Of a stretch of DNA of 64,000 nucleotides, positions 1-64,000 are shown piece after piece; the stretch's first letter is position 1, and each line of letters begins with the position of its first letter. Location: NCBI RefSeq assembly GCF_945957465.1, contig NZ_CAMFLC010000005.1, positions 1-64,000 on the forward strand, in the 5' to 3' direction. Below the pieces are notes generated by a model. It did not search any database, was not told the origin of the DNA, and was given only the letters and a program-made list of their open reading frames with translations. The DNA is from an uncultured Leifsonia sp. (GTDB lineage Bacteria > Actinomycetota > Actinomycetes > Actinomycetales > Microbacteriaceae). Position numbers and translations under genes: made by a program.

Positions 1-13
1 TAGGGGCGTTGCC

Positions 14-238
14 TCAGCAACTAACAACCCCTGCCACTAAGTCTGACGCGCGACAAGCGGCGATCATGTCCAAGTCGTAGCCGGTGAGGGATAACTCGGG
101 GAAGACGACGAGGTCGACGTTCGCGTGGCCGGCCTTCTGGAGGACCTCGAGGTGGGCCGCGAGGTTCCCCGCCACGTCGCCAGGTCGGCAATGCAGCTGG
201 GCAGCCGCTGCCCGCAGCCGCTCGGAACGCGGGCTCAC
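14..238 (-). pseudogene. Carbon-nitrogen hydrolase, N-terminal fragment
   Basis: The 74 codons match the first strand-helix-strand unit of the nitrilase/amidase superfamily: LRAAAAQL, then the segment with the first catalytic Glu, VVFPELSLTGYD. The reading then degenerates and stops at a TGA, where family members (about 260-300 aa) continue through the Lys and Cys motifs. The GTG start overlaps the stop of the upstream YciI-like gene (GTGA), so the two were probably translated together. The stop lies beside a short inverted repeat (GTTGC-CTCA-GCAAC), which could mark a rearrangement junction. Only 13 bases lie beyond, so a simple frameshift with the rest of the gene outside the window is equally possible. 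Confidence 0.55.
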
Positions 239-576
239 GCCCAGGCGCCGAGCTGCTGGAGGGCGGACTGGATGGTGGGGGACGCCTTGGTCGGGCTGAC
301 TTCGAGGACCGTGTATCGGGCGGCGTCATGTATCACGAACGGATCGCAGGCGATGATCGCCTCCAGTTCTTCGCGACTCGCGGCGACGGCCAGGATGAAG
401 CCGCCGGTGCGAGGAACCTGGCGGCCGGATAGGAGAAACGAGCCTTGGGTGTAGAAGCGCTCGAGGTAGTCGAAGTGCGGTGTCAGAAGCGCGTCGATCT
501 GATCGAGCGGAACGAGGTAGTCGATGCGGAGAGCGAACAGCTGAAGCGGTGTCTTTCCTTCTCGTGCGTCAGTCAC
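235..576 (-). CDS. YciI-like (YCII domain) protein
   Basis: This 113-aa protein has the YCII ferredoxin-like fold pattern: an N-terminal strand, a helix with HFDYLERFYTQGSFLLSG, the central ACDPFVIHDAARY and a final strand. YCII proteins are small, and the His/Asp pair kept here (HFDYL and DPF) suggests enzymatic or ligand-binding activity, but few have a known substrate. The GTG start was chosen because AAGGA lies just upstream and the longer ORF-track version is an unlikely arginine-rich extension. It is followed with a 4-bp overlap by the truncated carbon-nitrogen hydrolase. The function is unassigned beyond the family. Confidence 0.8.
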   Translation of the reverse strand: MTDAREGKTPLQLFALRIDYLVPLDQIDALLTPHFDYLERFYTQGSFLLSGRQVPRTGGFILAVAASREELEAIIACDPFVIHDAARYTVLEVSPTKASPTIQSALQQLGAWA

Positions 577-780
577 GGGTGGTTTTCCTTCGTGATCGGG
601 TCGGCGGATACCGTGCAATTGTGGTCGGAACCAGGGGCTGCTGGATCGGCGCTCCCGCACGGTTGCCGTTACGTCATTGCGCCGACGCCGGGGCCGGGCT
701 CGCGGAGCAGGCTCTGGTGCGGTGCGCGTCATCGAATTCGACGATCGCTTCCGCGCACCCACCGACATGAAGGAAGGCTG

Positions 781-1233
781 ATGGCGGTACGCGACGTCGA
801 GGTGCTGGTACGGGAGTTCTACGACAGGCTCTGGAACCAATGGGACGATGAGCACGTCGAGAGTATTCTGTCGGACGACTTCCACTTTCGCGGTTCGCTC
901 GGACAGACCACGAGTGGTCGCCGGGCGTGGCGCGAGTACCGCGATCGGGTGCGTTCGGCTGCACCGGATTTCCACAACGAGATCCTGGAGATGATCGCCT
1001 CAGGGGACCGTGCGGCGGTGAGGTTGCGATACACCGGGACTCACGCAGGCCACCTCCTCGGGCACCCTCCGACGGGGCGCAGGTTCTCGTACGAGGGCAC
1101 CGCGTTCTTCACCCGCACCGATGACCGCCTCGTGAGAGGGTGGGTGCTTGGAGACCGAGCGGGGCTCGACGAACAACTTCGCCAGGAACCGCTCACAGGT
1201 ACGCGCGAATCGTCGCGCACGGCGGCGAGGTGA
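781..1233 (+). CDS. SnoaL-like / ester cyclase family protein
   Basis: The 150-aa product has the SnoaL/NTF2-like cone fold: an N-terminal helix VLVREFYDRLWNQWD, LSDDFHFRGSLG, the helix with WREYRDRVRSAAPDFHNEI, then strands with GDRAAVRLRYTGTHAG and GRRFSYEGTAFFTRTDDRLVRGWVLGD. Members of this ester-cyclase subgroup are usually of unknown function and not true polyketide cyclases. The ATG is preceded by AAGGAAGG. It stands alone, divergent from the YciI gene. A role as small-molecule isomerase, hydrolase or binding protein is inference. Confidence 0.8.
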   Translation: MAVRDVEVLVREFYDRLWNQWDDEHVESILSDDFHFRGSLGQTTSGRRAWREYRDRVRSAAPDFHNEILEMIASGDRAAVRLRYTGTHAGHLLGHPPTGRRFSYEGTAFFTRTDDRLVRGWVLGDRAGLDEQLRQEPLTGTRESSRTAAR

Positions 1234-1350
1234 CCGGGGTACCAGGTCAGGGCGTGGAGCTGGAGTTCCGGGACTTCCATTCCCCGTCCACGCGCGGCGT
1301 CAGGACGCCGGCAGAGCCGACGTCCTGACACCGCGACGCCCGCCGCAGGT

Positions 1351-2031
1351 TCAGGCGACGGTCTTCGTAGCGGATGTGGCCGGACGGACCATGAGAGGTG
1401 CGGGGCGACTCCGACGAGCGGTGGCCCACACGAGCCCCCAGGCCAGCAGGATGGTCGCCATGATCACGGTGGGAAGAATGAACGGGTTGTGAAGAGGAGC
1501 AGAGAACCCCTCGCCGGCGATCATCAGGGGAAGGTTGAGGACGTTGAGCAAAAGCAAGACGACCAGTAGTTTCCGGGACCCGCGGTAGTACGCCCAGCAG
1601 GCCACGCTCAGCGCCGTCTCGACGGCGAAATCCAGCAGGGGGGAGTTTCCGAGGTTCATCCCGAGCACCGGTTGTGCGAGCCACGGGACGATCCGGATAT
1701 TCGGCTCGTGCTGAATGATGTCCAGCACGATGTGCGAAACGGTCACCAAGCCGAAGACGAATGCCACGTCGGCGCGGTGCGTGACCAGTCGGACCAGGCC
1801 CCAGATCACCGCCCCGAGCCCGAGACTGACCAGGACGCTGTGCGAGTAGGGCAGGTACTCGAGGTGGAGGTGGCCGCGGTCGTCGACCGCTGAGTGTTCC
1901 AGCCCGAGGTAATTCAACGCGACCCAGACCAGCTCGCTGGCTTGCGCGGCGACCATCAGCCCGAACAGGGGCGCGGCCGGGACGGCGCGTTTGCCGGCGA
2001 GGGCGATGGCGGTGTGTGCGGCGGCATACAT
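1351..2031 (-). CDS. Polytopic membrane protein, YdjM-type metal-dependent hydrolase-like
   Basis: The 226-aa protein has about six hydrophobic segments and histidine-rich positions typical of the YdjM-like membrane hydrolase group: AAHTAIALAG at the N terminus, YSHSVLVSLGLG and SHIVLDIIQHEPN. These His/Asp residues resemble a membrane-embedded metal site. The last 25 residues are basic and probably cytoplasmic. Substrate and role are unknown. It is transcribed divergently from the small membrane-protein pair at 2208-2749. The assignment rests on motif pattern only, so hypothetical membrane protein is the safe reading. Confidence 0.6.
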   Translation of the reverse strand: MYAAAHTAIALAGKRAVPAAPLFGLMVAAQASELVWVALNYLGLEHSAVDDRGHLHLEYLPYSHSVLVSLGLGAVIWGLVRLVTHRADVAFVFGLVTVSHIVLDIIQHEPNIRIVPWLAQPVLGMNLGNSPLLDFAVETALSVACWAYYRGSRKLLVVLLLLNVLNLPLMIAGEGFSAPLHNPFILPTVIMATILLAWGLVWATARRSRPAPLMVRPATSATKTVA

Positions 2032-2207
2032 TTCCGTGTCCTTTCAACGAAACGGGTGGTGTTGCCGTCGAGTCTGGGGGCGTGCGCGCGCGCCGTCCTC
2101 GGCCGTTGTCCTGGTGCCGTCTCGAACAAATGACGTATGCGCGAGGCCTTCCGATCGGCGACAGTGTTCAGGTGCCGGCGGGACGGCTGCCGGCGGGAGG
2201 GATTGTC

Positions 2208-2483
2208 ATGTTCATCGTTGTTCTTCTGTTCGCTGCGGTGGTGGCGGGGGTACTCAGTCTCCCGTCCGACTGGGTGCGGCGGCGGTTCCCGGATCCCGTG
2301 CGGGGTGTCGGCGAGCTCGCCGGGGTCATCGTGCTGGTGGGTATCGGGGCGTGCTTCGCGAACCTCGGGCTGGTCGACGGTCTCCCCAGCGTGCTGTCCT
2401 TGATCGCCGGGCTCGTCGTTGGTGCAATCGTTGCCGACCGGGTTGCTACGCGTCTGTGGGGAAAGCCGACGGTGCGCTCGTGA
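2208..2483 (+). CDS. Small membrane protein (about 91 aa)
   Basis: This product has three hydrophobic segments: MFIVVLLFAAVVAGVLSL, VGELAGVIVLVGIGACFANLGL and VLSLIAGLVVGAIVADRVA. The start at this ATG is supported by GGGAGG upstream. The longer in-frame extension in the ORF track is arginine-rich and unlikely. The stop overlaps the GTG of the next gene, so the two are co-translated. No family was recognised. Position at the head of a co-directional run ending in a sensor kinase/response regulator pair suggests an envelope-related unit, but that is inference. Confidence 0.6.
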   Translation: MFIVVLLFAAVVAGVLSLPSDWVRRRFPDPVRGVGELAGVIVLVGIGACFANLGLVDGLPSVLSLIAGLVVGAIVADRVATRLWGKPTVRS

Positions 2484-2749
2484 CGGTAGACGTTCGAACC
2501 ATCTTGACCGACCTGGTCGGGGAGGACGAGGACGAGACGGTAGAGGTCGACTCGGTTGTCCTGCGCGGATGGTCCGGCGGTCGACGGATTCTTCGCCGCA
2601 TCACCCGCCGCAAGGACGCCATCGTCGACGACCTGACCGGTGGAGAGCAGGCACGGCTGATGCTGGTGGATTACCTGGAATTCACGGTGGGTAGCGAAGG
2701 GTGGATCAGAGTTGAGTACCGAGAGAAGGACGCCGACGCGGGAGAATAG
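2480..2749 (+). CDS. Hypothetical acidic protein (89 aa)
   Basis: This is a short soluble protein starting at GTG within a GTGA overlap with the preceding membrane-protein gene. It begins VTVDVRTILTDLVGEDEDETVEVDSVVL and continues with a basic RRILRRITRRKDA stretch and a predicted strand EFTVGSEGWIRVEYREK. It has no signal peptide or membrane segment and no family was recognised. Tight coupling to its neighbour and codon usage like the surrounding genes support it being real. It lies directly before the sensor kinase gene. Confidence 0.55.
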   Translation: MTVDVRTILTDLVGEDEDETVEVDSVVLRGWSGGRRILRRITRRKDAIVDDLTGGEQARLMLVDYLEFTVGSEGWIRVEYREKDADAGE

Positions 2750-2756
2750 CCGCATC

Positions 2757-4286
2757 ATGCGCTGGGATGAGGGCTCGATTGCGGAGTTCGCGGCGGGGGT
2801 CGTTGTCCACGCCCGAGACGGGATCGTCGTCTGCGATGACGAGCTCCGGTATGTCTGGGCCAATCAGTCCGCCTGCGAACTCCTCGGATACCCGTTGGAG
2901 GACCTGGAGGGTCGGGAGTTCTTGATGAACTTCCCGGCGCGTGTCCACCCCTTGATGATCGACGCCTATCAGGCGCAACTCGCGGGAGTGCATGGGGCGT
3001 ACCCCGGCACGATCGTCGGCCCGGACGGAGTGGAGAAGGACATCAGCTGGACGAACCTGTCCTTCCAGCGCGGCGGACGCGTCTACGGGGCCGCCATTTT
3101 CCACGCGGTAGCGAACACCTACTATCCTCGCGCGGTCACCAGTCCCGAACCGGCGCTGCTCGGCACCCACCCGAGCGCGCTGATCGAGCAAGCGCAACGC
3201 TTGGCCGAGGCAGCACTGTCCGAGACCCGCGCTCTGGCGGTATCGATCGGGCTGGTCGACGACGACTTCATCATGAGAAGCGGCGGCCGCGCCGGCACAC
3301 CGATCGGGTTCGCCGAAGCCGAACGAGCAGCTTCGGCGGCGCGAGGGCGGGTCCCCTTCTTCGATGTGTGGGCGGCAGGCAGGCCCGCTGTCATCGGCAA
3401 CGCCCACGATCGGCTCGCCGAGCTCCCGGCATTTCAACCGTTGGTGAGGTGCCTGGACGCGGCCTTCGAATGGAGGACAGCCGTCTTCACACCCGTCGCC
3501 TTCGGCGGTCACGCCGTCGGAGGTCTGTCCGCGTTCTTCCCGGCCGATCTGCCATGCCCGAGCGAGCTCGACATCCGGCGGCTCACCGACGCAGCGGATG
3601 CAGCGTCCTTCGCCGCGGAACAACTCCACCTGCGCAAGACGGCTCAGCGCACCGCCGCGCTCGAAGAACGCGCACGACTCGCCCGCGAACTCCACGACTC
3701 AGTCACCCAGGCCGTCTTCTCGCTGACTCTGCACTCACGGGCAGCGCGGCGTGCGGCACCGAGAGAGCTTCCGGCAGGAGTCCTTGAGAACCTCGACATC
3801 GTCGACCAACTGGCAGCAGGCGCCCTGGCCGAGATGCGCGCACTGATCTTCGAGCTGCGCCCCGACGCCCTCCACGATGCCGGACTGGTGGAGGCTGTGC
3901 GCCGAATGGCTGAGGCGGTCAGCTCTCGATCCGAGCTAAGCGTCGATGTGCGGGGACCCGGCGCGGCTCTCGCCCTGTCGAGCTCAGCAACCGAACAGGC
4001 GTACCGGATCATTGCCGAAGCCCTCAACAACGTAGCCAAGCACGCCGCGGCACAGCACGCGGCCATCGAGATCGCCGACCTCTCCGACACCGTGATGATC
4101 ACGATCCGCGACGATGGCGCCGGCTTCGACCCGACCCGAGTAGAAGCCGGTCACCTCGGACTGACCAGTATGCGCGAGCGGGCGGAGGCCCTCTCAGCGA
4201 GCTTCGACCTTCACACCGGCCCCGGCCAGGGCACCGAAATCCGCATCACCATACCGACAGAGACGGGAAATAACACGCATGAGTGA
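2757..4286 (+). CDS. PAS-GAF sensor histidine kinase, NarL-system type
   Basis: The 509-aa cytoplasmic kinase has an N-terminal PAS domain (about 10-125, VVVHARDGIVVCDDELRYVWANQSA), a GAF-like region (about 155-295), a HisKA_3 dimerisation helix with phospho-acceptor His in ARLARELHDSVTQ (about 310-330) and an HATPase domain with EALNNVAKHA, DDGAGFD and GLTSMRERAEAL (about 415-495). No transmembrane segment is present, so it should sense a cytoplasmic signal such as redox state, gas or a small ligand. The ATG was preferred because it follows the upstream stop; a TTG at 2712 is an alternative. It overlaps its response regulator by 8 bp, forming a two-component system. Confidence 0.88.
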   Translation: MRWDEGSIAEFAAGVVVHARDGIVVCDDELRYVWANQSACELLGYPLEDLEGREFLMNFPARVHPLMIDAYQAQLAGVHGAYPGTIVGPDGVEKDISWTNLSFQRGGRVYGAAIFHAVANTYYPRAVTSPEPALLGTHPSALIEQAQRLAEAALSETRALAVSIGLVDDDFIMRSGGRAGTPIGFAEAERAASAARGRVPFFDVWAAGRPAVIGNAHDRLAELPAFQPLVRCLDAAFEWRTAVFTPVAFGGHAVGGLSAFFPADLPCPSELDIRRLTDAADAASFAAEQLHLRKTAQRTAALEERARLARELHDSVTQAVFSLTLHSRAARRAAPRELPAGVLENLDIVDQLAAGALAEMRALIFELRPDALHDAGLVEAVRRMAEAVSSRSELSVDVRGPGAALALSSSATEQAYRIIAEALNNVAKHAAAQHAAIEIADLSDTVMITIRDDGAGFDPTRVEAGHLGLTSMRERAEALSASFDLHTGPGQGTEIRITIPTETGNNTHE

Positions 4287-4920
4287 GATACGACTCTTCA
4301 TCGTCGACGATCACTCGGTCGTCCGGCGCGGCCTGCGCGCATTCCTGACCGGCGAAGACGACGTCACGATCGTCGGAGAAGCCGACAATGGTCGACGAGC
4401 TCTGGATGAGATCGCGGTGCTGCACGCTGGAGGGCGCGGCCCGGATGTCGTACTGATGGACATCATAATGCCGGTCATGGACGGGATAACCGCCATCGGC
4501 GAACTCCGTCACCGGTACCCCGAGATCCAGGTCATCGCACTGACCAGCGTGCTCGAGGAAGACAAGATCAACGCGGCGCTGGAGGCCGGGGCACGCGGCT
4601 ACCTCCTCAAAGACGCGGATGTCGAAGCTCTGACCTCTGCCATCAAACGGGCGGCCGCAGGCAAGACGACACTGCAACCGGACGTCGCCAACACGCTCCT
4701 GGAAGCGGCGAGAAAACCTCGACCCGCGGACATGGTCACACCGCGGGAAGCAGAAGTCATCCGCCTCGTCGCAGCCGGTAACACCAACCAGCAAATCGCC
4801 ACCATCCTCGGGGTCACCGAACGAACCGCTCGCACCCACGTCTCCAATGTCCTGTCCAAGCTGGGCCTCGCGTCCCGGACCCAGGTCGCGATGTGGGCGG
4901 TGGAGAACGGTCTGGTATGA
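4279..4920 (+). CDS. LuxR/NarL-family response regulator
   Basis: The 213-aa protein has a receiver domain (about 1-120) with acidic residues in FIVDDHSVV, phospho-acceptor Asp at VVLMD (residue 61), the Thr/Ser switch in ALTS and Lys in YLLKDAD. A C-terminal LuxR HTH (about 150-213) follows: LTPREAEVIRLVAAGNTNQQIA is close to the family consensus (VTPREAEV here), then VTERTARTHVSNVLSKLGL. It is the cognate partner of the overlapping kinase. The stop shares ATGA with the following glycolipid-binding-domain gene, so the kinase signal and that protein are probably one operon. Confidence 0.93.
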   Translation: MSEIRLFIVDDHSVVRRGLRAFLTGEDDVTIVGEADNGRRALDEIAVLHAGGRGPDVVLMDIIMPVMDGITAIGELRHRYPEIQVIALTSVLEEDKINAALEAGARGYLLKDADVEALTSAIKRAAAGKTTLQPDVANTLLEAARKPRPADMVTPREAEVIRLVAAGNTNQQIATILGVTERTARTHVSNVLSKLGLASRTQVAMWAVENGLV

Positions 4921-5522
4921 GCCGCAGTTCGTCGCGCGCGGCCTCCTACGCATGGAAAGGACTAGATGATCCGGACAGGATCGACCATGCCGTCGTGAAG
5001 TTCGAGAAAGAGTCGATGACCGCGCACGGCACCTCAATCACCAGCGCCTACGCGAGCAGTTGGCGGCTGACCGTCGCCGACGGGTGGGTGACAAGGTCCC
5101 TCTCCGTCTCCGTTCATGGAACCGGATGGACACGGTCCCTTGAGCTTGGCCGCAGTGCGAACGGCGACTGGAGCGCACACGCCACCGAAGACGGCACTCC
5201 CATCGACGTTCGGCGACTCGGCTTCGCTCCTGACGCCTTCGCCGACGCGATCGACTGCGACCTCGGACTCTGTCCCGTCACGAACACCATGCCGATCCGG
5301 CGGTTGGGGCTGCTCGACGGCAACACACCTCCCCGGGCTCTTCCGGTGGTGTGGGTTGATGTGCCGACCCTACGTGTCAGCCTGAGCACCCAGATGTACA
5401 GCAGCGGTGAGGGGTTGGTCCGCTACGAGGTGCCGAGCGGTGAATTCACAGCAGGCCTCACTGTCGACCCGGATGGGGTGGTGGTGCATTACCCCGAGCT
5501 TGCTGAACGGTTCAGTTGCTGA
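4917..5522 (+). CDS. Putative glycolipid-binding domain protein
   Basis: The 201-aa protein matches the actinobacterial 'putative glycolipid-binding' family: an N-terminal YAWKGLDDPDRIDHAVVKF strand pair, repeated beta strands with WTRSLELGRSANGDWS, the hallmark CDLGLCPVTNTMPIRRLGL and a C-terminal YEVPSGEFTAGLTVDPDGVVVHYPELAERF. The fold resembles LprG/LolA-type lipid carriers, but there is no signal peptide, so it acts in the cytoplasm. The start uses the ATG in the ATGA overlap with the response-regulator stop. The link to that two-component system is inferred from the overlap. Confidence 0.82.
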   Translation: MSRSSSRAASYAWKGLDDPDRIDHAVVKFEKESMTAHGTSITSAYASSWRLTVADGWVTRSLSVSVHGTGWTRSLELGRSANGDWSAHATEDGTPIDVRRLGFAPDAFADAIDCDLGLCPVTNTMPIRRLGLLDGNTPPRALPVVWVDVPTLRVSLSTQMYSSGEGLVRYEVPSGEFTAGLTVDPDGVVVHYPELAERFSC

Positions 5523-5657
5523 AGGCGGGTGGCCCCGCGGTGAGCAGAGGCTGCTGCCCTGGGCGGTTGAGGAAATAGCCACGAACCTGACGCCCCTAGT
5601 GCTCGCATCGAAACGATGTGTGAGGACAGTGCGGCGGACGGCAGGGTCGGTGATGAC

Positions 5658-6437
5658 CTAATCCTGCATCCCCACGCGCGCTGGCACAGCCGGATCGGCT
5701 CTCAGGAGCAGTCGCGCAAGGCCCGCCTCCTCGAACGCGGCGCGGAGCGATTCGCCGTCCTGCGTGAAATGCGCCCAGCCGTCGGTATGAACGGGGAGCA
5801 CCAACGGATAACCAAGAATCCGTGCCGCGTCGACCGCTTGTTCGTTCGTCAGCGTGAGAAATCCGTCGACAAGCGGCGTGCGCGCGGCACCCGCGAATAG
5901 GACGGCGACGTCGATCCGAGCGAATCGCTGGGCTATTTGCCGCACGACGGCCAAGGAGGCGTTATCGCCAGAGACGTAGACGGTGGGCGAACCCGACGCC
6001 TCGAGCACAAACCCAATCACCGGCCCTGTCTTATCCTCGCTTCCCTCAGGACCGTGCAGAGCAGGAACTGCAGTGACGGATACGGCACCGAGGTCGATCG
6101 TCTCGCCGGGCTGCAATCCGCGGCAGTTCCCCGCAAGACGACTCGCGGCGAGCCTAGTCGTGACCACGAGAGGGGCGTGCTGGGCGAACGCGCGACCGCC
6201 GAGATCGAGATTGTCGGGATGCTGATCGTGCGAGAGGAGAACCGCGTCGACGGGTGCGACCTCTTCGGGGCCCACGACAGCATCGTTGGTCTTCGTCAGC
6301 ACGCGTGAGCCGATCGAGTAGACGCCGGCTGGGTCGAACGTGGGGTCCACCAGAAAGCGCATTTTGCCGTATTCGATGAGAACGGTCGGCCCTCCAAGCG
6401 GCCGAAAGCATACGGGAACGGTTGCGGTGTCTGTCAT
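5658..6437 (-). CDS. MBL-fold metallohydrolase, UlaG-like
   Basis: The 259-aa product has the beta-lactamase-fold order of the UlaG/RomA-type subgroup: GGPTVLIEYGKMRFLVDPTFD, then the metal motif in LLSHDQHPDNLD (a variant of HxHxDH), VPALHGPEGSED with the next metal His, VYVSGDNAS and the final VLPVHTDGWAHF. It is cytoplasmic and metal-dependent; the substrate is not predictable, phosphoesters or lactones being usual. It is divergent from the GlxA-type regulator with only 70 bp between starts, which suggests the regulator controls it. Confidence 0.85.
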   Translation of the reverse strand: MTDTATVPVCFRPLGGPTVLIEYGKMRFLVDPTFDPAGVYSIGSRVLTKTNDAVVGPEEVAPVDAVLLSHDQHPDNLDLGGRAFAQHAPLVVTTRLAASRLAGNCRGLQPGETIDLGAVSVTAVPALHGPEGSEDKTGPVIGFVLEASGSPTVYVSGDNASLAVVRQIAQRFARIDVAVLFAGAARTPLVDGFLTLTNEQAVDAARILGYPLVLPVHTDGWAHFTQDGESLRAAFEEAGLARLLLRADPAVPARVGMQD

Positions 6438-6508
6438 ACAGCTAGCATCGCCGCGGCCTTGGGTCGCGGACCATTGGCTTGCTAGTCACATAGAGATAAA
6501 ATTCAGCC

Positions 6509-7489
6509 ATGCCTCGCGACCCTCGTCTTGCGGTTGTGGTGATCCCGGACGGCGCCCTCTTATTCGAGGCTTCTGTGCCGATCAGCGTTTTCGGCGTGGA
6601 CCGACGATCTACAGGAGGTCCGGAGCTCCGAGTGACAGTTGCGACGCCGGGAGGAACCGATCGGGCGAGCACGACAGCCGGACTGTCGTTGTCCGGTCTT
6701 AGAGGTCTCGAGGTGCTCGACGAGGCGGGCGTCGTCATCCTCCCTTCGTGGCCGCAGCCTGCGATGGAGCCACCCGACGACCTCTTGGGTGCTGTCCGTT
6801 CGGCGTACGAGGCCGGCGCTACCCTGATGGGTCTCTGTCTCGGCGCCTACGTGCTCGCATACGCAGGGCTCCTTGATGGTCGGCGAGCCTTGACCCATTG
6901 GCACTGGATGTCGGACTTTCAGCAACGTTTCCCGGAGGTGCGGCTCCATCAGTCTTCCTTGTATGTCGACGAAGGCCGCATCATCACGTCCGCGGGAACC
7001 GCGGCGGGTCTGGACGCTTGCCTCCACTACGTCCGGCGCGAATTGGGAGCCAACGCCGCCTCAGCGATCGCGCGCCGGATGGTCGTCGCGCCACATCGCC
7101 CGGGCAGCCAGAACCAGTTCATCGAGCCTGAGGTGAGTGCTGGTACAGAGCCTTCTATCGCCGCTGTACAGGCTAGAGCGCTCGAGAGTCTCAACACCGC
7201 TGTCGAGATCGACCAATTGGCTGGTTGGTATGGGACGAGTCGGCGCACTTTCGACCGAGACTTCCGCGCGGCGGCCGGTCAGTCGCCTTTGCAGTGGCTG
7301 ATCCACCAGCGAGTGTTGTTGGCTCAGAGGTTGCTCGAGACGAGCGACCTGAGTGTTGAAGCAATAGCCCACAGTGTCGGATTCACCAGCGCAATGGCAA
7401 TGCGCCCCAGTTTCCGCCGCCACCTCGGAGTCACCCCGAGCCAATATCGCGAGTCATTTCACTCTGGGCCACAAAATGAGACCCCGTGA
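6509..7489 (+). CDS. GlxA-type AraC-family regulator (DJ-1/PfpI + HTH_18)
   Basis: The 326-aa protein has an N-terminal DJ-1/PfpI-like amidotransferase fold (about 1-190) with the nucleophile-elbow-like segment TLMGLCLGAYVLAYAGLLDGRRATHW-type and LHYVRRELG. A C-terminal AraC HTH follows (about 215-320): LNTAVEIDQLAGWYGTSRRTFDRDF and the family motif HQRVLLAQRLLETSDLSVEAIAHSVGFTSAMAMRPSFRRHLGVTPSQYRESF (quoted in part only). Such proteins are transcriptional activators with a degenerate amidase sensor domain. The divergent MBL hydrolase is the likely target. Confidence 0.85.
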   Translation: MPRDPRLAVVVIPDGALLFEASVPISVFGVDRRSTGGPELRVTVATPGGTDRASTTAGLSLSGLRGLEVLDEAGVVILPSWPQPAMEPPDDLLGAVRSAYEAGATLMGLCLGAYVLAYAGLLDGRRALTHWHWMSDFQQRFPEVRLHQSSLYVDEGRIITSAGTAAGLDACLHYVRRELGANAASAIARRMVVAPHRPGSQNQFIEPEVSAGTEPSIAAVQARALESLNTAVEIDQLAGWYGTSRRTFDRDFRAAAGQSPLQWLIHQRVLLAQRLLETSDLSVEAIAHSVGFTSAMAMRPSFRRHLGVTPSQYRESFHSGPQNETP

Positions 7490-8078
7490 CGAGGAATTTC
7501 GTGCGTCCGCCGGTTGAAAGCGGCGCGTGCCGTAAAGCTAATGGGTGGCGTCCCGTGGGGTCTGCTGAACGGAGTCGCTCCGTGGACTGGACGATGTCGA
7601 TCAGCTCGGCAAGCGTATCCACAGTCGCTTTGATTCCAGGCCGGTCCGGTCTCGAACTCTTAAGACGGAGTAGTCGACCGTTTGTACCTTCACCATGCGC
7701 TGAGCGTAGAGGCGTGTTCCGTCGGGCACGAGTGCCGCTGGCGTACCCCGAAAACAGGCTGGCCGATGAGCTGCTCGCGGTGCCGCTCGACCACCGCAGG
7801 AGTTGGGAGCGCGATTGTGGAAAGTAAGCCAGCGCCGATGCCGATGTCAAAACGGAATTGACGATGTGATAATTGCGTGAATCAACATCGCTCCGAATAA
7901 TATGGTCTAACCAGGACTTTCCGACGCAAAAGAGAAAATAGCGACAAAGCGAACCGAAAATCGGAGCAATGAAAGAGATCAATACCCGCGGTTCGATTTT
8001 GACTCAGAACTCAGCAGAGCGGTCATCAGCTTAGAGCGCGCGCGTGCAGAGCTTGACTACGGGTCCACGCCACCGGTC
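7490..8078. other. 589-bp gene-poor segment, AT-rich in its second half
   Basis: No convincing gene is visible. On the minus strand, 7540-7800 has scattered codon-like stretches in different frames (for example RLYAQRMVKVQTVDYSVL), which could be a decayed gene. Bases about 7840-8010 are clearly less G+C-rich than all neighbouring DNA. In the plus frame of the Fic gene an open stretch begins at 7911 and reads DFDSELSRAVISLERARAEL, which looks like the natural N-terminal region of a Fic protein but has no ATG, GTG or TTG in frame. An ATG at 7969 is one frame off. Confidence 0.5.
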
Positions 8079-9113
8079 GTGTTCTTCCAGCTCAAAGAAC
8101 TGTTCGAACTGCTCACCAGCATCATGTCTGCACGCATCGAAGGAAACCGGACGTCGTTACTGGACGCTGTCGCCGGCGCGATGGAGGGACGCAACCCGCA
8201 AAGCGCACCGTCTGAGGGTGTTGAGGAAATCCTCAAAATACAAAGGGCGATGGCATTTGTCGAAGAGCACGCCAGCGACGGGCCACTCACACACTTGTTC
8301 ATCCGGGAGCTTCACCGCATGGTGGTCGACGGGCTGCGCCGGGAGGGTGACCGGACTCCGGGAGCGTACCGGGTCGGCGAAGTCACCATCGGGCAGGCAG
8401 AGCACCGACCGCCTTTCCCTTCCGATGTGCTCTCTGATATGACTAAGCTTCTGGACTTCGCGAACGAGGAAGTGGAACCGCACAAGCAATTGCTTCAGTC
8501 CGCGATCGTCCATCATCGTTTCCTCTGGATCCACCCGTTCGGAAACGGCAACGGCCGAGTTGCCCGGCTGCTGACCTACGCGATGCTCATCCGGCAGGGA
8601 TTCGTCTCGACAACAAGCTATCGGGCGGTCAACCCGACGGCTGTGTTCGGAGCAGACCGCACCGGATACTACGACAACCTCGCACGAGCTGATCGTCTCG
8701 ACGACAACGGACTCATTGCATGGTGCACCAACGTTCTCAACGGGTTGAACGCTGACCTGGAGCGGTTGCGCTCCCTTCGCGACCACGCCTTCGTCACGGA
8801 TGAACTGCTGCGGCCCGCCATCGACAGACTCCACGATGCGGGCCGAATAACGAAACGCGAGCGGGATGCGCTGCGAATTGTCGCAGCCAAGACGACGGTC
8901 CGTGCCGGAGACTTGGAGCCGGCGTTCCCCGGAACCCCAGCAAACCGGAGCCACGCGATCCGCCGGCTGCTCGACCAAGGCCTGCTCACGCATGCTGACG
9001 GGCCACGCAGTTACCGGTTGGTGTTCGCGCCCAGCGACCTCACCGTGCACTTGATTCATCAGCTGGACCGGATGGGGTTCCTGCCCACGATCCTCCGCGA
9101 CAACATAGCCTGA
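8079..9113 (+). CDS. Fic family protein (probable AMPylase), start uncertain
   Basis: The ORF encodes 344 aa. The Fic core (about 90-230) carries the catalytic loop HPFGNGNGRVAR, preceded by IVHHRFLWI and followed by a C-terminal winged-helix region (about 250-335). The N-terminal SARIEGN fits the (S/T)xxxE(G/N) inhibitory helix of self-inhibited class II Fic enzymes, which transfer AMP to hydroxyls of target proteins. The listed GTG cuts off a further conserved-looking stretch (ELSRAVISLERARAELDYG) that is open in the same frame but has no start codon, so a 5' frameshift, an unusual start or truncation is likely. AT-rich DNA upstream suggests acquisition by transfer. No antitoxin is adjacent. 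Confidence 0.82.
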   Translation: MFFQLKELFELLTSIMSARIEGNRTSLLDAVAGAMEGRNPQSAPSEGVEEILKIQRAMAFVEEHASDGPLTHLFIRELHRMVVDGLRREGDRTPGAYRVGEVTIGQAEHRPPFPSDVLSDMTKLLDFANEEVEPHKQLLQSAIVHHRFLWIHPFGNGNGRVARLLTYAMLIRQGFVSTTSYRAVNPTAVFGADRTGYYDNLARADRLDDNGLIAWCTNVLNGLNADLERLRSLRDHAFVTDELLRPAIDRLHDAGRITKRERDALRIVAAKTTVRAGDLEPAFPGTPANRSHAIRRLLDQGLLTHADGPRSYRLVFAPSDLTVHLIHQLDRMGFLPTILRDNIA

Positions 9114-9168
9114 GCGAAGGCACGCTGCTGGGCTCGCTTCGAGTGGGCTTCGATCCTGTTGGCACGGG

Positions 9169-9810
9169 TCACCGCTCGGCGTGCGAAGTGAGGGCCGCGC
9201 GTAGCGTCGTCGCGACCCAGTCCCGGTAGCGCGCGACGTCCCACCCCTCCACCTCGACGAGGTGCCCGTAGGTTTGCGGGTGCCCGATCGACCAGATGAT
9301 TGCGGCTGCGGCATCCCGCTCCATCGCGACCGCGCCGGGCTTGCCGGCGAGCTGATCGGCCGCCATGCCGTAGTTGTGCAGCCGGCGCGAGGCGCGCTCG
9401 CGCTCCAGCTCGGCGACCCCCTCGTCCACGGCGGCTGCTTCGCGGATGAGGCGCATGACCGCGGCTACCCGCGGCTGGGACTGGGCGAACCAGTCAGCCA
9501 GTACCTCCACCATGCCGACGGCGGTGGTGGCGGCATCCGCCCGCTCGGCCATGAACTCGGGGACGCTGCGCGGCGCGTCCGGCCCGGACGCGGCACGGTC
9601 GAGCACGGCCTCGAGCACGTCGCGCTTGGATCCGACGGCGTTGTAGACGGTTTGCACTGCGACGTCGGCGCCGCGAGCGATAGCGGCGATCGACGTGCGG
9701 GCGTAGCCGTCGCGCGTCATCAGCTCGCCGGCCGCGACCACGATTCGCTCGCGGGTGGCGGCCGAGTGGCGTGCGTGTGCGGTTCGCGGAGCGGTATTGA
9801 CCGGAGGCAC
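9169..9810 (-). CDS. TetR-family transcriptional repressor
   Basis: The 213-aa protein has an N-terminal TetR HTH (about 18-65): ATRERIVVAAGELMTRDGYARTSIAAIARGADVAVQTVYNAVGSKRDVLEAVL, followed by a helical ligand domain with a TetR_C-like WSIGHPQTYGHLVEVEGW. GTG at 9810 is the preferred start. It has no ribosome-binding site, but TATTCT sits the right distance upstream for a leaderless transcript. A perfect inverted repeat lies between it and the divergent flavin monooxygenase gene, implying control of both. The inducer is unknown. Confidence 0.88.
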   Translation of the reverse strand: MPPVNTAPRTAHARHSAATRERIVVAAGELMTRDGYARTSIAAIARGADVAVQTVYNAVGSKRDVLEAVLDRAASGPDAPRSVPEFMAERADAATTAVGMVEVLADWFAQSQPRVAAVMRLIREAAAVDEGVAELERERASRRLHNYGMAADQLAGKPGAVAMERDAAAAIIWSIGHPQTYGHLVEVEGWDVARYRDWVATTLRAALTSHAER

Positions 9811-9813
9811 GTG

Positions 9814-9832
9814 ACTAGAATAGCATTCTAGT
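9814..9832. promoter_or_regulatory. Inverted repeat, probable TetR operator
   Basis: ACTAGAAT-AGC-ATTCTAGT is a perfect palindrome with 8-bp arms and a 3-bp centre. It lies four bases upstream of the TetR start and overlaps the probable -10 of that gene. It sits in the 65-bp gap shared with the divergent monooxygenase, as expected for autoregulation plus repression of the target. Confidence 0.7.
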
Positions 9833-9875
9833 AATTGGAAGACTAATCCATTGGAGCGTGTCACGGAGGCGTGTC

Positions 9876-10958
9876 ATGGGTGAGCGCGGTCAGCACGACG
9901 TTGTGGTGATCGGGGCCGGGCAGGCCGGCCTCGCAGCCGGGTACCACCTGAAGCGGGCGGGCGTCGACTTCGCGATCCTCGACGCGGAGACCGCGGTCGG
10001 CGACCAGTGGCGCAGGCGGTGGGACTCGCTGCGGCTGTTCACCCCGGCACGTCACGACGGGCTCCCCGGCTCGCCGGTCCCCGGCGCAGCCGGGCGGTGC
10101 CCCACCGGGCGCGAGACCGCCGACTACTTAGCGGACTACGCGCGGCGGTGGGAGCTCCCGGTCGTCTCCGGGACGCGCGTGACACGGCTCGCCTCCGACG
10201 CCGACGGATTCCTCGTGTCGACGGATGCCGGCGCCCGACGCGCCCGCTCGGTCGTCGTCGCGACGGGTGCGACCACGGTCCCGAATATGCCGGCGGTCGC
10301 GGCATCCCTCGACCCCCGCATCTCGCAGCTGCACTCCGAGCAGTACCGCGAGCCGGCATCCGTCCCCGGAGAACGCGTGCTTGTCGTCGGGTATGGCACC
10401 TCGGGGGCCCAGATCGCGATGGAGCTCTCGCACGCCGGTCGCGACGTCGTGATCGCCGGCGACCACACCGCCGCCATCCCCCGCGCGTTCCTCGCTGTCG
10501 CGGGCGAGCTGTGGTGGATCGTGCTCACACGCGTCATGACGCGCAAGACCCCCGTGGGTCGCAGGGTGGCGCCGAAGGCGACCACCCATGGCTCGCCGCT
10601 GATCGGCATCTCCCCGAAGGACGTGCGCGCCGCGGGTGTCCGGGAGGCCGGGCGCGTCGAGTCGGCCGAGGACGGGCTTCCCGTTGTCGACGGTGCCGCG
10701 CTCGACGTGGACGCCGTCGTATGGTGCACCGGCTACCGGGGCGACTTCTCGTGGATCGACGTGCCCGGGCTCGAGATCGACGTGCACGGGTTCCCCGTCG
10801 CGCTGTTCGGGCTCGCTCCGGGGGTCCCCGGACTCGGCTTCGTGGGGATGCCGTTCCAGACGGGGCTGGCATCGCAACTCATCGGCGGGGTCGGCGACGA
10901 CGCTGCCCACGTCGTGCGCACACTCCTGGAGCGATCCTCGAAGCCCGTCACCACCTGA
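9876..10958 (+). CDS. Flavin-containing monooxygenase / CzcO-type FAD-NAD(P) oxidoreductase
   Basis: The 360-aa flavoprotein has an N-terminal Rossmann FAD motif DVVVIGAGQAGLAAGYHL (about residues 8-25), a second dinucleotide fingerprint VLVVGYGTSGAQIAMEL (about 169) and a WCTGYRGDFSWID motif near the C terminus, as in small YhiN/CzcO-like monooxygenases. It probably oxidises small lipophilic substrates with NADPH and O2. ATG 9876 has GGAGG upstream; GTG 9858 is less likely. It is divergently paired with the TetR gene, which suggests inducible detoxification. Confidence 0.88.
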   Translation: MGERGQHDVVVIGAGQAGLAAGYHLKRAGVDFAILDAETAVGDQWRRRWDSLRLFTPARHDGLPGSPVPGAAGRCPTGRETADYLADYARRWELPVVSGTRVTRLASDADGFLVSTDAGARRARSVVVATGATTVPNMPAVAASLDPRISQLHSEQYREPASVPGERVLVVGYGTSGAQIAMELSHAGRDVVIAGDHTAAIPRAFLAVAGELWWIVLTRVMTRKTPVGRRVAPKATTHGSPLIGISPKDVRAAGVREAGRVESAEDGLPVVDGAALDVDAVVWCTGYRGDFSWIDVPGLEIDVHGFPVALFGLAPGVPGLGFVGMPFQTGLASQLIGGVGDDAAHVVRTLLERSSKPVTT

Positions 10959-11208
10959 GCCTCGATCCTTCCGACCGGACTTGCGCGGACAGCGCCGGTG
11001 CCGAAGCGCTCGCTGACGAGTCGAAGACGGATGTCGGGGCTGATCCGCACGGCGTCGCCGTTCCCTGCCGCGATGCTGCGAGATCGGAACGAGCTGATCC
11101 GGCCCGCGGTGTGGAGGGCACTCGACACGCGACCCGGGCTGGCACCATATCCGTAGGGCAGGTCATGTCCGTCCGGCATCAGCCAGTGGCCGGGTGAGTT
11201 CAGTTCGC

Positions 11209-12216
11209 CTAGGCCGAAAGGGACTCGTCAGTCGGCTCTTGCGCGGGTGCAGACGGATCGAGATACTCGACCGCGGGCCTGGGGGTGCGGTCGACGATGA
11301 GTCGGGTGACATCGGGCCGGGAGTAGTGGCCGGTCGGATCCGCGGCGACCTTCGAGAGCGGGATGAGGGAGAGGTCGATCTCTGCATAGACGATCCCTTC
11401 CTCGTCTTCGGGGATCGGGTCGGTCAGCAGACGACCATCCGGGCCGTAGATGCGGCTGGAGCCGCCTCCCCCTTGACCCAGCAGAGTTCGTTGTTCTGCG
11501 TTATGTGCGAACAGGTCGAGCCCCGCAGTTCCGGTGACGGTTGTGGCCGCGAGCACGAAGCATCCTCCTTCGACCGCGTAGACCTGGCTGGCTGCCATGT
11601 TCACCTCTTCGCCCAGTGCGTATGCCGCGCCGCGGTACAGGCAGAACGACGGCCAGGACGCGACATGCACCTGCTCGCCCAGCCCGTACATCGCGTACTT
11701 GGTCAGCGGCTGAAGGTGCTCCCAGCAGTTCAGTGCCCCGAGCATGCCGATCCCTGCGACGTCGTGAACGGCGATGTCGCTTCCGTCGCCTTCACCGAAG
11801 AGAGCTCGTTCGACATGCGTGGGTTTGAGTTTGCGTCGTGTAGCGACCGTGGATCCGTCGGCCCCGAAGATGAACTGGGACATGTAGAGGGAGCCGCGGT
11901 CTCGCTCACTCGCGCCCATCACCACCGTGATGTCGCCGGCGCCCGCTGCGGAGGCGAGGCGGAGGTAGTTCGGGTCGCCGATCACGATCGAATTCTCGTG
12001 ATAGGCGGGAACGAACGGCATGCCCGCGGACTGAGGGCCCAGCCAGAGGAAGTGAGGGTATCCGGGGATCCAGGTCTCAGGGAACGCGACGAGTTTTGCC
12101 CCGTTGCGAGCAGCCTCTGCGATCAAGCTGACGGCTTTGTCGACGCCTGCATCCACATCGAGCCAGGCCGGTTCGGCCTGAACAGCGGCGGCGATGAACG
12201 GTGCGACCTTATCCAT
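11209..12216 (-). CDS. Nitrilase (carbon-nitrogen hydrolase)
   Basis: The 335-aa protein carries the nitrilase triad motifs in order: Glu47 in VAFPETWIPGYP, Lys in RRKLKPTHVER and Cys164 in GALNCWEHLQP. The spacing and C-terminal half (VYAVEGGCFVLAATT, GGGSSRIYGPDGR) match aliphatic/aromatic nitrilases that turn R-CN into the acid and ammonia. It is cytoplasmic; family members assemble as spirals. The flanking AraC regulator on the opposite strand probably controls it. The precise nitrile is not predictable. Confidence 0.9.
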   Translation of the reverse strand: MDKVAPFIAAAVQAEPAWLDVDAGVDKAVSLIAEAARNGAKLVAFPETWIPGYPHFLWLGPQSAGMPFVPAYHENSIVIGDPNYLRLASAAGAGDITVVMGASERDRGSLYMSQFIFGADGSTVATRRKLKPTHVERALFGEGDGSDIAVHDVAGIGMLGALNCWEHLQPLTKYAMYGLGEQVHVASWPSFCLYRGAAYALGEEVNMAASQVYAVEGGCFVLAATTVTGTAGLDLFAHNAEQRTLLGQGGGGSSRIYGPDGRLLTDPIPEDEEGIVYAEIDLSLIPLSKVAADPTGHYSRPDVTRLIVDRTPRPAVEYLDPSAPAQEPTDESLSA

Positions 12217-12329
12217 GTCGACTCCTTCGTGGGATGATCGGGGGTACTTCGAAACTAGGAGACCGAAAAGCTCAGCACGTGCCGTCGAGTGACGTCACGC
12301 TTGACTGACCGAGGCATTCCGGGTGGGCA

Positions 12330-13253
12330 ATGGCTGGGAGCGGAAGGCGGCGCCAGGATCTGGCGTCGTGGGAAGCGGAGCTGTCCTCCTCGTTTGTGCG
12401 CCTAGACGTAGCCGCCGCAGGCTCAGCGACCTCACTGGACACCAGGCTTGAGGCCGTGACGAAGGGCAAGGTCCGGGCTGCGCTCGTCGATGTCGTCGGA
12501 GAGCCGCACAGGGTTCGACGGACACGAGCGGGCGTTGCGGCGGACGGAGGGGGGCTCCTCGTCTCCGTACAGTTGCAGGGGTCGTGCGTCGTGAGGCAAG
12601 CGGGACGGGAGGCTCATCTCGCGGTGGGCGACATCGCCTGGTACGACGCGACCAGGCCCTATGACTTGATCTTTCCCGAGGGCACCCATCAACAGGCGGT
12701 TCTGCAGCTCGTGCCAGACGAGTTCTTCGGTTCGCGATCGCTGCTCGACCACACTGCAGTCAGGGTCTCAGGCAATCGGGGGATCGGGCGTGCTGTGGCC
12801 CCCATGCTGTGCGCCATTCCTCGGTCGATCGAGGATGTGGAGGTCGTCCAGGCAGACAGGGTCGCGCAGATCGCCGTCGACCTTCTGCTGCTGTCCATCC
12901 CCACCCCAGCGCGCGTGCAAGCGCCCGATCTGCTCGCGAGCATGCACGAGTTCATCGAGGCGCACTCGGACGACCCGGAGCTGTCGCCGGGACGTGTGGC
13001 GGCGGCAGTCCATCTGTCTCTGGGGCATCTGCACCGCGTTTTTCGCCGCTCCGATACGACGGTCAGCGAGTTCGTCAAGAGCGTTCGCCTGGATCGGGCT
13101 GCGGCCGATCTGCGCGATCCGCAGCTGGCGCATTGGACGGTGCGGGACATCGCACAGCGCAGAGGGTTCAAGGACGCTGCCCACTTCTCCCGCGCATTCG
13201 CGAGCCGCTACGGTGTCAGCCCCACGACGTGGCGGCGATCGACGGGGAGCTGA
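12330..13253 (+). CDS. AraC-family regulator with cupin-like AraC_binding domain
   Basis: The 307-aa protein has an N-terminal ligand domain (about 35-190) with GGLLVSVQLQGSCVVRQAGREAHLAVGDIAWYDATRPYDL, of the type seen in AraC_binding_2 regulators. The C-terminal HTH_18 domain (about 205-305) contains VAAAVHLSLGHLHRVFRRSDTTVSEFVKSVRLDRAAADLRD and a second helix pair ending RGFKDAAHFSRAFASRYGVSPTTWR. It is divergent from the nitrilase with a 113-bp gap, the usual arrangement for regulators of nitrile or aldoxime use. ATG 12330 has no strong ribosome-binding site. Confidence 0.87.
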   Translation: MAGSGRRRQDLASWEAELSSSFVRLDVAAAGSATSLDTRLEAVTKGKVRAALVDVVGEPHRVRRTRAGVAADGGGLLVSVQLQGSCVVRQAGREAHLAVGDIAWYDATRPYDLIFPEGTHQQAVLQLVPDEFFGSRSLLDHTAVRVSGNRGIGRAVAPMLCAIPRSIEDVEVVQADRVAQIAVDLLLLSIPTPARVQAPDLLASMHEFIEAHSDDPELSPGRVAAAVHLSLGHLHRVFRRSDTTVSEFVKSVRLDRAAADLRDPQLAHWTVRDIAQRRGFKDAAHFSRAFASRYGVSPTTWRRSTGS

Positions 13254-13274
13254 CGGCCGCGCCCGGGTCGCACG

Positions 13275-13312
13275 CACGATGGGCGGGCCCCGTTCGGGGC
13301 CCGCCCATCGTG
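13275..13312. terminator. Bidirectional hairpin terminator
   Basis: CACGATGGGCGGGCCCC, loop GTTC, then GGGGCCCGCCCATCGTG form a perfect 17-bp stem. It sits between the convergent AraC-type regulator and alpha/beta-hydrolase genes, so it should serve both strands. No T-run follows, which is common in high-GC actinobacteria. Confidence 0.8.
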
Positions 13313-13321
13313 CCCGGGCAG

Positions 13322-14056
13322 TCAGGCCGCGCTGCGACCGGTGAAGTCCTCGACTGCGTTCTGGATGAAGAGGGCCACCGACTCCGGATGGGCGACGAAC
13401 GCCGTGTGGGAGGCCTCGATGCGCTCTGTGTGTGCGTTCATGCGAGCGGCCATGAACTCCTGGAGCTTCGGCGGGATCGAGTTGTCCTCGGTGGACACGA
13501 GGTACCAGGTCGGGGTGGTGTCCCAGCCTCGCACGGTGGCGGCTTCTGTGAAGGCGAACGCCGCGAGTGGGCGCTGGGTGGCGAACATCGCGCGTGCTGT
13601 CGCGACAGACGAGTCTCCGGCGAAGACCTCACGGAAGCGCTCCTCCTTGATGTAGAGGTCGGGGCCGCCGGGGGCTCCAGGTGCGTCGTAGGACGTCGGG
13701 GCGTTCTCGGTGGCGAGGAGGGAGACGGGGTACCCTTCTTGGATCGCCAAGCAGTTCTCGCCGACGTCGAGGCCGAAGGCGGCGAGGTACACCTGGCCGA
13801 TGACGTTGGTCAGGCCGGCTGCGACGGCACCCATCACGGCTCCGCCGTAGGAGTGGCCTACGAGCACCACCGGGCCGTCGATCGCGGCCACGCGGGTGCG
13901 GATGGAGTCGGCGTCGGAGGTGAGTCCGCGCAACGGGTTGGGCGGCGCGACGACGGGATATCCCTCGGCCTCGAGCCGACCGATGATTCCGGCGTACCCG
14001 GAGGCGTCTGCGAAGGCGCCGTGGATCAGGACGATGGTGGGCTTGGTGTCGTTCAT
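13322..14056 (-). CDS. Alpha/beta hydrolase
   Basis: The 244-aa alpha/beta hydrolase starts TIVLIHGAFADASGYAGII (oxyanion HG motif) and has the nucleophile elbow GHSYGGAV (Ser at about 97). The acid Asp or Glu lies in the STEDNSIPP region and the catalytic His in ASHTAFVAHPESV. This architecture is that of small soluble esterase/lactonase-like hydrolases often annotated 'alpha/beta fold hydrolase', with no cofactor. Its ATG is preceded by GAAAGG. Just upstream lies a hexanucleotide repeat, then the remains of another hydrolase gene. Confidence 0.88.
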   Translation of the reverse strand: MNDTKPTIVLIHGAFADASGYAGIIGRLEAEGYPVVAPPNPLRGLTSDADSIRTRVAAIDGPVVLVGHSYGGAVMGAVAAGLTNVIGQVYLAAFGLDVGENCLAIQEGYPVSLLATENAPTSYDAPGAPGGPDLYIKEERFREVFAGDSSVATARAMFATQRPLAAFAFTEAATVRGWDTTPTWYLVSTEDNSIPPKLQEFMAARMNAHTERIEASHTAFVAHPESVALFIQNAVEDFTGRSAA

Positions 14057-14072
14057 GGTGTTGTGCCTTTCG

Positions 14073-14114
14073 TTGGCATTGGCATTGGCGTTGGCGTTGG
14101 CGTTGGCGTTGGCG
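14073..14114. repeat. Hexanucleotide microsatellite, 7 x TTGGCR
   Basis: Two copies of TTGGCA are followed by five of TTGGCG in perfect register, with a degenerate eighth (TTGTCG). On the minus strand it lies about 17-60 bases before the ATG of the alpha/beta hydrolase and is open in its frame (Asn-Ala repeats). Copy-number slippage could change leader length without shifting frame. Confidence 0.9.
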
Positions 14115-14139
14115 TTGTCGTGCGGGTGGATGGTGGGCT

Positions 14140-14430
14140 TCAACGGACCAGCGGCGCGTCGTTCAGCGGCCTCTCGGTGAATCCGGCGGTCGCGTCGGCG
14201 AGGACAGTGCTCGTGTCCGTGGCGAGCCGCTGCATCGTGTACCGCCCGGGGAGGTCGTTCGAACGGCTCCATCCTCGAAAGTCGATGCTCAGGACATCGC
14301 TGTCGGGCAGCCGGTCGACGACCGGTCGCCAGGTCTGCGCGGAGCCGCCGCAGGAGTGCAGCAGAACGAGGGTCGGACCGGTGCCCGACCGGTGGTCGTA
14401 CGCGGGAAGGGCCTCTTGAACCGTGGTCAT
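14140..14430 (-). pseudogene. Truncated alpha/beta hydrolase (N-terminal third)
   Basis: The 96-aa ORF begins MTTVQEALPAYDHRSGTGP and carries the fold's first strands and oxyanion motif, PTLVLLHSCGGSAQTWRPVVDRLPD, then SIDFRGWSRSNDLPGRYTMQRLATDTSTVLAD. Family members continue to the Ser nucleophile elbow immediately after this point, but here the frame ends in unrelated codons (ERPLNDAPLVR). It is therefore a fragment lacking all catalytic residues. An alternative start is ATG 14466. The break lies 26 bp from the hexamer repeat preceding the intact hydrolase, so recombination or deletion there is plausible. Confidence 0.65.
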
Positions 14431-14466
14431 TCTGCGTCGCCTTGCTTCAGCGGGGTCGTTGTCCAT

Positions 14467-14820
14467 GGGTCCATTCCAGTGCTTCCGACCGGTCGGCGCA
14501 TCGGAGCGATTGGTCAAGTTATGGTGAAAAATGGACATATGGCGATGTTCGGACTCTGACCTGCCAGCCTCCTGATGCGAACTCCGCGGCCGTGGAGGTG
14601 CAGTCCTTTGCTCGGCTGCGCGAGCTCGACGACGGTCACACGCTGCGGGGTGATTTCCCCGCGCTGGCGCTCGTCGACGGCGGGCACGGCTGTGTCACGA
14701 TCCATTTCCGCACGTTCTCGCTCCTTCTGGAGGCACGCGATCCGCCGGCGGCGACGACATCAACCGGAGACGGAGACGGCGCCCGCCTTTCATAGCGCGG
14801 CCGCCCCCGTGCTGCGTCGC
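14467..14820. other. 354-bp stretch without a supported gene
   Basis: A plus-strand frame reads SFARLRELDDGHTLRGDFPALALVDGGHGCVTIHFRTFSLLLEA (quoted only in outline), which has natural-looking composition, but it has no plausible start or family match and ends in low-complexity codons. It may be a gene remnant. Nothing else is visible. Confidence 0.3.
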
Positions 14821-15357
14821 TCAACGACCGGCCGAGGCCTCCCACGGCACGACGGTCTCGACCAGCCCGGTCTCCATCCGCAACACGTGCCCGGAAACGG
14901 ACGCAACCACGTCATCCGGAAGCATCGGGTGCTCGAGGAGCTTCACCACGTCGAGACGTACCGTCTCCACCGGGTCGGCGACAGCGCGTTCGGCAAGCAC
15001 AGAGCGCGCAGTACCGGATCTCTCGGCGAAGGCCGAGCGAAAGTCCGGTTCGGCGAGCAGGCCGGTGCCGCACTGCGTGTGATGAATCACCGCGACGTCC
15101 ATGCGGACTCGCAACCGCATGGCCAGGTAGGCGATGTCTTCGATCACCCGGTCATCGACCCTGCCACCGGCGTTTCGGAGCACCCCCGCGTCGCCGGTGC
15201 GCACGCCGAGGAAGCCGGCGGGCTCCACTCGCGGATCCACGCAGGTGAGTACGAGAAGCAGGCGTTCGGGCATCGCCCTCGGCATCGCGAGACGCCGCAG
15301 ATCGACGCTCTCGGCGAAGCCGCGGTTCCGTTCGAGAAGTTCGGTGAAGTCAGTCAT
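14821..15357 (-). CDS. Beta-class carbonic anhydrase-like protein
   Basis: The 178-aa protein has the zinc site and dyad of beta-carbonic anhydrases: CVDPRV (Cys39, Asp41, Arg43) and HHTQCG (His93, Cys96), with the family's LRNAGGRVDD between. It interconverts CO2 and bicarbonate in the cytoplasm. Its length and GFLGVRTGDAGVLRNAGG pattern fit the short actinobacterial type. The ATG is divergent from the MarR gene with 60 bp between them, so the MarR regulator may act on it. Confidence 0.88.
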   Translation of the reverse strand: MTDFTELLERNRGFAESVDLRRLAMPRAMPERLLLVLTCVDPRVEPAGFLGVRTGDAGVLRNAGGRVDDRVIEDIAYLAMRLRVRMDVAVIHHTQCGTGLLAEPDFRSAFAERSGTARSVLAERAVADPVETVRLDVVKLLEHPMLPDDVVASVSGHVLRMETGLVETVVPWEASAGR

Positions 15358-15417
15358 GAGTCCTCAATGTTGTATCTGCAACTGGTAGATGGGCTACGCT
15401 ACACCCAGGAGGTGCAT

Positions 15418-15885
15418 ATGCAACACCCGGGACTGACGCAAGGGCGCGCGCAGCAGATCGCCGCCAACTGCCTGGGGCGACGAGTGGAGAGGCTCCACCG
15501 GATCGTCTCCCGACGCTTCGAGGCCGAACTCCGCTCGACCGGCCTGAGCCTGCCCCAATTCGAGATGCTGACCGAACTGGCTGCCTCCGATGCGCCAACT
15601 CGCCCTTCCCAGCTCGCCGGCACGCTCGGCCTCGAGCGGTCGACCATCAGCCGCGGGCTGGATCTACTCGTCCAGCACGGCTACGTCCACCCCTCGGTTT
15701 CTCCGTCGGGCCGCACGACGGACGTGCAGATAACCGAATCGGGGCTCGAGGTGCTCGCTCGGGCGGAGCCGGCGTGGGAAGGCGGTCAGCGGTGGCTGCA
15801 AGCCGCGCTCGGGCCGGATGCCCTCAGCCACCTGGACCGATGGCTGACTGCGGCGGAAGGTGAGGCTCCCGGGACGCTGGCGTAA
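15418..15885 (+). CDS. MarR-family transcriptional regulator
   Basis: The 155-aa protein has the MarR winged helix (about 40-115): LSLPQFEMLTELAASDAPTRPSQLAGTLGLERSTISRGLDLLVQHGYVH, wing SPSGRTTDVQITESGLEVL, and terminal dimerisation helices. AGGAGGTGCAT just before ATG 15418 fixes the start, so the long ORF-track extension is rejected. The 5' region contains ATCTGCAACTGGTAGAT, an imperfect inverted repeat that may be its operator shared with the divergent carbonic anhydrase. The ligand is unknown. Confidence 0.87.
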   Translation: MQHPGLTQGRAQQIAANCLGRRVERLHRIVSRRFEAELRSTGLSLPQFEMLTELAASDAPTRPSQLAGTLGLERSTISRGLDLLVQHGYVHPSVSPSGRTTDVQITESGLEVLARAEPAWEGGQRWLQAALGPDALSHLDRWLTAAEGEAPGTLA

Positions 15886-15974
15886 TGGACGGAAGGCACC
15901 GTGGTCGTCGACGGGCCGAGGACGTCGTCGAACATGAGGCCGGCCCCTCCCGGCTCCGGCCGCCCGACGGGTGG

Positions 15975-17564
15975 TCATGAGTTCCGGGTGAGGAGGTAGA
16001 CGACGCTCGCGTGCAGCCGGTAGGCGGCGGTCTGGTGGAACCCGAGCAGGTGAAGGGCCGCACGGCCATAGGTGTCCGGCGTGCTCGGTCCGGTGAGACC
16101 GGGCGGAGTGCTGTACTCCACCGCCCAGACCCGCGAGACCCGGTCGAAACGGTTGAGGGCGGCTGCCTCACTCACGGAGAAGGTCGACGCGTACCAGGTG
16201 TAGTTGCGTTGGTATGGCGTCTTGAGCAGGACGTCGTTCACGGGTCCGAACGCACCGGGAGGCGCCGTGTCGTAGGCGAGACGTGTTCGGCGCGATGGCC
16301 GGGCGGCTGCATCGAAGACGATGGCGTCGCCGGTGCGGGAGTGCGCGCGCACGGTGGCGGCGATCTGATTCCAGTCCGACTGGTTCTGCGAGTACGGGCC
16401 GCGCTGAGCCGCCCAGTCCGGCGCGGCGGCCGCGACGACGCCGAGGATCAGGACCACGCAGACCGCGGCGGCGGCCCGCACACGGCGGGTCGCCGAGGCG
16501 GCTCCCCGAGCGATCGTGTCGATCCCGGTGGCGATCAGGATGCCGGCCGCGGGTGCGGTGAAGGCGGCATATCGCGCGGTGAACAGGGCGAAGAAGACGT
16601 TCGCCAGCAGAAGCAGTCCGATCGGGAGCACGAGCCAGCACAGGGCCAGCACCCGAACGTCCGGCGCCGACGTCGTGAGCCCGGCGCGGCGGTGCCGCCA
16701 TGCAGTTCCGGCTGCGCCGACGGCGCCCGCCGCCATCAGTGTCCACCCCACCCACGCGAACGTGGTGTCGCCGAACCACATCTGCTTGAGTACGACATCC
16801 CAGGACGCGTAGCCGCCGGCTTGGAGGTAGGCGATCTGTGCTCGCTGCAGGAAAGCCATGACCAACACCGGCAGGGCCGTCACCAAGGCAACCGCGCTGG
16901 CGACCGACCACCGTCTCCAGTGATCGCGCAACGTCGGGGTCAGCAGCACGAAGGCACCGACGGCGATCGCCATCAGGCCGGTGTAGATGAAGAAGTAGGT
17001 CGCGATGCAGAGAAGGACGCCGTAGCCGACCCACAGCCCGCGGCTTCGACCGGGGCGGATCGCGATCTCGACCACGACGGCGCACAAAGCCGCAGCGAGT
17101 GTCGCATCGAACGAGAAAGCGCGAGCCTCCCCGCCTGCGTAGGTGAGCCGGGGCACGACCGTGCAGGCGATCCCCGCCAGCACTGCGACGCGCACGCCCG
17201 AAATACGGGCGCACATCCAGACCACCAGACCCACGGCTGCACCGATCGCCAGCGCACTCGGGAACCGGATGGAGAACGCGCTGTAGCCGAACACCCTGAC
17301 CCAGAAGTGGAGGAACAGGTAATAGGTGCCGTGCACAGCATCCACGTGCTGCAGCATGTGGAACAGGCTGGGGAGCGAGCGTCGGGCGGAGAGCTGACTG
17401 GCTGCCTCGTCCCCCCACAGCGATGGCACCCAGGATCCGATCAGGCTGACCGAAGCGCCCATCGCGCCGAACGCGAGCGAGAGCGCGAGGACGTGAGGGG
17501 GCCGGAGCCGGCCGAACGGCCTCGCCTTGCGAAGCGATTCGGTCGACTGCACGGAGCCAGTCAA
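15975..17564 (-). CDS. Polytopic GT39/PMT-like glycosyltransferase (putative)
   Basis: The 529-aa protein has about 10-11 hydrophobic segments followed by a soluble C-terminal domain of about 150 aa. The first periplasmic loop has WGDEAASQL, matching the acidic GDE motif of ArnT/PMT-like GT-C transferases, and a later GTYYLFLHFWVRVFG fits the same superfamily. Such enzymes move sugars from polyprenyl-phosphate carriers to acceptors outside the membrane. Donor and acceptor are unknown. A second large membrane protein is encoded divergently at 17909. Confidence 0.75.
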   Translation of the reverse strand: MTGSVQSTESLRKARPFGRLRPPHVLALSLAFGAMGASVSLIGSWVPSLWGDEAASQLSARRSLPSLFHMLQHVDAVHGTYYLFLHFWVRVFGYSAFSIRFPSALAIGAAVGLVVWMCARISGVRVAVLAGIACTVVPRLTYAGGEARAFSFDATLAAALCAVVVEIAIRPGRSRGLWVGYGVLLCIATYFFIYTGLMAIAVGAFVLLTPTLRDHWRRWSVASAVALVTALPVLVMAFLQRAQIAYLQAGGYASWDVVLKQMWFGDTTFAWVGWTLMAAGAVGAAGTAWRHRRAGLTTSAPDVRVLALCWLVLPIGLLLLANVFFALFTARYAAFTAPAAGILIATGIDTIARGAASATRRVRAAAAVCVVLILGVVAAAAPDWAAQRGPYSQNQSDWNQIAATVRAHSRTGDAIVFDAAARPSRRTRLAYDTAPPGAFGPVNDVLLKTPYQRNYTWYASTFSVSEAAALNRFDRVSRVWAVEYSTPPGLTGPSTPDTYGRAALHLLGFHQTAAYRLHASVVYLLTRNS

Positions 17565-17908
17565 GGTCCTCCTCTCCCAGAAATGGCTGAGAGGCGCCCC
17601 TGCCTGAGCGCATGTTCAGCCACGGCCATCCGGTCTCGGCGAGGCCGGGAACACGCGCACAGGTCCTCCGCATGGCGCACCGCGAATACCGGGGCGGTGC
17701 CGGCGGCCCGGAGTCCCGCGGACCGGATGCTTCGGACACTCATATGCGCATTCCAGGGAAGACCGCTGCTTCTTTGCCGAATATGGGAGCCGAGGGGGTG
17801 CGACGGAATGAGAGAGCGAGGAGCCTGAATGCGACGGAGCGCTAGTGCGGAGGGACCACAGGTGGAGGTCGTCTCAGTCGCGGTTCCCGCTGACGCCCTG
17901 AAAGTCGG
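17565..17908. other. Intergenic region between divergent membrane-protein genes
   Basis: This 344-bp stretch holds the promoters of the two divergent genes. No convincing ORF, repeat or operator was recognised; small ORFs listed there have shadow-like composition. Confidence 0.4.
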
Positions 17909-19273
17909 GTGATCCCGGTGACCGGCATGACCGTCGCGCCGCTCGCCTCACGGTCCCTGGCCCGCAGAGTGCGGGACGCGGTCAGCCGTCGGCCGATGAT
18001 CCTGCTGGTGGTCCTCGGGCTGAGTTGCGCGGCGGTCGCGTGGTTCCGCATCCCGGCGCTCGCCCGCGACACGTTCTGGGCGGAGGACGGGCGGACGTTC
18101 GTCTCCTCGGCCGCGCTGGGCGGCCCGGGCGTCCTCTTCACGCCGTACGCCGGCTACCTGCACACCGTTCCGCGTCTGGTCGCGGCGGGCGTGGTGCTGC
18201 TGCCGGTGGATCAGTGGGCGCTCGCCACCACGGCCGCCGCGTGCGCGGTCGCGGGAGCGCTCGCGGTCGTCGTCTTCGTGTGCGCCCGGGACATGGTGCC
18301 CTGGCTTCCCGCTCGGCTCTTCATCTCGGGGCTGACGGTTCTCGCCCCGCTGGCGCCGCGCGAGGTTCTCGGAAACCTCGCGAACCTGCACTCGGTGTTC
18401 TTGTGGGCGCTGTTCTGGGTCGCGCTGTCGCGTCCGCGGCGGATGCGCACCGCGATCATCCTCTCGGCCGTGGCGCTCTTCGGCGCGCTGACCGAGATCC
18501 AGACGCTGTTTCTGGCGCCGCTGCTGCTGCTGCGCTCCCGTGATCGGCTGGTGTGGATCGTGCGCGCGGGACTGCTCGCCGGGATGGCAGCGCAAGCGGT
18601 CGTGACGCTGGGCTGGCCGCGGGCGCAGGACACGAATCCGGCGGTCGATCCGTTGTCGATCGCTTACGGCTACCTGATCAACGCGGTCATGCCGCTGGTG
18701 GTCCCGCAGGCCCGGATCGGGCACGTCCTCGTCGCGACAGGCCCGGCCGTCGGTATCGCCGTGCTGGCGCTCATCGTGGCGGCCGCGGCCTTTGTCGCGG
18801 TCCGCGGAACGCGCGGCCAGCGAGTCCTCGTCGTCGCGGCCCTGAGCGGATCCGTCCTGATCTATGTCGCGAGCGTCGTGACCAACCCGAACACGTTCTA
18901 CGACTACGCCCGCTTCACCTCGGCGCAGTTGTCGAATGCGTGGCTCACCCGGTATGGCGTCGTCCCGTCGATGCTGCTCGCGCTCGTCTTCCCGGTCGCC
19001 GCGGCCATCGCCCTCAGGCGCCCACATCGGCGGGTCGCGTTCAGGTGGACGGTCGTCGCAGTGGCCGGGCTGGCGGCGGCGCTCATCGTGGCCCAGTTCG
19101 GGCCGCAACTGACCCGGCGTTCGTACGGGCCGGCTTGGCAACCCCAACTCGCGGCAGCAACGGCGCAGTGCCGCCGCGACGACGAGCTGCGGTTCGTCAA
19201 CCTCAAGGAGACGATCGGCTGGAGCGTCACGGTTCCCTGCAGCGACCTGACCAGCAGAACCGACGCCGACTAA
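17909..19273 (+). CDS. Polytopic membrane protein, GT-C-like
   Basis: The 454-aa protein has about 10 transmembrane segments. After the first comes FWAEDGRTFVSSAALGG, an acidic first-loop motif (AEDG) that resembles the metal-binding loop of GT-C glycosyltransferases, and a C-terminal periplasmic tail ends in SWSVTVPCSDLTSRTDAD-like sequence. No family name can be assigned with certainty. GTG 17909 is listed; ATG 17927 is an alternative. Divergence from the GT39-like gene suggests both serve cell-surface glycan assembly, which is inference. Confidence 0.65.
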   Translation: MIPVTGMTVAPLASRSLARRVRDAVSRRPMILLVVLGLSCAAVAWFRIPALARDTFWAEDGRTFVSSAALGGPGVLFTPYAGYLHTVPRLVAAGVVLLPVDQWALATTAAACAVAGALAVVVFVCARDMVPWLPARLFISGLTVLAPLAPREVLGNLANLHSVFLWALFWVALSRPRRMRTAIILSAVALFGALTEIQTLFLAPLLLLRSRDRLVWIVRAGLLAGMAAQAVVTLGWPRAQDTNPAVDPLSIAYGYLINAVMPLVVPQARIGHVLVATGPAVGIAVLALIVAAAAFVAVRGTRGQRVLVVAALSGSVLIYVASVVTNPNTFYDYARFTSAQLSNAWLTRYGVVPSMLLALVFPVAAAIALRRPHRRVAFRWTVVAVAGLAAALIVAQFGPQLTRRSYGPAWQPQLAAATAQCRRDDELRFVNLKETIGWSVTVPCSDLTSRTDAD

Positions 19274-19319
19274 GGAGAGCTTCGAACCTCGGACAGCTCA
19301 GACGCCGGGGACGTCGTAG

Positions 19320-20234
19320 CTACAGTGCAGCCGACTCCTTCTCGTCGGAGTCCCGTGTCATCTCGACTGTGCTGGAGTCTCGTGCGGGAACGGGCTCGCG
19401 CAGATAGGGAGATGGTTCGGCGCCGGGGTGTCGTCGCGTCTGCACGACGAACAGGACGACGCCGATCGCGACGGCCACGAACGACGCCCACACGTTTGCG
19501 GGGATACCGAGCCAGCCGTCGCTTGTGGGGTCGATGCGGATGGCTTCGAGCCAACTGCGGCCGAGTCCGTACCAGATGAGGTAGAGCGCGAGCACGCGTC
19601 CCCACTGGAGACGGAATCGCCGTTCGAGCAGGAGGATGAGAGCGACCCCGCAGAGGTTCCAGATGATCTCGTACAGGAACAGCGGATGGAACAGGGTTCC
19701 CGGCGGCATCCCGGCCGGGAACTTCGGATTCGTGGCTTCGATCTGAAGGCCCCAGGGGAGGGTGGTGGGGAGTCCGAACAGTTCGTGGTTGAAATAGTTG
19801 CCGAAGCGGCCCAGCGACTGGGCGACGAGAAGCGCCGGGGCGAGTGCGTCGGCGAATGCCCAGAATCGCAGCCCGGCGCGTCGGCACGCGATGTAGACGC
19901 CCACCGCTCCGCCGAGCAGGGATCCGTAGAGGGCGTTTCCGCCGTCCCAGATGGCGAAGACGTTCCAGAGGTTCGCACCCGGGTAGAAGTAGTCGCCGAC
20001 GTGTGTGAACACGTGATAGAAGCGGGCGCACACGATCCCGAGCGGCACCGCCCAGAAGATGACGTCGAGCACGATTCCGCGGTCGACGCCGCGGCGGCCG
20101 AGCCGTCGAGCGGTGATGAGTGCGGCGGCGATGATTCCGCTGAGGATGCACAGGGCATAGGTGTGGATGGTGAGCGGGCCGAGCTGGAACTGCGCCCACT
20201 GCGGTGGCGGGCTCGGGATGCTGAGTGCGAGCAT
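19320..20234 (-). CDS. lgt: Prolipoprotein diacylglyceryl transferase
   Basis: The 304-aa membrane enzyme transfers diacylglycerol from phosphatidylglycerol to the lipobox Cys of prolipoproteins. It has seven hydrophobic segments, the signature GRFGNYFNHELFGLPT, FHPLFLYEIIWN and RSWLEAIR. The His-Gly-Gly segment of proteobacterial Lgt is WDGGNALYGSLLGG here; actinobacterial Lgt proteins often lack that His. It lies 16 bp downstream of the class A PBP on the same strand, so the two are probably co-transcribed. Whether it is the only lgt of the genome cannot be judged. Confidence 0.92.
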   Translation of the reverse strand: MLALSIPSPPPQWAQFQLGPLTIHTYALCILSGIIAAALITARRLGRRGVDRGIVLDVIFWAVPLGIVCARFYHVFTHVGDYFYPGANLWNVFAIWDGGNALYGSLLGGAVGVYIACRRAGLRFWAFADALAPALLVAQSLGRFGNYFNHELFGLPTTLPWGLQIEATNPKFPAGMPPGTLFHPLFLYEIIWNLCGVALILLLERRFRLQWGRVLALYLIWYGLGRSWLEAIRIDPTSDGWLGIPANVWASFVAVAIGVVLFVVQTRRHPGAEPSPYLREPVPARDSSTVEMTRDSDEKESAAL

Positions 20235-20250
20235 TCGTCTCTCTTCGGGG

Positions 20251-22437
20251 TCAGCCGGCCGGGCGGACGGGTCCGCCGACGAGGGCCGGGGGCGGCGGTG
20301 TGAAGGGGGTGCCTCCGAACCGATGGTCCAGGATTGTCAGGATGCGGTGGGCGATGTCGAACTTCACGTTTCCTCCGTTGATGCCGTGGAAGTATTCGCT
20401 GCGGAGGCGAACGGATCCGGAGACGTTTCCGACCCAGGTGGCGGTGGCGATCTTCGTGGTGGAGGTGACGAGCCAGTTCTGGACGGCATGGTCGGTGGTA
20501 CCGGTCTTGGCGAGCATCGGGACACCGTCCTGGGGGTTCGCACTGGCCGCGGTCCCTCCCGGTCGGAGGACGCCTTGCAGATCGTAGGCGACACCGGCGG
20601 CGATGGTTCCAGGGATGCCGCGGGTGCATGAGCTCGGAGAGACGGGGCGTGGAGTGCCGTGGGGGCCGGTGACCTTCTCGACGGCGACCGGCGTGCAGAC
20701 CGTCCCGCCGTCGGCGATGGCCGCGTAGGCGGTGGCCATCGTCAGCGGCGAGAGGTAGTTGACGCCGAGGATCATCGATGGAACCGAAGTCAGCGGGTTG
20801 GCCGACGACGCCGGGTGGATGCCGAGGGCTTCCGCGGTGTGGAGGATCGAGCAGAGGTCGAGTTCGGTGCCCATCCTCGCGAAGGCCGTGTTGACCGATT
20901 GCGCAGTCGCGGCCATGACGCTCAGACGCGACGCGGAGCCTTCGTCGTTGCTGACCTGCCACGGCGGACCGGAGACGGGGCCGCAACTGCTGTGGAAGTC
21001 GGACATCGGGAAGGTGTGCTGGGAGGCGTCGATCGTTTCAGAGAGGTTGTGCCCGGCTTCCAGCCAGGCGGCGATGGTGAACGCCTTGAATGCCGACCCG
21101 GTCTGGAAGCCCTGGGAGCCGCCATATGCGGCGTCGGTGTTGTAGTTGACGGCGGTGGCGCCGGGCCCGGCCTGACTGCTCTCGTCGAAGGATTTGTTCT
21201 CGACCATGGTCTCGATGTGCCCGGTCCCCGGCTCCACCGAGATGTTCGAGGCACCGAGGTGCATGCCAGGCCGCGTCGAGGGAATGTAGGCATCGAGCGC
21301 CTGCTGGGCCTGCTGTTGCAGACCGAGCTTGAGGGTGGTGTAGATCTGCAGTCCGCCTCGATCGAGGGCGACCCAGCGGTCGGCGGCCGTCTTGCCGAAG
21401 GCCGGATCGTTGAGGAGTTCGTCCTTGACGTAGTCACAGAAGAACCCGGCGTCGACGGCGGCCGCGCTGGTACAACCGCTGACCGCCGCGCTGAGGTGCG
21501 GTTGGATCGGGGTCGCCTTCGCTGCGTCGCGTTGCTGCGCAGTGATCCGGTGGTTCACATACATGCGATCGAGCACGTAGTTGCGGCGTGCCAAGGTCCG
21601 GGCATAGTGGTTCGCCGCTCCGTTCGCAGCGTTGCCCGGCTCGTCGATCCGCAGGTCGGAGGGGCTGTTGATGATCGCCGCGAGTGTCGCGGCCTGCGCC
21701 AGCGAGACCGTGGCCGCCGAAACGCCGAAGTAGTACTCCGCAGCCGCTTGCGCCCCATAGACGTTCCCGCCGAATCCCACGAGGTTCAAATAGGCGGTGA
21801 GGATCTGATCCTTCGAATACTGCTTGGCGACCTCCCCGGCGTAGCGGAGCTCCTGGATCTTGCGCTGCAACGTCGTGGCGGTCACCTGCTGGTAACAGCT
21901 CTTCGCGGCTCGAGCGTCGGTGAGAGCGTCGCACTGCTGAACCAGGACGTTCTTCACGTACTGCTGGGTGATCGAGGAACCGCCTTCGAGCTGATGACCC
22001 GCCGCGTTCGCGGCTGCGGCCCGTAAGGTCCCCACCACATCGATGGGACCTTCCTCGAAGAACCGCGGGTCTTCGGCGGCGATCACGGCCGACTTCAGGA
22101 TCTCGGCCGTGCCGGACCACGGCACGTCCTTGCGGTACTGGGCGAAGAAGGTGGCGATCGGCACCTGCTGACCTGCGCGCTCCGCGTACAACGTGCTCGC
22201 CTGAGCCGGCGGCTGGATCTTCAAATAATCGGGGAGGCCGTTGAACACCGAAGCGCCATCGCTCACACCGGTGGCCACCATTGCCACGGCAGGCACCGAC
22301 ACGGCTGTAGCGAGCACCGCGGCGACGACGCTGAGGATCGCGAACGCGGCAAGCGCGCCGGATCGTCGAACCAGGAGGGTGAGGAGGGGCCGCTCCGGGC
22401 GGGTGTACTGCTCACCCGTCGAGTCGTCGCTGCTCAT
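20251..22437 (-). CDS. Class A penicillin-binding protein (transglycosylase/transpeptidase)
   Basis: The 728-aa bifunctional peptidoglycan synthase has a short cytoplasmic N terminus, one membrane anchor (about 28-55), a GT51 glycosyltransferase domain (EDPRFFEEGPIDVVG and GGSSITQQYVKN, about 120-300) and a transpeptidase domain with SxxK in TGSAFKAF, SxN in SVNTAF and KTGTTD. A proline-rich tail follows. The start ATG after MSSDDSTGEQ was chosen because upstream codons cover the regulatory palindromes. Its promoter region is shared with the divergent fructan importer operon. Confidence 0.92.
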   Translation of the reverse strand: MSSDDSTGEQYTRPERPLLTLLVRRSGALAAFAILSVVAAVLATAVSVPAVAMVATGVSDGASVFNGLPDYLKIQPPAQASTLYAERAGQQVPIATFFAQYRKDVPWSGTAEILKSAVIAAEDPRFFEEGPIDVVGTLRAAAANAAGHQLEGGSSITQQYVKNVLVQQCDALTDARAAKSCYQQVTATTLQRKIQELRYAGEVAKQYSKDQILTAYLNLVGFGGNVYGAQAAAEYYFGVSAATVSLAQAATLAAIINSPSDLRIDEPGNAANGAANHYARTLARRNYVLDRMYVNHRITAQQRDAAKATPIQPHLSAAVSGCTSAAAVDAGFFCDYVKDELLNDPAFGKTAADRWVALDRGGLQIYTTLKLGLQQQAQQALDAYIPSTRPGMHLGASNISVEPGTGHIETMVENKSFDESSQAGPGATAVNYNTDAAYGGSQGFQTGSAFKAFTIAAWLEAGHNLSETIDASQHTFPMSDFHSSCGPVSGPPWQVSNDEGSASRLSVMAATAQSVNTAFARMGTELDLCSILHTAEALGIHPASSANPLTSVPSMILGVNYLSPLTMATAYAAIADGGTVCTPVAVEKVTGPHGTPRPVSPSSCTRGIPGTIAAGVAYDLQGVLRPGGTAASANPQDGVPMLAKTGTTDHAVQNWLVTSTTKIATATWVGNVSGSVRLRSEYFHGINGGNVKFDIAHRILTILDHRFGGTPFTPPPPALVGGPVRPAG

Positions 22438-22526
22438 GATTGCGACGCTAGGCCGCATTCCTGGATGGACAGATCGAAGGGATCCCGGACTCGTCCGTCG
22501 TTTCTGCGGGTGTTCGAGGATTGCGG

Positions 22527-22560
22527 TTTGGCAAGTTTTGGCATTTTGGCGCGTTTTGGC
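22527..22560. promoter_or_regulatory. Cluster of four TTTTGGC half-sites
   Basis: TTTGGC, TTTTGGC, TTTTGGC and TTTTGGC occur in the same orientation with 8-10 bp spacing. They match the half-site of the neighbouring 29-bp palindrome and of the operators at 33981 and 34097. They may be extra contact sites for the LacI-type regulator encoded at 25812, placed towards the PBP side. Confidence 0.5.
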
Positions 22561-22595
22561 GGTTGCGGAAGCAGTGCCCGCAGCCATAACTTCGT

Positions 22596-22624
22596 GCCAA
22601 GACGTTTTGCCAAAACGTCTTGGC
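22596..22624. promoter_or_regulatory. 29-bp perfect palindrome, LacI-type operator
   Basis: GCCAAGACGTTTTG-C-CAAAACGTCTTGGC has perfect 14-bp arms. It can be read as two overlapping copies of a LacI-type site GCCAARACGTYTTGGC with central CG. It lies 58 bp before the importer's binding-protein gene and is the obvious target of the operon's own LacI regulator. Confidence 0.75.
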
Positions 22625-22682
22625 CTCATAGGATGGTCCAATCACATGCAGCGGGAGCTGCTCTTCACGATCCGGAGTAATG

Positions 22683-23960
22683 ATGCTTCGCAAGAAAGTC
22701 ACAGCAGCGGCCGCGGTGGGTGTCGCCGTCGCGCTGGCGCTCGCCGGGTGCGGCGTGTCCGGGGGAGGTTCCTCCTCGTCCTCCGCCAAGTCCATCACGG
22801 TGCTCGTGGAGGCCGGCGGTCACGCCGAACTCCAGCCGATCGCCGATCAGTACACCAAGGACACGGGCACGAAGGTCACCTTCGTCGAGCTGCCCTACAA
22901 CGGTCTCTACAACCGCGTGAACAGCGAGCTGTCGACCGGCAGCATCTCGTTCGATGTCGCCGCGCTCGACGCGATCTGGCTGCCGGCCTTCGCCGCCGGG
23001 CTCCAGCCGCTGAACAGCCTGTACACCTCGGAGGTCAAGGCGGACAACTTCCCCGCCGTCCTGCAGGAGGCGAAGGTCGGCGACAACTACGTGGGGATGC
23101 CCGCCTTCGCCAACTCGGAGATCCTCTACTACCGCACCGATCTCTTCAACGATCCGGCCAACCAGGCGGCCTTCAAGGCGAAGTACGGATACGACCTCAA
23201 ACCGCCGACGACCTGGCAGCAGTACTCCGACACCGCTGAGTTCTTCACCAAGGACGGCATGTACGGAGCGCCGCTTCCCGGTGCTGTGGAGACCCAGTAC
23301 CTCGCGACGCTCTCTCAGGCCGGTGAGAAGAACATGGTGCTCAATGCGGCCGGGACGAAGTCGACGCTCGGCGACGCAGCGAGCCTGAAGGCGCTCGACT
23401 ACTACACGAGTCTCGCCAAATACGGTCCGTCGGGCGCCGCGGCTGTCGACTGGAATGCTGCTCAGAACCTGTACAACCAGGGCAAGGCCGCGATGATGCT
23501 CTTCTGGGCGCACGCCTACCGGCAGATCCCGAACAGCTCTCCCGTGTACGGCAAGACCGGGGTCGCGCCGATGATCGCGGGTCCGGGCGGGATCGCCGGC
23601 GTGCCCGGCCCGTTCTACCTGAGCATTCCCAGGCAGGCGGCGCACCAGGCGGCCTCGACCGCGTTCGTCAAGTACGCCTACGCCCACAACGCCCTGAGCG
23701 CGAAGACCTCCCTCGGCCTGGTGGCCCGGATCTCGGCGCTGAAGCAGTACGCGGACAAGCCCGGCTACGAGTCCTACGGCCCGATGGTCACGACGCTGTC
23801 CGCGCCGGCCACCGTCACGCGCCCCGCGAACGCGAACTGGCAGAACATCGTCAACAACGTCCTCGTGCCGATGATCCAGAAGTCGCTTCAGCCCGGGGCG
23901 GACAACGCGGCCCTGCTCAAGGCCGCGGCCAGCCAGATCGACCAGATTGTCCAGCAATAA
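22683..23960 (+). CDS. CUT1 ABC importer, sugar-binding lipoprotein (system 1)
   Basis: The 425-aa extracytoplasmic binding protein has a Sec lipoprotein signal MLRKKVTAAAAVGVAVALALAGCG with lipobox LAGC, a Ser-rich linker, and the SBP_bac_1 fold (PYNGLYNRVNSELSTG, LDAIWLPAFAAGLQPL, WAHAYRQIP). CUT1 binding proteins bind oligosaccharides. Its place at the head of an operon with GH32, PfkB and a DFA-hydrolase-like GH91 suggests difructose anhydride or inulobiose as ligand, which is inference. ATG at 22680 or 22683; GGAG spacing favours 22683. It is preceded by the 29-bp operator. Confidence 0.92.
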   Translation: MLRKKVTAAAAVGVAVALALAGCGVSGGGSSSSSAKSITVLVEAGGHAELQPIADQYTKDTGTKVTFVELPYNGLYNRVNSELSTGSISFDVAALDAIWLPAFAAGLQPLNSLYTSEVKADNFPAVLQEAKVGDNYVGMPAFANSEILYYRTDLFNDPANQAAFKAKYGYDLKPPTTWQQYSDTAEFFTKDGMYGAPLPGAVETQYLATLSQAGEKNMVLNAAGTKSTLGDAASLKALDYYTSLAKYGPSGAAAVDWNAAQNLYNQGKAAMMLFWAHAYRQIPNSSPVYGKTGVAPMIAGPGGIAGVPGPFYLSIPRQAAHQAASTAFVKYAYAHNALSAKTSLGLVARISALKQYADKPGYESYGPMVTTLSAPATVTRPANANWQNIVNNVLVPMIQKSLQPGADNAALLKAAASQIDQIVQQ

Positions 23961-23961
23961 G

Positions 23962-24933
23962 ATGACCACCGCAACACGTGAACGGCCGGCCACCCGGCCG
24001 GCCGTTCACGGCCCCCGATCCCAACCACGACGCCGGTCGCGGTTCCGCCTCACGGACGCCCGGTTCGCGCTGCTGCTGATGCTGCCCGCAGCCGCCTTCC
24101 TCGCCGTCTTCGTCGCGTGGCCGCTGATCCAGTTCGTCGTCAACAGCTTCTTCCGCTACAACCCGATCGCCGGAAGCCCCCACACCTTCGTCGGTTTCGG
24201 CAACTACGTGACGGCGTTCACCTCCTCCGAATTCGGCAACTCGGCCATCCGGACCATCGCCTACACCGTGATCGTCGTCACGCTGGAGTTCGTGCTCGGG
24301 CTGACCGTGGCGCTCCTCTTCAGCGGGCTCGGCAACCGGTCCCGGATCTTCCGCACGATTTTCCTCTACCCGCTGATGATCGCCCCCATCGTCGCCGGGC
24401 TGCTGTGGCGGTTCCTCCTGATCGACAACTCCGGGATCGTCAACCAGCTCCTCTACCAGGCGCACATCATCTCCTCTCCGAACCAGATCCAGTGGCTGAG
24501 CGACCCGAGCATCGCGCTCTTCTCCGTCGCGCTGCCGGACATCTGGCTGACGACCTCGTTCATCACGCTCGTCCTCTTCGCCGGTCTGCAGAACGTCCCC
24601 GGCGACATCATCGAGGCGGCCCGTCTCGACGGGGCCCGATACCCGACCCTGCTGTTCCGGATCATCGTGCCGCAGCTGCGGCCGATCATCGCCGTCGCGC
24701 TGATCGTGCGCGGTGTGGATGCCGCCCGGGCGTTCGACACGATCGTCGTCCAGACCAACGGAGGCCCGCAGAACTCCACCAACGTGCTGTCGCTGCTGGT
24801 GTACAACACCCAGATCGCCAACGGGAACCCGGGCCTCGCCAGCGCCATGGGCACTGTCTACCTGATCGCGATGATGGTGATCGCCATCATCGCCGTCCTC
24901 ACCATCTGGCGACCAGGGAGCGAAGAGCGATGA
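23962..24933 (+). CDS. CUT1 ABC importer permease, MalF-type (system 1)
   Basis: The 323-aa permease has six membrane segments and the inner-membrane coupling loop EAARLDGARYPTLLFRIIVPQLRPI, the EAA motif that docks the ATPase. It begins one base after the binding-protein stop; a TTG at 23947 is a less likely start. It forms the heteromeric channel with the next gene product. No ATPase gene is in the operon, so a shared MsiK-like ATPase elsewhere is probably used, as known for actinobacterial CUT1 systems. Confidence 0.93.
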   Translation: MTTATRERPATRPAVHGPRSQPRRRSRFRLTDARFALLLMLPAAAFLAVFVAWPLIQFVVNSFFRYNPIAGSPHTFVGFGNYVTAFTSSEFGNSAIRTIAYTVIVVTLEFVLGLTVALLFSGLGNRSRIFRTIFLYPLMIAPIVAGLLWRFLLIDNSGIVNQLLYQAHIISSPNQIQWLSDPSIALFSVALPDIWLTTSFITLVLFAGLQNVPGDIIEAARLDGARYPTLLFRIIVPQLRPIIAVALIVRGVDAARAFDTIVVQTNGGPQNSTNVLSLLVYNTQIANGNPGLASAMGTVYLIAMMVIAIIAVLTIWRPGSEER

Positions 24934-25769
24934 ACGGACTCGAAACCCGCCGCGGAGCCACCCGCGCCGTCCTCTGGAGCTCACTGACCGTTCTCGTGAT
25001 CCTGTACGCGTTCCCGTTCGTGTACATGCTCTTCACCTCGTTCAAGACACCGATCGAGACCAACGCCATCCCGCCCCAGATCCTGCCGTCCACCTGGACG
25101 ATCCAGAACTACCTGAACGTCCTGAGCACACAAGGGGTGCCGGAGTCGTTCGTCAACAGCCTGCAGACTGCCGTCCTGAGCACGGTGCTCTCGCTCGTGC
25201 TGGGCGTGCCTGCGGCCTACGCGGTGACCCGCTATCGCACCCGCCCGGGCCGGATCTTCATCCTGCTCGCGCTGATCATGAGGATGGTCCCCGCCATCAT
25301 CGTCGGCGCGCCGCTGATCACGATGTTCCACAACCTCGGGCTGTCGGACACCTCCCTGGCTCTCGCCATCGCCCAGACGACGATCTCGCTGCCGCTGTCC
25401 ATCTGGCTGATGGCCAGCTTCTTCGAGGCCGTCCCCGACGAGTTGGACGAATCCGCCCGGGTGGACGGCTGCTCCCGGCTCGGATCTCTGTGGCGGGTCG
25501 TCCTTCCCGTCGCACGAGGGGGTGTGGCCGTGACCGCGATCTTCGCTTTCCTCGCCTCGTGGAACGACTTCATCTTCGCGCTGCTGCTCACCTCCGTGCG
25601 CGCGGTGACGACTCCACTGCAGATCGCGAACTTCCAGAGCCAGTTCGGGCTGGACTGGGGCAACATGACATCGCTCGCGGTGCTCTACTCGGTGCCGGTG
25701 ATCATCTTGGCGGTCGTTCTGCAGCGGCACATCGTGGCCGGTCTCACGCTCGGCGCGGTCAAGGGCTGA
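24930..25769 (+). CDS. CUT1 ABC importer permease, MalG-type (system 1)
   Basis: The 279-aa second channel subunit has six membrane segments and the EAA-type loop DELDESARVDGCSRLGSLWRVVLPVARGG. The start overlaps the preceding stop (ATGA). A C-terminal LTLGAVKG ending is typical for the family. It acts with the upstream MalF-type permease and binding protein to import the fructan-derived oligosaccharide. The following gene, 42 bp on, is the LacI regulator, still in the same direction. Confidence 0.93.
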   Translation: MNGLETRRGATRAVLWSSLTVLVILYAFPFVYMLFTSFKTPIETNAIPPQILPSTWTIQNYLNVLSTQGVPESFVNSLQTAVLSTVLSLVLGVPAAYAVTRYRTRPGRIFILLALIMRMVPAIIVGAPLITMFHNLGLSDTSLALAIAQTTISLPLSIWLMASFFEAVPDELDESARVDGCSRLGSLWRVVLPVARGGVAVTAIFAFLASWNDFIFALLLTSVRAVTTPLQIANFQSQFGLDWGNMTSLAVLYSVPVIILAVVLQRHIVAGLTLGAVKG

Positions 25770-25811
25770 GGAACGCGATATGGACAACGGGAGTTCGGGG
25801 GAGAAAGAACT

Positions 25812-26858
25812 GTGGCAGTGAAGAGCGCAGGAATCCGAGACGTCGCCGAACTGGCAGGCGTGTCCGTGACGACGGTGTCGCACGTGTTGAACGACACCCC
25901 GCACACCAGGGTCGCCGAAGAGACGCGGGCCCGGGTCCGGCACGCGGCGAAGACGCTGGGCTACGGGCCGAACCGCGCCGCTCAGGCGCTCCGGACCAAC
26001 CGGTCCGGACTCATCGGCCTGCTCAGCGAGGAGATCGCGACCACCCCGCACGCCGGCCGGATCATCCTGGGCGCGCAGGAGGCCGCCCGCGCGCACGATC
26101 TCACGCTGGTCATCATCAACACGGAACGCGAGTCGAGCGGCAACTCGCACAAAGACGACGTCCAGGCCCTCCTCGACCGGCAGGTGGACGCCGTCCTCTA
26201 TGCCACCATGTACCACCGTCAGGTGTCGCTTCCCCCGAACCTGCAGGCGCTCCCGGCCGTCTTGATCGACTCGACCGATCGGGCCGGCATCGTCCCGGCC
26301 GTCGTGCCCGACGAAGTCGGCGGCGCGGTGGCAGCCGTCACCCACCTGGTGGAGGCCGGACACACCCGGATCGGGTTCCTCAACAACGACGACGACGTCC
26401 CGGCGACCCACGGCCGGTTCGAGGGCTACCGGCAGGTGCTGGACGCGCACGGCATCCCGCTCGACATGGCGCTGGTGTCCACCGCACCGTCCGAGACGCT
26501 CCCGGGTTACGAGCTGGCGCGCGAGATGCTCGCGAGGACGGATCGGCCGACGGCGCTCTTCTGCTACAACGACCGGATGGCGATGGGCGCGTACCGCGCA
26601 GCGGCGGAGCTCGGCCTCAGCATCCCGGACGATCTCTCCATCGTCGGCTTCGATAACCAGGAGCTCATCGCGGCGAACCTGTTCCCGGGACTCACGACCG
26701 TGGCGCTGCCGCATTACGAGATGGGCGCGTGGGCGGTGGAGACACTGGTCGGCCTGTTGCACGACGAGGCGGATGCCCGGCTGCTCGCCGATGAACCCAC
26801 CCTTCTCGAGTGCCCCCTCGTCGTCCGCGGCTCAGTCGCCCGGCTCCGAGCCAACTGA
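25812..26858 (+). CDS. LacI-family regulator of the DFA/inulin half
   Basis: The 348-aa repressor has an N-terminal HTH (GIRDVAELAGVSVTTVSHVLNDTPHTRVAEETRARV), the hinge helix with NRAAQALRTNRSGLIGLL, and a periplasmic-binding-protein-like ligand domain ending in FDNQELIAANLFPGLTTVALPHYEMG. GTG 25812 is preceded by GGGGGAGAAAG. It is embedded in the operon between permease and enzymes, so it is probably autoregulated. Its expected sites are the palindromes at 22596, 33981 and 34097, linking this operon with the divergent IFTase/tatA promoter region. The inducer is probably an imported fructose disaccharide or anhydride. Confidence 0.9.
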   Translation: MAVKSAGIRDVAELAGVSVTTVSHVLNDTPHTRVAEETRARVRHAAKTLGYGPNRAAQALRTNRSGLIGLLSEEIATTPHAGRIILGAQEAARAHDLTLVIINTERESSGNSHKDDVQALLDRQVDAVLYATMYHRQVSLPPNLQALPAVLIDSTDRAGIVPAVVPDEVGGAVAAVTHLVEAGHTRIGFLNNDDDVPATHGRFEGYRQVLDAHGIPLDMALVSTAPSETLPGYELAREMLARTDRPTALFCYNDRMAMGAYRAAAELGLSIPDDLSIVGFDNQELIAANLFPGLTTVALPHYEMGAWAVETLVGLLHDEADARLLADEPTLLECPLVVRGSVARLRAN

Positions 26859-26870
26859 AAGGTAACACCG

Positions 26871-27851
26871 ATGCTCCGACTAGCCTCGTCCTGGGTATGG
26901 GACTTCTGGATCGCCGACGACGGCGACCGCTACCACCTGTTCTTCCTGAAAGCCTCCCGTGCCCTGCTCGACCCCGACCGTCGACACTGGCGCGCCACGA
27001 TCGGGCATGCGACGTCGACCGATCTGGTGACCTGGACGGAGCATGCGGATGCCCTCATCCCGGACGACTCGCCGGCATTCGACGACCTGGCGACCTGGAC
27101 CGGGTCGGTCATCCGTCAGGACGACGGGACGTGGCGGATGTTCTACACCGCGGTCAGCCGCGCGGAGGGCGGGATCAATCAGCGCATCAGCTCCGTCGTC
27201 TCGGACGACCTCTTCACCTGGCGCCGAGAGCCCGGTCGTCACGTTCTCGAGCCTGACGCGCGATGGTATGAGACCGCGGACGACCGGCAGTGGCCCGATC
27301 AGGCGTGGCGAGACCCCTGGGTGTTCCGGGCTCGGGACGGCTGGCACATGCTGATCACGGCGCGTGCCAACCACGGCGAGCCCGACGATCGCGGGGTGAT
27401 CGGCCACGCGACATCGGACGATCTCACGGAATGGACGGTGCAGCCGCCGCTCTCCGAGCCGGGATCCGGGTTCGGGCACATCGAAGTCGTGCAGACGGCT
27501 GTCGTCGACGGCCGACCCGTCGGCCTGTTCTCCTGCCTCGCGTCCGAGCTCGCCCGCGACCGTCGCGCCGAGGACCCGGTCGGCGGCGTCTGGGCCTTCC
27601 CGACCGACGACCTGGCCGGGCCGTTCGACATCGGAGCGGCGTACCGGATCACCGATGAGCGCCTGTACGTGGGCCGTCTCGTGCAGGATCGCGTCGGGCG
27701 GTGGCAGCTTCTCGCGTTCAGGAACAACGACGAGCACGGCGGCTGGGTCGGCGAGATCACGGATCCTCAACCCGTATCGTGGGTCGACGGCCGGCTCGAT
27801 GTCGGCGACCCGAGCCTGGCCGAGGCGCTTCAGACTCGGGTGACCTCGTGA
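26871..27851 (+). CDS. Compact GH32/GH68-like beta-fructosidase, cytoplasmic
   Basis: The 326-aa five-blade propeller lacks the usual C-terminal beta-sandwich of GH32. Visible blade motifs are SWVWDFWIADDGDRYHLFFL (nucleophile Asp in WDFW), AWRDPWVFR (transition-state Asp) and GHIEVVQT (likely acid/base Glu). It has no signal peptide. The operon partners suggest cleavage of inulobiose or a related fructose disaccharide to free fructose for the PfkB kinase. A GH43-like or phosphorylase activity cannot be excluded from sequence. AAAGGT precedes the ATG; its stop overlaps the kinase start. Confidence 0.75.
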   Translation: MLRLASSWVWDFWIADDGDRYHLFFLKASRALLDPDRRHWRATIGHATSTDLVTWTEHADALIPDDSPAFDDLATWTGSVIRQDDGTWRMFYTAVSRAEGGINQRISSVVSDDLFTWRREPGRHVLEPDARWYETADDRQWPDQAWRDPWVFRARDGWHMLITARANHGEPDDRGVIGHATSDDLTEWTVQPPLSEPGSGFGHIEVVQTAVVDGRPVGLFSCLASELARDRRAEDPVGGVWAFPTDDLAGPFDIGAAYRITDERLYVGRLVQDRVGRWQLLAFRNNDEHGGWVGEITDPQPVSWVDGRLDVGDPSLAEALQTRVTS

Positions 27852-28774
27852 GTTCGGGTGCGCTCGTCGTCGGCGAGGCCCTCATCGATGAAGTCGTCGG
27901 ACGCGACGGCGTCCGCCGTCACCCCGGTGGGTCGCCTGCGAACGTCGCGCTCGGTCTCGCGCGCCTCCACGTGGCCACCCGATTGCACACCGCGATCGGC
28001 GACGATGAGGACGGCCGGCTGATCCGCCGCGAACTCGCTGCTTCGGGCGCGATCGTCACCGCGGAATCCGAGACGGACGCACCCACGTCGAAAGCGGTGG
28101 CCGTGCTCGGCGCCGACGGTTCCGCGACCTACGAGTTCTCCGTTCGCTGGGCTCCCGGCGAACTCGATGATCTCCTGGACCCGCGCATCATCCACACCGG
28201 GTCTCTCGGCGCTTTCCTGGAGCCCGGGTCCGCTCTCGTCCGTGACATCGTCCGCCGGGGGAGGGCCGGCGGAGCGGTGATCACGTTCGACCCGAACGTG
28301 CGGCCATCCCTGGTCCCGCCTCCCGACGTCTCCCGCGTCCTGTTCGAGTCGATCGCGTTCTCCAGCCGGCTCACGAAGCTCAGCGATGAAGATGCGGAGT
28401 TCCTCTATCCGGGTCAGTCGGTCCACCGAGTCCTCGACACTCTCGTCGGCGCTGGCGTGGCGGTGGCCGCGATCACTCGAGGGAGCGAGGGCGCCGTTCT
28501 CGCCAGTGGCGAGCATCGCGTCGAGGTGCCGACGGTCCCGACCGAGGTCGCCGACACCGTCGGCGCCGGCGACTCGTTCATGGCGGCCCTCATCTGGGCG
28601 CTGGCCTTCGCAGTCGGCTCGTGGGACGGCGGAACGATCGAACCGAGCCGCCTGGAGGAGGTCGGGCGAACCGCGGCACGCGCAGCGGCGATCACGGTGT
28701 CGCGTCCCGGAGCCGACCTCCCCGTCCTGACGGAGCTCGCCCACTCGAACAGGAGGATCCATGCCCGCTCGTAA
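27848..28774 (+). CDS. PfkB-family sugar kinase, probable fructokinase (1)
   Basis: The 308-aa ribokinase-like protein has the N-terminal GEALIDEVVGRDGVRRHPGGSPANVALGLARL signature (PfkB motif 1) and the C-terminal DTVGAGDSFMAALIWAL with the catalytic Asp and anion hole (motif 2). It should phosphorylate fructose at the expense of ATP. The GTG start overlaps the GH32 stop and the 3' end overlaps the GH91 gene by 14 bp, so the three are tightly co-translated. A paralogue with the same organisation is at 34480-35418. Confidence 0.88.
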   Translation: MSSGALVVGEALIDEVVGRDGVRRHPGGSPANVALGLARLHVATRLHTAIGDDEDGRLIRRELAASGAIVTAESETDAPTSKAVAVLGADGSATYEFSVRWAPGELDDLLDPRIIHTGSLGAFLEPGSALVRDIVRRGRAGGAVITFDPNVRPSLVPPPDVSRVLFESIAFSSRLTKLSDEDAEFLYPGQSVHRVLDTLVGAGVAVAAITRGSEGAVLASGEHRVEVPTVPTEVADTVGAGDSFMAALIWALAFAVGSWDGGTIEPSRLEEVGRTAARAAAITVSRPGADLPVLTELAHSNRRIHARS

Positions 28775-30095
28775 CCGTTACGACGTGACGGAATGGCCCG
28801 TCGGCGATCCGTCGACGGACATCGGCGAGGTCATCAACAGCATCATCGCCGACATCAAGGACCGGCAGGCGGTCACGCCCGATGGGGGGAGGCCGGGCGC
28901 GGTCATCTCCATCCCGCCCGGGGACTACCGCCTCCGAACCCAGGTGCTGATCGACATCAGCTTCCTGCGGATCGAAGGATCGGGCCACGGTTTCACCTCC
29001 TCCAGCATCCGGTTCAATGTGCCCGAAGCCGAGTGGCCCGACCTGCACGAGCTGTGGCCCGGCGGCAGTCGCATCCTCGTCGACCTCCCGGCAGGACCGG
29101 ATGCGGGGGAGTCCGCGCGCGCAGCGTTCCTCGTCGAACGCGAAGGAAGCCCGCGGATCAGCTCAGTCGAGTTCTCCGGCTTCTCGATCGACGGATTGCA
29201 CTTCGCAGCCGACGGTTCCGAACTCGAACCGGAGAACACCTACGCCAACGGAAAGACCGGCATCTACGTTGCGAGCGCGAACGACTCGTTCCGCTTCAAC
29301 GGCATGGGGTTCGTCTATCTCGAGCACGCCCTCACCGTCTGCAATGCGGACGCCCTGTCCATCCACGACAATTTCATCGCCGAATGCGGAAGCTGCATCG
29401 AGCTTCGCGGCTGGGGCCAGGCGTCGAAGGTCACCGACAACCTGATCGGTGCGGGCTTCGCCGGCCATTCGATCTATGCCGAGAACCACGGCGGCCTGCT
29501 GATCGCGGCGAACAACGTGTTCCCGCGGGGAGCGAGCAGCGTGGAGCTCAGCGGTGTCACACGTTCGAGCATCACGAACAACCGCCTGCACTCGTTCTAT
29601 CCCGGCATGGTGGTCCTGGCCGCGAACAGCTCGGAGAACCTCGTGGCGACCAACCACTTCCTCCGCGACCTCGAACCCTGGGCGCCATTCCAGCACGTGG
29701 ACAACGGGAAGGACGACGACTACGGGTTGCTGCGGATCGACGGGAGCAACAACTCGGTCATCGGCAACCACTTCTCCGAGGTCGTGGACGCGCACACGCT
29801 GCGTCCGGCCGGATCTCCGCCCGTCGTCGTCCGGCTCGTCTCCGGTCACGGCAACTACGTCGCGAACAACCACGCCGTCGGGCTGGACGTCGCCGCAACC
29901 TCAGGCGAATCGGCGTTCGCCGCTCAAGTGGAGGCGCTTCTGACGACCGGGGCATCAGGCGACCTGACGATCACTTCTGTGCTGGTCGAAGCCGGGTCCA
30001 CTCGGAACACCATCCTCGACTCGGGGACGGACGATCAGCTCAGCGTGGATCTCGCTGTGAACGCGGTCAGGGCGACTCCCGGCATCGGCGCGTAG
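28761..30095 (+). CDS. GH91 difructose-anhydride hydrolase-like enzyme (DFA-IIIase type)
   Basis: The 444-aa right-handed beta-helix protein is of the inulin fructotransferase/DFA hydrolase family. It starts RYDVTEWPVGDPSTDIGEVINSIIADIK and has the ordered family segments ISIPPGDYRLRTQVLIDIS, GSGHGFTSSSIRFN, LEHALTVCNADALSIHDNFIAECG. The last has Asp197 and Glu208 in the D-x10-E spacing of the catalytic pair. WHELWPGG-like (LHELWPGGSRILVDLP) and the longer C terminus resemble the cytoplasmic DFA-III hydrolases of Arthrobacter more than the secreted synthases. There is no signal peptide, and GGAGG precedes the ATG. It would open imported DFA to inulobiose. Confidence 0.85.
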   Translation: MPARNRYDVTEWPVGDPSTDIGEVINSIIADIKDRQAVTPDGGRPGAVISIPPGDYRLRTQVLIDISFLRIEGSGHGFTSSSIRFNVPEAEWPDLHELWPGGSRILVDLPAGPDAGESARAAFLVEREGSPRISSVEFSGFSIDGLHFAADGSELEPENTYANGKTGIYVASANDSFRFNGMGFVYLEHALTVCNADALSIHDNFIAECGSCIELRGWGQASKVTDNLIGAGFAGHSIYAENHGGLLIAANNVFPRGASSVELSGVTRSSITNNRLHSFYPGMVVLAANSSENLVATNHFLRDLEPWAPFQHVDNGKDDDYGLLRIDGSNNSVIGNHFSEVVDAHTLRPAGSPPVVVRLVSGHGNYVANNHAVGLDVAATSGESAFAAQVEALLTTGASGDLTITSVLVEAGSTRNTILDSGTDDQLSVDLAVNAVRATPGIGA

Positions 30096-30104
30096 GAAGC
30101 GGAC

Positions 30105-30134
30105 GCCGCCGTGCTCTCGCTGGAGCACGACGGC
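30105..30134. terminator. Bidirectional hairpin between convergent GH91 and GH32 genes
   Basis: GCCGCCGTGCTC, loop TCGCTG, then GAGCACGACGGC form a 12-bp stem with one mismatch. The hairpin fills the 48-bp gap between two convergent stops. Confidence 0.65.
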
Positions 30135-30143
30135 TCCGGTCTC

Positions 30144-32516
30144 CTAGGCGGGCGGATTCCAGTACTGGTTGGCGCCGCCCACGCAGTCGTAGAGCTGGAG
30201 CTGCGTGCCGTTCGTGGTGTCGCCGTACGGGACGTCGAGACAGCGACCCGAGGCCGCATTGACCAGCCCCTGATTCGCCCCACGCGTCCAGCGTTGGTTG
30301 CTCGTGCCGGTGCAGGCGGCCACGTCGACGAGCGTGTTGTTCGACGTTTGGCCCGGCGGCGCCTCCAAGCAGACGCCACCGGTGGTGACGGTACCGTCCG
30401 CGTTCATGGTCCAGGTCTGATTGCCATTGCCCAGACAGTCCCAGAGCTGGGCTCGTCCCGAAGCCACATCCCGGTCGAGGCACTTCGTCCCGTCGTTCCA
30501 GACGATCGCCCCGGTGGGCGGGTACGAGACGGTGGGTCCGACCCAGGCCTGGTTGGGCGACCCGACGCAATCGTAGATCTGAAGCGGCTGACCATTGGTG
30601 TAGTCACTGTAGTCGACGTCGAGGCAGCGACCTGAGAGCTCATTGACGATCGATCCGACGTTGCCGCGGCTCCACTTCTGGTTGTCCGCTCCCGAACACG
30701 CCGCCGTCTGCACGTGCGTGTGGTTGGCAGTCTCCCCGGGGATCGTCTGGAGGCACAGACCGTTCACGACGAGCGATCCGTCCGCTCCGAGGACCCAGGC
30801 CTGGTTGGACGCGCCCGTGCAGTCCCAGATCTGAACCGTTCCTGTCGGACCATCGTTGTCCACGCACTTCGTCGTCTCCGGATCGGTCGGCTGCGACCGA
30901 GCGGTTTGCCCGAGTGCGGCGACGATGGCGTTGCCGGGGGAGGTCCCTTCCCGAGAGGCCCGCCACGCCGATCGAAGGGGCGAGAACGACAGACTCGTCA
31001 ATTCCGCCGAACCGCCGGTGGCCGCCAACGACATTCCCAGATCGCCGGCCGCAGAAGCGAAGTCGACGTTGTCGCTGATCACGGCCCTGCCGTCGTCGCC
31101 GAACACCTCGAGCTGGCCATGATCGACGAGGATGTGGATGCTGACGGCGTCGCCGATCGGTGCCAGCGGGGTCGAGAACGTCGGGTGGGTGCTGCTCGCG
31201 GCGTTGTCGACGGTCAGTTGTTGCGTCGCGAGGTCGTAGGACACCGAGGCGTCGCTGGAGCCGTCGGTTCGCTGGTGGAGACCGAATGACACCGCGCTGG
31301 CTGACGACCCGGTCATGGAGAACGACGCCTGGAGCTCGTAGGTGTCACCCGACGTCGTGGCAAGCGGGTCGGAGGACGGGTCGGCGGTGATGGTGCGGGC
31401 TGACCATGACTGTGTGCTCTCCCGCAGCACGGAGATCTCGGAGATGGGATTCCGGGTCAGCCGGATTCCGTCGGCGAAGGTGCTCAGCCCGAGTTCGACG
31501 GGGAAGGACGCGTTGCCGGTCCAGGTCGCACCATGGTTGCTTCCCTGCCATCCCATCTGCACGACACGTGCCGACGGCAGCTGGTTGAACGTCTGCGAGG
31601 CGTACCAGGTTCCGCCGTAGCTGGTGTTTCCGGATTCCATGCTCAGCGGCGTGAGCGAGTCGGGAACGAACATCCCGGACGAGTCCAGCCGGCCCGTCAC
31701 GTACTGGCCACCCGCGTCCTGCAGCACCCACTTCTCCCGCGATGTGTCGCCATCGACCGGGAGCCGGTAGAGGTCGGGGCACTCCACGAACCACGAAGCC
31801 GCGTAATGGCCGGCCTTCGTCCAGGAGAGCAGGTTTGTCGATGTGTAGAAGCTGGCGCCTTGCGAGCCGGTGAAGTCGTAGAGCACCATCTCCCATCGAT
31901 TGCCTATGGGATCCCATTGCACCTTCGGGTCGCGGCTCTCGGTCGTGCCGGTGGAGACCACTTGGGCGCCCCCGTCGTACATCTGGAAGGTGCGCGCGCC
32001 ATCCACGCTGTACGCGATGCTGACTCCGTCGGTGCCGGTGAACAGCAGGATCGGGTCGTCTGAACCCGTCTTCAAGCCGGTCGCATTCGTCGTGTCGACC
32101 CAGGCGGAGCCCGACCAGAGCAGGCTCTGCGCTCCTCCCGGGTTCTGGACTCCCGGCTCCAGCGCGATGGGCTGTTCCGTCCAGTGGACCAGGTCGGTGC
32201 TGGTCGCGTGACCCCAGTGGATGTCGTTGTTCGCACCGAGCGAGTGGGGGTTGCTCTGGAAGAACAGGTGGTAGACGCCGCGGTAGTAGACGGGGCCGTT
32301 GATGTCGTTCATCCAGCCGTTCGGCGGACTGAAATGGAACTGCCCGCGATGCGGCTCCGTGTAGTCCGTCGCCTCGTAGGGGAACTCGGGATAGTCCGCC
32401 GCGTTGCCCGCGTGCGCCGGCCCCTCGACGGCGAGCGGCACCGACACCGCTCCGGCGGTCGCCGCCACGAGAGCGACCGCGGCCCAGGTGCGCGCAAGGC
32501 GCCTCCGCTCGCTCAC
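30144..32516 (-). CDS. Secreted GH32 fructanase with two ricin-type (CBM13) modules
   Basis: The 790-aa enzyme has an N-terminal export signal (basic SERRRLART, hydrophobic AAVALVAATAGAVSV, about 1-37), a GH32 propeller with Asp71 in GWMNDINGP, Asp196 in SRDPKV and Glu245 in ECPDLY, a beta-sandwich (about 390-525), then two ricin beta-trefoils (about 545-665 and 675-790) marked by repeated CLD...NQxW motifs. It should release fructose or short oligosaccharides from inulin or levan while the lectin modules hold polysaccharide. The GTG start overlaps the IFTase stop (GTGA), so the 1181-aa ORF in the track is an overextension. The RRRLA stretch is not a clear Tat motif. Confidence 0.92.
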   Translation of the reverse strand: MSERRRLARTWAAVALVAATAGAVSVPLAVEGPAHAGNAADYPEFPYEATDYTEPHRGQFHFSPPNGWMNDINGPVYYRGVYHLFFQSNPHSLGANNDIHWGHATSTDLVHWTEQPIALEPGVQNPGGAQSLLWSGSAWVDTTNATGLKTGSDDPILLFTGTDGVSIAYSVDGARTFQMYDGGAQVVSTGTTESRDPKVQWDPIGNRWEMVLYDFTGSQGASFYTSTNLLSWTKAGHYAASWFVECPDLYRLPVDGDTSREKWVLQDAGGQYVTGRLDSSGMFVPDSLTPLSMESGNTSYGGTWYASQTFNQLPSARVVQMGWQGSNHGATWTGNASFPVELGLSTFADGIRLTRNPISEISVLRESTQSWSARTITADPSSDPLATTSGDTYELQASFSMTGSSASAVSFGLHQRTDGSSDASVSYDLATQQLTVDNAASSTHPTFSTPLAPIGDAVSIHILVDHGQLEVFGDDGRAVISDNVDFASAAGDLGMSLAATGGSAELTSLSFSPLRSAWRASREGTSPGNAIVAALGQTARSQPTDPETTKCVDNDGPTGTVQIWDCTGASNQAWVLGADGSLVVNGLCLQTIPGETANHTHVQTAACSGADNQKWSRGNVGSIVNELSGRCLDVDYSDYTNGQPLQIYDCVGSPNQAWVGPTVSYPPTGAIVWNDGTKCLDRDVASGRAQLWDCLGNGNQTWTMNADGTVTTGGVCLEAPPGQTSNNTLVDVAACTGTSNQRWTRGANQGLVNAASGRCLDVPYGDTTNGTQLQLYDCVGGANQYWNPPA

Positions 32517-33715
32517 GGCGTCGCCCGGAAGCCGTAGCTGGTCGTGAACGGCTGGAACTGGGCGGACGTTCCGCTGTCCATGACATGTGTGTTCGTGCTG
32601 CTCGCGTCGAGCACGACGGTGTGGACAGAGACATTGGCGGTGAAGTGGTTCGCTGCGATGTAGTTGCTGTCTCCCGACTTCACGAGAACCATCGTTGGAG
32701 TCGCACCGCTGGGGGTGATCGAACCGGACGGCACGTTGTATGAGAAGTGGTTGGCGATGAGAGCGTTGTTGTCCCCGTTGAGCTGTACGAGCCCGAAGAG
32801 GTCGTCGAGTCCGTTGTTGTAGCCGGTGAGCGGGCCGAACGTCTCGGGCTGGCGGTAGAAGTGATTGCCGCTGATGAGGTTCTCCTTGCAGTTGCCGGCA
32901 AGGGTGACCACGCCGGGGTAGAAGGCGTGGAAGCGATTCGCTGTGACATTCGAGAGGGTGCAGCCGACGAAATGGATGGAGTCCTTGCCACGCGGGAAGA
33001 TGTTGTTGCCCGTCACCAGGAGGCCGAAATGCGACTCCGCGTAAATCGAGTAGCCGACGTACCCGGCGCCGATCAGGTTGTTGCTCACCTTGCTGGCCTG
33101 TCCGGAGCCGGTCAGCTCGATCGCGTTGCCGCACTCGGCGAGGAAGTTCTCGGTGACGCTGAGCGCGTCGGCGTCTTTCACGATCAACGCGTGCTCCAAG
33201 TAGACGAAGCCCATGTTCTCGACATGCGAGGAGTCGTTGGCGCTGTCGAAGCGGATGCCGACTTTTCCGTTCGTGTACGAGTTCTCGTTCGGCGTGAATG
33301 ACGCCCCGTCGAGGCAGAAGTTCTCGAACGTGACGCTGCTGAGCCGCGGATTGCCGCCGCGAGTGACGATGAACGCCTCGGACTGGCCGTCGGTGTTCTG
33401 GACGATCACATGGCTCGAACCCGGGTTGATCTCGTACCAGGTCGACGTGTCCGCGGTGTTGTAGCGGATGCTCAGCGACGTGAAGCCGTGCCCTGAGCCC
33501 CTGATCGTGAGATAGCTGATGTCCACCGTGACTCGCGTCTTGAGCGGATAGTCGCCCGGCGGGATGTAGATGACCGCGCCGGGCTTGGACGCCTGGGACG
33601 TCTGGTTCGCCTTGATGTCCGCGATCATGCTGTTGATGACGGCGCCGATGTCGTCGTAGCAGGTGACGCTGCTCCCCGGAATCGTCCAAGACGTCACATC
33701 GTAGACAGTGTTCAT
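32513..33715 (-). CDS. Inulin fructotransferase (GH91), mature-enzyme ORF without own signal
   Basis: The 400-aa beta-helix lyase-type enzyme turns inulin ends into difructose anhydride (DFA I or III not distinguishable). Family segments are VYDVTSW at the start, AVINSMIADIKANQTSQASKPGAVIYIPPGDY, GSGHGFTSLSIRYN and DADALSVTENFLAECGNAIEL, with Asp183/Glu194 in D-x10-E spacing. Known synthases are secreted; here the reading starts at ATG 33715 behind GAGAGGACGAAGA. The Tat signal is encoded in a separate ORF 42 bp upstream in the same frame, ended by TGA. As read, the enzyme would be cytoplasmic unless UGA is read through or the stop is recent. It is co-translated with the downstream GH32. Confidence 0.88.
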   Translation of the reverse strand: MNTVYDVTSWTIPGSSVTCYDDIGAVINSMIADIKANQTSQASKPGAVIYIPPGDYPLKTRVTVDISYLTIRGSGHGFTSLSIRYNTADTSTWYEINPGSSHVIVQNTDGQSEAFIVTRGGNPRLSSVTFENFCLDGASFTPNENSYTNGKVGIRFDSANDSSHVENMGFVYLEHALIVKDADALSVTENFLAECGNAIELTGSGQASKVSNNLIGAGYVGYSIYAESHFGLLVTGNNIFPRGKDSIHFVGCTLSNVTANRFHAFYPGVVTLAGNCKENLISGNHFYRQPETFGPLTGYNNGLDDLFGLVQLNGDNNALIANHFSYNVPSGSITPSGATPTMVLVKSGDSNYIAANHFTANVSVHTVVLDASSTNTHVMDSGTSAQFQPFTTSYGFRATP

Positions 33716-33757
33716 TCTTCGTCCTCTCGAATGCGTTGAATGCTGACGTGGAGCTGT

Positions 33758-33946
33758 TCAGAGCAGGCCGACGAGGAACCTGCGGTCACCGGTGGTGTCG
33801 GCAGGCGCCGGTTGTGGCGCCTCCGCCGGCTGAACGGCGGCGTCAGCCGGAGGGATCCGAATCCATCCGAGCTGCCCGACGATCGCCGAGGCTATGGCCG
33901 CGGTCAGCACGGTTCGACGGCTGATGAGCGTTCCTGACGCTTTCAT
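33758..33946 (-). CDS. 62-aa Tat signal-peptide ORF preceding inulin fructotransferase
   Basis: The ORF reads MKASGTLISRRTVLTAAIASAIVGQLGWI, with twin-arginine motif SRRTVL, a hydrophobic core and an ADAA cleavage site. A Pro/Ala-rich segment (VQPAEAPQPAPADTTGD) and RRFLVGLL before TGA follow. The start is set by AAAGGAGATCGC-ATG. In known IFTases such a signal plus linker is fused to the enzyme. Here the TGA and 14 further sense codons in the same frame separate it from the IFTase ATG. It may be a split or decayed precursor, a readthrough leader, or an independent exported peptide. Confidence 0.7.
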   Translation of the reverse strand: MKASGTLISRRTVLTAAIASAIVGQLGWIRIPPADAAVQPAEAPQPAPADTTGDRRFLVGLL

Positions 33947-33980
33947 GCGATCTCCTTTGGTCGCCGGTGTTCGACATGCT

Positions 33981-33996
33981 GCAAAACCGTTTTGGC
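33981..33996. promoter_or_regulatory. LacI-type operator (family 1)
   Basis: GCAAAACCGTTTTGGC is a near-palindrome matching the GCCAARACGTYTTGGC sites before the importer operon. It lies 35 bp upstream of the Tat-signal ORF start, where it could block the promoter of the signal ORF/IFTase/GH32 operon. Confidence 0.6.
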
Positions 33997-34096
33997 CTGC
34001 GTCTGGCCGAGACACGGTAGCGGCAGGTTTCGACGAGGTCAATGCCTTCTCGGGCGAACCCGGGTGCCAAAATCCCGGGGGCGCCGATCATCGCCC

Positions 34097-34113
34097 GCCA
34101 AAGATCTTTTGGC
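34097..34113. promoter_or_regulatory. LacI-type operator (family 1), distal
   Basis: GCCAAAGATCTTTTGGC is an inverted repeat with the same GCCAAA/TTTTGGC arms. A further half-site (GCCAAAA) lies near 34066. Together with the site at 33981 it brackets the divergent promoter region between the IFTase operon and tatA, about 115 bp apart, a spacing that would allow looping. Confidence 0.6.
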
Positions 34114-34215
34114 AGTTGACAGGGTGATTCCGCGACCCGTACGTTCGTGGCCACGGCACGGATGCGGCCGGCGATGGTGCGGATTCCCCATCGTTCAGCG
34201 AGGAAAGGGCGGCTC

Positions 34216-34404
34216 ATGTTGGCAAACCTCAGCGGCTGGCATCTGGTCGCCATCTTCGCCGTGGTGCTCCTCGTGTTCGGCGCGACACGACTGCCGGCCC
34301 TGGCCCGAGGGATCGGGCAATCGGTACGGATCCTCCGGTCCGAAGTCGCCGACGGGAAAGCCGATGCGCCTGACGTCGAGGCGGGCGACGGCGCACCGCG
34401 GTAG
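34216..34404 (+). CDS. tatA: TatA/TatE-type translocase subunit (copy 1)
   Basis: The 62-aa protein MLANLSGWHLVAIFAVVLLVFGATRLPALARGIGQSVRILRSEV has the TatA layout: a short periplasmic start, one membrane helix, the FGATRLP hinge and an amphipathic helix, then a short acidic tail. It forms the protein-conducting pore of the twin-arginine pathway. It is divergent from the Tat-signal/IFTase operon and shares the family-1 operators. It is nearly identical in its first 40 residues to the tatA at 39242. AGGAAAGGG precedes the ATG. Confidence 0.9.
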   Translation: MLANLSGWHLVAIFAVVLLVFGATRLPALARGIGQSVRILRSEVADGKADAPDVEAGDGAPR

Positions 34405-34479
34405 GCGCTGCTCGGCGGCCCCGCGTATCAGCTGCTGGTCCGGCCGTAGTCGGCGGCCCTACGCCATTCCTAGCCTCCG

Positions 34480-35418
34480 CTACCGCCCGCCGACCTCGGC
34501 CGACGTCGGCGGCTCCGCCCCCGCCCGGGACACCGTGATCGCCGCCGCGCGAGCCGCGAAACCGCCGGCCGACGCGAGCTCGGCCCTCGAGCCGTCGCGC
34601 ACGGCCTCCATCCCCGTCTTCAGCAACCAGGCCAGCAACGCCGCCATATAGCTGTCGCCGGCACCGACGGTGTCCACCACCTGCACGGTGATGGGCTCGA
34701 TCTCGACCGTCGTGTCTGCGACAGCGAGGAGGGAGCCCGCGGAACCGCGTGTGGCCGCCACCAGTGCGCCGCCCGCGGCGATCGCGCGTGCCGCTTCGTC
34801 CACGCTCAGGTCGGGGTAGAGGAAGAGCGCGTCCTCGTCGCTGAGCTTCACGATGTCTGCGAGCTTCGCGAGTCGCTCGAATCGGGCCAGGGCTTCGGCG
34901 CGGTCGCCGACCAGGCCGGCCCGGATGTTCGGGTCGAAGCTGATGGTCACTTCGCCGTGGAGTTCGGAGGCGAGCTGTTCGATCCTGTCCGCACCTGGCG
35001 ACAGGAAGGCCGAGATCGAGCCGACGTGCAGGTGGTGGAGCGGAGGGAGACCGATCCGCCGGGGGAGCTGCCAGCTGATGTCGAACTCGTAGCAGGCCGA
35101 ACCGTCCGCTCCGATCGTGGCCGCCGCCGTGGATGTTGTCGGCAGGCTCCACGACTCCGGCAGCAGTGTGACGCCGGCTTCGCCCAGCCGAGCGCCGATC
35201 GTGTCGCATCTCGTGTCGCGGCCCAGCGCGGTCAGGAACGACGTCGCCACCCCGAGCCGGGCGAGGCCCAGCGCGACGTTCGCGGGGGACCCGCCGGGAT
35301 GCTCGCGCGTCGTGCCGCCGAGGCGGATCACATCGATGAGCGCCTCGCCGGCGACCAGGACGCGGCGGAGGTCCGCGGGCGGGTCGAGGGCGTTCTCTGG
35401 CGGTGTCGGGGTTGGCAT
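34480..35418 (-). CDS. PfkB-family sugar kinase, probable fructokinase (2)
   Basis: The 312-aa paralogue of the kinase at 27848 has RVLVAGEALIDVIRLGGTTREHPGGSPANVALGLARL and DTVGAGDSYMAALLAWLLKTG. It should phosphorylate fructose in the cytoplasm. The ATG after a poorly conserved leader is listed; no clear ribosome-binding site is seen, so a leaderless or slightly different start is possible. It is divergent from the secreted GH32 at 35579, and two AATACGTATT operators lie between them, placing both in the second LacI regulon. Confidence 0.88.
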   Translation of the reverse strand: MPTPTPPENALDPPADLRRVLVAGEALIDVIRLGGTTREHPGGSPANVALGLARLGVATSFLTALGRDTRCDTIGARLGEAGVTLLPESWSLPTTSTAAATIGADGSACYEFDISWQLPRRIGLPPLHHLHVGSISAFLSPGADRIEQLASELHGEVTISFDPNIRAGLVGDRAEALARFERLAKLADIVKLSDEDALFLYPDLSVDEAARAIAAGGALVAATRGSAGSLLAVADTTVEIEPITVQVVDTVGAGDSYMAALLAWLLKTGMEAVRDGSRAELASAGGFAARAAAITVSRAGAEPPTSAEVGGR

Positions 35419-35495
35419 GCGCGGAGCTGCTTTCTTTGCGGATTGACTTGACCTGCGGAGCCCGGCGTTCCAGACTGCGTACTGATCACTCGAAC

Positions 35496-35547
35496 TAATA
35501 CGTATTAATACGTCGAGCAGGAGTTCTGGCCGCGATAAATACGTATT
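35496..35547. promoter_or_regulatory. Two AATACGTATT operators between kinase and levanase genes
   Basis: Perfect palindromes AATACGTATT lie at 35497-35506 (extended to TAATACGTATTA) and 35538-35547, with a further half-site AATACG at 35508. They match sites before tatABC and before the LacI gene at 42111. They should make both divergent transcripts responsive to that repressor. Confidence 0.75.
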
Positions 35548-35578
35548 GGCAAAGCCTTCAGAGAGGAAGCGCACCTTC

Positions 35579-38119
35579 ATGATCCGATCCCTCACGATCG
35601 CGACGGCCCTCGCCGTCGGCATCACGTTGACCGGGCTCGCCCCTACGGCGGTCCCCGTATCGGCGGCTCCGCCAGCCGTGGCGACCCAGCCTGCCGCCCC
35701 GTCGCCCGCTGCGACGCCCTCGACCGGGACCACAGGCCTCTATCACGAGCCGTACCGCCCGCAGTTCCACTACTCCCTGCCGACCGGCTGGATCGGCGAC
35801 CCGAACGGACTGGTCTACAAGGACGGCCGGTACTACCTGTTCAGCTACGGCACCTGGAAAGGCGCGGTGAGCAAAGACTTGGTGCACTGGACGAACATCG
35901 ATGTCACCGGCCCGGCGCCTGACCCCGGCGCCGGCGCGTTCTTCTCGGGCAGCGCGGTCGTCGACACGCAGAACACCAGCGGGTTCGGCGCGACGAAGAA
36001 TCCGGCGATGGTCGCCATCTACACCAGTGTCCAGTCGCGCACGAACGTCGAATCCCAGGACATCGCCTACAGCACGGACGACGGACGCCACTGGACGCGC
36101 TACGCGAGCAACCCGGTGATCGACATCGGCTCCGTCAACTTCCGTGACCCCAAGGTGTTCTGGTACGCCCCGAAACACGAGTGGATGATGTCGGTCGCTC
36201 TGAGCGATCAGTACAAGGTGGCCTTCTACACGTCGCCCGACCTCAAGACGTGGACGCAGGTGGGCACGTTCGGCCCGGCCGGCGCCACCACGGGGGTCTG
36301 GGAGATGCCCGACCTGTACCAGTTGCCCGTCGATGGCAACACCCGCAACCAGAAGTGGGTGCTCAGCGTCAGCGTCGGCAGCACCGGCGTGCAGTACTTC
36401 GTCGGGCGGTTCGACGGCTCGACCTTCGTCCCGGATGGACCGGCCACGTACACGCCGCCGGCGGGCAGGGCGCTCGACGCGTTCGAGTCCGGGAGCTACG
36501 GCGACTGGACGACGACCGGCTCGGCCTTCGGCACGGCGCCGGCATCGGGCGCACTGCCCGATCAGCAGCCGGTCACCGGTGCGGACGGCCACTACTTCGT
36601 GGACAGCTTCAACGGCGGCGACGCCGCCACCGGCGCGCTCACCTCCCCGGTGTTCACGATCGACAAGAGTCGGCTCAACTTCCAGGTGGGCGGGGGTGAC
36701 AACCCCTACGCCGCGGGTTCGGTCCCGTTCGGGACCCTTCCGACCGGGATGGTCTTCACCGACTTCTCCGGCACGTCCTACGATCCCGGCTGGACCACGA
36801 CGGGCTCGTTCGTCGGCACCGGCCCGAGCCACGAGAAGCTCGGCAACCAGGTCAGTGCGGGCGTCCTCGACACCTGGGGCCCGGACGGCGACCCGAGCGA
36901 GGGCACCATCACGTCCCCGGCTTTCACCGTGGGATCGCCCTACATCGACCTCCAGATCGCCGGCGGCACGCATCCCATGAGCCAGCCGAACCCCACGGCG
37001 GTGAACCTGCTCATCGGCGGCAAGATCGTCGAGACCGCCACCGGCAACAACGCGGGGACCCTGGACTGGACGAGCTGGGACACCTCCGCGTATCAAGGCC
37101 AGCAGGCGCAGATCCAGGTGGTCGACCAGAACGACGGGTCGACCGGCTGGGGCCACCTCATGGTCGGTGACATCGTCTTCGCCAGCCAGAAGGCGCCCGT
37201 CTGGGACACCCAGACGTCCGTCGACCTGCTGGTGGACGGGAAGGTGGTCCGTTCGCAGACGGGCAGGAACAGCGAGAACCTCGACTGGGCGTCCTGGGAC
37301 GTCAGCGACCTCCAGGGCCGGCAGGCGCAGCTCCAGATCGTGGACAACGCGACCGGCAGCTGGGGCCACATCCTCGCCGACGGCTTCACCTTGGCCGACA
37401 AGCCGGCGCTGAACCAGCTCCAGCGCGCGAGCTGGATCGACTACGGCAGCGATTTCTACGCCGAGAACACCTGGACGGACGCCCCCGGCGGCCGGCGGAT
37501 CAACGTCGCGTGGATGAACAACTGGGCCTACGCCTCGAACGTGCCGACGACGCCTTGGCAGGGAGCCGAGTCCTTCCCTCGGACCGAGTCGTTGCAGTCG
37601 ATCGGCGGAAAGGTCCAGCTCGTCCAGACACCGGTGGACGCCTTGTCCGACCTTCGCGCCGGCCCGGTGTCGAACGTGCGGGCGGTGACCGTCGCCGGCA
37701 CGAAGCCCCTTCCCGTGTCGGGAGCCGAGCTCGAGGTCCAGGCGCGGCTGACGAAGGGAACCGCGTCGACGTTCGGCCTGAACGTGAGGACCGGGGGCGG
37801 CCAGTACACGCAGATCGGCTACGACACGGCGGCGGGTGAGCTGTACGTCGACCGGACCCATTCCGGCGACACGGGCTTCAATCCGTCGTTCCCCGGCCGG
37901 GCTGTCGCGCCCGTCGCGCTGGACTCCCGTGGCGGTCTCGACCTCCACATCCTGATCGACGCCGCGTCCGTCGAGGTCTTCACGGGAGACGGCACCCGGG
38001 TGATCACGGAGCAGATCTTCCCCGACGCGGCGAGCACCGGCGTCAGCGCCTTCGCCACAGACGGAACCGCGAGGATCGACTCGCTGCGGGCGTGGAAGCT
38101 GACGTCCATCTGGAACTGA
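35579..38119 (+). CDS. Secreted GH32 levanase/inulinase with nested inserted modules
   Basis: The 846-aa enzyme has a Sec-type signal ([20 protein letters not shown], cut near VSAA), then GH32 blades with Asp74 in TGWIGDPNG, Asp190 in FRDPKV and Glu242 in WEMPDLY. At about residue 299 the propeller is interrupted by about 310 aa and resumes at [15 protein letters not shown], followed by the C-terminal beta-sandwich. The insertion holds two related modules, one inside the other (see findings). Family members are exo- or endo-acting fructanases; such modules probably bind fructan. GAGGAAG precedes ATG 35579. The variant WIGDPNG and EMPD in place of WMNDPNG and ECPD occur in this subgroup. Confidence 0.9.
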
Positions 38120-38134
38120 TCCGGACACAGCAGG

Positions 38135-38167
38135 AAGGCTCCCCGCCCAGATCGGACGGGGAGCCTT
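38135..38167. terminator. Hairpin terminator with T-rich tail
   Basis: AAGGCTCCCCG, an 11-base loop, then CGGGGAGCCTT followed by CTTCGTG form a classical terminator for the levanase gene. It also lies downstream of the convergent tatC and may serve both. Confidence 0.85.
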
Positions 38168-38182
38168 CTTCGTGCGTGGCGC

Positions 38183-38938
38183 CTAGAGCACCCGCGCGGC
38201 CAGCCTGCGGTCGTGCAACAGCGCGACCGACCAGGCGAGGTAGTACAGCGCGATCAGTGGCCCGGCGAGCAGGAGCATGGAGATCACGTCGGCCGACGGC
38301 GTCACGATCGCGGTGAAGCCGAGGATGACGAGGAACGCGATCCGCCAGCCGCGCAGGATCGACGCTGCGGAGAGCATCCCGAGGAAGTTCAGCAGCACGA
38401 GGAAGACCGGCGAGACGAACGCGAAGCCGGCCGCGACGACGAGCTTCAGCACGAACTGGAAGTAGTCGTTGGCCTGGATGAACGACGAGGAGCCGTCCGC
38501 TGCGAACCCCGTGAGCAGGAGGACGATGTGCGGCACGATCAGCCAGCCGGCGCCGCAGCCGACAAGGAAGAGTGGGACGGCGGTGAAGAAGAAGCCGAAC
38601 CCGTACTTCAGCTCCCGGCGGCTGAGGGCCGGGACGAGGAAGGCCCAGACCTGGTACAGCCAGATCGGGCTGGACGCCACGATGCCGATCGCGAACGCCG
38701 CCTGCATCCGCAGGTCGAAGGCCCCGGTGATGGTGTCGAAGTTCAGCGCTGCGAGGCGATGCTGCGACGCTGCGGCCTCCGCGATCGGAGCCCGTAGCGC
38801 CGCGAGCACGAGTGGGCCGAGGAACCAGCCGCCGACCGTCCCGGCCAGGAGCGCCGCCGCGCCCCGTACCGCGCGCCGACGCAACTCCGCCATGTGGGCC
38901 GCCAGCGACATCCGCGCGGTGCGGTTCCCGCGGCTCAC
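38183..38938 (-). CDS. tatC: Twin-arginine translocase subunit TatC
   Basis: The 251-aa six-helix protein has the TatC hallmarks MSLAAHMAELRRRAVRGAAALLAGT, FLVPALSRRELKYGFGFFFTAVPLF and ASPIWLYQVWAFLVPAL. It is the receptor for twin-arginine signals. ATG/GTGA overlap with tatB shows co-translation. Actinobacteria usually keep one tatA-tatC set near unrelated housekeeping genes. This extra set lies amid fructan genes and under a sugar-type operator, so it is probably a substrate-dedicated second system. Confidence 0.94.
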   Translation of the reverse strand: MSRGNRTARMSLAAHMAELRRRAVRGAAALLAGTVGGWFLGPLVLAALRAPIAEAAASQHRLAALNFDTITGAFDLRMQAAFAIGIVASSPIWLYQVWAFLVPALSRRELKYGFGFFFTAVPLFLVGCGAGWLIVPHIVLLLTGFAADGSSSFIQANDYFQFVLKLVVAAGFAFVSPVFLVLLNFLGMLSAASILRGWRIAFLVILGFTAIVTPSADVISMLLLAGPLIALYYLAWSVALLHDRRLAARVL

Positions 38939-39231
38939 GGCGCGTCCGGGGCCGACCGCTCAAGGGAGCGGGAGGCGGGTTCGGGCTCGGGCTCGGCGAG
39001 GAGCGCCTCGCGGATGATCCGCCGCGGGTCGTACTGCCGCGGGTCGTATCGGCGCCAGTCGAGGTCGACCGAGTCGCCGACCTCTTCGCGCACCTGTTGC
39101 TGCACGTCGTCGGCGAGTCTCCGCAGCGAGCGCACGAACTGGCCGAGCTTGGCCGCGTAGCCTGGGAGCCGGGTCGGCCCGATCAGGAAGGCGGCGATCA
39201 CGCCGATCACGAGCAGTTTCTCGAAGCTCAT
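38935..39231 (-). CDS. tatB: TatB-like subunit
   Basis: The 98-aa protein MSFEKLLVIGVIAAFLIGPTRLPGYAAKLGQFVRSLRRLADDVQQQVREEVGD has one membrane helix, the GPTRLPGYA hinge and a long charged amphipathic helix, longer than TatA and typical of TatB. TatB sits next to TatC in the receptor complex. A repeated YDPRQYDPRR and a Glu/Pro-rich tail follow. The gene is 10 bp downstream of tatA and overlaps tatC. Confidence 0.87.
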   Translation of the reverse strand: MSFEKLLVIGVIAAFLIGPTRLPGYAAKLGQFVRSLRRLADDVQQQVREEVGDSVDLDWRRYDPRQYDPRRIIREALLAEPEPEPASRSLERSAPDAP

Positions 39232-39241
39232 GACAGCACGC

Positions 39242-39460
39242 TCACGGCCGGGCGGAGACCCCGTCGGAACCGGAGGTGGCGGCCGACTTCTCCACTGTGC
39301 CGCCGGCTTCTCCGTCCGACAGGTCGTGGACCTCCTTGCGGAAGATCCGGATCGACTGGCCGAGGCCCTTCGACAGAGCGGGCAGGCGCGTGGCGCCGAA
39401 CAACAGCAGCACCACCGCGAGGATCACCAGCAGGTGCCAGCCACCGAGATTAGCCAACAT
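39242..39460 (-). CDS. tatA: TatA subunit (copy 2)
   Basis: The 72-aa protein MLANLGGWHLLVILAVVLLLFGATRLPALSKGLGQSIRIFRKEVHDL has one membrane helix, the FGATRLP hinge and an amphipathic helix, then an acidic/Ser-rich tail. It heads the tatABC operon; GGAGATGACTC precedes the ATG. It closely resembles the tatA at 34216, which points to duplication within the island. The operators at 39481-39515 are 20-55 bp upstream. Confidence 0.92.
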   Translation of the reverse strand: MLANLGGWHLLVILAVVLLLFGATRLPALSKGLGQSIRIFRKEVHDLSDGEAGGTVEKSAATSGSDGVSARP

Positions 39461-39480
39461 GAGTCATCTCCTTTGACGGA

Positions 39481-39515
39481 CCAATACGAGCCAATTCGTA
39501 TTAGTAATTCGTATT
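39481..39515. promoter_or_regulatory. AATACGAATT-type operators upstream of tatABC
   Basis: On the minus strand the sequence reads CCAATACGAATTACTAATAC and continues with a second AATACGAATT and a half-site CCAATACG-like end. The sites lie at 39493-39502 and 39506-39515, with half-site 39483-39488. They differ from the AATACGTATT operators at one position and are placed right before the tatA start, so tatABC appears to belong to the second LacI regulon. Confidence 0.65.
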
Positions 39516-39560
39516 GGCAGGCTAAGCACTCGGCCGGGCGATGTCAAGCCGCAGGACGCG

Positions 39561-39634
39561 TCAGCCGCGGACCCTGAACTCAGCCGCGGACCCTGCACTC
39601 AGCCGCGGACCCGGGCTCAGCCGCGGACCCGGGC
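39561..39634. repeat. Four tandem copies of the GH32 gene 3' end
   Basis: TCAGCCGCGGACCC units begin at 39561, 39580, 39599 and 39617 (periods 19, 19 and 18 bp). On the minus strand the last unit is the coding end and stop (R-V-R-G-stop) of the GH32 gene, and the other three are copies downstream of the stop. Confidence 0.85.
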
Positions 39635-41071
39635 TTCCAGGCGCAGCAGGTCGACGGCGCCGTCGGTCGCGAAGACGCCGACGCGGCCGGACGCCAGGTC
39701 GTAGACGCGCGTGCTGAGCGCCACCCGATCGTCCACCACGACTACGCAGATGTCGCCGTCGAGGTGGACCTCCACGGTGTGCCGGCCCGGCGGAAGCGGC
39801 ACGGGGCGCTCCGTTTCGAGCTCGTGCGGCACGTCTCCTCTGATCTGCCACTGCTCGCCGCCGGTCGTTCCCCGGGGCCAGCGGTCGAACACCAGCCGGC
39901 CGCGGCAGGGCTCCAGCCGGATCGAGTACGCCTGCTCGGCGTCGTCGGAGCTGCGGATGAGGAGCCCGCAGGCCTGAGTGGACGGCGCGATGTCGAACTC
40001 GGCGACGATGAGAGCCTCCGCCGGAACCTCGCCGGCGAGCCATACCGAATGCCGGTCCAGCGCCCCGCGGCCGACGACGGCATCCGCGCCCTGCACGGGG
40101 GCGAGCTCCGGCAGGAGGTCGCGGGCCGTGTCGTAGAGGGCTGTGACCGCTCGGGGCAGGCCGAACCGCAGCGAGCCGTCGGCGGACTGCTCGGCGCGGA
40201 GTGACGACATCGTCCCGGCCCACTGCCACGCGCCGCTGTCGGTCTCGCCCTGCCTGGTCGCGATCCAGCCGATGAAGTGGCGCTCTCCGGCGTGCTCGAC
40301 GGTCTTCGACGCGTAGAAGGCGCGGCCGTCGACGGTGTCGTACTCCGGCGCGCGCCACGGGCCGTTGGGGGAGTCGGCGATGCGGTAGCGGGTCTGGAAC
40401 GAGTCGGAGAACTCCGAGTAGACGAGGTACCAGTGGTCGCCCCACTGGAAGACGTCGGGGCACTCCTGGGCGATGAACCGGCGCGGGTCCCAGATCGGCT
40501 CCGCGTCGCCCCAGCGGACGAGGTCGTCGGAGACGAGCCGCGCGACGACACCCGAGCGGCGGTAGGGGGCGCCCAGCCGCCGCGTGGCCAGCAGCATCTG
40601 CCACGGCTCGCCGGGAGCCGCGCGGAAGACGAATGGGTCCCGCCAATCCTCCGCCGAGTAGCCGTCGAGGGCGCCGAAGGTCCACTCGGGGTGGCGGGTC
40701 CAGGAGTCGAGGGCCGCAGAGGATGTCGCGTGGCAGACGACCTGCGCATCCCCGTCCGCTGTGCGGATGCGGGGGTTGTGCCCGGTGTAGAAGAGGTGGT
40801 GCACTCCATCGTCGTCCGTTACGACGCTGCCGGTGTAGCAGTCGAAGTCCTCGGCCTCCGCGCCGCCCGACGGCAGCACGACCCCGCGGTCGGTGAACCG
40901 CGCGAAGTCGGTGGTGGTCACCGCCGCCCATGGCATCCCCTCGTCGCGGTCCAGCGGGCGGCGCGGGTCGCGGGTGTCCAGAAGGTAGTAGAGCCAAACC
41001 GTGCCGTCGTGCTCGAACGGGATGACATCGCCGACGTACCCGCCCTGGGGCAGGAAGTGGGTGGAGCTCAT
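39617..41071 (-). CDS. Cytoplasmic GH32 beta-fructosidase (a)
   Basis: The 484-aa protein has no signal. The GH32 propeller starts almost at the N terminus with GGYVGDVIPF (Asp15 nucleophile, the variant found in cytoplasmic actinobacterial and firmicute enzymes). DWRDPFVFR and AQECPDVFQWG hold the other two catalytic acids. A beta-sandwich with STQACGLLIRSSDDAEQAYSIRLEP and the final HTVEVHLDGDICVVVVDDRVALSTRVYD follows. It probably hydrolyses imported fructo-oligosaccharides or levanbiose. The ATGA overlap with the LacI gene makes a regulator-enzyme operon. Confidence 0.9.
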   Translation of the reverse strand: MSSTHFLPQGGYVGDVIPFEHDGTVWLYYLLDTRDPRRPLDRDEGMPWAAVTTTDFARFTDRGVVLPSGGAEAEDFDCYTGSVVTDDDGVHHLFYTGHNPRIRTADGDAQVVCHATSSAALDSWTRHPEWTFGALDGYSAEDWRDPFVFRAAPGEPWQMLLATRRLGAPYRRSGVVARLVSDDLVRWGDAEPIWDPRRFIAQECPDVFQWGDHWYLVYSEFSDSFQTRYRIADSPNGPWRAPEYDTVDGRAFYASKTVEHAGERHFIGWIATRQGETDSGAWQWAGTMSSLRAEQSADGSLRFGLPRAVTALYDTARDLLPELAPVQGADAVVGRGALDRHSVWLAGEVPAEALIVAEFDIAPSTQACGLLIRSSDDAEQAYSIRLEPCRGRLVFDRWPRGTTGGEQWQIRGDVPHELETERPVPLPPGRHTVEVHLDGDICVVVVDDRVALSTRVYDLASGRVGVFATDGAVDLLRLEARVRG

Positions 41072-42111
41072 CGGGCGGAGTCCGCGCGCGGGGCTCCGAG
41101 CGAGGCGCGGTCGATGTACTGACAGGGGACGAGTGTGCGCTGCGGCGGCTCCGCGTCCTCGATCAGCAACGTGCCGGCGGTGATGCCCATCTGGAGGTGC
41201 GGGAGCGCGACGGTGGCGAGCGGAGGGTGCAGCTCGGCGGCGAGCTCCGGCTGGTCGTCGAAGCCCACGATGGAGATGTCCCTGGGGCATTCCAGCCCGG
41301 CTTCGTGGGATGCGAGCAGCGCGCCGACCGCCATCCGGTCGTTGCCGCAGACGAGGGCGGTCGGAGGATCGTCGGCCAGGATGCGGGACGCCAGCTCGTA
41401 TCCGGAAGATACATGGTAAGTGCCGTAGGCCCGGGGGATGGACGCCGGGTCGATGCCGGCCTCGACCGCGGCGTCGACCAGGCCGCGCTCGCGCTCCTTG
41501 CACGCGTAGTCGTCGGACGGACCGCCCAGGAAGGCGACCCGGCGGTGACCGGCGGCGAATACGGCGGCTGCGGCGTCCCGGCCGCCCTGGTACTCGTCGG
41601 CCAGCACGAGGGGCGCGTCCTCGACGTTGTCGGCCCAGCAGTTGACGAAGACCGTGCGGATGTCCTCGCCGATATCGAGCGCGGAGATCGGCTCGGGGCC
41701 GGGGGCCGCGTACACCAGTCCGGCGACTCCCTGCCGGACGAGGTTCTCCACGGCCGATTTGCCGCTGTCCGGCGCCTCGGAGATCTCGACGACGAACGAC
41801 ACGTACCCCGCGGGCTGCACCGCCTGTTGCACGCCGAGGACGATCTGACCGGCGTAGGGCTGGGAGACGACGCGGTGCGCGATCACGCCGATGGTGAAGG
41901 GCCGGTTGGAGCGGAGGGACTGGGCCGCGCGGTTGGGCTGGAACCGCAGCTCCTTCGCCGCCTTCAGGATCCGCTCGCGGGTCTCCGGCGCGACCGAGAT
42001 GTCGCGCCGGTCGTTGAGCACGAAGGACACGGTCGGTTGGGACACCCCTGCCCGCCGGGCGACATCCTTCATGGTCACCCGCTTCGCCGGGCCGGTGTTG
42101 TTCGCAGCCAT
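41068..42111 (-). CDS. LacI-family regulator of the levan/Tat half
   Basis: The 347-aa protein has an HTH with VTMKDVARRAGVSQPTVSFVLNDRRDISVAPETRERIL, hinge NRAAQSLRSNRPFTIGVIAHR, and a sugar-binding domain ending GFDDQPELAAELHPPLATVALPHLQMG. GGGAGGAACGATCTG precedes the ATG. Its own promoter carries AATACGTATT sites shared with the divergent importer. The same motif lies upstream of the levanase, the kinase and tatABC, making a regulon of at least four transcripts. The effector is presumably a fructose oligosaccharide or a phosphorylated product. Confidence 0.92.
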   Translation of the reverse strand: MAANNTGPAKRVTMKDVARRAGVSQPTVSFVLNDRRDISVAPETRERILKAAKELRFQPNRAAQSLRSNRPFTIGVIAHRVVSQPYAGQIVLGVQQAVQPAGYVSFVVEISEAPDSGKSAVENLVRQGVAGLVYAAPGPEPISALDIGEDIRTVFVNCWADNVEDAPLVLADEYQGGRDAAAAVFAAGHRRVAFLGGPSDDYACKERERGLVDAAVEAGIDPASIPRAYGTYHVSSGYELASRILADDPPTALVCGNDRMAVGALLASHEAGLECPRDISIVGFDDQPELAAELHPPLATVALPHLQMGITAGTLLIEDAEPPQRTLVPCQYIDRASLGAPRADSAR

Positions 42112-42149
42112 CAGATCGTTCCTCCCGAAACTGATCATGCCACAAAGCC

Positions 42150-42207
42150 AATACGTATTTGCAATTCGGGACGGGCTAGAGCTATGCTCGGAATCCCAAT
42201 ACGTATT
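42150..42207. promoter_or_regulatory. Divergent promoter with two AATACGTATT operators
   Basis: AATACGTATT lies at 42150-42159 and 42198-42207. Between them are TTGCAA (42159-42164) and, after 18 bp, TATGCT (42183-42188), a plausible plus-strand sigma-70-type promoter for the importer. Operators flank it on both sides, so a bound repressor would cover both -35 and the start region. Confidence 0.7.
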
Positions 42208-42259
42208 AGTCCGGTCGTGGCACCCGTCACGACCACGACGCTCAGAGAGGAGCGGACGG

Positions 42260-43663
42260 ATGACCAGCACCTTTGGAACGGCCATCGACCGTCGCACTGT
42301 GATCAAACTCGGCGGCGCGGGCCTCGCGCTGACCGGCCTGGCCTCGCTGGCCGCATGCTCCACAGGCGGAGGCGGTGGAACGAGCGCATCGGGCACCATC
42401 AAGATGCTGTACTTCGGAGACCAGAAGGCGGCCACGGCGCTGCAGAACACCCTGCAGCCGCAGATCAAGAAGCTCGACAAGAACGCGAAGCTCGAAGTCA
42501 CGGCCATCAACGGCACCGACTGGAACGACTTCCTCGCGAAGGTCCTCACCCAGATCGCCGCCGGAGCGGCCCCCGACCTGGTGAGTGTCGCGACCGAGGG
42601 CCTCCAGCTCATGGCGTCCAAGGATCTGCTGATCCCCCTGGACAGCTACGTGACCAAGGACCTGTCGTCACTGCAGGGCTACTTCGACCAGATCCACCCC
42701 GCGCTCGTGGAGTCGATGATGTACCAGGGGCACCTGTACGAGCTCCCCGACAGCTTCAACGCCGGCAGCATGTTCTACAGCACCGACCTCTTCCAGAAGG
42801 CCGGGCTCTCCCGTCCCGCCGACAACTGGACGATGGACGAGTTCCACACTTACGCGACCAAGCTCAAGGGCCTCGGCGGCGACGTCAACGCCTTCGACTG
42901 GGTGGTGCGCCTCTGGGGAAGCTGGACGTCGTTCCTGTACGCCAACAACGGCAACCTGCTGGAGGAGGGCAAGTACTCCGGCGGCGACTGGCTGTGGAAC
43001 TCCGCCTTCAAGAACAACCCGGTCGGCGTGCACGGCCGCAAGGGCGGCTGGAAGTGGGGCACGCCCACGGCCAACTCGGAGGCCGCCGTCGAAGCCCTCG
43101 AGTACGTGGTCGACCTCCAGCGGTCCGGCCTGTCGCCCTCGCCCGACGTCGGAGGCGGCGCCACCCTCCAGGGCCTGTTCTCCACCGGCCGCATCGGCAT
43201 GACGATCGGCGGCGGCTTCTGGGCAGGCGGCCTGCACAACGCGGGCATGGCGGACGGCAGCTTCGACGTGCAGCGCTTCCCGACCTGGAAGAGCAATAAG
43301 TCGCTGTTCGGCGCGGGCGGCTACGGCATCTTCAACTCGTCGAAGAACAAGGACCTCGCCTGGGAGGTCGTGAAGATGATGGTCGAACCCTCCACCTTCG
43401 ACATCATGTTCCCGGGCAACGTCACCACGCCCGGCCGCAAGCAGCTGCTGACGGCCGACCGGTACAAGACGACCGGACCGGAGAACTGGTCGGTCTTCTA
43501 CGACCAGCTCGAGGGCTCGGTGCCGATCTCCGCGCCGCCGTACTACAACGCGCTCGCCACCTCGCTCAACCAGCGGACGACGCAGGCGATCTCGTCGGGC
43601 AACGCCAAGGCGGCGCTCGACGGCATGCAGTCCGACTTCGAGAAGGCAGCGCAGGCGTCCTGA
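42260..43663 (+). CDS. CUT1 ABC importer, sugar-binding lipoprotein with Tat signal (system 2)
   Basis: The 467-aa binding protein has N terminus MTSTFGTAIDRRTVIKLGGAGLALTGLASLAACS, a twin-arginine motif (DRRTVIKL) joined to a lipobox (LAAC), so it is a predicted Tat-exported lipoprotein. The SBP_bac_1 body has LPDSFNAGSMFYSTDLFQKAG and FWAGGLHNAGMADGSFDV. It should capture fructo-oligosaccharides for the next two permeases. GAGGAG precedes ATG 42260. Being a Tat substrate in the same regulon as tatABC, it is the best candidate client of the extra translocase. Confidence 0.92.
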   Translation: MTSTFGTAIDRRTVIKLGGAGLALTGLASLAACSTGGGGGTSASGTIKMLYFGDQKAATALQNTLQPQIKKLDKNAKLEVTAINGTDWNDFLAKVLTQIAAGAAPDLVSVATEGLQLMASKDLLIPLDSYVTKDLSSLQGYFDQIHPALVESMMYQGHLYELPDSFNAGSMFYSTDLFQKAGLSRPADNWTMDEFHTYATKLKGLGGDVNAFDWVVRLWGSWTSFLYANNGNLLEEGKYSGGDWLWNSAFKNNPVGVHGRKGGWKWGTPTANSEAAVEALEYVVDLQRSGLSPSPDVGGGATLQGLFSTGRIGMTIGGGFWAGGLHNAGMADGSFDVQRFPTWKSNKSLFGAGGYGIFNSSKNKDLAWEVVKMMVEPSTFDIMFPGNVTTPGRKQLLTADRYKTTGPENWSVFYDQLEGSVPISAPPYYNALATSLNQRTTQAISSGNAKAALDGMQSDFEKAAQAS

Positions 43664-44622
43664 TGGCTGTCCAGACCCAGGAGCGCCCGCGCGTGAATGG
43701 GGCGATCTCTCCTCGCCGTGCCGTCCGTCGCCCCGGTGTGCGACGGGCGGCCCGGCGGGAGGGCGCGTTCGGCTATTCGATGATCGGGCTCGCGGTGGCG
43801 TTCGTCGCCGTGTTCACGTTCATCCCGATCCTCGCCTCCCTCGGGCTCTCGTTCTTCTCGTGGGACGTCATCTCGCCCCCGAAGTTCGTCGGGGTCGCCA
43901 ACTTCACCCGACTGTTCAGCGACGGCTCGACCCTCGCCTCGTTCGGCGTGACCATCCTGATGGCCATCGGCATCGTCGTCCTCCAGATCACCCTCGGGCT
44001 GCTGCTCGCGGTCCTGGTCAACAGCCGCAAGCGGAAGTCGACCAAGGTCTTCTTCCGCACGGCCTTCTACCTGCCCCTGCTGGCCTCCACCGCAGCCGTG
44101 TCGATCTTCATGGGCTACCTGTTCGACGCGAAATTCGGGCTGATCAACTACTACCTGACCCAGCTCGGGCTGCCCGCGGTGCCGTGGCTGACGAACCCGG
44201 TGGCGGCGCAGATCACGATCATCCTGATCGTCGTCTGGCAGCAGGTCGGCTTCACCTTCGTGCTGTTCGTGGCCGCGCTGACGTCCGTCCCGCAGGAGGT
44301 CCAGGAGGCCGCGGCGATCGACGGGGCGGGAGCGTGGCGCACTCTGCTGCGGATCAAGATCCCGCTGATCAGCCCGACCATCCTGTTCGCCACGGTCGTA
44401 GCGATGATCAACGCGATGCAGCTGTTCGACCAGCCGTTCATCATGACCAAGGGCGGCCCGGGCACGGCGACGACCACCGCGACCATCGCGATGTACCAGA
44501 CCGGGTTCCAGAACCTGCAGTTCGGCTACGCGTCGGCGATCGCGATCCTGCTACTCGTCATCATCCTCGCGCTGACCGGAATCCAATTCCTCGCCGCACG
44601 AAAGCTGGTGTTCTACCAATGA
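43663..44622 (+). CDS. CUT1 ABC importer permease, MalF-type (system 2)
   Basis: The 319-aa six-helix permease has a basic cytoplasmic N terminus and the EAA loop QEVQEAAAIDGAGAWRTLLRIKIPLISPT. The ATG shares one base with the binding-protein stop. It pairs with the following permease; as in system 1 no ATPase is encoded nearby. The last residues FLAARKLVFYQ are typical of UgpA/LacF-like proteins. Confidence 0.93.
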   Translation: MAVQTQERPRVNGAISPRRAVRRPGVRRAARREGAFGYSMIGLAVAFVAVFTFIPILASLGLSFFSWDVISPPKFVGVANFTRLFSDGSTLASFGVTILMAIGIVVLQITLGLLLAVLVNSRKRKSTKVFFRTAFYLPLLASTAAVSIFMGYLFDAKFGLINYYLTQLGLPAVPWLTNPVAAQITIILIVVWQQVGFTFVLFVAALTSVPQEVQEAAAIDGAGAWRTLLRIKIPLISPTILFATVVAMINAMQLFDQPFIMTKGGPGTATTTATIAMYQTGFQNLQFGYASAIAILLLVIILALTGIQFLAARKLVFYQ

Positions 44623-45491
44623 CCACAGATGTCGCCCCGAGCACGACGGTCGTGCTCGGCCGCCGCCGGCCGATCGTGAAGGTCGGCAGCATCGTCGGAA
44701 TGGTGCTGCTCGTCCTCGCGGCGGTGTTCGCGCTCGGCCCGCTGCTCTGGACCCTGACCACCTCGTTGCGCACGCCGGCGGAGGCGTTCACAAACCCGCC
44801 GCAGTGGATCCCGACCAGCCCGGACTTCAGCAACTACGCCGCGGTGTTCAATCAGATCCCGATCGGGCAGTTCTTCCTCAACAGCGTCGTCGTGACGGTG
44901 CTCATCGTGGTGGGCCAGACGATCACCTGCACCCTCTCCGGCTATGCGTTCGCGATGGTGTCGTTCCCGGGCAAGAACACGATCTTCGGCATCTTCCTGG
45001 CCACCATGATGGTGCCGCTGCAGACGATCATCATCCCGGTGTTCGTCATCGTGAAGACGATGGGCATCAGCGACTCGCTCGCCTCGCTCATCATCCCCGC
45101 ACTGGGGAGCGCGTTCGGGACCTTCCTCATGCGGCAGTACTTCATGCAGATGCCGAGGGAGCTGGGCGAGGCGGCCCGCATCGACGGCGCGTCGCAGTGG
45201 GGCGTATTCTGGCACGTCTACGCGCGGATGGCGTCGCCGGCGATCGCGACGCTGGCGATCCTCAACTTCTCCGGATTCTGGGCCGAGTTCTACCGGCCGC
45301 TGATCTTCCTCCAATCGCAGAGCAATTTCACGCTGCCGCTGGGACTCGTCGGGCTGCAGGGCAACCTGGGGACCGGGTCGATCTCGGTGGTTCTGGCCGG
45401 CGTCATCCTCGCGATGATCCCCAGCGTCCTGCTCTTCATCTTCGCTCAGCGCTACTTCATCGAGGGTGTGACCGCCGGCTCCTTCCGCTGA
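44619..45491 (+). CDS. CUT1 ABC importer permease, MalG-type (system 2)
   Basis: The 290-aa six-helix permease has the EAA loop RELGEAARIDGASQWGVFWHVYARMASPA and the usual C terminus QRYFIEGVTAGSFR. The start overlaps the previous stop (ATGA). It forms the second half of the channel for system 2. The cytoplasmic GH32 gene follows 46 bp later in the same direction and is presumably in the operon. Confidence 0.93.
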   Translation: MTTDVAPSTTVVLGRRRPIVKVGSIVGMVLLVLAAVFALGPLLWTLTTSLRTPAEAFTNPPQWIPTSPDFSNYAAVFNQIPIGQFFLNSVVVTVLIVVGQTITCTLSGYAFAMVSFPGKNTIFGIFLATMMVPLQTIIIPVFVIVKTMGISDSLASLIIPALGSAFGTFLMRQYFMQMPRELGEAARIDGASQWGVFWHVYARMASPAIATLAILNFSGFWAEFYRPLIFLQSQSNFTLPLGLVGLQGNLGTGSISVVLAGVILAMIPSVLLFIFAQRYFIEGVTAGSFR

Positions 45492-45537
45492 GCCCCCCGC
45501 ACAGGCCGCATCGAGGCGGCCGCGAACAGAGAGATGT

Positions 45538-46911
45538 GTGAACTCCATGAGCGACCACCACCTTCCCCACTTCCACGTGCGCCTTCCGCGCGGTTACGTG
45601 AACGACCCCAACGGCCCGGTGGAGCTCGGGGGGACGACGCACCTCTACTTCCAGTCGCGCTCGCACGCCGAGCTGGCAGTGCCGGTCGAGTGGGGTCACG
45701 CGACGAGCGAGGACCTCGTGCACTGGACACTGCAGCGGCCGGCGATGAGTCCGGTGCCCGGCGGTGTCGACTCGGGCGGGTGCTGGTCGGGGAACACGGT
45801 GGTGGACGGAGACCGTGTGCGCGCCTTCTACTCCGGAAAGGTGGATCACAGCCCATACCAGTCGATCCTGACGGCCCTGTCCGACGAGGACGGCACGAAC
45901 TTCAGTCGGCCGGCGCAGGTGGTCGACGACCCTGCGCCCGAGGAGGGCGTGACGATGTTCCGCGATCCGTTCGTGTGGCGCGACGGCTCGACATGGCGCA
46001 TGGTGGTCGGCTCTGCCGGCCCCGGCGCCACGGCGAGCATGAGGCAGTACGGCTCAGCGGACGGCCTGTCGTGGCGGTTCGAGGGCGAGCTGGCGCAGCT
46101 GCCGAGGACCGTGTTCGACGGTGTCGACACGGGCGAGGGATGGGAGTGCCCGCAGCTCATCACCGTGGACGGCCGCGAGGTGGCGATCGTGTCGTCCTGG
46201 TCGCACGAGGGTGGCCCGGCTGATGTGCTGGCCTTCCCGGTCGACGCGGCCCCGGCTCCGCGCCGGGTGGACGACGGCCACAACTTCTACGCGGCCTCCG
46301 TGATGCGCGAAGGATCGTACGGGCAGGTGCTCTTCGGCTGGATCACCGAGGGCAGGGACGCAGCGTTGTGGCAGGCCGCGGGCTGGGCCGGCGCGATCTC
46401 GCTCCCTCGGCGCACGTGGCTCGACGGCGACCGGGTCTGCAGTGAGCCGCACCCGGCGGTCGCGGCTCTCCGGGTCGGTTCGGGCCGTGCGGCGAACGGT
46501 GCGGCGATCGGCGCGCAGGCCGAGATCCTCGTCCCCGCGGTCTCCGGAACCGTGCGAGTCCGGTACGACGAGGACCACTGGCTCGACGTCGTCCTCGATC
46601 TGGAGGCGGACACCCTCACCCTCGACCGGAGTGCGGTCGGGGGAGAATCCGGTGCCGACGCGGAGGCAGCGACGAGCACGCGAGCATTCGGCGACCGTAC
46701 GGACTGTGCCGCGCGGATCCTTCTTGACGGGTCGGTCGTCGAGGTCTTCACGAGCGCCGGGCGCTCGATCACGAGCCGGGTCTACCCGACGACGCCGCCT
46801 CCATGGCACGTCCACGCGCCGGTCGGTGCAGTCGCCTGGGACCTCGAGAGATCGATCTCCTCTGCGAACGAGCAGGAGATCGTACGGATGAACACGGTAT
46901 CGGTCGGCTAG
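45538..46911 (+). CDS. Cytoplasmic GH32 beta-fructosidase (b)
   Basis: The 457-aa protein is without signal. GH32 motifs are RLPRGYVNDPNGPV (Asp23 nucleophile), MFRDPFVW and GWECPQLI (acid/base Glu), then a degenerate C-terminal beta-sandwich. It would cleave fructose from oligosaccharides imported by system 2. GTG 45538 is 4 bases after AGAGAG; ATG 45547 is an alternative. It is the fifth GH32-type gene in 20 kb. Directly downstream begins the zone of gene fragments. Confidence 0.9.
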   Translation: MNSMSDHHLPHFHVRLPRGYVNDPNGPVELGGTTHLYFQSRSHAELAVPVEWGHATSEDLVHWTLQRPAMSPVPGGVDSGGCWSGNTVVDGDRVRAFYSGKVDHSPYQSILTALSDEDGTNFSRPAQVVDDPAPEEGVTMFRDPFVWRDGSTWRMVVGSAGPGATASMRQYGSADGLSWRFEGELAQLPRTVFDGVDTGEGWECPQLITVDGREVAIVSSWSHEGGPADVLAFPVDAAPAPRRVDDGHNFYAASVMREGSYGQVLFGWITEGRDAALWQAAGWAGAISLPRRTWLDGDRVCSEPHPAVAALRVGSGRAANGAAIGAQAEILVPAVSGTVRVRYDEDHWLDVVLDLEADTLTLDRSAVGGESGADAEAATSTRAFGDRTDCAARILLDGSVVEVFTSAGRSITSRVYPTTPPPWHVHAPVGAVAWDLERSISSANEQEIVRMNTVSVG

Positions 46912-47096
46912 GAGCCCCACAGAACCGCACAACCGTGAGCGCCGACCAGTCGGTTCGCGGCGCCGGGGGAGAAGCCACCCGACTGAGAGACGGCACCCAC
47001 GATCGGTTTGCCGAGGAGCTCGGCCACCCACGCGCGCGCCGCGGCGGGCACCTGCTCCCACGGCGCGCGGCTGTTCGCCTTCGGTACCTCGGCCAT
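46908..47096 (-). pseudogene. 5' fragment of an aminoglycoside-phosphotransferase-like gene
   Basis: The ORF MAEVPKANSRAPWEQVPAAARAWVAELLGKPIVGAVSQSGGFSPGAANRLVGAHG matches the N-terminal lobe start of actinobacterial APH/choline-kinase-like proteins (the GGFSPG nucleotide loop). The next expected strand with the ATP-binding Lys is missing, and the frame ends CAVLWGS-stop, overlapping the 3' end of the convergent GH32 gene. About 62 of an expected 250-300 codons remain. Confidence 0.65.
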
Positions 47097-47175
47097 GACG
47101 TCATTCTTCAGTACGACCCGGGCTCAGCTGTCTTGTGACGCGTCAGCGAGGTGAACGTGAGTGGGGCGGTCCCGT

Positions 47176-47440
47176 TCATGCCCCCGAACGCGCCTCGCTC
47201 CCGTCGACCTTGACCCAGCTGGGCGGGTGGGGGCGGCGGCGCTCGCGGTAGAGCCGGAGGGCGAAGGGTGCCCAGAGGATGATCCCGACCCCCACGCCGA
47301 CGAGCATGCCGCCGACGGTGTCGAGGATCCAGTGCGCGCCGAGGTAGGTGCGGCTGAGCATCATCAGGCGGTGTAGACCAGCCCCGCGATCCAGACCCAG
47401 GTGCGCCAGTGTACTACGTGGCCCGCGCATGGCTGGCGCG
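47176..47440 (-). pseudogene. PAP2-type phosphatase fragment with frameshift
   Basis: The 3' part encodes SRTYLGAHWILDTVGG, the C-terminal active-site motif of PAP2 phosphatases, followed by a membrane helix and a basic tail. Upstream, a different frame reads AGHVVHWRTWVWIAGLVYTA, matching the central SGH helix, with a one-base shift near 47367 joining the two. The N-terminal half is absent. The gene is therefore broken in at least two ways. Confidence 0.65.
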
Positions 47441-47484
47441 ATTCTGAGCCTTCCTTTCGCGCGGGTGCCGCCCGCGACTCCGGT

Positions 47485-47688
47485 TCACCCCTTCTGAGGC
47501 GTCGGCCCGTCCTTCCGCCAGACGACCGCTTGTGCCACATACCCTGTGGTCCCGTTCCATGTGATCGCGGGGCCGCCGTGGAGCTCGTAGCCGAGGTCGA
47601 GCGCCTCGCTCACTCGTTCGCAGAAGGTCGAGTCGTCCACACCGGTGAGCAGCCGGTAGCGGGGGAGTGTGTTGTCGGACGCGTCCAT
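47485..47688 (-). CDS. DUF1737 protein
   Basis: The 67-aa protein MDASDNTLPRYRLLTGVDDSTFCERVSEALDLGYELHGGPAITWNG and a C-terminal VAQAVVWRKDG match the small DUF1737 family (YRLLTG...FC.RVSEAL..GY.L.G.P). The function is unknown. ATG 47688 is used because the longer version has no support. It starts 4 bp after the SDR stop, so it is probably in that operon. Confidence 0.75.
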   Translation of the reverse strand: MDASDNTLPRYRLLTGVDDSTFCERVSEALDLGYELHGGPAITWNGTTGYVAQAVVWRKDGPTPQKG

Positions 47689-47692
47689 TCGC

Positions 47693-48667
47693 TCATCGTC
47701 GCACAGCATCGACCTGTTCGTTCTCTTCGTGTGGTTCCGGCGTCGGGTCCAGCGTGCTCACGTCGAGTCGTATGCGGTTCGTGGCGCGGAGGCGGCCGGC
47801 CGCGATGTTGCGCACTGCTCTGGTGAGCAGGCTCGGCGGACGCAGCCCGCGGTAGACGAACCGATTGGTCGTCACGAGGCGCAGTATCGGGCGTGCGGCC
47901 TCGGCGGGCGTGCGCCCCCACAGCGCTATGACCACAGGGAGGGCGTCGAGCCGTCGTTCGTATCCCTTCTGCGCGGTGACCTTGCGGAGCAGGTCGGTCG
48001 TGACCAGTCCGGGGTTCATGCCGTGCACGCGGACGCCTGAGGCTCTGGTCTCGCGTCGCAGTGTCTCCGTGAATTGGCGGACCCAGCGTTTGCTGGACGC
48101 GTACGCGTTCTGCATCGCAACGGGGCCGTTGTCGCCCTCCCCGTACAGGTTGACGAGGTCACCGAACCCTTGCTCGAGAAAGACGGGCAGGGCGACCCGG
48201 GATCCGTGAAACGTGCCGACGATATTGGTTCGTACCACGTTGATGAAGTCGTCGACCGGGGTGCTGGCTGTCGGTCCGTAGACTCCGGACACCCCCGCGT
48301 TGTTGATCCAGACCCTGAGGATCCCGTGCGCGAGGGCGTGGTCGCGCAGCGCTTCCACCTCCGCGAGGATCGTGGTGTCGCAGGTCAGCCCGCTCGCGCT
48401 GATGCCCTCGGCCCGGAGCGAGTCCACCGCTGTCTTGACGTGACTGTCGCTGCGGGACGATACGACAACGTGGGCGCCGCCGTGCCCGAGAACGCGCGCC
48501 ATCGCCAGACCGAGACCGCGGGTGGAGCCCGTGACCACGGCGACACGGCTGGCGAGAGGCACTCGTGTCGCGTCGGCGGTGCTCCGGTCATGGGGACCGG
48601 CAATGGCGACCCCCTCGTCGTGCGGAGTGTCGCGCCGTGTCCGATCCCCTCGTTCAGACGTGATCAT
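47693..48667 (-). CDS. Short-chain dehydrogenase/reductase
   Basis: The 324-aa SDR has cofactor motif VAVVTGSTRGLGLAMARVLG (TGxxxGxG), the NNAG strand in RVWINNAGVSG and the active site NAYASSKRWVRQFT (YxxxK with upstream Ser region NLYGEGDNG). About 40 N-terminal residues precede the fold, and a C-terminal extension of about 70 residues after the catalytic core is longer than the classical 250-aa form. GGAGGAACCGG precedes the ATG. The substrate is unknown. Confidence 0.88.
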   Translation of the reverse strand: MITSERGDRTRRDTPHDEGVAIAGPHDRSTADATRVPLASRVAVVTGSTRGLGLAMARVLGHGGAHVVVSSRSDSHVKTAVDSLRAEGISASGLTCDTTILAEVEALRDHALAHGILRVWINNAGVSGVYGPTASTPVDDFINVVRTNIVGTFHGSRVALPVFLEQGFGDLVNLYGEGDNGPVAMQNAYASSKRWVRQFTETLRRETRASGVRVHGMNPGLVTTDLLRKVTAQKGYERRLDALPVVIALWGRTPAEAARPILRLVTTNRFVYRGLRPPSLLTRAVRNIAAGRLRATNRIRLDVSTLDPTPEPHEENEQVDAVRR

Positions 48668-48814
48668 CCGGTTCCTCCTCCGCCGCCTCTTCGAGGACCT
48701 GTGCGTCCCCGGCAGCGACGGCGCAGTGGGCTCGTGTGCCGACCGTAAACCCGACGGCGTCCTGGCGTGTGGGACTTTCGGCCCGCAACAGCGGCACGTG
48801 GTCGCCGGCGAAAG

Positions 48815-48854
48815 ACCTGGCCGCCATCGCCGACGACTTCGATGGCGGCCAGGT
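48815..48854. terminator. Long hairpin terminator
   Basis: ACCTGGCCGCCATCG, a 10-base loop and CGATGGCGGCCAGGT form a perfect 15-bp stem. It lies 13 bp downstream of the stop of the minus-strand GH127 fragment, so it was that gene's terminator. Confidence 0.7.
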
Positions 48855-48866
48855 GGTCTGTCGGGT

Positions 48867-49310
48867 TCAGGCACCCCGTCGCGGGAGGAAGACGCGCATC
48901 GTGCTCGGCCCGTTGTTCGCCCAGGCGAAGTAGGGCTTCAGCTCGAGGTCGAGCTCCGCGGTCTCCGCCTGGTCCCAGGCCCGGGGCGCGTACGGCCACT
49001 CCGCAGGGGCGGTGCGCGCGAGTGAGATGCGGGCCCTCGCCCCGGTCGGGGTGGCGGCGATCGGGTGTCCGTCGTGGAGGCGGATCTCGTCCACGTGCGC
49101 GCCGTACGGGAGGTCCGTCGACTCCGCGCACAGCACCAGGGGGCCGCGTTCCACGGCGACGGTTCCCCGCACGGCGTCCATGCCGGGCGCCGGGTAGGCG
49201 AGTCGTGGCTGCATCGGCAGCGAAAGCCGGATCGGATCGTCGGGCGCGAACCGCGCGCGGATGCGGGCGTAGCCGTCCACGACGGTCTGCTCGACGCCCG
49301 CGTGGGTCAC
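48867..49310 (-). pseudogene. C-terminal fragment of a GH127 beta-L-arabinofuranosidase-like gene
   Basis: About 148 codons read VVDGYARIRARFAPDDPIRLSLPMQPRL, VAVERGPLVLCAESTDLP and ELDLELKPYFAWANNGPSTMRVFLPRR, the C-terminal beta-sandwich end of GH127 (DUF1680) proteins, including the family ending 'PYFAWANNG...MRVWLP'. The catalytic Cys/Glu region is absent. At about 49310 the coding sense stops abruptly where a plus-strand fragment begins, so this is a deletion junction. Confidence 0.7.
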
Positions 49311-49505
49311 GCGACCTCCTACACGTTCTCCGAGAACGGAGTAGTGGTCGGTCAGGGCGACCTGACCGCCGACACGCCGGACGCCCAAGCGGCCACGCTG
49401 AAGGTCGAAGGCAAGGCGAAGGGGACCTACACCTACACGGTCGTCTTCACCAACGCCGCGGGCTCGACCACCAGCAAGGCGATGACGGTCACCGTCACCA
49501 AGTAG
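49311..49505 (+). pseudogene. C-terminal fragment of a secreted protein (Ig-like/FN3-type repeat)
   Basis: The last 64 codons in frame read ATSYTFSENGVVVGQGDLTAD, then LKVEGKAKGTYTYTVVFTNAAGSTTSKAMTVTVTK-stop, a typical bacterial Ig-like or chitin-binding-enzyme accessory repeat ending a secreted protein. No start codon or upstream domain exists; the frame runs into the antisense of the GH127 fragment. A perfect terminator follows 17 bp after the stop. Confidence 0.6.
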
Positions 49506-49521
49506 CACGACGGGGACACAC

Positions 49522-49551
49522 AGCGGGGCCGGCGGTGACGCCGGCCCCGCT
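49522..49551 (+). terminator. GC hairpin terminator
   Basis: AGCGGGGCCGGCG, loop GTGA, CGCCGGCCCCGCT form a perfect 13-bp stem directly after the Ig-like fragment. It is the surviving terminator of the lost gene. Confidence 0.8.
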
Positions 49552-49628
49552 GCTCGTCTGTCTGCGTCACCCGGTCTCCGGATCGAACTGCGTTCGGTGA
49601 TCGTTCGTCGGCACGTCGATGTCACGCG

Positions 49629-49757
49629 TCAGCCGATGGAGCTCGTCGAGCCGGGGAAGCGACGCCCGCAGCCGGCCCGGGTGATAAGGGTGGGGAAGAA
49701 TCCGAGGATGGCGGTGCCGACGTAGACGCTGGCGCTACCGTCGAAGGTGAACTCCTC
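49629..49757 (-). pseudogene. Possible membrane-protein remnant
   Basis: An in-frame stretch reads EEFTFDGSASVYVGTAILGFFPTLITRAGCG and then degenerate residues to a TGA at 49629. The hydrophobic VYVGTAILGFFPTLI looks like one membrane helix of a larger protein. There is no start, and the fragment could be chance. It lies in the zone of other truncated genes. Confidence 0.3.
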
Positions 49758-49763
49758 CCGCCG

Positions 49764-50603
49764 TCACCCCAGCCGTTGCGCCCCGATGACGGTGAGCAGC
49801 CGCAGCTTCTCGTGGCTCTCGGTGCCCGGCGCCGCGGTGTAGACGAGGAGGGCGTGGGACTGATCCGGATCGAGCAGCCGTTGGCAGTTCAGTTCGAGCA
49901 CGCCCACCTCCGGATGCACGAATCGCTTGACCTGGTCGGGCTGGAGGCCGACTTCGTGCCGTTCCCAGAGCCGGCGGAACTCTTCGCTGCGCTCCAGCAG
50001 CAGCTCGGCGTAGCGGGCGGCGCGTGATCCCGGTCCGCGCTGGGCGACGAGGCCGCGGAGTCCGGAGGCGAACAGCCTGCTCAGATATTCGTGATCCTCC
50101 TGCACGTACAGGTCGCGGAATCCGGGGTCGCTGAACCAGCGGAACCCGATGCTGCGTTCCGGGCCGCTCAGCGAGGCGGTGTCCCCGGTGAGTGCGACGG
50201 CCGGCGGCGTCTGCCGCAGGGTCTCGCCGAGCTCGGTGATGATCTCGGCAGGGGTGTCCTGGAGGCGGTCGAAGATGCGGAGCAGTCCCGGGCTGATGTG
50301 CTCGCTGTCGGCGCCGCGCTGCGGCGGGTTGTGGCCCGCGAGGCGGAACAGATGGTCCCGTTCGTCGAGCGAGAGGTGGAGGCCCTGCGCGATGGCCGTG
50401 ATCATCTGCGCGGAGGGCTGGGGGCCCCAGTTCTGCTCGATGCGGGCGTAGTAGTCCGCCGACATGTGGCTGAGCGCTGCGACCTCCTCACGTCGCAGGC
50501 CGCCGGTGCGCCGCCGCGCGCCACGAGGGAGGCCGACATCCTCCGGTCGGGTCGCCTCGCGGCGCACGCGCAGATACTCGGCGAGTGCCGCGCGGTCTGC
50601 CAT
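49764..50603 (-). CDS. Helix-turn-helix regulator with MmyB-like ligand domain
   Basis: The 279-aa protein has an N-terminal XRE HTH (RRTGGLRREEVAALSHMSADYYARIEQNWGPQPSAQMITAIAQGL, about 28-85), then an MmyB-like PAS-fold domain (about 110-270) with VALTGDTASLSGPERSIGFRWFSDPGFR and a terminal NCQRLLDPDQSHALLVYTAAPGTES. Such regulators, abundant in actinobacteria, usually control the divergent SDR; here the SDR at 50719 is exactly that arrangement. AGAGGAGCG precedes the ATG. Confidence 0.9.
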   Translation of the reverse strand: MADRAALAEYLRVRREATRPEDVGLPRGARRRTGGLRREEVAALSHMSADYYARIEQNWGPQPSAQMITAIAQGLHLSLDERDHLFRLAGHNPPQRGADSEHISPGLLRIFDRLQDTPAEIITELGETLRQTPPAVALTGDTASLSGPERSIGFRWFSDPGFRDLYVQEDHEYLSRLFASGLRGLVAQRGPGSRAARYAELLLERSEEFRRLWERHEVGLQPDQVKRFVHPEVGVLELNCQRLLDPDQSHALLVYTAAPGTESHEKLRLLTVIGAQRLG

Positions 50604-50718
50604 CGCTCCTCTTTCGCTTGCGTGCCCGTCTGTGCTGCCAGTCTCTCCCGGAGCGGGGGCGATATCCACGGTCTGGCGAACCCTGGATGCGCCGGCCGGC
50701 TGACGCGATGCTGGTCTC

Positions 50719-51660
50719 ATGACGTCGAAGACCCCCTCCCTCGAACTCCCCGACCTGACGGGACGCCGCGCGCTGCTCACCGGCGGCAGCGACGGCATCG
50801 GACTCGGCATCGCTACCCGCCTGGCCGCGGCGGGCGCCGACCTCCTGCTCCCCGTCCGCAACCCGGCCAAGGGGGCATCCGCGGTCGAGGTCATCCGCCG
50901 GACCGCACCCGGTGCCCGTGTCGAGCTGCATCGGCTCGACCTGTCGTCGCTGTCATCGATCGCCGACTTCGCCGAGCTGCTCCTCGACCGAGGTGACCCG
51001 ATCCACGTGATGATCAACAATGCGGGCGTCATGACGCCGCCCACCCGTCAGGTCACCGCCGACGGGATCGAACTGCAGTTCGGCACGAATCACCTCGGTC
51101 ATTTCGCCCTCGTGGGACGGCTGCTGCCCCTGCTGCGTGCCGGCTCGGCGCGGGTGACGTCGCAGATCAGCATCGCGGCGAATCAGGGGGCGATCAACTG
51201 GGACGACCTGAACTGGGAGCGGTCGTACAACGGGATGCGGGCGTACAGCCAGTCGAAGATCGCCTTCGGGCTGTTCGGACGGGAACTGGACCGCCGTAGC
51301 AGAGCCGAAGGCTGGGGCATCAGCAGCAACCTCGCCCACCCGGGCGTCGCTCCGACGTCGCTGCTCGCGGCGCGACCGGAGCTGGGCCGGGATCGACCGT
51401 CTCCGGCTCGACGCTTCATCGGCGCGCTGTCCCGACGCGGCATCCTGTTCGGAACGGCCGAATCCGCAGGCCTTCCCGCGCTGCTCGCGGCGACCGCACC
51501 CGACGCCGGAGGGAAGCTCTTCGGCCCGAGCGGGGTGCAGCACCTCGGCGGAGCACCTGGCGAACAGCGCCTTTTCTCCCGCCTGACCGGCGAAGCGGAC
51601 GCCACGCGCATCTGGGACGTTTCCGCAGGGCTGGCCGACGTCGGGTTCATGGTGCGCTGA
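50719..51660 (+). CDS. Short-chain dehydrogenase/reductase, divergent from MmyB-like regulator
   Basis: The 313-aa SDR has RALLTGGSDGIGLGIATRLA (cofactor motif), MINNAGVMTPP and the active-site region YSQSKIAFGLFGREL (YxxxK). Length and FGTNHLGHFALVGRLLPLL match the atypical 'SDR family oxidoreductase' group that resembles retinol/protochlorophyllide reductases. It is NAD(P)-dependent with unknown substrate. It is probably repressed by the divergent HTH protein with a 115-bp shared promoter region. Confidence 0.9.
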   Translation: MTSKTPSLELPDLTGRRALLTGGSDGIGLGIATRLAAAGADLLLPVRNPAKGASAVEVIRRTAPGARVELHRLDLSSLSSIADFAELLLDRGDPIHVMINNAGVMTPPTRQVTADGIELQFGTNHLGHFALVGRLLPLLRAGSARVTSQISIAANQGAINWDDLNWERSYNGMRAYSQSKIAFGLFGRELDRRSRAEGWGISSNLAHPGVAPTSLLAARPELGRDRPSPARRFIGALSRRGILFGTAESAGLPALLAATAPDAGGKLFGPSGVQHLGGAPGEQRLFSRLTGEADATRIWDVSAGLADVGFMVR

Positions 51661-51701
51661 CCGACATCGCCCCGACGGAACCGATCCCGAAGGTCTCGTC
51701 G

Positions 51702-53564
51702 CTAGCGCCGGACCAACCACCACACCTCGTGGGCTGCGAGCGTCACGCCGCCCTGGACCTCGACGCCACGGCGCGAGATCAGCTCGGTCCACTCCCCGCC
51801 GAACCCGGTCAGCGCCTCCGCGTCCACCCGCTCGGGGTCGTCGCCCACGTTCGCCAGGACGACCAGCGGCCGGTCGGCCGTGCCGGGACGCACGTAGCCC
51901 AGCACCCGGCGGTTGCCGGTCTCGATCGCGCGCAGCTCACCGCCGGCGAACTGCTCGTACTGCTTGCGCAGCGCGATCAGCCGTTGCATCCGCGCGTACA
52001 CCCTGCCGGCGTCGGTGGTGGGGTCCGCCCGTTCGGCGTACTGGCGCGCGGGGTACCGCGGCCGGCCGACCCAGCGCGAGTCGCCGCTGCGTTCGGGCAC
52101 CTCGAGCTGGCCGTAGTCGTTGAGCTGGCCGACTTCGTCGCCGAGGAAGATCAACGGGAGGCCGCCGGTCGACAGGGCGATCGAGTAGGCCAGGAGGATG
52201 CGGTCGAGCCCTCCCGCATCGCCCGACTCGAGGCCGAGCAGCGACGCCGTCGCGCCTGAGACCCGGCTGTCGCCGGTCTTCGGGTTGAACTGGAAGGCGA
52301 CGCCGCGCGCGAAGCTGCCCTCGAAGCGGCCGGTGTAATAGTCGTTGAGGAATCTGCGGTGCCCGTACGGGTCGATGCCGAGGCGTGCCGCGTCCTCGTC
52401 GGCGAAGGTCCAGCCGATGTCGTCGTGGCTGCGGACGTAGTTCACCCAGGCCGTGCCGGGCGGTGTGCGGTGGCGGTCGGCGAGCGCACCGTGGAGCAGT
52501 CGGACGTCGCGGGTGGCGAGCGCCTCCCAGGTCAGCGCCATCTGCAACGGGTTGTAGCTCAGCTGGCACTCGTCGGGGCGCAGGTAGCCGAGCACGTCGT
52601 CGGGGTGCACGATCGCCTCGGACAGGAAGAGCATCGCGGGCGCCGCGATCCGGCAGACCGCGTTGAACGCCTGCAGCAGCAGGTGCGCCTGGGGGAGGTT
52701 CTCGCTGGAGGTGCCGAGCTGCTTCCAGATGAACGGCACCGCGTCCATGCGCAGCACCTCGACGCCCTGGTTGGCGAGGAACAGCATCTCGCCGGCCATC
52801 GCCACGAAGACGGCGGGGTTCGAGTAGTTGAGGTCCCACTGGAAGGAGTGGAACGACGCCCACACCCAGGTGCCGTCGTCGAGCTGCACGAACGAGCCGG
52901 AATGGTCGTCGGGGAAGATCTCGCGAGTGGTGGCCTCGAAGGCGTCGGGCTGCTCGCGCGAGTCGAACATCCAGTAGAAGTCGCGATAGGCCGGATCGCC
53001 GGCGGCCGCGCGACGTGCCCACTCGTGATCGCTCGCCGTGTGGTTGAACACGAAGTCGACCGCGAGCGAGATCCCTTCGGCCCGCAGCGCCTCCCCGAGC
53101 CGCCGCAGGTCGGCCATCGTGCCGAGCCGCGGGTCCAGTTCGCGATAGCTGGACACGGCGTAACCGCCGTCGGAGTTGCCCTCCGGCACGGCGAACGGAG
53201 GCATGACGTGCAGGTAGGTCAGTCCGAGCTCCCGGAAGTAGGGGATGCGCTCGCGCAGCCCTGCGACGCCGCCGGCGTAGAGGTCGGCGTAACAGAAGCC
53301 GCCCAGCATCTCGTTGGACTGGAACCAGCCCGGGTCCGCGAGTCGGCGCCGGTCGAGGTCGCGCAATTCGGCAGGCCGCTCCCGCCAGGAGGTGCGGGCC
53401 AACGCGAGCGCGGCCTCCGCGCACTCCGCCAGCGCGGGATGGTCGCCGTAGATCTCACCCAGCAGCCGCGTCAGCCTCCGGCCCTCGACGCGGAACCGCG
53501 TCTCGAAGTCGGTCCCGTCGTCGAGACCGGCGCCGCTGCCGCTGTCGAACCGATCGTCCGTCAT
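51702..53564 (-). CDS. Amylosucrase/sucrose hydrolase-type GH13 enzyme
   Basis: The 620-aa GH13 protein has an N-terminal helical domain typical of amylosucrases (about 10-90), then a TIM barrel with LTYLHVMPPFAVPEGNSDGGYAVSSY, nucleophile Asp in EVLRMDAVPFIWK, acid/base Glu in MLFLSEAIVHPDD and VRSHDDIGWTF with the transition-state Asp. Family enzymes use sucrose to build alpha-glucan, releasing fructose, or hydrolyse it. There is no signal peptide. ATG 53564 is used; GTG 53582 is possible. It is not linked by operators to the fructan island, but it fits a sucrose-rich habitat. Confidence 0.9.
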   Translation of the reverse strand: MTDDRFDSGSGAGLDDGTDFETRFRVEGRRLTRLLGEIYGDHPALAECAEAALALARTSWRERPAELRDLDRRRLADPGWFQSNEMLGGFCYADLYAGGVAGLRERIPYFRELGLTYLHVMPPFAVPEGNSDGGYAVSSYRELDPRLGTMADLRRLGEALRAEGISLAVDFVFNHTASDHEWARRAAAGDPAYRDFYWMFDSREQPDAFEATTREIFPDDHSGSFVQLDDGTWVWASFHSFQWDLNYSNPAVFVAMAGEMLFLANQGVEVLRMDAVPFIWKQLGTSSENLPQAHLLLQAFNAVCRIAAPAMLFLSEAIVHPDDVLGYLRPDECQLSYNPLQMALTWEALATRDVRLLHGALADRHRTPPGTAWVNYVRSHDDIGWTFADEDAARLGIDPYGHRRFLNDYYTGRFEGSFARGVAFQFNPKTGDSRVSGATASLLGLESGDAGGLDRILLAYSIALSTGGLPLIFLGDEVGQLNDYGQLEVPERSGDSRWVGRPRYPARQYAERADPTTDAGRVYARMQRLIALRKQYEQFAGGELRAIETGNRRVLGYVRPGTADRPLVVLANVGDDPERVDAEALTGFGGEWTELISRRGVEVQGGVTLAAHEVWWLVRR

Positions 53565-53645
53565 GTCGATGACGATAGTCACTCGCCAGCCGCAGGGCGA
53601 CGATGCGTCGGGCGCCGTGTCGAGGCGGCGCCCGCCGGGGCCGGC

Positions 53646-54131
53646 CTACGGCGCGATCACCCGCCGCACGAACGTGTCCACGTGCTCGCGCAGCGCGTCG
53701 ATCCGATGCTGGCGTGCGGCCTCCACGTCGAAGCCGACGTAGGCCAGCGGCGCGCGCTTGCGCACGTTGGCCGAGCACTGGAACTCGGCGCAGACGAGCG
53801 TGCCGAGAGTGTCCCCCTTGCGGCCGGCCGCGCCGGCGCGCTTGGCGATGAAGAAGACGACCTCGTTGGGCAGGTGCACGTCTTCGCACCACGAGCACTG
53901 CGGCCGGCTGCGGACGCCGCCCTCCGCTTTGCGCAGGAGGACGCCGACGGGCTCGCCGTCGACCTCCGCCACGACATAGCCGAGGTTCGGGTTCTTGCGG
54001 TCGCGCCAGCCGAGGAAGTCGAGGTCGTCCCAGCGCTGGGCGTCGAGGTCGGGGAGGGTGAGCTCCTTGCGCTCGCGCTGGGAGGCGTTCACGAAGGAGG
54101 CGCGGATGCGCGCGTCGGTGAGGGGAAGCAT
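53646..54131 (-). CDS. FBP-domain (treble-clef zinc finger) protein
   Basis: The 161-aa protein matches the family named for a fibronectin-binding protein C-terminal domain: N-terminal LTDARIRASFVNASQRERKELTLPD, then zinc ligands in CSWCEDVH and CAEFQCSANV, and AYVGFDVEAARQHRIDALREHVDTFVRRV. It is cytoplasmic. The domain also occurs fused to EF-G-related proteins, so a ribosome-linked role is possible but unproven. ATG 54131 has AGGACG upstream. Confidence 0.85.
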   Translation of the reverse strand: MLPLTDARIRASFVNASQRERKELTLPDLDAQRWDDLDFLGWRDRKNPNLGYVVAEVDGEPVGVLLRKAEGGVRSRPQCSWCEDVHLPNEVVFFIAKRAGAAGRKGDTLGTLVCAEFQCSANVRKRAPLAYVGFDVEAARQHRIDALREHVDTFVRRVIAP

Positions 54132-54448
54132 GGATGGTCGTCCTGTCTGTCTGAAGGGTGCGCCGAGACGCACGAGGGCGCGACGACGCCCGGAGAAGTG
54201 CGCCGGAGCGCGGGGATCATGAGGAGGCAGACAGGACTATCTGCCGCCGGCGTTGACGACGCCGACGACCTCCAGACGCCCCGCGAGCGGGGCTGAGACG
54301 AACTGATCCACGGCGTGCATTCTACGCGCTGCGCGGCGCGCCCGCCGGAGCCGGTGGACGAGGGGACACGACATGCCGTTACCGCAGCGCGGGAACGGCA
54401 TGTCGCGTCCCCGCTTCGCGTCCCGTGCGGCCCCGGAGAACTCGGTGG
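54132..54448. other. Divergent intergenic region with a strong hairpin
   Basis: No gene is supported. It contains a 19-bp-arm inverted repeat, GGGGACACGACATGCCGTT (54362-54380) and AACGGCATGTCGCGTCCCC (54394-54412), with one mismatch. This looks like a terminator, yet both flanking genes start rather than end here. It may be the relic of a lost gene or a leader structure of the LacI gene. Confidence 0.5.
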
Positions 54449-54460
54449 TATAACGTTGTA
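54449..54460. promoter_or_regulatory. LacI-type operator (family 3) before its regulator gene
   Basis: TATAACGTTGTA resembles the TACAACGTTTAC and CGTTGTAG elements upstream of abfA. It lies 29 bp before the LacI start, consistent with autoregulation. Confidence 0.55.
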
Positions 54461-54488
54461 AAGTTGTCGACCGCGAAGGGGGCCAGGG

Positions 54489-55493
54489 ATGGCGGCGACG
54501 CTGCACGACGTGGCCCGGCGGGCCGGTGTGTCGATCAAGACCGTGTCCAACGTGATCAACGACTACCCCCACATCCGCCCCGCCACCCGGCTCAAGGTCG
54601 AAGAGGCGATCGCGGAACTCGGCTACACGCCCAACCTGACGGCGCGCAATCTGCGGTCGGGACGCACGGGCGCGATCGCGCTGGCGGTCCCGGACCTGGC
54701 GCTCAACTACTTCGCGGAGCTGGCGGCTGCGGTCATCGCGGAGGCGGAGAGCGCCGGTTTCGCCGTGCTCGTCGAGCAGACCGGCGGCGAGCGGGATCGG
54801 GAGCTGGAACTGCTGCAGAGCCCGCGGCGCAAGCTCACCGACGGCCTGATCTTCAGTGCCCGCGGCATGGGGCAGCAGGACGCGTCGCTGCTCGACGTGC
54901 CGTATCCTCTGGTGCTGCTCGGCGAGCGGATCTTTGACGAGAGGGTCGACCACGTCACCATGCGCAACGTGGAGGCGGCGAAAGCGGCCACGGAGTACCT
55001 GCTCGCGTCCGGTCGCCGCCGCATCGCGGTCGTCGGCGCGCACGAGAGCGAAGTCGTCGGCTCGGCCGGCCTCCGGTTGCGCGGCCACCTGGAGGCGCTC
55101 GCGGCGGCCGGGGTGCCGGCCGATCCCGCCCTCATCACCTACACCGACCCCTGGCACCGTCGCAACGGCGCCACCAGCACGCGGGCGCTCGTCGAGAGCG
55201 GCGTGCCCTTCGACGCCGTGTTCGCGTTCAACGACGCCCTCGCGTTCGGTGCCATGCGCGCCCTCGAGGAGGCCGGGCTGCGCGTGCCCGACGACGTCGC
55301 CGTGATCGGGTTCGACGACGTCGAGGAGGCCGAGTTCTCCATCCCGTCGCTGACGAGTGTGGACCCCGGCCGCAGCTGGATCGCGCGCGAGGCCGTGCGG
55401 CGCCTGCTGGAGAGGATCACCCGGCCGGACGCCGCGGGCCCGCCGCGCCTGATGCTGGCCGACTACCGCATCGCGGAGCGCGAATCGGCGTAG
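54489..55493 (+). CDS. LacI-family regulator of arabinofuranosidase
   Basis: The 334-aa protein has an HTH with ATLHDVARRAGVSIKTVSNVINDYPHIRPATRLKVEEAI, hinge LTARNLRSGRTGAIALAVPDL and a ligand domain with FDDVEEAEFSIPSLTSVDPGRSWIAREAVRRL. The next gene in the same direction is a GH51 arabinofuranosidase whose promoter bears an inverted CTACAACG/CGTTGTAG operator. The expected inducer is L-arabinose or an arabino-oligosaccharide. The ATG 54489 start is preceded by GGGGCCAGGG. Confidence 0.92.
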   Translation: MAATLHDVARRAGVSIKTVSNVINDYPHIRPATRLKVEEAIAELGYTPNLTARNLRSGRTGAIALAVPDLALNYFAELAAAVIAEAESAGFAVLVEQTGGERDRELELLQSPRRKLTDGLIFSARGMGQQDASLLDVPYPLVLLGERIFDERVDHVTMRNVEAAKAATEYLLASGRRRIAVVGAHESEVVGSAGLRLRGHLEALAAAGVPADPALITYTDPWHRRNGATSTRALVESGVPFDAVFAFNDALAFGAMRALEEAGLRVPDDVAVIGFDDVEEAEFSIPSLTSVDPGRSWIAREAVRRLLERITRPDAAGPPRLMLADYRIAERESA

Positions 55494-55518
55494 CGCACGC
55501 GCCCGCAGCGCACCCGCC

Positions 55519-55578
55519 TTGACGCCTCGACGTTCCGCTGGCTAACATCCTCTACAACGTTTACCTCCATCGTTGTAG
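55519..55578 (+). promoter_or_regulatory. abfA promoter and LacI-type operator
   Basis: TTGACG (55519-55524), an 18-bp spacer and TAACAT (55543-55548) form a good promoter. Directly downstream CTACAACG and CGTTGTAG (55552-55559 and 55571-55578) form an 11-bp-spaced perfect inverted repeat covering the likely transcription start. Confidence 0.75.
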
Positions 55579-55595
55579 AACACGAAAGCCTCCTC

Positions 55596-57104
55596 ATGAC
55601 CAACGCACATCTCACCATCGACCCGCAGTTCGCCATCGGCGCCGTCCGGCGGCGGCTCTTCGGCGGGTTCGTCGAGCATCTCGGCCGGCACGTCTACGAC
55701 GGCATCTACGAGCCCGGCCACCCGGAGGCCGACGAGGAGGGCTTCCGCCGCGATGTGATCGAGCTCGTCAAGGAGCTCGGTGTGTCCACCATTCGCTATC
55801 CGGGCGGCAACTTCGTCTCCGGCTTCCGCTGGGAAGACAGTGTCGGCCCGCGCGAGCAGCGCCCGCGGCGGCTCGACCTGGCGTGGCATTCGACCGAGAC
55901 GAACGAGGTCGGCCTCCACGAGTTCGCCTCCTGGCTCGACAAGGTCGGCAGCGACCTGATGATGGCCTTGAACCTCGGCACCCGCGGCACGCTGGAGGCG
56001 ATCGACCTGCTCGAGTACGCCAACGTGCCGGGCGGCAGCGCCCTCAGCGACCAGCGCGTCGCGAACGGACGGACGGAGCCGTTCGACGTGCGCATGTGGT
56101 GCCTGGGCAACGAGATGGACGGTCCGTGGCAGCTCGGTCACCGCTCGGCCGACGACTACGGCAAGCTCGCCTCCCAGACCGCGAAGGGCATGCGGCAGCT
56201 CGACCCGTCGATCGAACTGGTGGTGTGCGGGTCGTCCGGCGCCGGGATGCCGACCTTCGGCGAGTGGGAGCGCGTCGTCCTCTCGCACACGTACGACGAC
56301 GTCGACTACATCTCCCTGCACGCGTACTACCAGGAGCGCAACGGCGACCTGGCGAGCTTCCTGGCGTCCTCCACCGACATGGACCACTTCATCGAGTCGG
56401 TGATCACCACCGCCGACCACGTGAAGGCCGTGCGTCGCAGCGACAAGACGATCAACCTCTCGTTCGACGAGTGGAACGTCTGGTACCTCGACCGCTGGGA
56501 GGGCGTCGACAAGATCACGGGCATCGACAACTGGCCGGTCGCGCCGCGCCTGCTCGAAGACGTCTATTCGGTCGCCGACGCCGTCGTGTTCGGAAGCCTG
56601 ATGATCTCGCTGATCAAGCACGCCGACCGCGTGACCAGCGCCTCCCTCGCACAGCTGGTCAACGTGATCGCGCCGATCATGACCGAGCCCGGCGGGCCGG
56701 CCTGGCGTCAGACGACCTTCTTCCCGTTCTCGATCACCTCCCGCCTGGCCCGGGGCAACGCCCTGCGGCTGCCGATCGAGAGCCCGCAGTACGACACGAC
56801 GGTCTACGGCACCGTGCCTCTCGTGGACGCCGTCGCGACCAACGACCCCGAGACCGGACGGACCGCCGTCTTCCTCGTGAACCGCAGCCTGACCGAGACG
56901 ATCACGGTGACCGCCGGGATCGCGGCGCTCGGCGACGTGCGGGTGCTCGAGTCGCACACGCTGGCCGACGACGACGTCAACGCGAAGAACACGCTGCAGG
57001 AACCGGAGCGGGTGACTCCCGGGGAGGCCGCGGTCGCGATCGCGGACGGCGTCCTGACGGTGAAACTGCCTCCCGTGTCGTGGACGGCGGTGTCGCTCGG
57101 CTGA
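55596..57104 (+). CDS. abfA: Alpha-N-arabinofuranosidase, GH51
   Basis: The 502-aa cytoplasmic enzyme has the usual GH51 length. The acid/base Glu is in RMWCLGNEMDGPWQ and the nucleophile Glu in LSFDEWNVWY; the N-terminal FGGFVEHLGRHVYDGIYEPGHPEAD and YPGGNFVSGFRWEDSVGP are typical. It removes terminal alpha-L-arabinofuranosyl residues from arabino-oligosaccharides. There is no signal peptide, so the substrate must be imported by an unlinked transporter. A LacI-type operator precedes it. Confidence 0.93.
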   Translation: MTNAHLTIDPQFAIGAVRRRLFGGFVEHLGRHVYDGIYEPGHPEADEEGFRRDVIELVKELGVSTIRYPGGNFVSGFRWEDSVGPREQRPRRLDLAWHSTETNEVGLHEFASWLDKVGSDLMMALNLGTRGTLEAIDLLEYANVPGGSALSDQRVANGRTEPFDVRMWCLGNEMDGPWQLGHRSADDYGKLASQTAKGMRQLDPSIELVVCGSSGAGMPTFGEWERVVLSHTYDDVDYISLHAYYQERNGDLASFLASSTDMDHFIESVITTADHVKAVRRSDKTINLSFDEWNVWYLDRWEGVDKITGIDNWPVAPRLLEDVYSVADAVVFGSLMISLIKHADRVTSASLAQLVNVIAPIMTEPGGPAWRQTTFFPFSITSRLARGNALRLPIESPQYDTTVYGTVPLVDAVATNDPETGRTAVFLVNRSLTETITVTAGIAALGDVRVLESHTLADDDVNAKNTLQEPERVTPGEAAVAIADGVLTVKLPPVSWTAVSLG

Positions 57105-57169
57105 GCGGGCGGGCGGCCGGGCGGCCGGGCGGCGCGTCGCGGGACGGACGTGCCGCCTAGAGTCGACAC

Positions 57170-57877
57170 GTGAACCGCACCGACCGCCTGTACGCCCTGG
57201 TGGAGGAGTTGCGCGCCGTGGCTCCGCGCCCGCGCTCCGCCCGCTGGCTGGCCGAGCGGTTCGAGGTCAGCTCTCGGACCATCGAGCGTGACCTGTCCGC
57301 CCTCCAGCAGTCGGGCGTGCCGATCTGGGCGGAGCCGGGCCGCGCCGGCGGCTACGCCATCGACCGGTCGCACACGCTCCCGCCGCTCGGCTTCACCGTC
57401 GGCGAGGCGCTCGCCGTCTCGGCGGCCCTCGGGGTGCTGGCGTCGAGCCCGTTCGCCGCGTCGGCGGCCTCCGCGCTGCGCAAAGTCGTGGCGGTGATGG
57501 ACGACGGACGACTCCGCGAGACGGCGGAGTTGACAGCGCGCATCCACGTGCTCGACGACGGCGGGGCGCCGCAGACCGTCGCCGGCCTCGACGGCGCCCT
57601 GACCTCCGGCCGCGTGCACCGGATCACCTACCGCGACCGCGCCGGCGCCGAGACGGTTCGCGATGTGGAGCCGCTCGGGTTCGTCAACAAGGGACGCGAC
57701 TGGTACCTGGTCGCGTGGTGCCGGCTCCGCGACGGCCTTCGCGCGTTCCGCGTCGACCGAATCGTGACGGTGGAGGCCACGGCCGAGCGCCCGCCGCACC
57801 GCTCCCTCAGCGCCGACGATCTCGACATCGTCTACGGGGAGCTGCGCACACTGACACTCGGCGAAGATCGCGCCTGA
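57170..57877 (+). CDS. WYL-domain transcriptional regulator
   Basis: The 235-aa protein has an N-terminal HTH_11 (RLYALVEELRAVAPRPRSARWLAERFEVSSRTIERDLSALQ, about 5-60), then a WYL domain (about 135-225) with GRVHRITYRDRAGAETVRDVEPLGFVNKGRDWYLVAWCR and a DGLRAFRVDRI tail. WYL domains bind nucleotide or nucleic-acid ligands and regulate stress or DNA-damage genes. GTG start 57170. The glyoxalase-like gene follows 80 bp downstream in the same direction and may be its target. Confidence 0.9.
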   Translation: MNRTDRLYALVEELRAVAPRPRSARWLAERFEVSSRTIERDLSALQQSGVPIWAEPGRAGGYAIDRSHTLPPLGFTVGEALAVSAALGVLASSPFAASAASALRKVVAVMDDGRLRETAELTARIHVLDDGGAPQTVAGLDGALTSGRVHRITYRDRAGAETVRDVEPLGFVNKGRDWYLVAWCRLRDGLRAFRVDRIVTVEATAERPPHRSLSADDLDIVYGELRTLTLGEDRA

Positions 57878-57957
57878 ACACCGACAGGACGGTGTCGCGG
57901 ATGGCGGCGAACCTGGATGCATCGAGGCCGGATGGCCTCGTGCCGAAAGGATCGCTC

Positions 57958-58371
57958 ATGGACTTCGCATCCGTCCGCATCATCACCGACGACCTCGACC
58001 GTCTCGTCGCGTTCTACGAGCACGTGCTGGCTGCACCCGCTGCGCGACCGGCCCCTGTGTTCGCCGAGTTCCGCACACCGACCGGCACGCTCGCCATCGG
58101 AACCACCGCCACGGTCGCGATGCTCGGCGCGGACGCGCCGCAGCCGGGCTCGAACCGATCGGTGATCCTCGAATTCCTGGTCGACGACGTCGACGCCGAG
58201 TTCGCCCGCATCGAGGCGGCGGCGCGGGACGTCGTGCTCCCGCCGACGACGATGCCCTGGGGCAACCGGTCGACACTGTTGCGCGACCCGGACGGGAACC
58301 TGGTGAACCTGTTCAGCCGGCGGTGGGTAGGAAATGAATCAGTTATAGCGACTATCGTTTATCGCGATTAA
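57958..58371 (+). CDS. Glyoxalase/VOC-family protein with altered C terminus
   Basis: The 137-aa VOC-fold protein has two beta-alpha-beta-beta-beta modules: ASVRIITDDLDRLVAFYEHVL, then SNRSVILEFLVDDVDAEFARI and MPWGNRSTLLRDPDGNLVNLF, the usual end of the domain. The last 15 residues (RWVGNESVIATIVYRD) are encoded by AT-rich DNA unlike the rest and are probably acquired by insertion of the adjacent toxin-antitoxin segment. AAAGGA precedes ATG 57958. The substrate is unknown. Confidence 0.83.
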   Translation: MDFASVRIITDDLDRLVAFYEHVLAAPAARPAPVFAEFRTPTGTLAIGTTATVAMLGADAPQPGSNRSVILEFLVDDVDAEFARIEAAARDVVLPPTTMPWGNRSTLLRDPDGNLVNLFSRRWVGNESVIATIVYRD

Positions 58372-58402
58372 ATCACTAAGATTGATTGTGTCATTTATCG
58401 CG
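58350..58402. promoter_or_regulatory. Repeated TTTATCGCG sites upstream of the toxin-antitoxin genes
   Basis: TTTATCGCG occurs at 58358-58366 (within TTTATCGCGATTAA) and 58394-58402, 36 bp apart in the same orientation. A short ATAGCGACTAT inverted repeat lies just before. The region is AT-rich. These are likely binding sites for the antitoxin's HTH, giving autoregulation. Confidence 0.5.
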
Positions 58403-58447
58403 TTTACCTAGACTGTTTGGGTAATCACCAAACCATTGGAGGCTAAC

Positions 58448-58900
58448 GTGACGCTATTGAGCCCACACGCGACCGACGCAATTGTGGATACGTCCGAGTT
58501 GACGGAAGTGCGCGAAGCCGCGGTTCGTCTGAGTGAGTCGGTGGCTCCGCCGCGGCTGCTGGCGGGCGATCAGGTGATCGAGCTTCCACGTGAGGTCACG
58601 GACGCCTTCCGGGACCTCCTTGAGCGCTTCGCTAACGGTGAGAGTGTCGTGATCGGATCGACTCGCACACTATTGACCACCTCGCAGGTGGCCGATTTTC
58701 TGGGTGTTTCGCGATCGTTCGTGGTCAACCTGATCGATGCGGGCAAGCTCGAATTTGAGTACCGGGGTACGCATCGGCGTGTGTCGCTGACGGAAGCCGT
58801 CCGGTATTTGGAGGAATCGAAGCATGCTCGCCGTGACCGGCTCGATGCGATTGCCGAGTTGACGGCCGACAAGGGCGGTTACGACGGCGACCCGTTCTAA
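58448..58900 (+). CDS. Excisionase-like HTH antitoxin
   Basis: The 150-aa protein has a disordered-looking N-terminal half with EVREAAVRLSESVAPPRLLAGDQVIELP and a MerR/excisionase-type HTH (about 75-130), LLTTSQVADFLGVSRSFVVNLIDAGKLEFEYRGTHRRVSLTEAVRYLEES. This layout is typical of antitoxins paired with PIN toxins. GTG 58448 follows GGAGG. It is separated by one base from the toxin gene. It should neutralise the PIN RNase and repress its own promoter. Confidence 0.85.
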   Translation: MTLLSPHATDAIVDTSELTEVREAAVRLSESVAPPRLLAGDQVIELPREVTDAFRDLLERFANGESVVIGSTRTLLTTSQVADFLGVSRSFVVNLIDAGKLEFEYRGTHRRVSLTEAVRYLEESKHARRDRLDAIAELTADKGGYDGDPF

Positions 58901-58901
58901 C

Positions 58902-59456
58902 GTGCCGTTCCGTGTATTCATCGACGCGAACGTCCTCGTCCCGGGGCGTTGGCGCGACATTGTCTTGACCCTCGCGGAAGCCGAGGTGTGCGAAGTTCTC
59001 TGGAGCGGCCCCGTGCTCGAGGAGGTTGCTCGTCACCTGCCGGACACCATGACGGTCGAGGATCGCGAGTTCTTGTTCGAGCAGATGAATGCCGCATTCC
59101 CGGACGCGCTTGTCGCTTGGCCTGGCGCCGTCGATGTTGAAGTCAGGTCGCAGGTCAACGAGAAGGATCGGCATGTGGTCGCCGCGGCACTCTGGGGGCA
59201 CGCGGAAATCCTCCTCACCGAGGACGCAACCCTCCACGATGAGGTACTCGCGAGCGGCCTGCTGGACGCTCAACACATGCCGGTGTTCTTGGCCTATGCG
59301 ATCGACTCCGCGCCGCGAGAAACGACCCTGGCGTTGGTTGAGATGGCGCGCCGGCGGTGGCTTCGCGACCCCTTCGCGAACGAGCAAGACGTCCTGGGCC
59401 GCCTACGTAACTACTTCGACAGACAGGGCTGGCCCGCCGGGTCACTGACTCGTTGA
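58902..59456 (+). CDS. PIN-domain toxin
   Basis: The 184-aa protein carries the PIN acidic tetrad pattern: FIDANVLVPGRWRDIV near the N terminus, PVLEEVARHL (Glu), VNEKDRHVVAAALWGHAEILLTEDATLHDE with Asp residues for Mg2+. PIN toxins of VapC-like systems cleave RNA in a Mg2+-dependent way. GTG 58902 starts one base after the antitoxin stop, so the two are co-translated. The longer C terminus (VEMARRRWLRDPFANEQDVLGRLRNYF) is usual for this PIN subgroup. Confidence 0.87.
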   Translation: MPFRVFIDANVLVPGRWRDIVLTLAEAEVCEVLWSGPVLEEVARHLPDTMTVEDREFLFEQMNAAFPDALVAWPGAVDVEVRSQVNEKDRHVVAAALWGHAEILLTEDATLHDEVLASGLLDAQHMPVFLAYAIDSAPRETTLALVEMARRRWLRDPFANEQDVLGRLRNYFDRQGWPAGSLTR

Positions 59457-59840
59457 CATTAGCCGGTCACTTGGTCGGCGACTGGAATTCGATGCATGAC
59501 GCTGGACCCACGTGAGCCCAGTCCAGCGTGTCGCCAGGGAGCCTCCGACCCGCCTGGAGCAGTTCAACGTCGGTTTCTTGTACGTTGCCCGGCATGTTGG
59601 CGCCGTCACGGTATGCGACTGCGGGCTCGAGCTACAGAGGGCAGCCTTGCCGGTAGAAAAGCCGCCAACGAAAAGGCAGAGGGCCGCGCGAAAGGCTGGC
59701 AAGAAGGGCCGCTCAATCCGCGGCGTGGGCGGAGGCGTGCCGGGCTTGGCCGATAGGCGCCTCTGGCGGCGTCCTACGTGACGGTGGGTGGCTGGGGAAG
59801 GCCGAGGCTGTTGCCATCCCGACAAGGAGGCTGGTGGATC
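59457..59840. other. 384-bp stretch without a supported gene
   Basis: ORFs of 80-130 codons exist on both strands, but none has a ribosome-binding site together with natural composition. The plus-strand frame from GTG 59512 has VGFLYVARHVGAVTVCDCG and ends in a basic, low-complexity tail, so it could be a small unknown protein but more likely is not. No repeats or IS ends were recognised. Confidence 0.35.
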
Positions 59841-60386
59841 TCAGTGCGATGATCCCGCGGAACCGTCCCAGCGCCCGGATACCTGCCCGAAGGTCATGGA
59901 CTCCCATTCACCGGTGAGGAGATGGAGGGCGCAGGCGCGCAGCCGCCACGTCGCGGTGACGAGCTCGAGCACAAGGCTCACGGCATCCTCGAACGAAGTG
60001 GCCACGGCACGCGGAGCCTCGTCGCCCCGGCGGCTGAGGCTCGCGCCCTCCCATCGGTGATCGAGAAGGTTCTCGGTGAGCACGTCGTGGATGTAGCGAT
60101 TGCGCTTGGTGTACGCGGTGCTACCTGCACTGATGGCGCTAAGGACGGCTCGTCGGAATGCGTTGGAGAGCTGAGAGTGGTCTTTGACCAGCTGTCGGCA
60201 TGTCTTGGCGTTGGTGCTGAAGAAGTCGGGGGCGTCGAGTAACGCATCAAGGTCGTGACGATCCTGTAAAGCCGCGTGCAGCAGGCGAAGGGCGGCGTCC
60301 ATCTTTGTCGTTTCTGACGCAATACGACCGAGCAGAAAGGTCCTTTGGTCCGACTCCGACAGCGTACGCAGATGCTCAAGTTCCAC
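59841..60386 (-). CDS. Hypothetical protein with HEPN-like RxxxxH motif
   Basis: The protein is about 181 aa and mostly alpha-helical. Segments are RTFLLGRIASETTKMDAALRLLHAAL, FSTNAKTCRQLVKDH and AYTKRNRYIHDVLTENLL. The last includes R-x4-H (RNRYIH) in a helix, the active-site signature of HEPN RNases, and the N-terminal helix pattern fits HEPN-like or Abi proteins. Confidence in RNase function is low. The GTG start is a guess, as the upstream part of the 201-aa ORF is poorly conserved-looking. It lies beside a toxin-antitoxin pair and a broken nuclease. Confidence 0.5.
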   Translation of the reverse strand: MELEHLRTLSESDQRTFLLGRIASETTKMDAALRLLHAALQDRHDLDALLDAPDFFSTNAKTCRQLVKDHSQLSNAFRRAVLSAISAGSTAYTKRNRYIHDVLTENLLDHRWEGASLSRRGDEAPRAVATSFEDAVSLVLELVTATWRLRACALHLLTGEWESMTFGQVSGRWDGSAGSSH

Positions 60387-60531
60387 CCGAACATGCTGGC
60401 ATCTTGGAGCGGCCGCGCCGAATCCTAGCAATCCGCGCCGCGCCACGGCGCCGGGCCGACCCGACCGGCGGGTACGCCGAGGCGAGAGGTGCGGAACGCA
60501 GAACAGGTAAGTCTTAGGGCGGGAGGATCAC

Positions 60532-60855
60532 ATGGAGCTGATCGATTGGCGACGCCTGGAAGCGAGTGTCTTCAACCATCTGGTCGAGAACTTGCCCGTG
60601 ACCGAGAATACTCGCGACGGTCTGGTAGCCATGGTAGTTGACGGTCGCGGCGGCGGCGGCGACGGCGGAGTCGATATTGATGTCACCAAGCAAACCGGCC
60701 AAATGGTCGAGGTCTCCAAGCTCAACTACTTCCCGAAGAGCTTCTCCGGCGGACACCGATAGCGACGACGCCAGATCAAGGATTCGGTGGATAAGGCGAT
60801 GAAGGGACCCCATCCGCCGGTCTGGGCACGGGTAACCCCGACTAGGGTGACCCCG
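60532..60855 (+). pseudogene. PD-(D/E)XK nuclease-like gene interrupted by in-frame TAG
   Basis: The first 76 codons read MELIDWRRLEASVFNHLVENL and VVDGRGGGGDGGVDIDVTKQTGQMVEVSKLNYFP, a restriction-endonuclease-like core (Gly-rich DGGVDI followed by a strand with the Lys). After GGHR there is a TAG, and the same frame continues RRRQIKDSVDKAMKGPHPPVWARVTP, the expected next helix and strand of this family. No 3' part follows before the acetyltransferase gene. It is either a nonsense pseudogene truncated at the 3' end or a rare readthrough case. Confidence 0.6.
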
Positions 60856-60898
60856 ACGTGTGACGCGCAGACGAACAGCCCCGAAATAGACTGCCCCC

Positions 60899-61459
60899 AT
60901 GTTCTCCACCCCTCTTCCCCCCGGCGCCGTCCTCCGCCCCCTGGAGCCGTGGCGGGCGGAGGAGTTCGCGGCGCATCTGGATCGGGCGAGGGAGCATATC
61001 CGGCCGTGGGTCGGGCCGTCGTTCGTCACGACCGACGTCGAGGGTGCCCGGGCCACGCTCGGCCGTTACGCCGAGCGTGCGGCCCGGGAGGGGGCGGGCA
61101 TCTACGGGATCTGGGCGGACGGGCTTCTCGTCGGCGGCGTCATGTTCGTCGAGTTCTCCGCCGCGACCGGGTCGTTCGAGGTCGGCTGCTGGCTCGAGCC
61201 CGGGGCCGAAGGACGCGGATACGTGACGGCTGCGGTGCGCGAGCTGCTCGCGTACGCGTTCGACGAGCGCGGCATGCACCGTGCCGAGTGGCGGTGCCGC
61301 AGCGACAACGAGCGCAGCTCCGCCGTGGCCCGCCGCCTCGGGATGTCGCTCGACGGCGTACTGCGCGAGGCGTGGCCGGTCGGCGGCGTGTTCCACGACA
61401 AGCAGGTGTGGTCGCTGCTCGCCGGAGAGTGGGAGGCACAGCGTCCCGCTACGCCGTGA
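60899..61459 (+). CDS. RimJ/RimL-type GNAT N-acetyltransferase
   Basis: The 186-aa protein has the GNAT fold: VLRPLEPWRAEEFAAHLDRAREHIRPWVG (typical of the RimJ/RimL group), GIYGIWADGLLVGGVMF, acetyl-CoA loop LEPGAEGRGYVTAAVRELLAYAF (motif A) and a C-terminal RAEWRCRSDNERSSAVARRLGM. It uses acetyl-CoA on an amine of protein or small-molecule substrates; the target is unknown. No ribosome-binding site is visible, but TAGACT lies 8 bases before the ATG, as for a leaderless mRNA. Its 3' end overlaps the convergent ABC gene by 11 bp. Confidence 0.88.
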   Translation: MFSTPLPPGAVLRPLEPWRAEEFAAHLDRAREHIRPWVGPSFVTTDVEGARATLGRYAERAAREGAGIYGIWADGLLVGGVMFVEFSAATGSFEVGCWLEPGAEGRGYVTAAVRELLAYAFDERGMHRAEWRCRSDNERSSAVARRLGMSLDGVLREAWPVGGVFHDKQVWSLLAGEWEAQRPATP

Positions 61460-62144
61460 CCGGGCTCCCGCTCGCGATCCGGCCGTCCACCACGGTCACG
61501 ATCTCGTCCAACGTCGGCGAGTGGACGAGGTCGTGCGTCACGAGCAGCGTCGCCGTGCCTTCCGCGTGGGTGAGCCGGGCGAGGAGGTCCATGATCGCCG
61601 CGCCGCGTTCCTGGTCGAGTGCGCTCGTCGGCTCGTCCACGAGGAGCACGGACGGCCTCCGCACGAGCGCCCGCGCGATCGCGACCCGCTGGCGCTGACC
61701 TCCGGAGAGCTGGGCCGGCCGCTTGTCGGCGTGGCCGGCCAGGCCGACCGACTCCAGCAGCTCGTCCACGCGTTCGCGGACGGCCGCGCGCACCTCCCGC
61801 CGGCGGGAGCCGCCGAGCTCGCCCATCACCTGCAGTTGCTCGCGTGCGGTCAGCGACGGGAGCAGGTTGGACTGCTGAAAGACGATGCCGATCTTCTCGC
61901 GGCGCAGCCGGGTGGCCTGCTCCGCGGTCAGGCCGGTCGTGTCCTCCCCGTCGACGAGCACCCGGCCGGAGTCCGGGCGGATGAGGGTCGCGGCGAGGGC
62001 GAGGATGCTCGACTTGCCCGAGCCGGAGGGCCCGGTGATGCCGGTGACCATGCCGGGGCGGCCGTGGAGGGTGGCGCGGTCGACCGCGGTGATGCGGCCG
62101 GCGCCGTCGGGGAAGGTCAGGGTGACGTCGTCGAGGGTGATCAT
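61449..62144 (-). CDS. ABC transporter ATPase, MacB/LolD-type
   Basis: The 231-aa ATPase has Walker A GPSGSGKSS, Q-loop VFQQSNLLP, signature LSGGQRQRVAIARAL, Walker B VLLVDEPTSALD and a switch His in VTHDLVHS. It energises the FtsX-like permease encoded immediately upstream with a 4-bp overlap. Systems of this type export peptides or lipids, or act mechanically on the envelope; no binding protein is present. The first methionine is at MITLDDVTLTF. Confidence 0.93.
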   Translation of the reverse strand: MITLDDVTLTFPDGAGRITAVDRATLHGRPGMVTGITGPSGSGKSSILALAATLIRPDSGRVLVDGEDTTGLTAEQATRLRREKIGIVFQQSNLLPSLTAREQLQVMGELGGSRRREVRAAVRERVDELLESVGLAGHADKRPAQLSGGQRQRVAIARALVRRPSVLLVDEPTSALDQERGAAIMDLLARLTHAEGTATLLVTHDLVHSPTLDEIVTVVDGRIASGSPVTA

Positions 62145-63217
62145 CGGTTGCTCCCGAGTGCGGTGAGGGGGTCGGCATGGGTGACGGTGCGGAGGGCGAC
62201 GGCGGCGCCCGCGAGACCGAGGACGGTCATGGCGGCCGCGGGCACGAGCGTGGTGATCGGCGCGACGAGGAACGGCAGCGCACTGCCCGCGAGCGCCCCG
62301 AGGCCGAGGACGGCGAGCATCCCGACGGCGATGCCGCCGACGAGGACGACCAGCGCTTGCCCGAGGGCGTCGAGCACGAGCGAGCGCTGGGTCGCACCGA
62401 GCGCCTTCAGCACCGCGATGTCGCCGGACCGCTGCATCGTCCAGACGGTGAAGAACGCGCCGACCACGAGGGCGGAGATCCCGAACAGCATCGCGACCAT
62501 CAGACCCAGGGAGCCGATCTCGCTCTTGAAGGTCTCCAGCGCCGTCAGACTGAGCAGAGTCGGCTGCGCGGTCGTGCGCGTCTCCGCCGCGACGGCATCC
62601 CAGTCCGGCGACCCCGTCACGGCGATGAGCGTCGCGCGGCCGTCGCCGCCCATGCGCCGGTCGGCCTCGGCCCAGGCGGCGGGCGTCAGCGCGACGACCG
62701 GGGTGTGGCTGTACCAGGCATCCCCGCCGACGGTCGCCACGCGGTAGTCGGCGCCCAGGATGGTGACCGTGTCGCCGGTCGAGGCGTGCAACTCCTTGGC
62801 GGCGCCCGCCGAGAGACCGACCGAGCCGTCGGCGCGCGGGGCCAGAGCGGTCAGCTCGGTGGAGCCGGCGCCGTCGGGCAGACCGAACAGGGCGACCCCG
62901 GTGGAGGTCGACCCCGACTGCGCACGGGTCTGCGCGATCCCGACCGGGACCGCCGCGTCCACGCCGTCGGCGTTCCGCCAGCGCTCCGTCGTCGCCGCGG
63001 AGAGCGACGACTCGCTGAAGCTCGCCGACCCGTCGGCCGGCTTCTCGAGCACGAGGCGGTCGCCGGGCAGGCCGAGCACCGCCGAGACGTTCTGGGCGGC
63101 CAGGCCGCCGGTGAGGCCGGCCAGGAAGCCGACCAGCACGGTGATGAGGGCGACGACGGTCCCGATGAGGAGGAACCGGCCGCGGGCGTGGCGCAGATCC
63201 CGCCAGGCGACGAACAC
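62141..63217 (-). CDS. FtsX-like ABC permease
   Basis: The 358-aa protein has four membrane helices in the MacB/FtsX layout: an N-terminal helix (RFLLIGTVVALITVLVGFLAG), a large extracytoplasmic domain (about 40-225), then three C-terminal helices with VWTMQRSGDIAVLKALGATQ, the coupling motif. The GTG start has GGAAAGGA upstream. It forms a two-gene operon with the ATPase. A sensor kinase gene starts 150 bp away in the opposite direction and may control the transporter. Confidence 0.92.
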   Translation of the reverse strand: MFVAWRDLRHARGRFLLIGTVVALITVLVGFLAGLTGGLAAQNVSAVLGLPGDRLVLEKPADGSASFSESSLSAATTERWRNADGVDAAVPVGIAQTRAQSGSTSTGVALFGLPDGAGSTELTALAPRADGSVGLSAGAAKELHASTGDTVTILGADYRVATVGGDAWYSHTPVVALTPAAWAEADRRMGGDGRATLIAVTGSPDWDAVAAETRTTAQPTLLSLTALETFKSEIGSLGLMVAMLFGISALVVGAFFTVWTMQRSGDIAVLKALGATQRSLVLDALGQALVVLVGGIAVGMLAVLGLGALAGSALPFLVAPITTLVPAAAMTVLGLAGAAVALRTVTHADPLTALGSNR

Positions 63218-63368
63218 GAGGAGTCCTTTCCGGAAGCGGAGCGGTTCCGCCTTCCGAGATTCCAGCCTTCTCCCGCCGCGGTTCCGTCACATCGTCAGCA
63301 CGGTCCACCCTCGTCTCCGACTTTCCATTGATGCCGCGGCCGGTCCCGATCCCTAGGCTGGTCGTGTC

Positions 63369-64000
63369 ATGTCCCACAGCGCCCTCACCCCGGTCTTCGT
63401 CGGTCTGCGCGTCGGGCTGCACGTGCTCATCGCGGGCCTGCTGATCCTCGTGGTCGTTCGGCTGCCCGGTCTGCAGCCGCAGGCCGCCGTCGCCGGCCTG
63501 ATCCTCGTGGTCGTGTTCGCGGCCGTGTACCTCACCAGCCTGCTGATGCGCGTCGTTCCGCGGTCGCGCCGCAAACAGGCGGGAGTCGTGTGGATCACCG
63601 CGCTCGCCCTGGTCTGGACGGGGCTGGTGATCGTCGTCCCCGAGGCGTCGTACCTCGCGTTCCCACTGTTCTTCCTCTGCCTGCACCTGCTGCCGAGCCG
63701 GGTCGGCCCCGTGGCGGTGCTGCTGATCACCGCGGTCGCGATCGCCGCGCTGAGCGCGCACCTCGGGTTCTCCGCCGGCGTCGTGGTCGGGCCGGTGATC
63801 GGCGCGGCCGTGGCGATCCTCCTCGGCCTCGGCTACCGCGCACTGGCCCGGGAGGCCGAGGAGCGGGAGGCCCTGCTCACCGAGCTGATGGCCACGCGCG
63901 ACCGGCTCGCCGAGACCGAGCGCGAACAGGGGGCGCTGGCCGAGCGCGGCCGGCTCGCCCGCGACATCCACGACACGGTCGCGCAGGGCCTGTCCAGCAT
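63369..64000 (+). CDS. Membrane sensor histidine kinase, NarL-system type (3' end outside window)
   Basis: The gene is not in the ORF track because it runs off the edge. From ATG 63369 the frame is open to the last base (210 codons): six short hydrophobic segments (LRVGLHVLIAGLLILVVVRL and following), a coiled-coil linker REAEEREALLTELMATRDRLAETEREQGALAERG, then the H-box LARDIHDTVAQGLSS with the phospho-acceptor His of HisKA_3 kinases. The HATPase domain lies beyond the window. The layout is like DesK/LiaS-type kinases, which often control the neighbouring ABC exporter. Confidence 0.9.
   Translation, partial: MSHSALTPVFVGLRVGLHVLIAGLLILVVVRLPGLQPQAAVAGLILVVVFAAVYLTSLLMRVVPRSRRKQAGVVWITALALVWTGLVIVVPEASYLAFPLFFLCLHLLPSRVGPVAVLLITAVAIAALSAHLGFSAGVVVGPVIGAAVAILLGLGYRALAREAEEREALLTELMATRDRLAETEREQGALAERGRLARDIHDTVAQGLSS

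What the first reader, a model, noticed from the sequence alone, without database searches (positions are those of the whole stretch)
32513..33946. Inulin fructotransferase split from its Tat signal by an in-frame UGA
The 62-codon ORF at 33758-33946 is a complete Tat signal plus Pro/Ala linker. It ends with TGA. Exactly 14 sense codons later in the same frame comes ATG 33715 of the IFTase, itself preceded by a good ribosome-binding site (GAGAGGACGAAGA). Secreted IFTases normally carry signal and catalytic domain in one chain. The options are a nonsense mutation followed by internal re-initiation (making the enzyme cytoplasmic), programmed UGA readthrough yielding both exported and cytoplasmic forms, or a separate escort peptide. 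It is beside a Tat gene, so export seems to matter.
Basis: partly seen in the sequence, partly recalled or inferred. Interest (0 to 1): 0.85.

Follow-up and report, generated by a model that had tools for sequence, protein, structure and literature searches.

The report
Detached Tat escort for inulin fructotransferase
Next to almost every secreted inulin-splitting enzyme of this kind that lacks an export signal sits a tiny gene for a free-standing export signal with a conserved four-letter tail (such as VGLL), which probably hooks the finished enzyme and takes it out of the cell, and would explain a puzzle left open since a 1995 gene cloning.

Summary
In detail: a 62-aa twin-arginine (Tat) signal ORF (33758-33946, -) ends in TGA 42 nt before the ATG of a 400-aa, signal-less GH91 inulin fructotransferase (IFTase, 32513-33715, -), in the same frame. 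The 'split by an in-frame UGA' reading is wrong. Every close signal-less actinobacterial IFTase found (25 of 25, in at least five families) has such a small Tat ORF just upstream, with its own start. The stop is TGA, TAA or TAG. The gap is 11-179 nt, in frame in only 9 of 25 cases, as chance predicts. All 25 peptides end exactly in [VIL]G[LVM][LI]-COOH. No other open stretch in 583 kb of these loci combines that end with a Tat motif. The intracellular paralogue, DFA-III hydrolase, shows none (43 loci). Two IFTases that carry a fused Tat signal lack the small ORF. The best explanation is a dedicated Tat hitchhiker: a detached signal peptide with a short linker and a C-terminal hook that binds the folded enzyme and co-exports it. 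This would explain why the DFA-I IFTase of Arthrobacter globiformis S14-3 is extracellular yet encodes no signal peptide (PMC5448860). Binding and Tat dependence are inferred, not shown.

The parts
33758..33946 (-). Small ORF, 62 aa: Tat signal (SRRTVL) + Pro/Ala-rich linker + C-terminal hook RRFLVGLL-COOH; proposed IFTase escort
   Evidence: sequence; 25 conserved homologues with the same architecture, this one included; escort HMM full-length match E=1.2e-18, the only full-length match in this genome
33947..33961 (-). Ribosome-binding site of the escort (accaaaggagatcgc before ATG); the same stretch stands before the GTG of the Galbitalea escort
33758..33778 (-). C-terminal hook codons F-L-V-G-L-L and TGA; consensus [YHR]-R-x-[ILP]-[VIL]-G-[LVM]-[LI]-stop
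   Evidence: right-anchored counts over 25 homologues, Gly at -3 in 25/25
32513..33715 (-). GH91 inulin fructotransferase, 400 aa, no signal peptide (proposed cargo)
   Evidence: PF18835 E=5.8e-30; PDB 9j4i, 2inu
30144..32516 (-). GH32 fructan hydrolase with ricin-B lectin domains; GTG start overlaps the IFTase stop (GTGA); N-terminus MSERRRLARTWAAVALVAATAGAVSVPLAVEGPAHAG looks like a signal peptide
   Evidence: Pfam run on 30144-32549
34147..34404 (+). TatA-like gene, divergent from the escort; a TatA paralogue also lies near the IFTase in G069 (Galbitalea), G019, G006 and G016
   Evidence: (PF02416 E=2.8e-12)
38183..39231 (-). Second TatC (38183-38938) and a TatB-like gene (38935-39231); the genome has another TatC on contig C9
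28761..30095 (+). DFA-III hydrolase paralogue, signal-less, no escort (negative control in the same locus)

Best explanation
The small ORF encodes a dedicated Tat escort for the IFTase. The two proteins are made separately from one operon. In the cytoplasm the enzyme folds (homologous IFTases are trimers, from general knowledge of 2inu). The last residues of the escort, consensus [YHR]-R-x-[ILP]-[VIL]-G-[LVM]-[LI] with a free carboxyl end, bind it. The N-terminal twin-arginine signal of the escort then leads the complex through the Tat translocase, and cleavage near the Ala-x-Ala site leaves the enzyme outside with a peptide of some 20-30 residues. Shown here: separate ORFs, conservation, the exact C-terminal motif, absence from the intracellular paralogue, and replacement by a fused Tat signal in two relatives. 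Inferred: binding, Tat-dependent co-export, cleavage.
For: All 25 close signal-less actinobacterial IFTases have the small Tat ORF directly upstream; the first 19 were found by a Tat-motif search that did not use the tail, six more by the tail motif. All end in [VIL]G[LVM][LI]-COOH, with Gly at -3 invariant. No chance copies in 583 kb. In the escort-HMM search each of five escort genomes has one full-length match (E 4e-13 to 1e-18), next to the IFTase; two DFA-hydrolase-only genomes and one fused-signal genome have none. Two IFTases (L059, L082) have a Tat signal in their own chain and no small ORF. No such small ORF was seen at the DFA-III hydrolase loci. dN/dS 0.15-0.6 in ten pairs, with pN 0-0.15 in the last 8 codons of nine. 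The escort state occurs in both deep IFTase clades. Literature: DFA-I IFTase of A. globiformis S14-3 is extracellular but its gene has no signal peptide (PMC5448860); pathway = extracellular IFTase, import, intracellular hydrolase (PMC8605356). MelC1/MelC2 is a precedent for a small Tat-signal protein exporting a signal-less enzyme (PMC2758597).
Against: No binding or export experiment. AlphaFold2 on the read-through chain folded the enzyme but left the escort part at pLDDT about 25-38 with no docking (three-row alignment, monomer only, so inconclusive). Pfam's TAT_signal model scores the window peptide below its cut-off (11.7 against 22.7 bits), so the Tat assignment rests on the SRRxxL motif, hydrophobic stretch and conservation. 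One distant GH91 homologue (L067, 35% identity) has neither fused signal nor escort. In one genome (G005) the IFTase downstream of an escort is frameshifted.
Confidence: 0.8

Rival explanations
1. A nonsense mutation or sequencing error split an ancestral signal-enzyme fusion; the enzyme now re-initiates and stays in the cytoplasm.
For: Same frame and a 42-nt gap in the window; classical Arthrobacter IFTases and L059/L082 have a fused signal.
Against: 25 loci have the same two-ORF layout, with TGA, TAA or TAG and out of frame in 16 of 25; the small ORF keeps its own start and exact C-terminus; dN/dS below 1.
Confidence: 0.02
2. Programmed UGA readthrough makes both exported and cytoplasmic enzyme.
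For: In-frame UGA with 14 sense codons to the ATG in the window.
Against: Impossible in the out-of-frame relatives, including the nearest one, Galbitalea soli; stop codons vary; gap length varies.
Confidence: 0.01
3. The small ORF is a regulatory leader or translation-arrest peptide controlling IFTase synthesis, as SecM-type peptides do.
For: Short upstream ORF with an export signal and a conserved C-terminal end is also the layout of arrest peptides (PMC10987492).
Against: No RAPP/RAGP-like motif; Tat acts after folding, so it gives no co-translational pull; gaps run from 11 to 179 nt; it would leave unexplained how a signal-less enzyme becomes extracellular, and why fused-signal IFTases drop the ORF.
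Confidence: 0.08
4. The small ORF encodes an exported peptide with another job (pheromone, enzyme inhibitor or extracellular cofactor), and IFTase leaves the cell some other way.
For: After signal cleavage a peptide with a conserved end would remain outside.
Against: Found only with signal-less IFTase and missing where the IFTase has its own Tat signal, which fits a transport role better.
Confidence: 0.09

Closest known systems
Streptomyces MelC1/MelC2 (tyrosinase and its Tat-signal helper)
   Same: Upstream small gene carries the Tat signal, downstream enzyme has none and leaves the cell as a complex (PMC2758597).
   Different: The window escort hits no Pfam family apart from a weak TAT_signal match. 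MelC1 also serves copper incorporation; here, apart from the signal, there is only a low-complexity linker and an 8-residue conserved tail, and the cargo is a GH91 sugar enzyme.
E. coli HybO/HybC and PaoABC hitchhiker export
   Same: Signal-less subunits are carried through Tat by a signal-bearing partner (PMC4273604).
   Different: There the carrier is a folded functional subunit; here it is little more than a detached signal peptide.
Burkholderia cepacia FAD-glucose dehydrogenase gamma subunit
   Same: Small Tat hitchhiker protein needed for secretion of a signal-less catalytic subunit (PMC6719666).
   Different: Gamma is a 168-aa helical protein; the escort is 52-77 aa.
Classical DFA-III-forming IFTases (Arthrobacter sp. 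H65-7, A. globiformis C11-1; structures 2inu, 9j4i)
   Same: Same enzyme family and same destination, outside the cell (PMC5448860).
   Different: Signal peptide of 32-40 aa in the enzyme's own chain.
Sec/YidC arrest peptides (SecM, ApdA, RQH family)
   Same: Short ORF upstream of a gene, conserved residues near the C-terminus (PMC10987492).
   Different: Different motif, placed exactly at the C-terminus; Tat not Sec; downstream gene is an enzyme, not export machinery.

Membership tests
GH91 inulin fructotransferase (the enzyme) | GH91 beta-helix fold with the IFTase C-terminal repeat (Pfam PF18835) | tested here: met
   PF18835 103.3 bits against cut-off 30; PDB 9j4i/2inu over 398 residues
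Tat hitchhiker pair | Carrier has a twin-arginine signal | tested here: met
   RR followed by a hydrophobic stretch in all 25; Pfam TAT_signal on the window peptide below cut-off, E=0.27
Tat hitchhiker pair | Cargo lacks any export signal of its own | tested here: met
   IFTase starts at MNTVYDVT, only 14 codons of open frame upstream, no signal
Tat hitchhiker pair | Carrier and cargo encoded together | tested here: met
   adjacent, same strand, gap 11-179 nt in 25/25
Tat hitchhiker pair | Physical complex formed before export | tested here: inconclusive
   AlphaFold2 of the read-through chain showed no docking, with a three-row alignment and monomer only
Tat hitchhiker pair | Export of the cargo depends on Tat and on the carrier | not testable with these tools
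   needs deletion strains and supernatant assays
MelC1 family | Match to a helper-protein family model | tested here: not met
   only a weak TAT_signal match in Pfam at E up to 1; no NCBIfam match
RAPP-type arrest peptide | RAPP/RAGP-like motif near the C-terminus | tested here: not met
   tails are [VIL]G[LVM][LI] in 25/25

The most novel reading that the evidence does not exclude
A minimal detachable Tat signal: a 52-77-aa protein whose only conserved mature feature is a C-terminal 8-residue hook, [YHR]Rx[ILP][VIL]G[LVM][LI]-COOH, that recognises a folded GH91 enzyme and exports it in trans. It would be the smallest natural Tat hitchhiker carrier known to us, and apparently the more common arrangement for actinobacterial inulin fructotransferases, with the fused signal of the textbook enzymes the exception.
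Probability: 0.6. Interest if true: 0.75.

Novelty: new variant of a known kind. Interest (0 to 1): 0.68.

Why it matters
It would answer how a class of industrially used, extracellular enzymes without signal peptides leaves the cell. It is directly testable with two small genes. If the short C-terminal hook binds the folded enzyme, it is a compact tag for sending folded proteins through Tat in trans. It also shows that such escorts are easy to overlook: they are very short and their sequence outside the signal and tail is low complexity.

Tried and rejected
Search with the 62-aa peptide alone found no convincing relative because signal peptides are low in information; synteny with the IFTase solved this. 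The search for related loci in genome contigs gave one locus only, Galbitalea soli. A comparison of escort-type with fused-type enzymes gave candidate docking positions (Q41, R61, N107-G110 in window IFTase numbering), a lead only. The idea that a dedicated Tat translocase goes with the escort was dropped as a general rule: of ten genomes checked only the window's and G006 have a second TatC, and a TatA paralogue lies near the IFTase in five genomes. A paper search for difructose anhydride together with twin-arginine found none. A DNA search of plasmids with the escort region found nothing.

Full report
Observation. On the minus strand the window carries, in order, a 62-codon ORF with a twin-arginine signal (33946-33758), 42 nt, a 400-codon GH91 inulin fructotransferase (33715-32513) and, with its GTG overlapping the IFTase stop, a GH32 enzyme (32516-30144) whose N-terminus looks like a signal peptide. 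The small ORF has its own strong ribosome-binding site (AAAGGAG).

Comparative test. I collected GH91 homologues from about 1,990 genome look-ups (a genome may be counted more than once) at genus, family, order, class and phylum level and in two further families, plus Galbitalea soli and plasmids, and read their upstream DNA. Twenty-five signal-less actinobacterial IFTases (window, L035 = the Galbitalea locus also held as L003, L036, L037, L038, L039, L004, L005, L052, L013, L014, L057, L058, L064, L065, L066, L071, L072, L073 = Arthrobacter sp. StoSoilB13 plasmid, L077-L081, L083) are each preceded by a small ORF with a Tat motif. For the first 19 the search used only the Tat motif, so the common ending was not selected for; for L077-L081 and L083 the ORF was picked by its ending.

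Independence of the ORF. The stop is TGA, TAA or TAG; gaps from the stop to the matched start of the enzyme run from 11 to 179 nt; 9 of 25 are in frame with the enzyme, 6 are +1 and 10 are +2 (from the gaps). Galbitalea, whose enzyme is 86% identical, is out of frame. In ten pairs of small ORFs dN/dS is 0.15 to 0.6, and in nine of them the last eight codons have pN between 0 and 0.15 (one pair, L057/L073, is at 0.36). Readthrough and recent nonsense mutation are therefore ruled out as the general explanation.

Architecture. The peptides are 52 to 77 aa: [ST]RRxxL-type Tat motif, hydrophobic stretch, mostly an Ala-x-Ala site, a Pro/Ala-rich linker of variable length, and a right-anchored end [YHR]-R-x-[ILP]-[VIL]-G-[LVM]-[LI]-COOH; Gly at -3 is invariant and Leu is last in 23 of 25. 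Across 583 kb and 6,515 open stretches of 45 aa or more, 29 end in [VIL]G[LVM][LI], and the 25 that also have a Tat motif at the right distance are exactly these ORFs.

Controls. The paralogous DFA-III hydrolases, which are intracellular in the published pathway (PMC8605356; PMC4640833), show no such ORF at the 43 loci tallied; part of the printed output was cut, but one search found no further ORF of this kind in the 20-kb regions it covered. Two IFTases, L059 and L082, have a Tat signal at the start of their own chain (for example MTDPSRRMLVGAGAVGTLAAALSLGISPKAEAAEESKGGPFNSPN-TYDVT) and no small ORF; L059 is closest to the biochemically studied enzymes 9j4i and 2inu. An HMM of the escorts finds one full-length match in each of five escort genomes and none in two genomes with only the hydrolase and one with the fused form. 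The proteobacterial GH91 enzymes examined on plasmids (L074-L076) also lack it. A distant homologue, L067 (35% identity), has neither signal nor escort and is unexplained.

History. In the tree the escort is found in both deep IFTase clades: the clade nearest the structure 8hsn, likely DFA-I forming, and the DFA-III-like clade with the window. Hydrolases form one group and fused-signal enzymes another. The simplest reading is that the escort is old in this group, was dropped by the hydrolases and replaced in the fused enzymes; the root is not known, so this is inference.

Mechanism. Inulin is a polymer and the known pathway has IFTase outside and hydrolase inside (PMC8605356). A signal-less IFTase therefore needs a carrier. 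Tat hitchhiking, where a signal-less protein is carried by a signal-bearing partner, is described for HybOC, PaoABC, MelC1/MelC2 and the FAD-glucose dehydrogenase gamma subunit (PMC4273604, PMC2758597, PMC6719666). The escort fits this logic in minimal form. An exact, free C-terminus suggests a binding hook. The structure prediction could not test this. Escort-type enzymes share residues that the fused type lacks, at Q41, R61 and the loop N107-T-D-G110; these are candidates for the docking site.

An old puzzle. Haraguchi (PMC5448860) notes that the DFA-I IFTase of A. globiformis S14-3, cloned in 1995, is found in the culture supernatant although its gene has no signal peptide structure. The present finding predicts a small Tat ORF just upstream of that gene. 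I could not read that sequence here.

Verdict. Real, conserved and most likely a dedicated Tat escort; a new variant of the hitchhiker principle. The enzyme and pathway are known; the escort was not found in the literature I could search, which is not proof that it is undescribed.

Noticed in passing
window 34147-34404 (+), 38183-39231 (-), about 39302-39463 (-): An extra set of Tat genes (two TatA-like, one TatB-like, one TatC) lies in the inulin locus; the genome's other TatC is on contig C9. Among ten genomes checked only this one and G006 have a second TatC.
   Followed up: partly
window 34097-34113 and 33981-33996: Two operator-like palindromes, GCCAAAAGATCTTTGGC and GCCAAAACGGTTTTGC, upstream of the escort; a similar AAAACGGTTT sequence stands in front of the Galbitalea escort. 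A LacI-type regulator may act here.
   Followed up: no
L012/L014 (G005:C2:1065599-1066800): The IFTase behind an intact-looking escort is frameshifted, with a TGA in the first reading frame; pseudogene or assembly error.
   Followed up: no
L067 (G640:C447:6947-8098): A GH91 homologue with 35% identity that has neither a fused signal nor an escort upstream.
   Followed up: partly
window 30144-32516: The GH32 enzyme of the operon carries C-terminal ricin-B lectin domains (PF00652).
   Followed up: no
L073: Arthrobacter sp. StoSoilB13 carries escort, IFTase and DFA-III hydrolase on a 1.35-Mb plasmid; the escort lies 179 nt from the enzyme, the largest gap seen.
   Followed up: no
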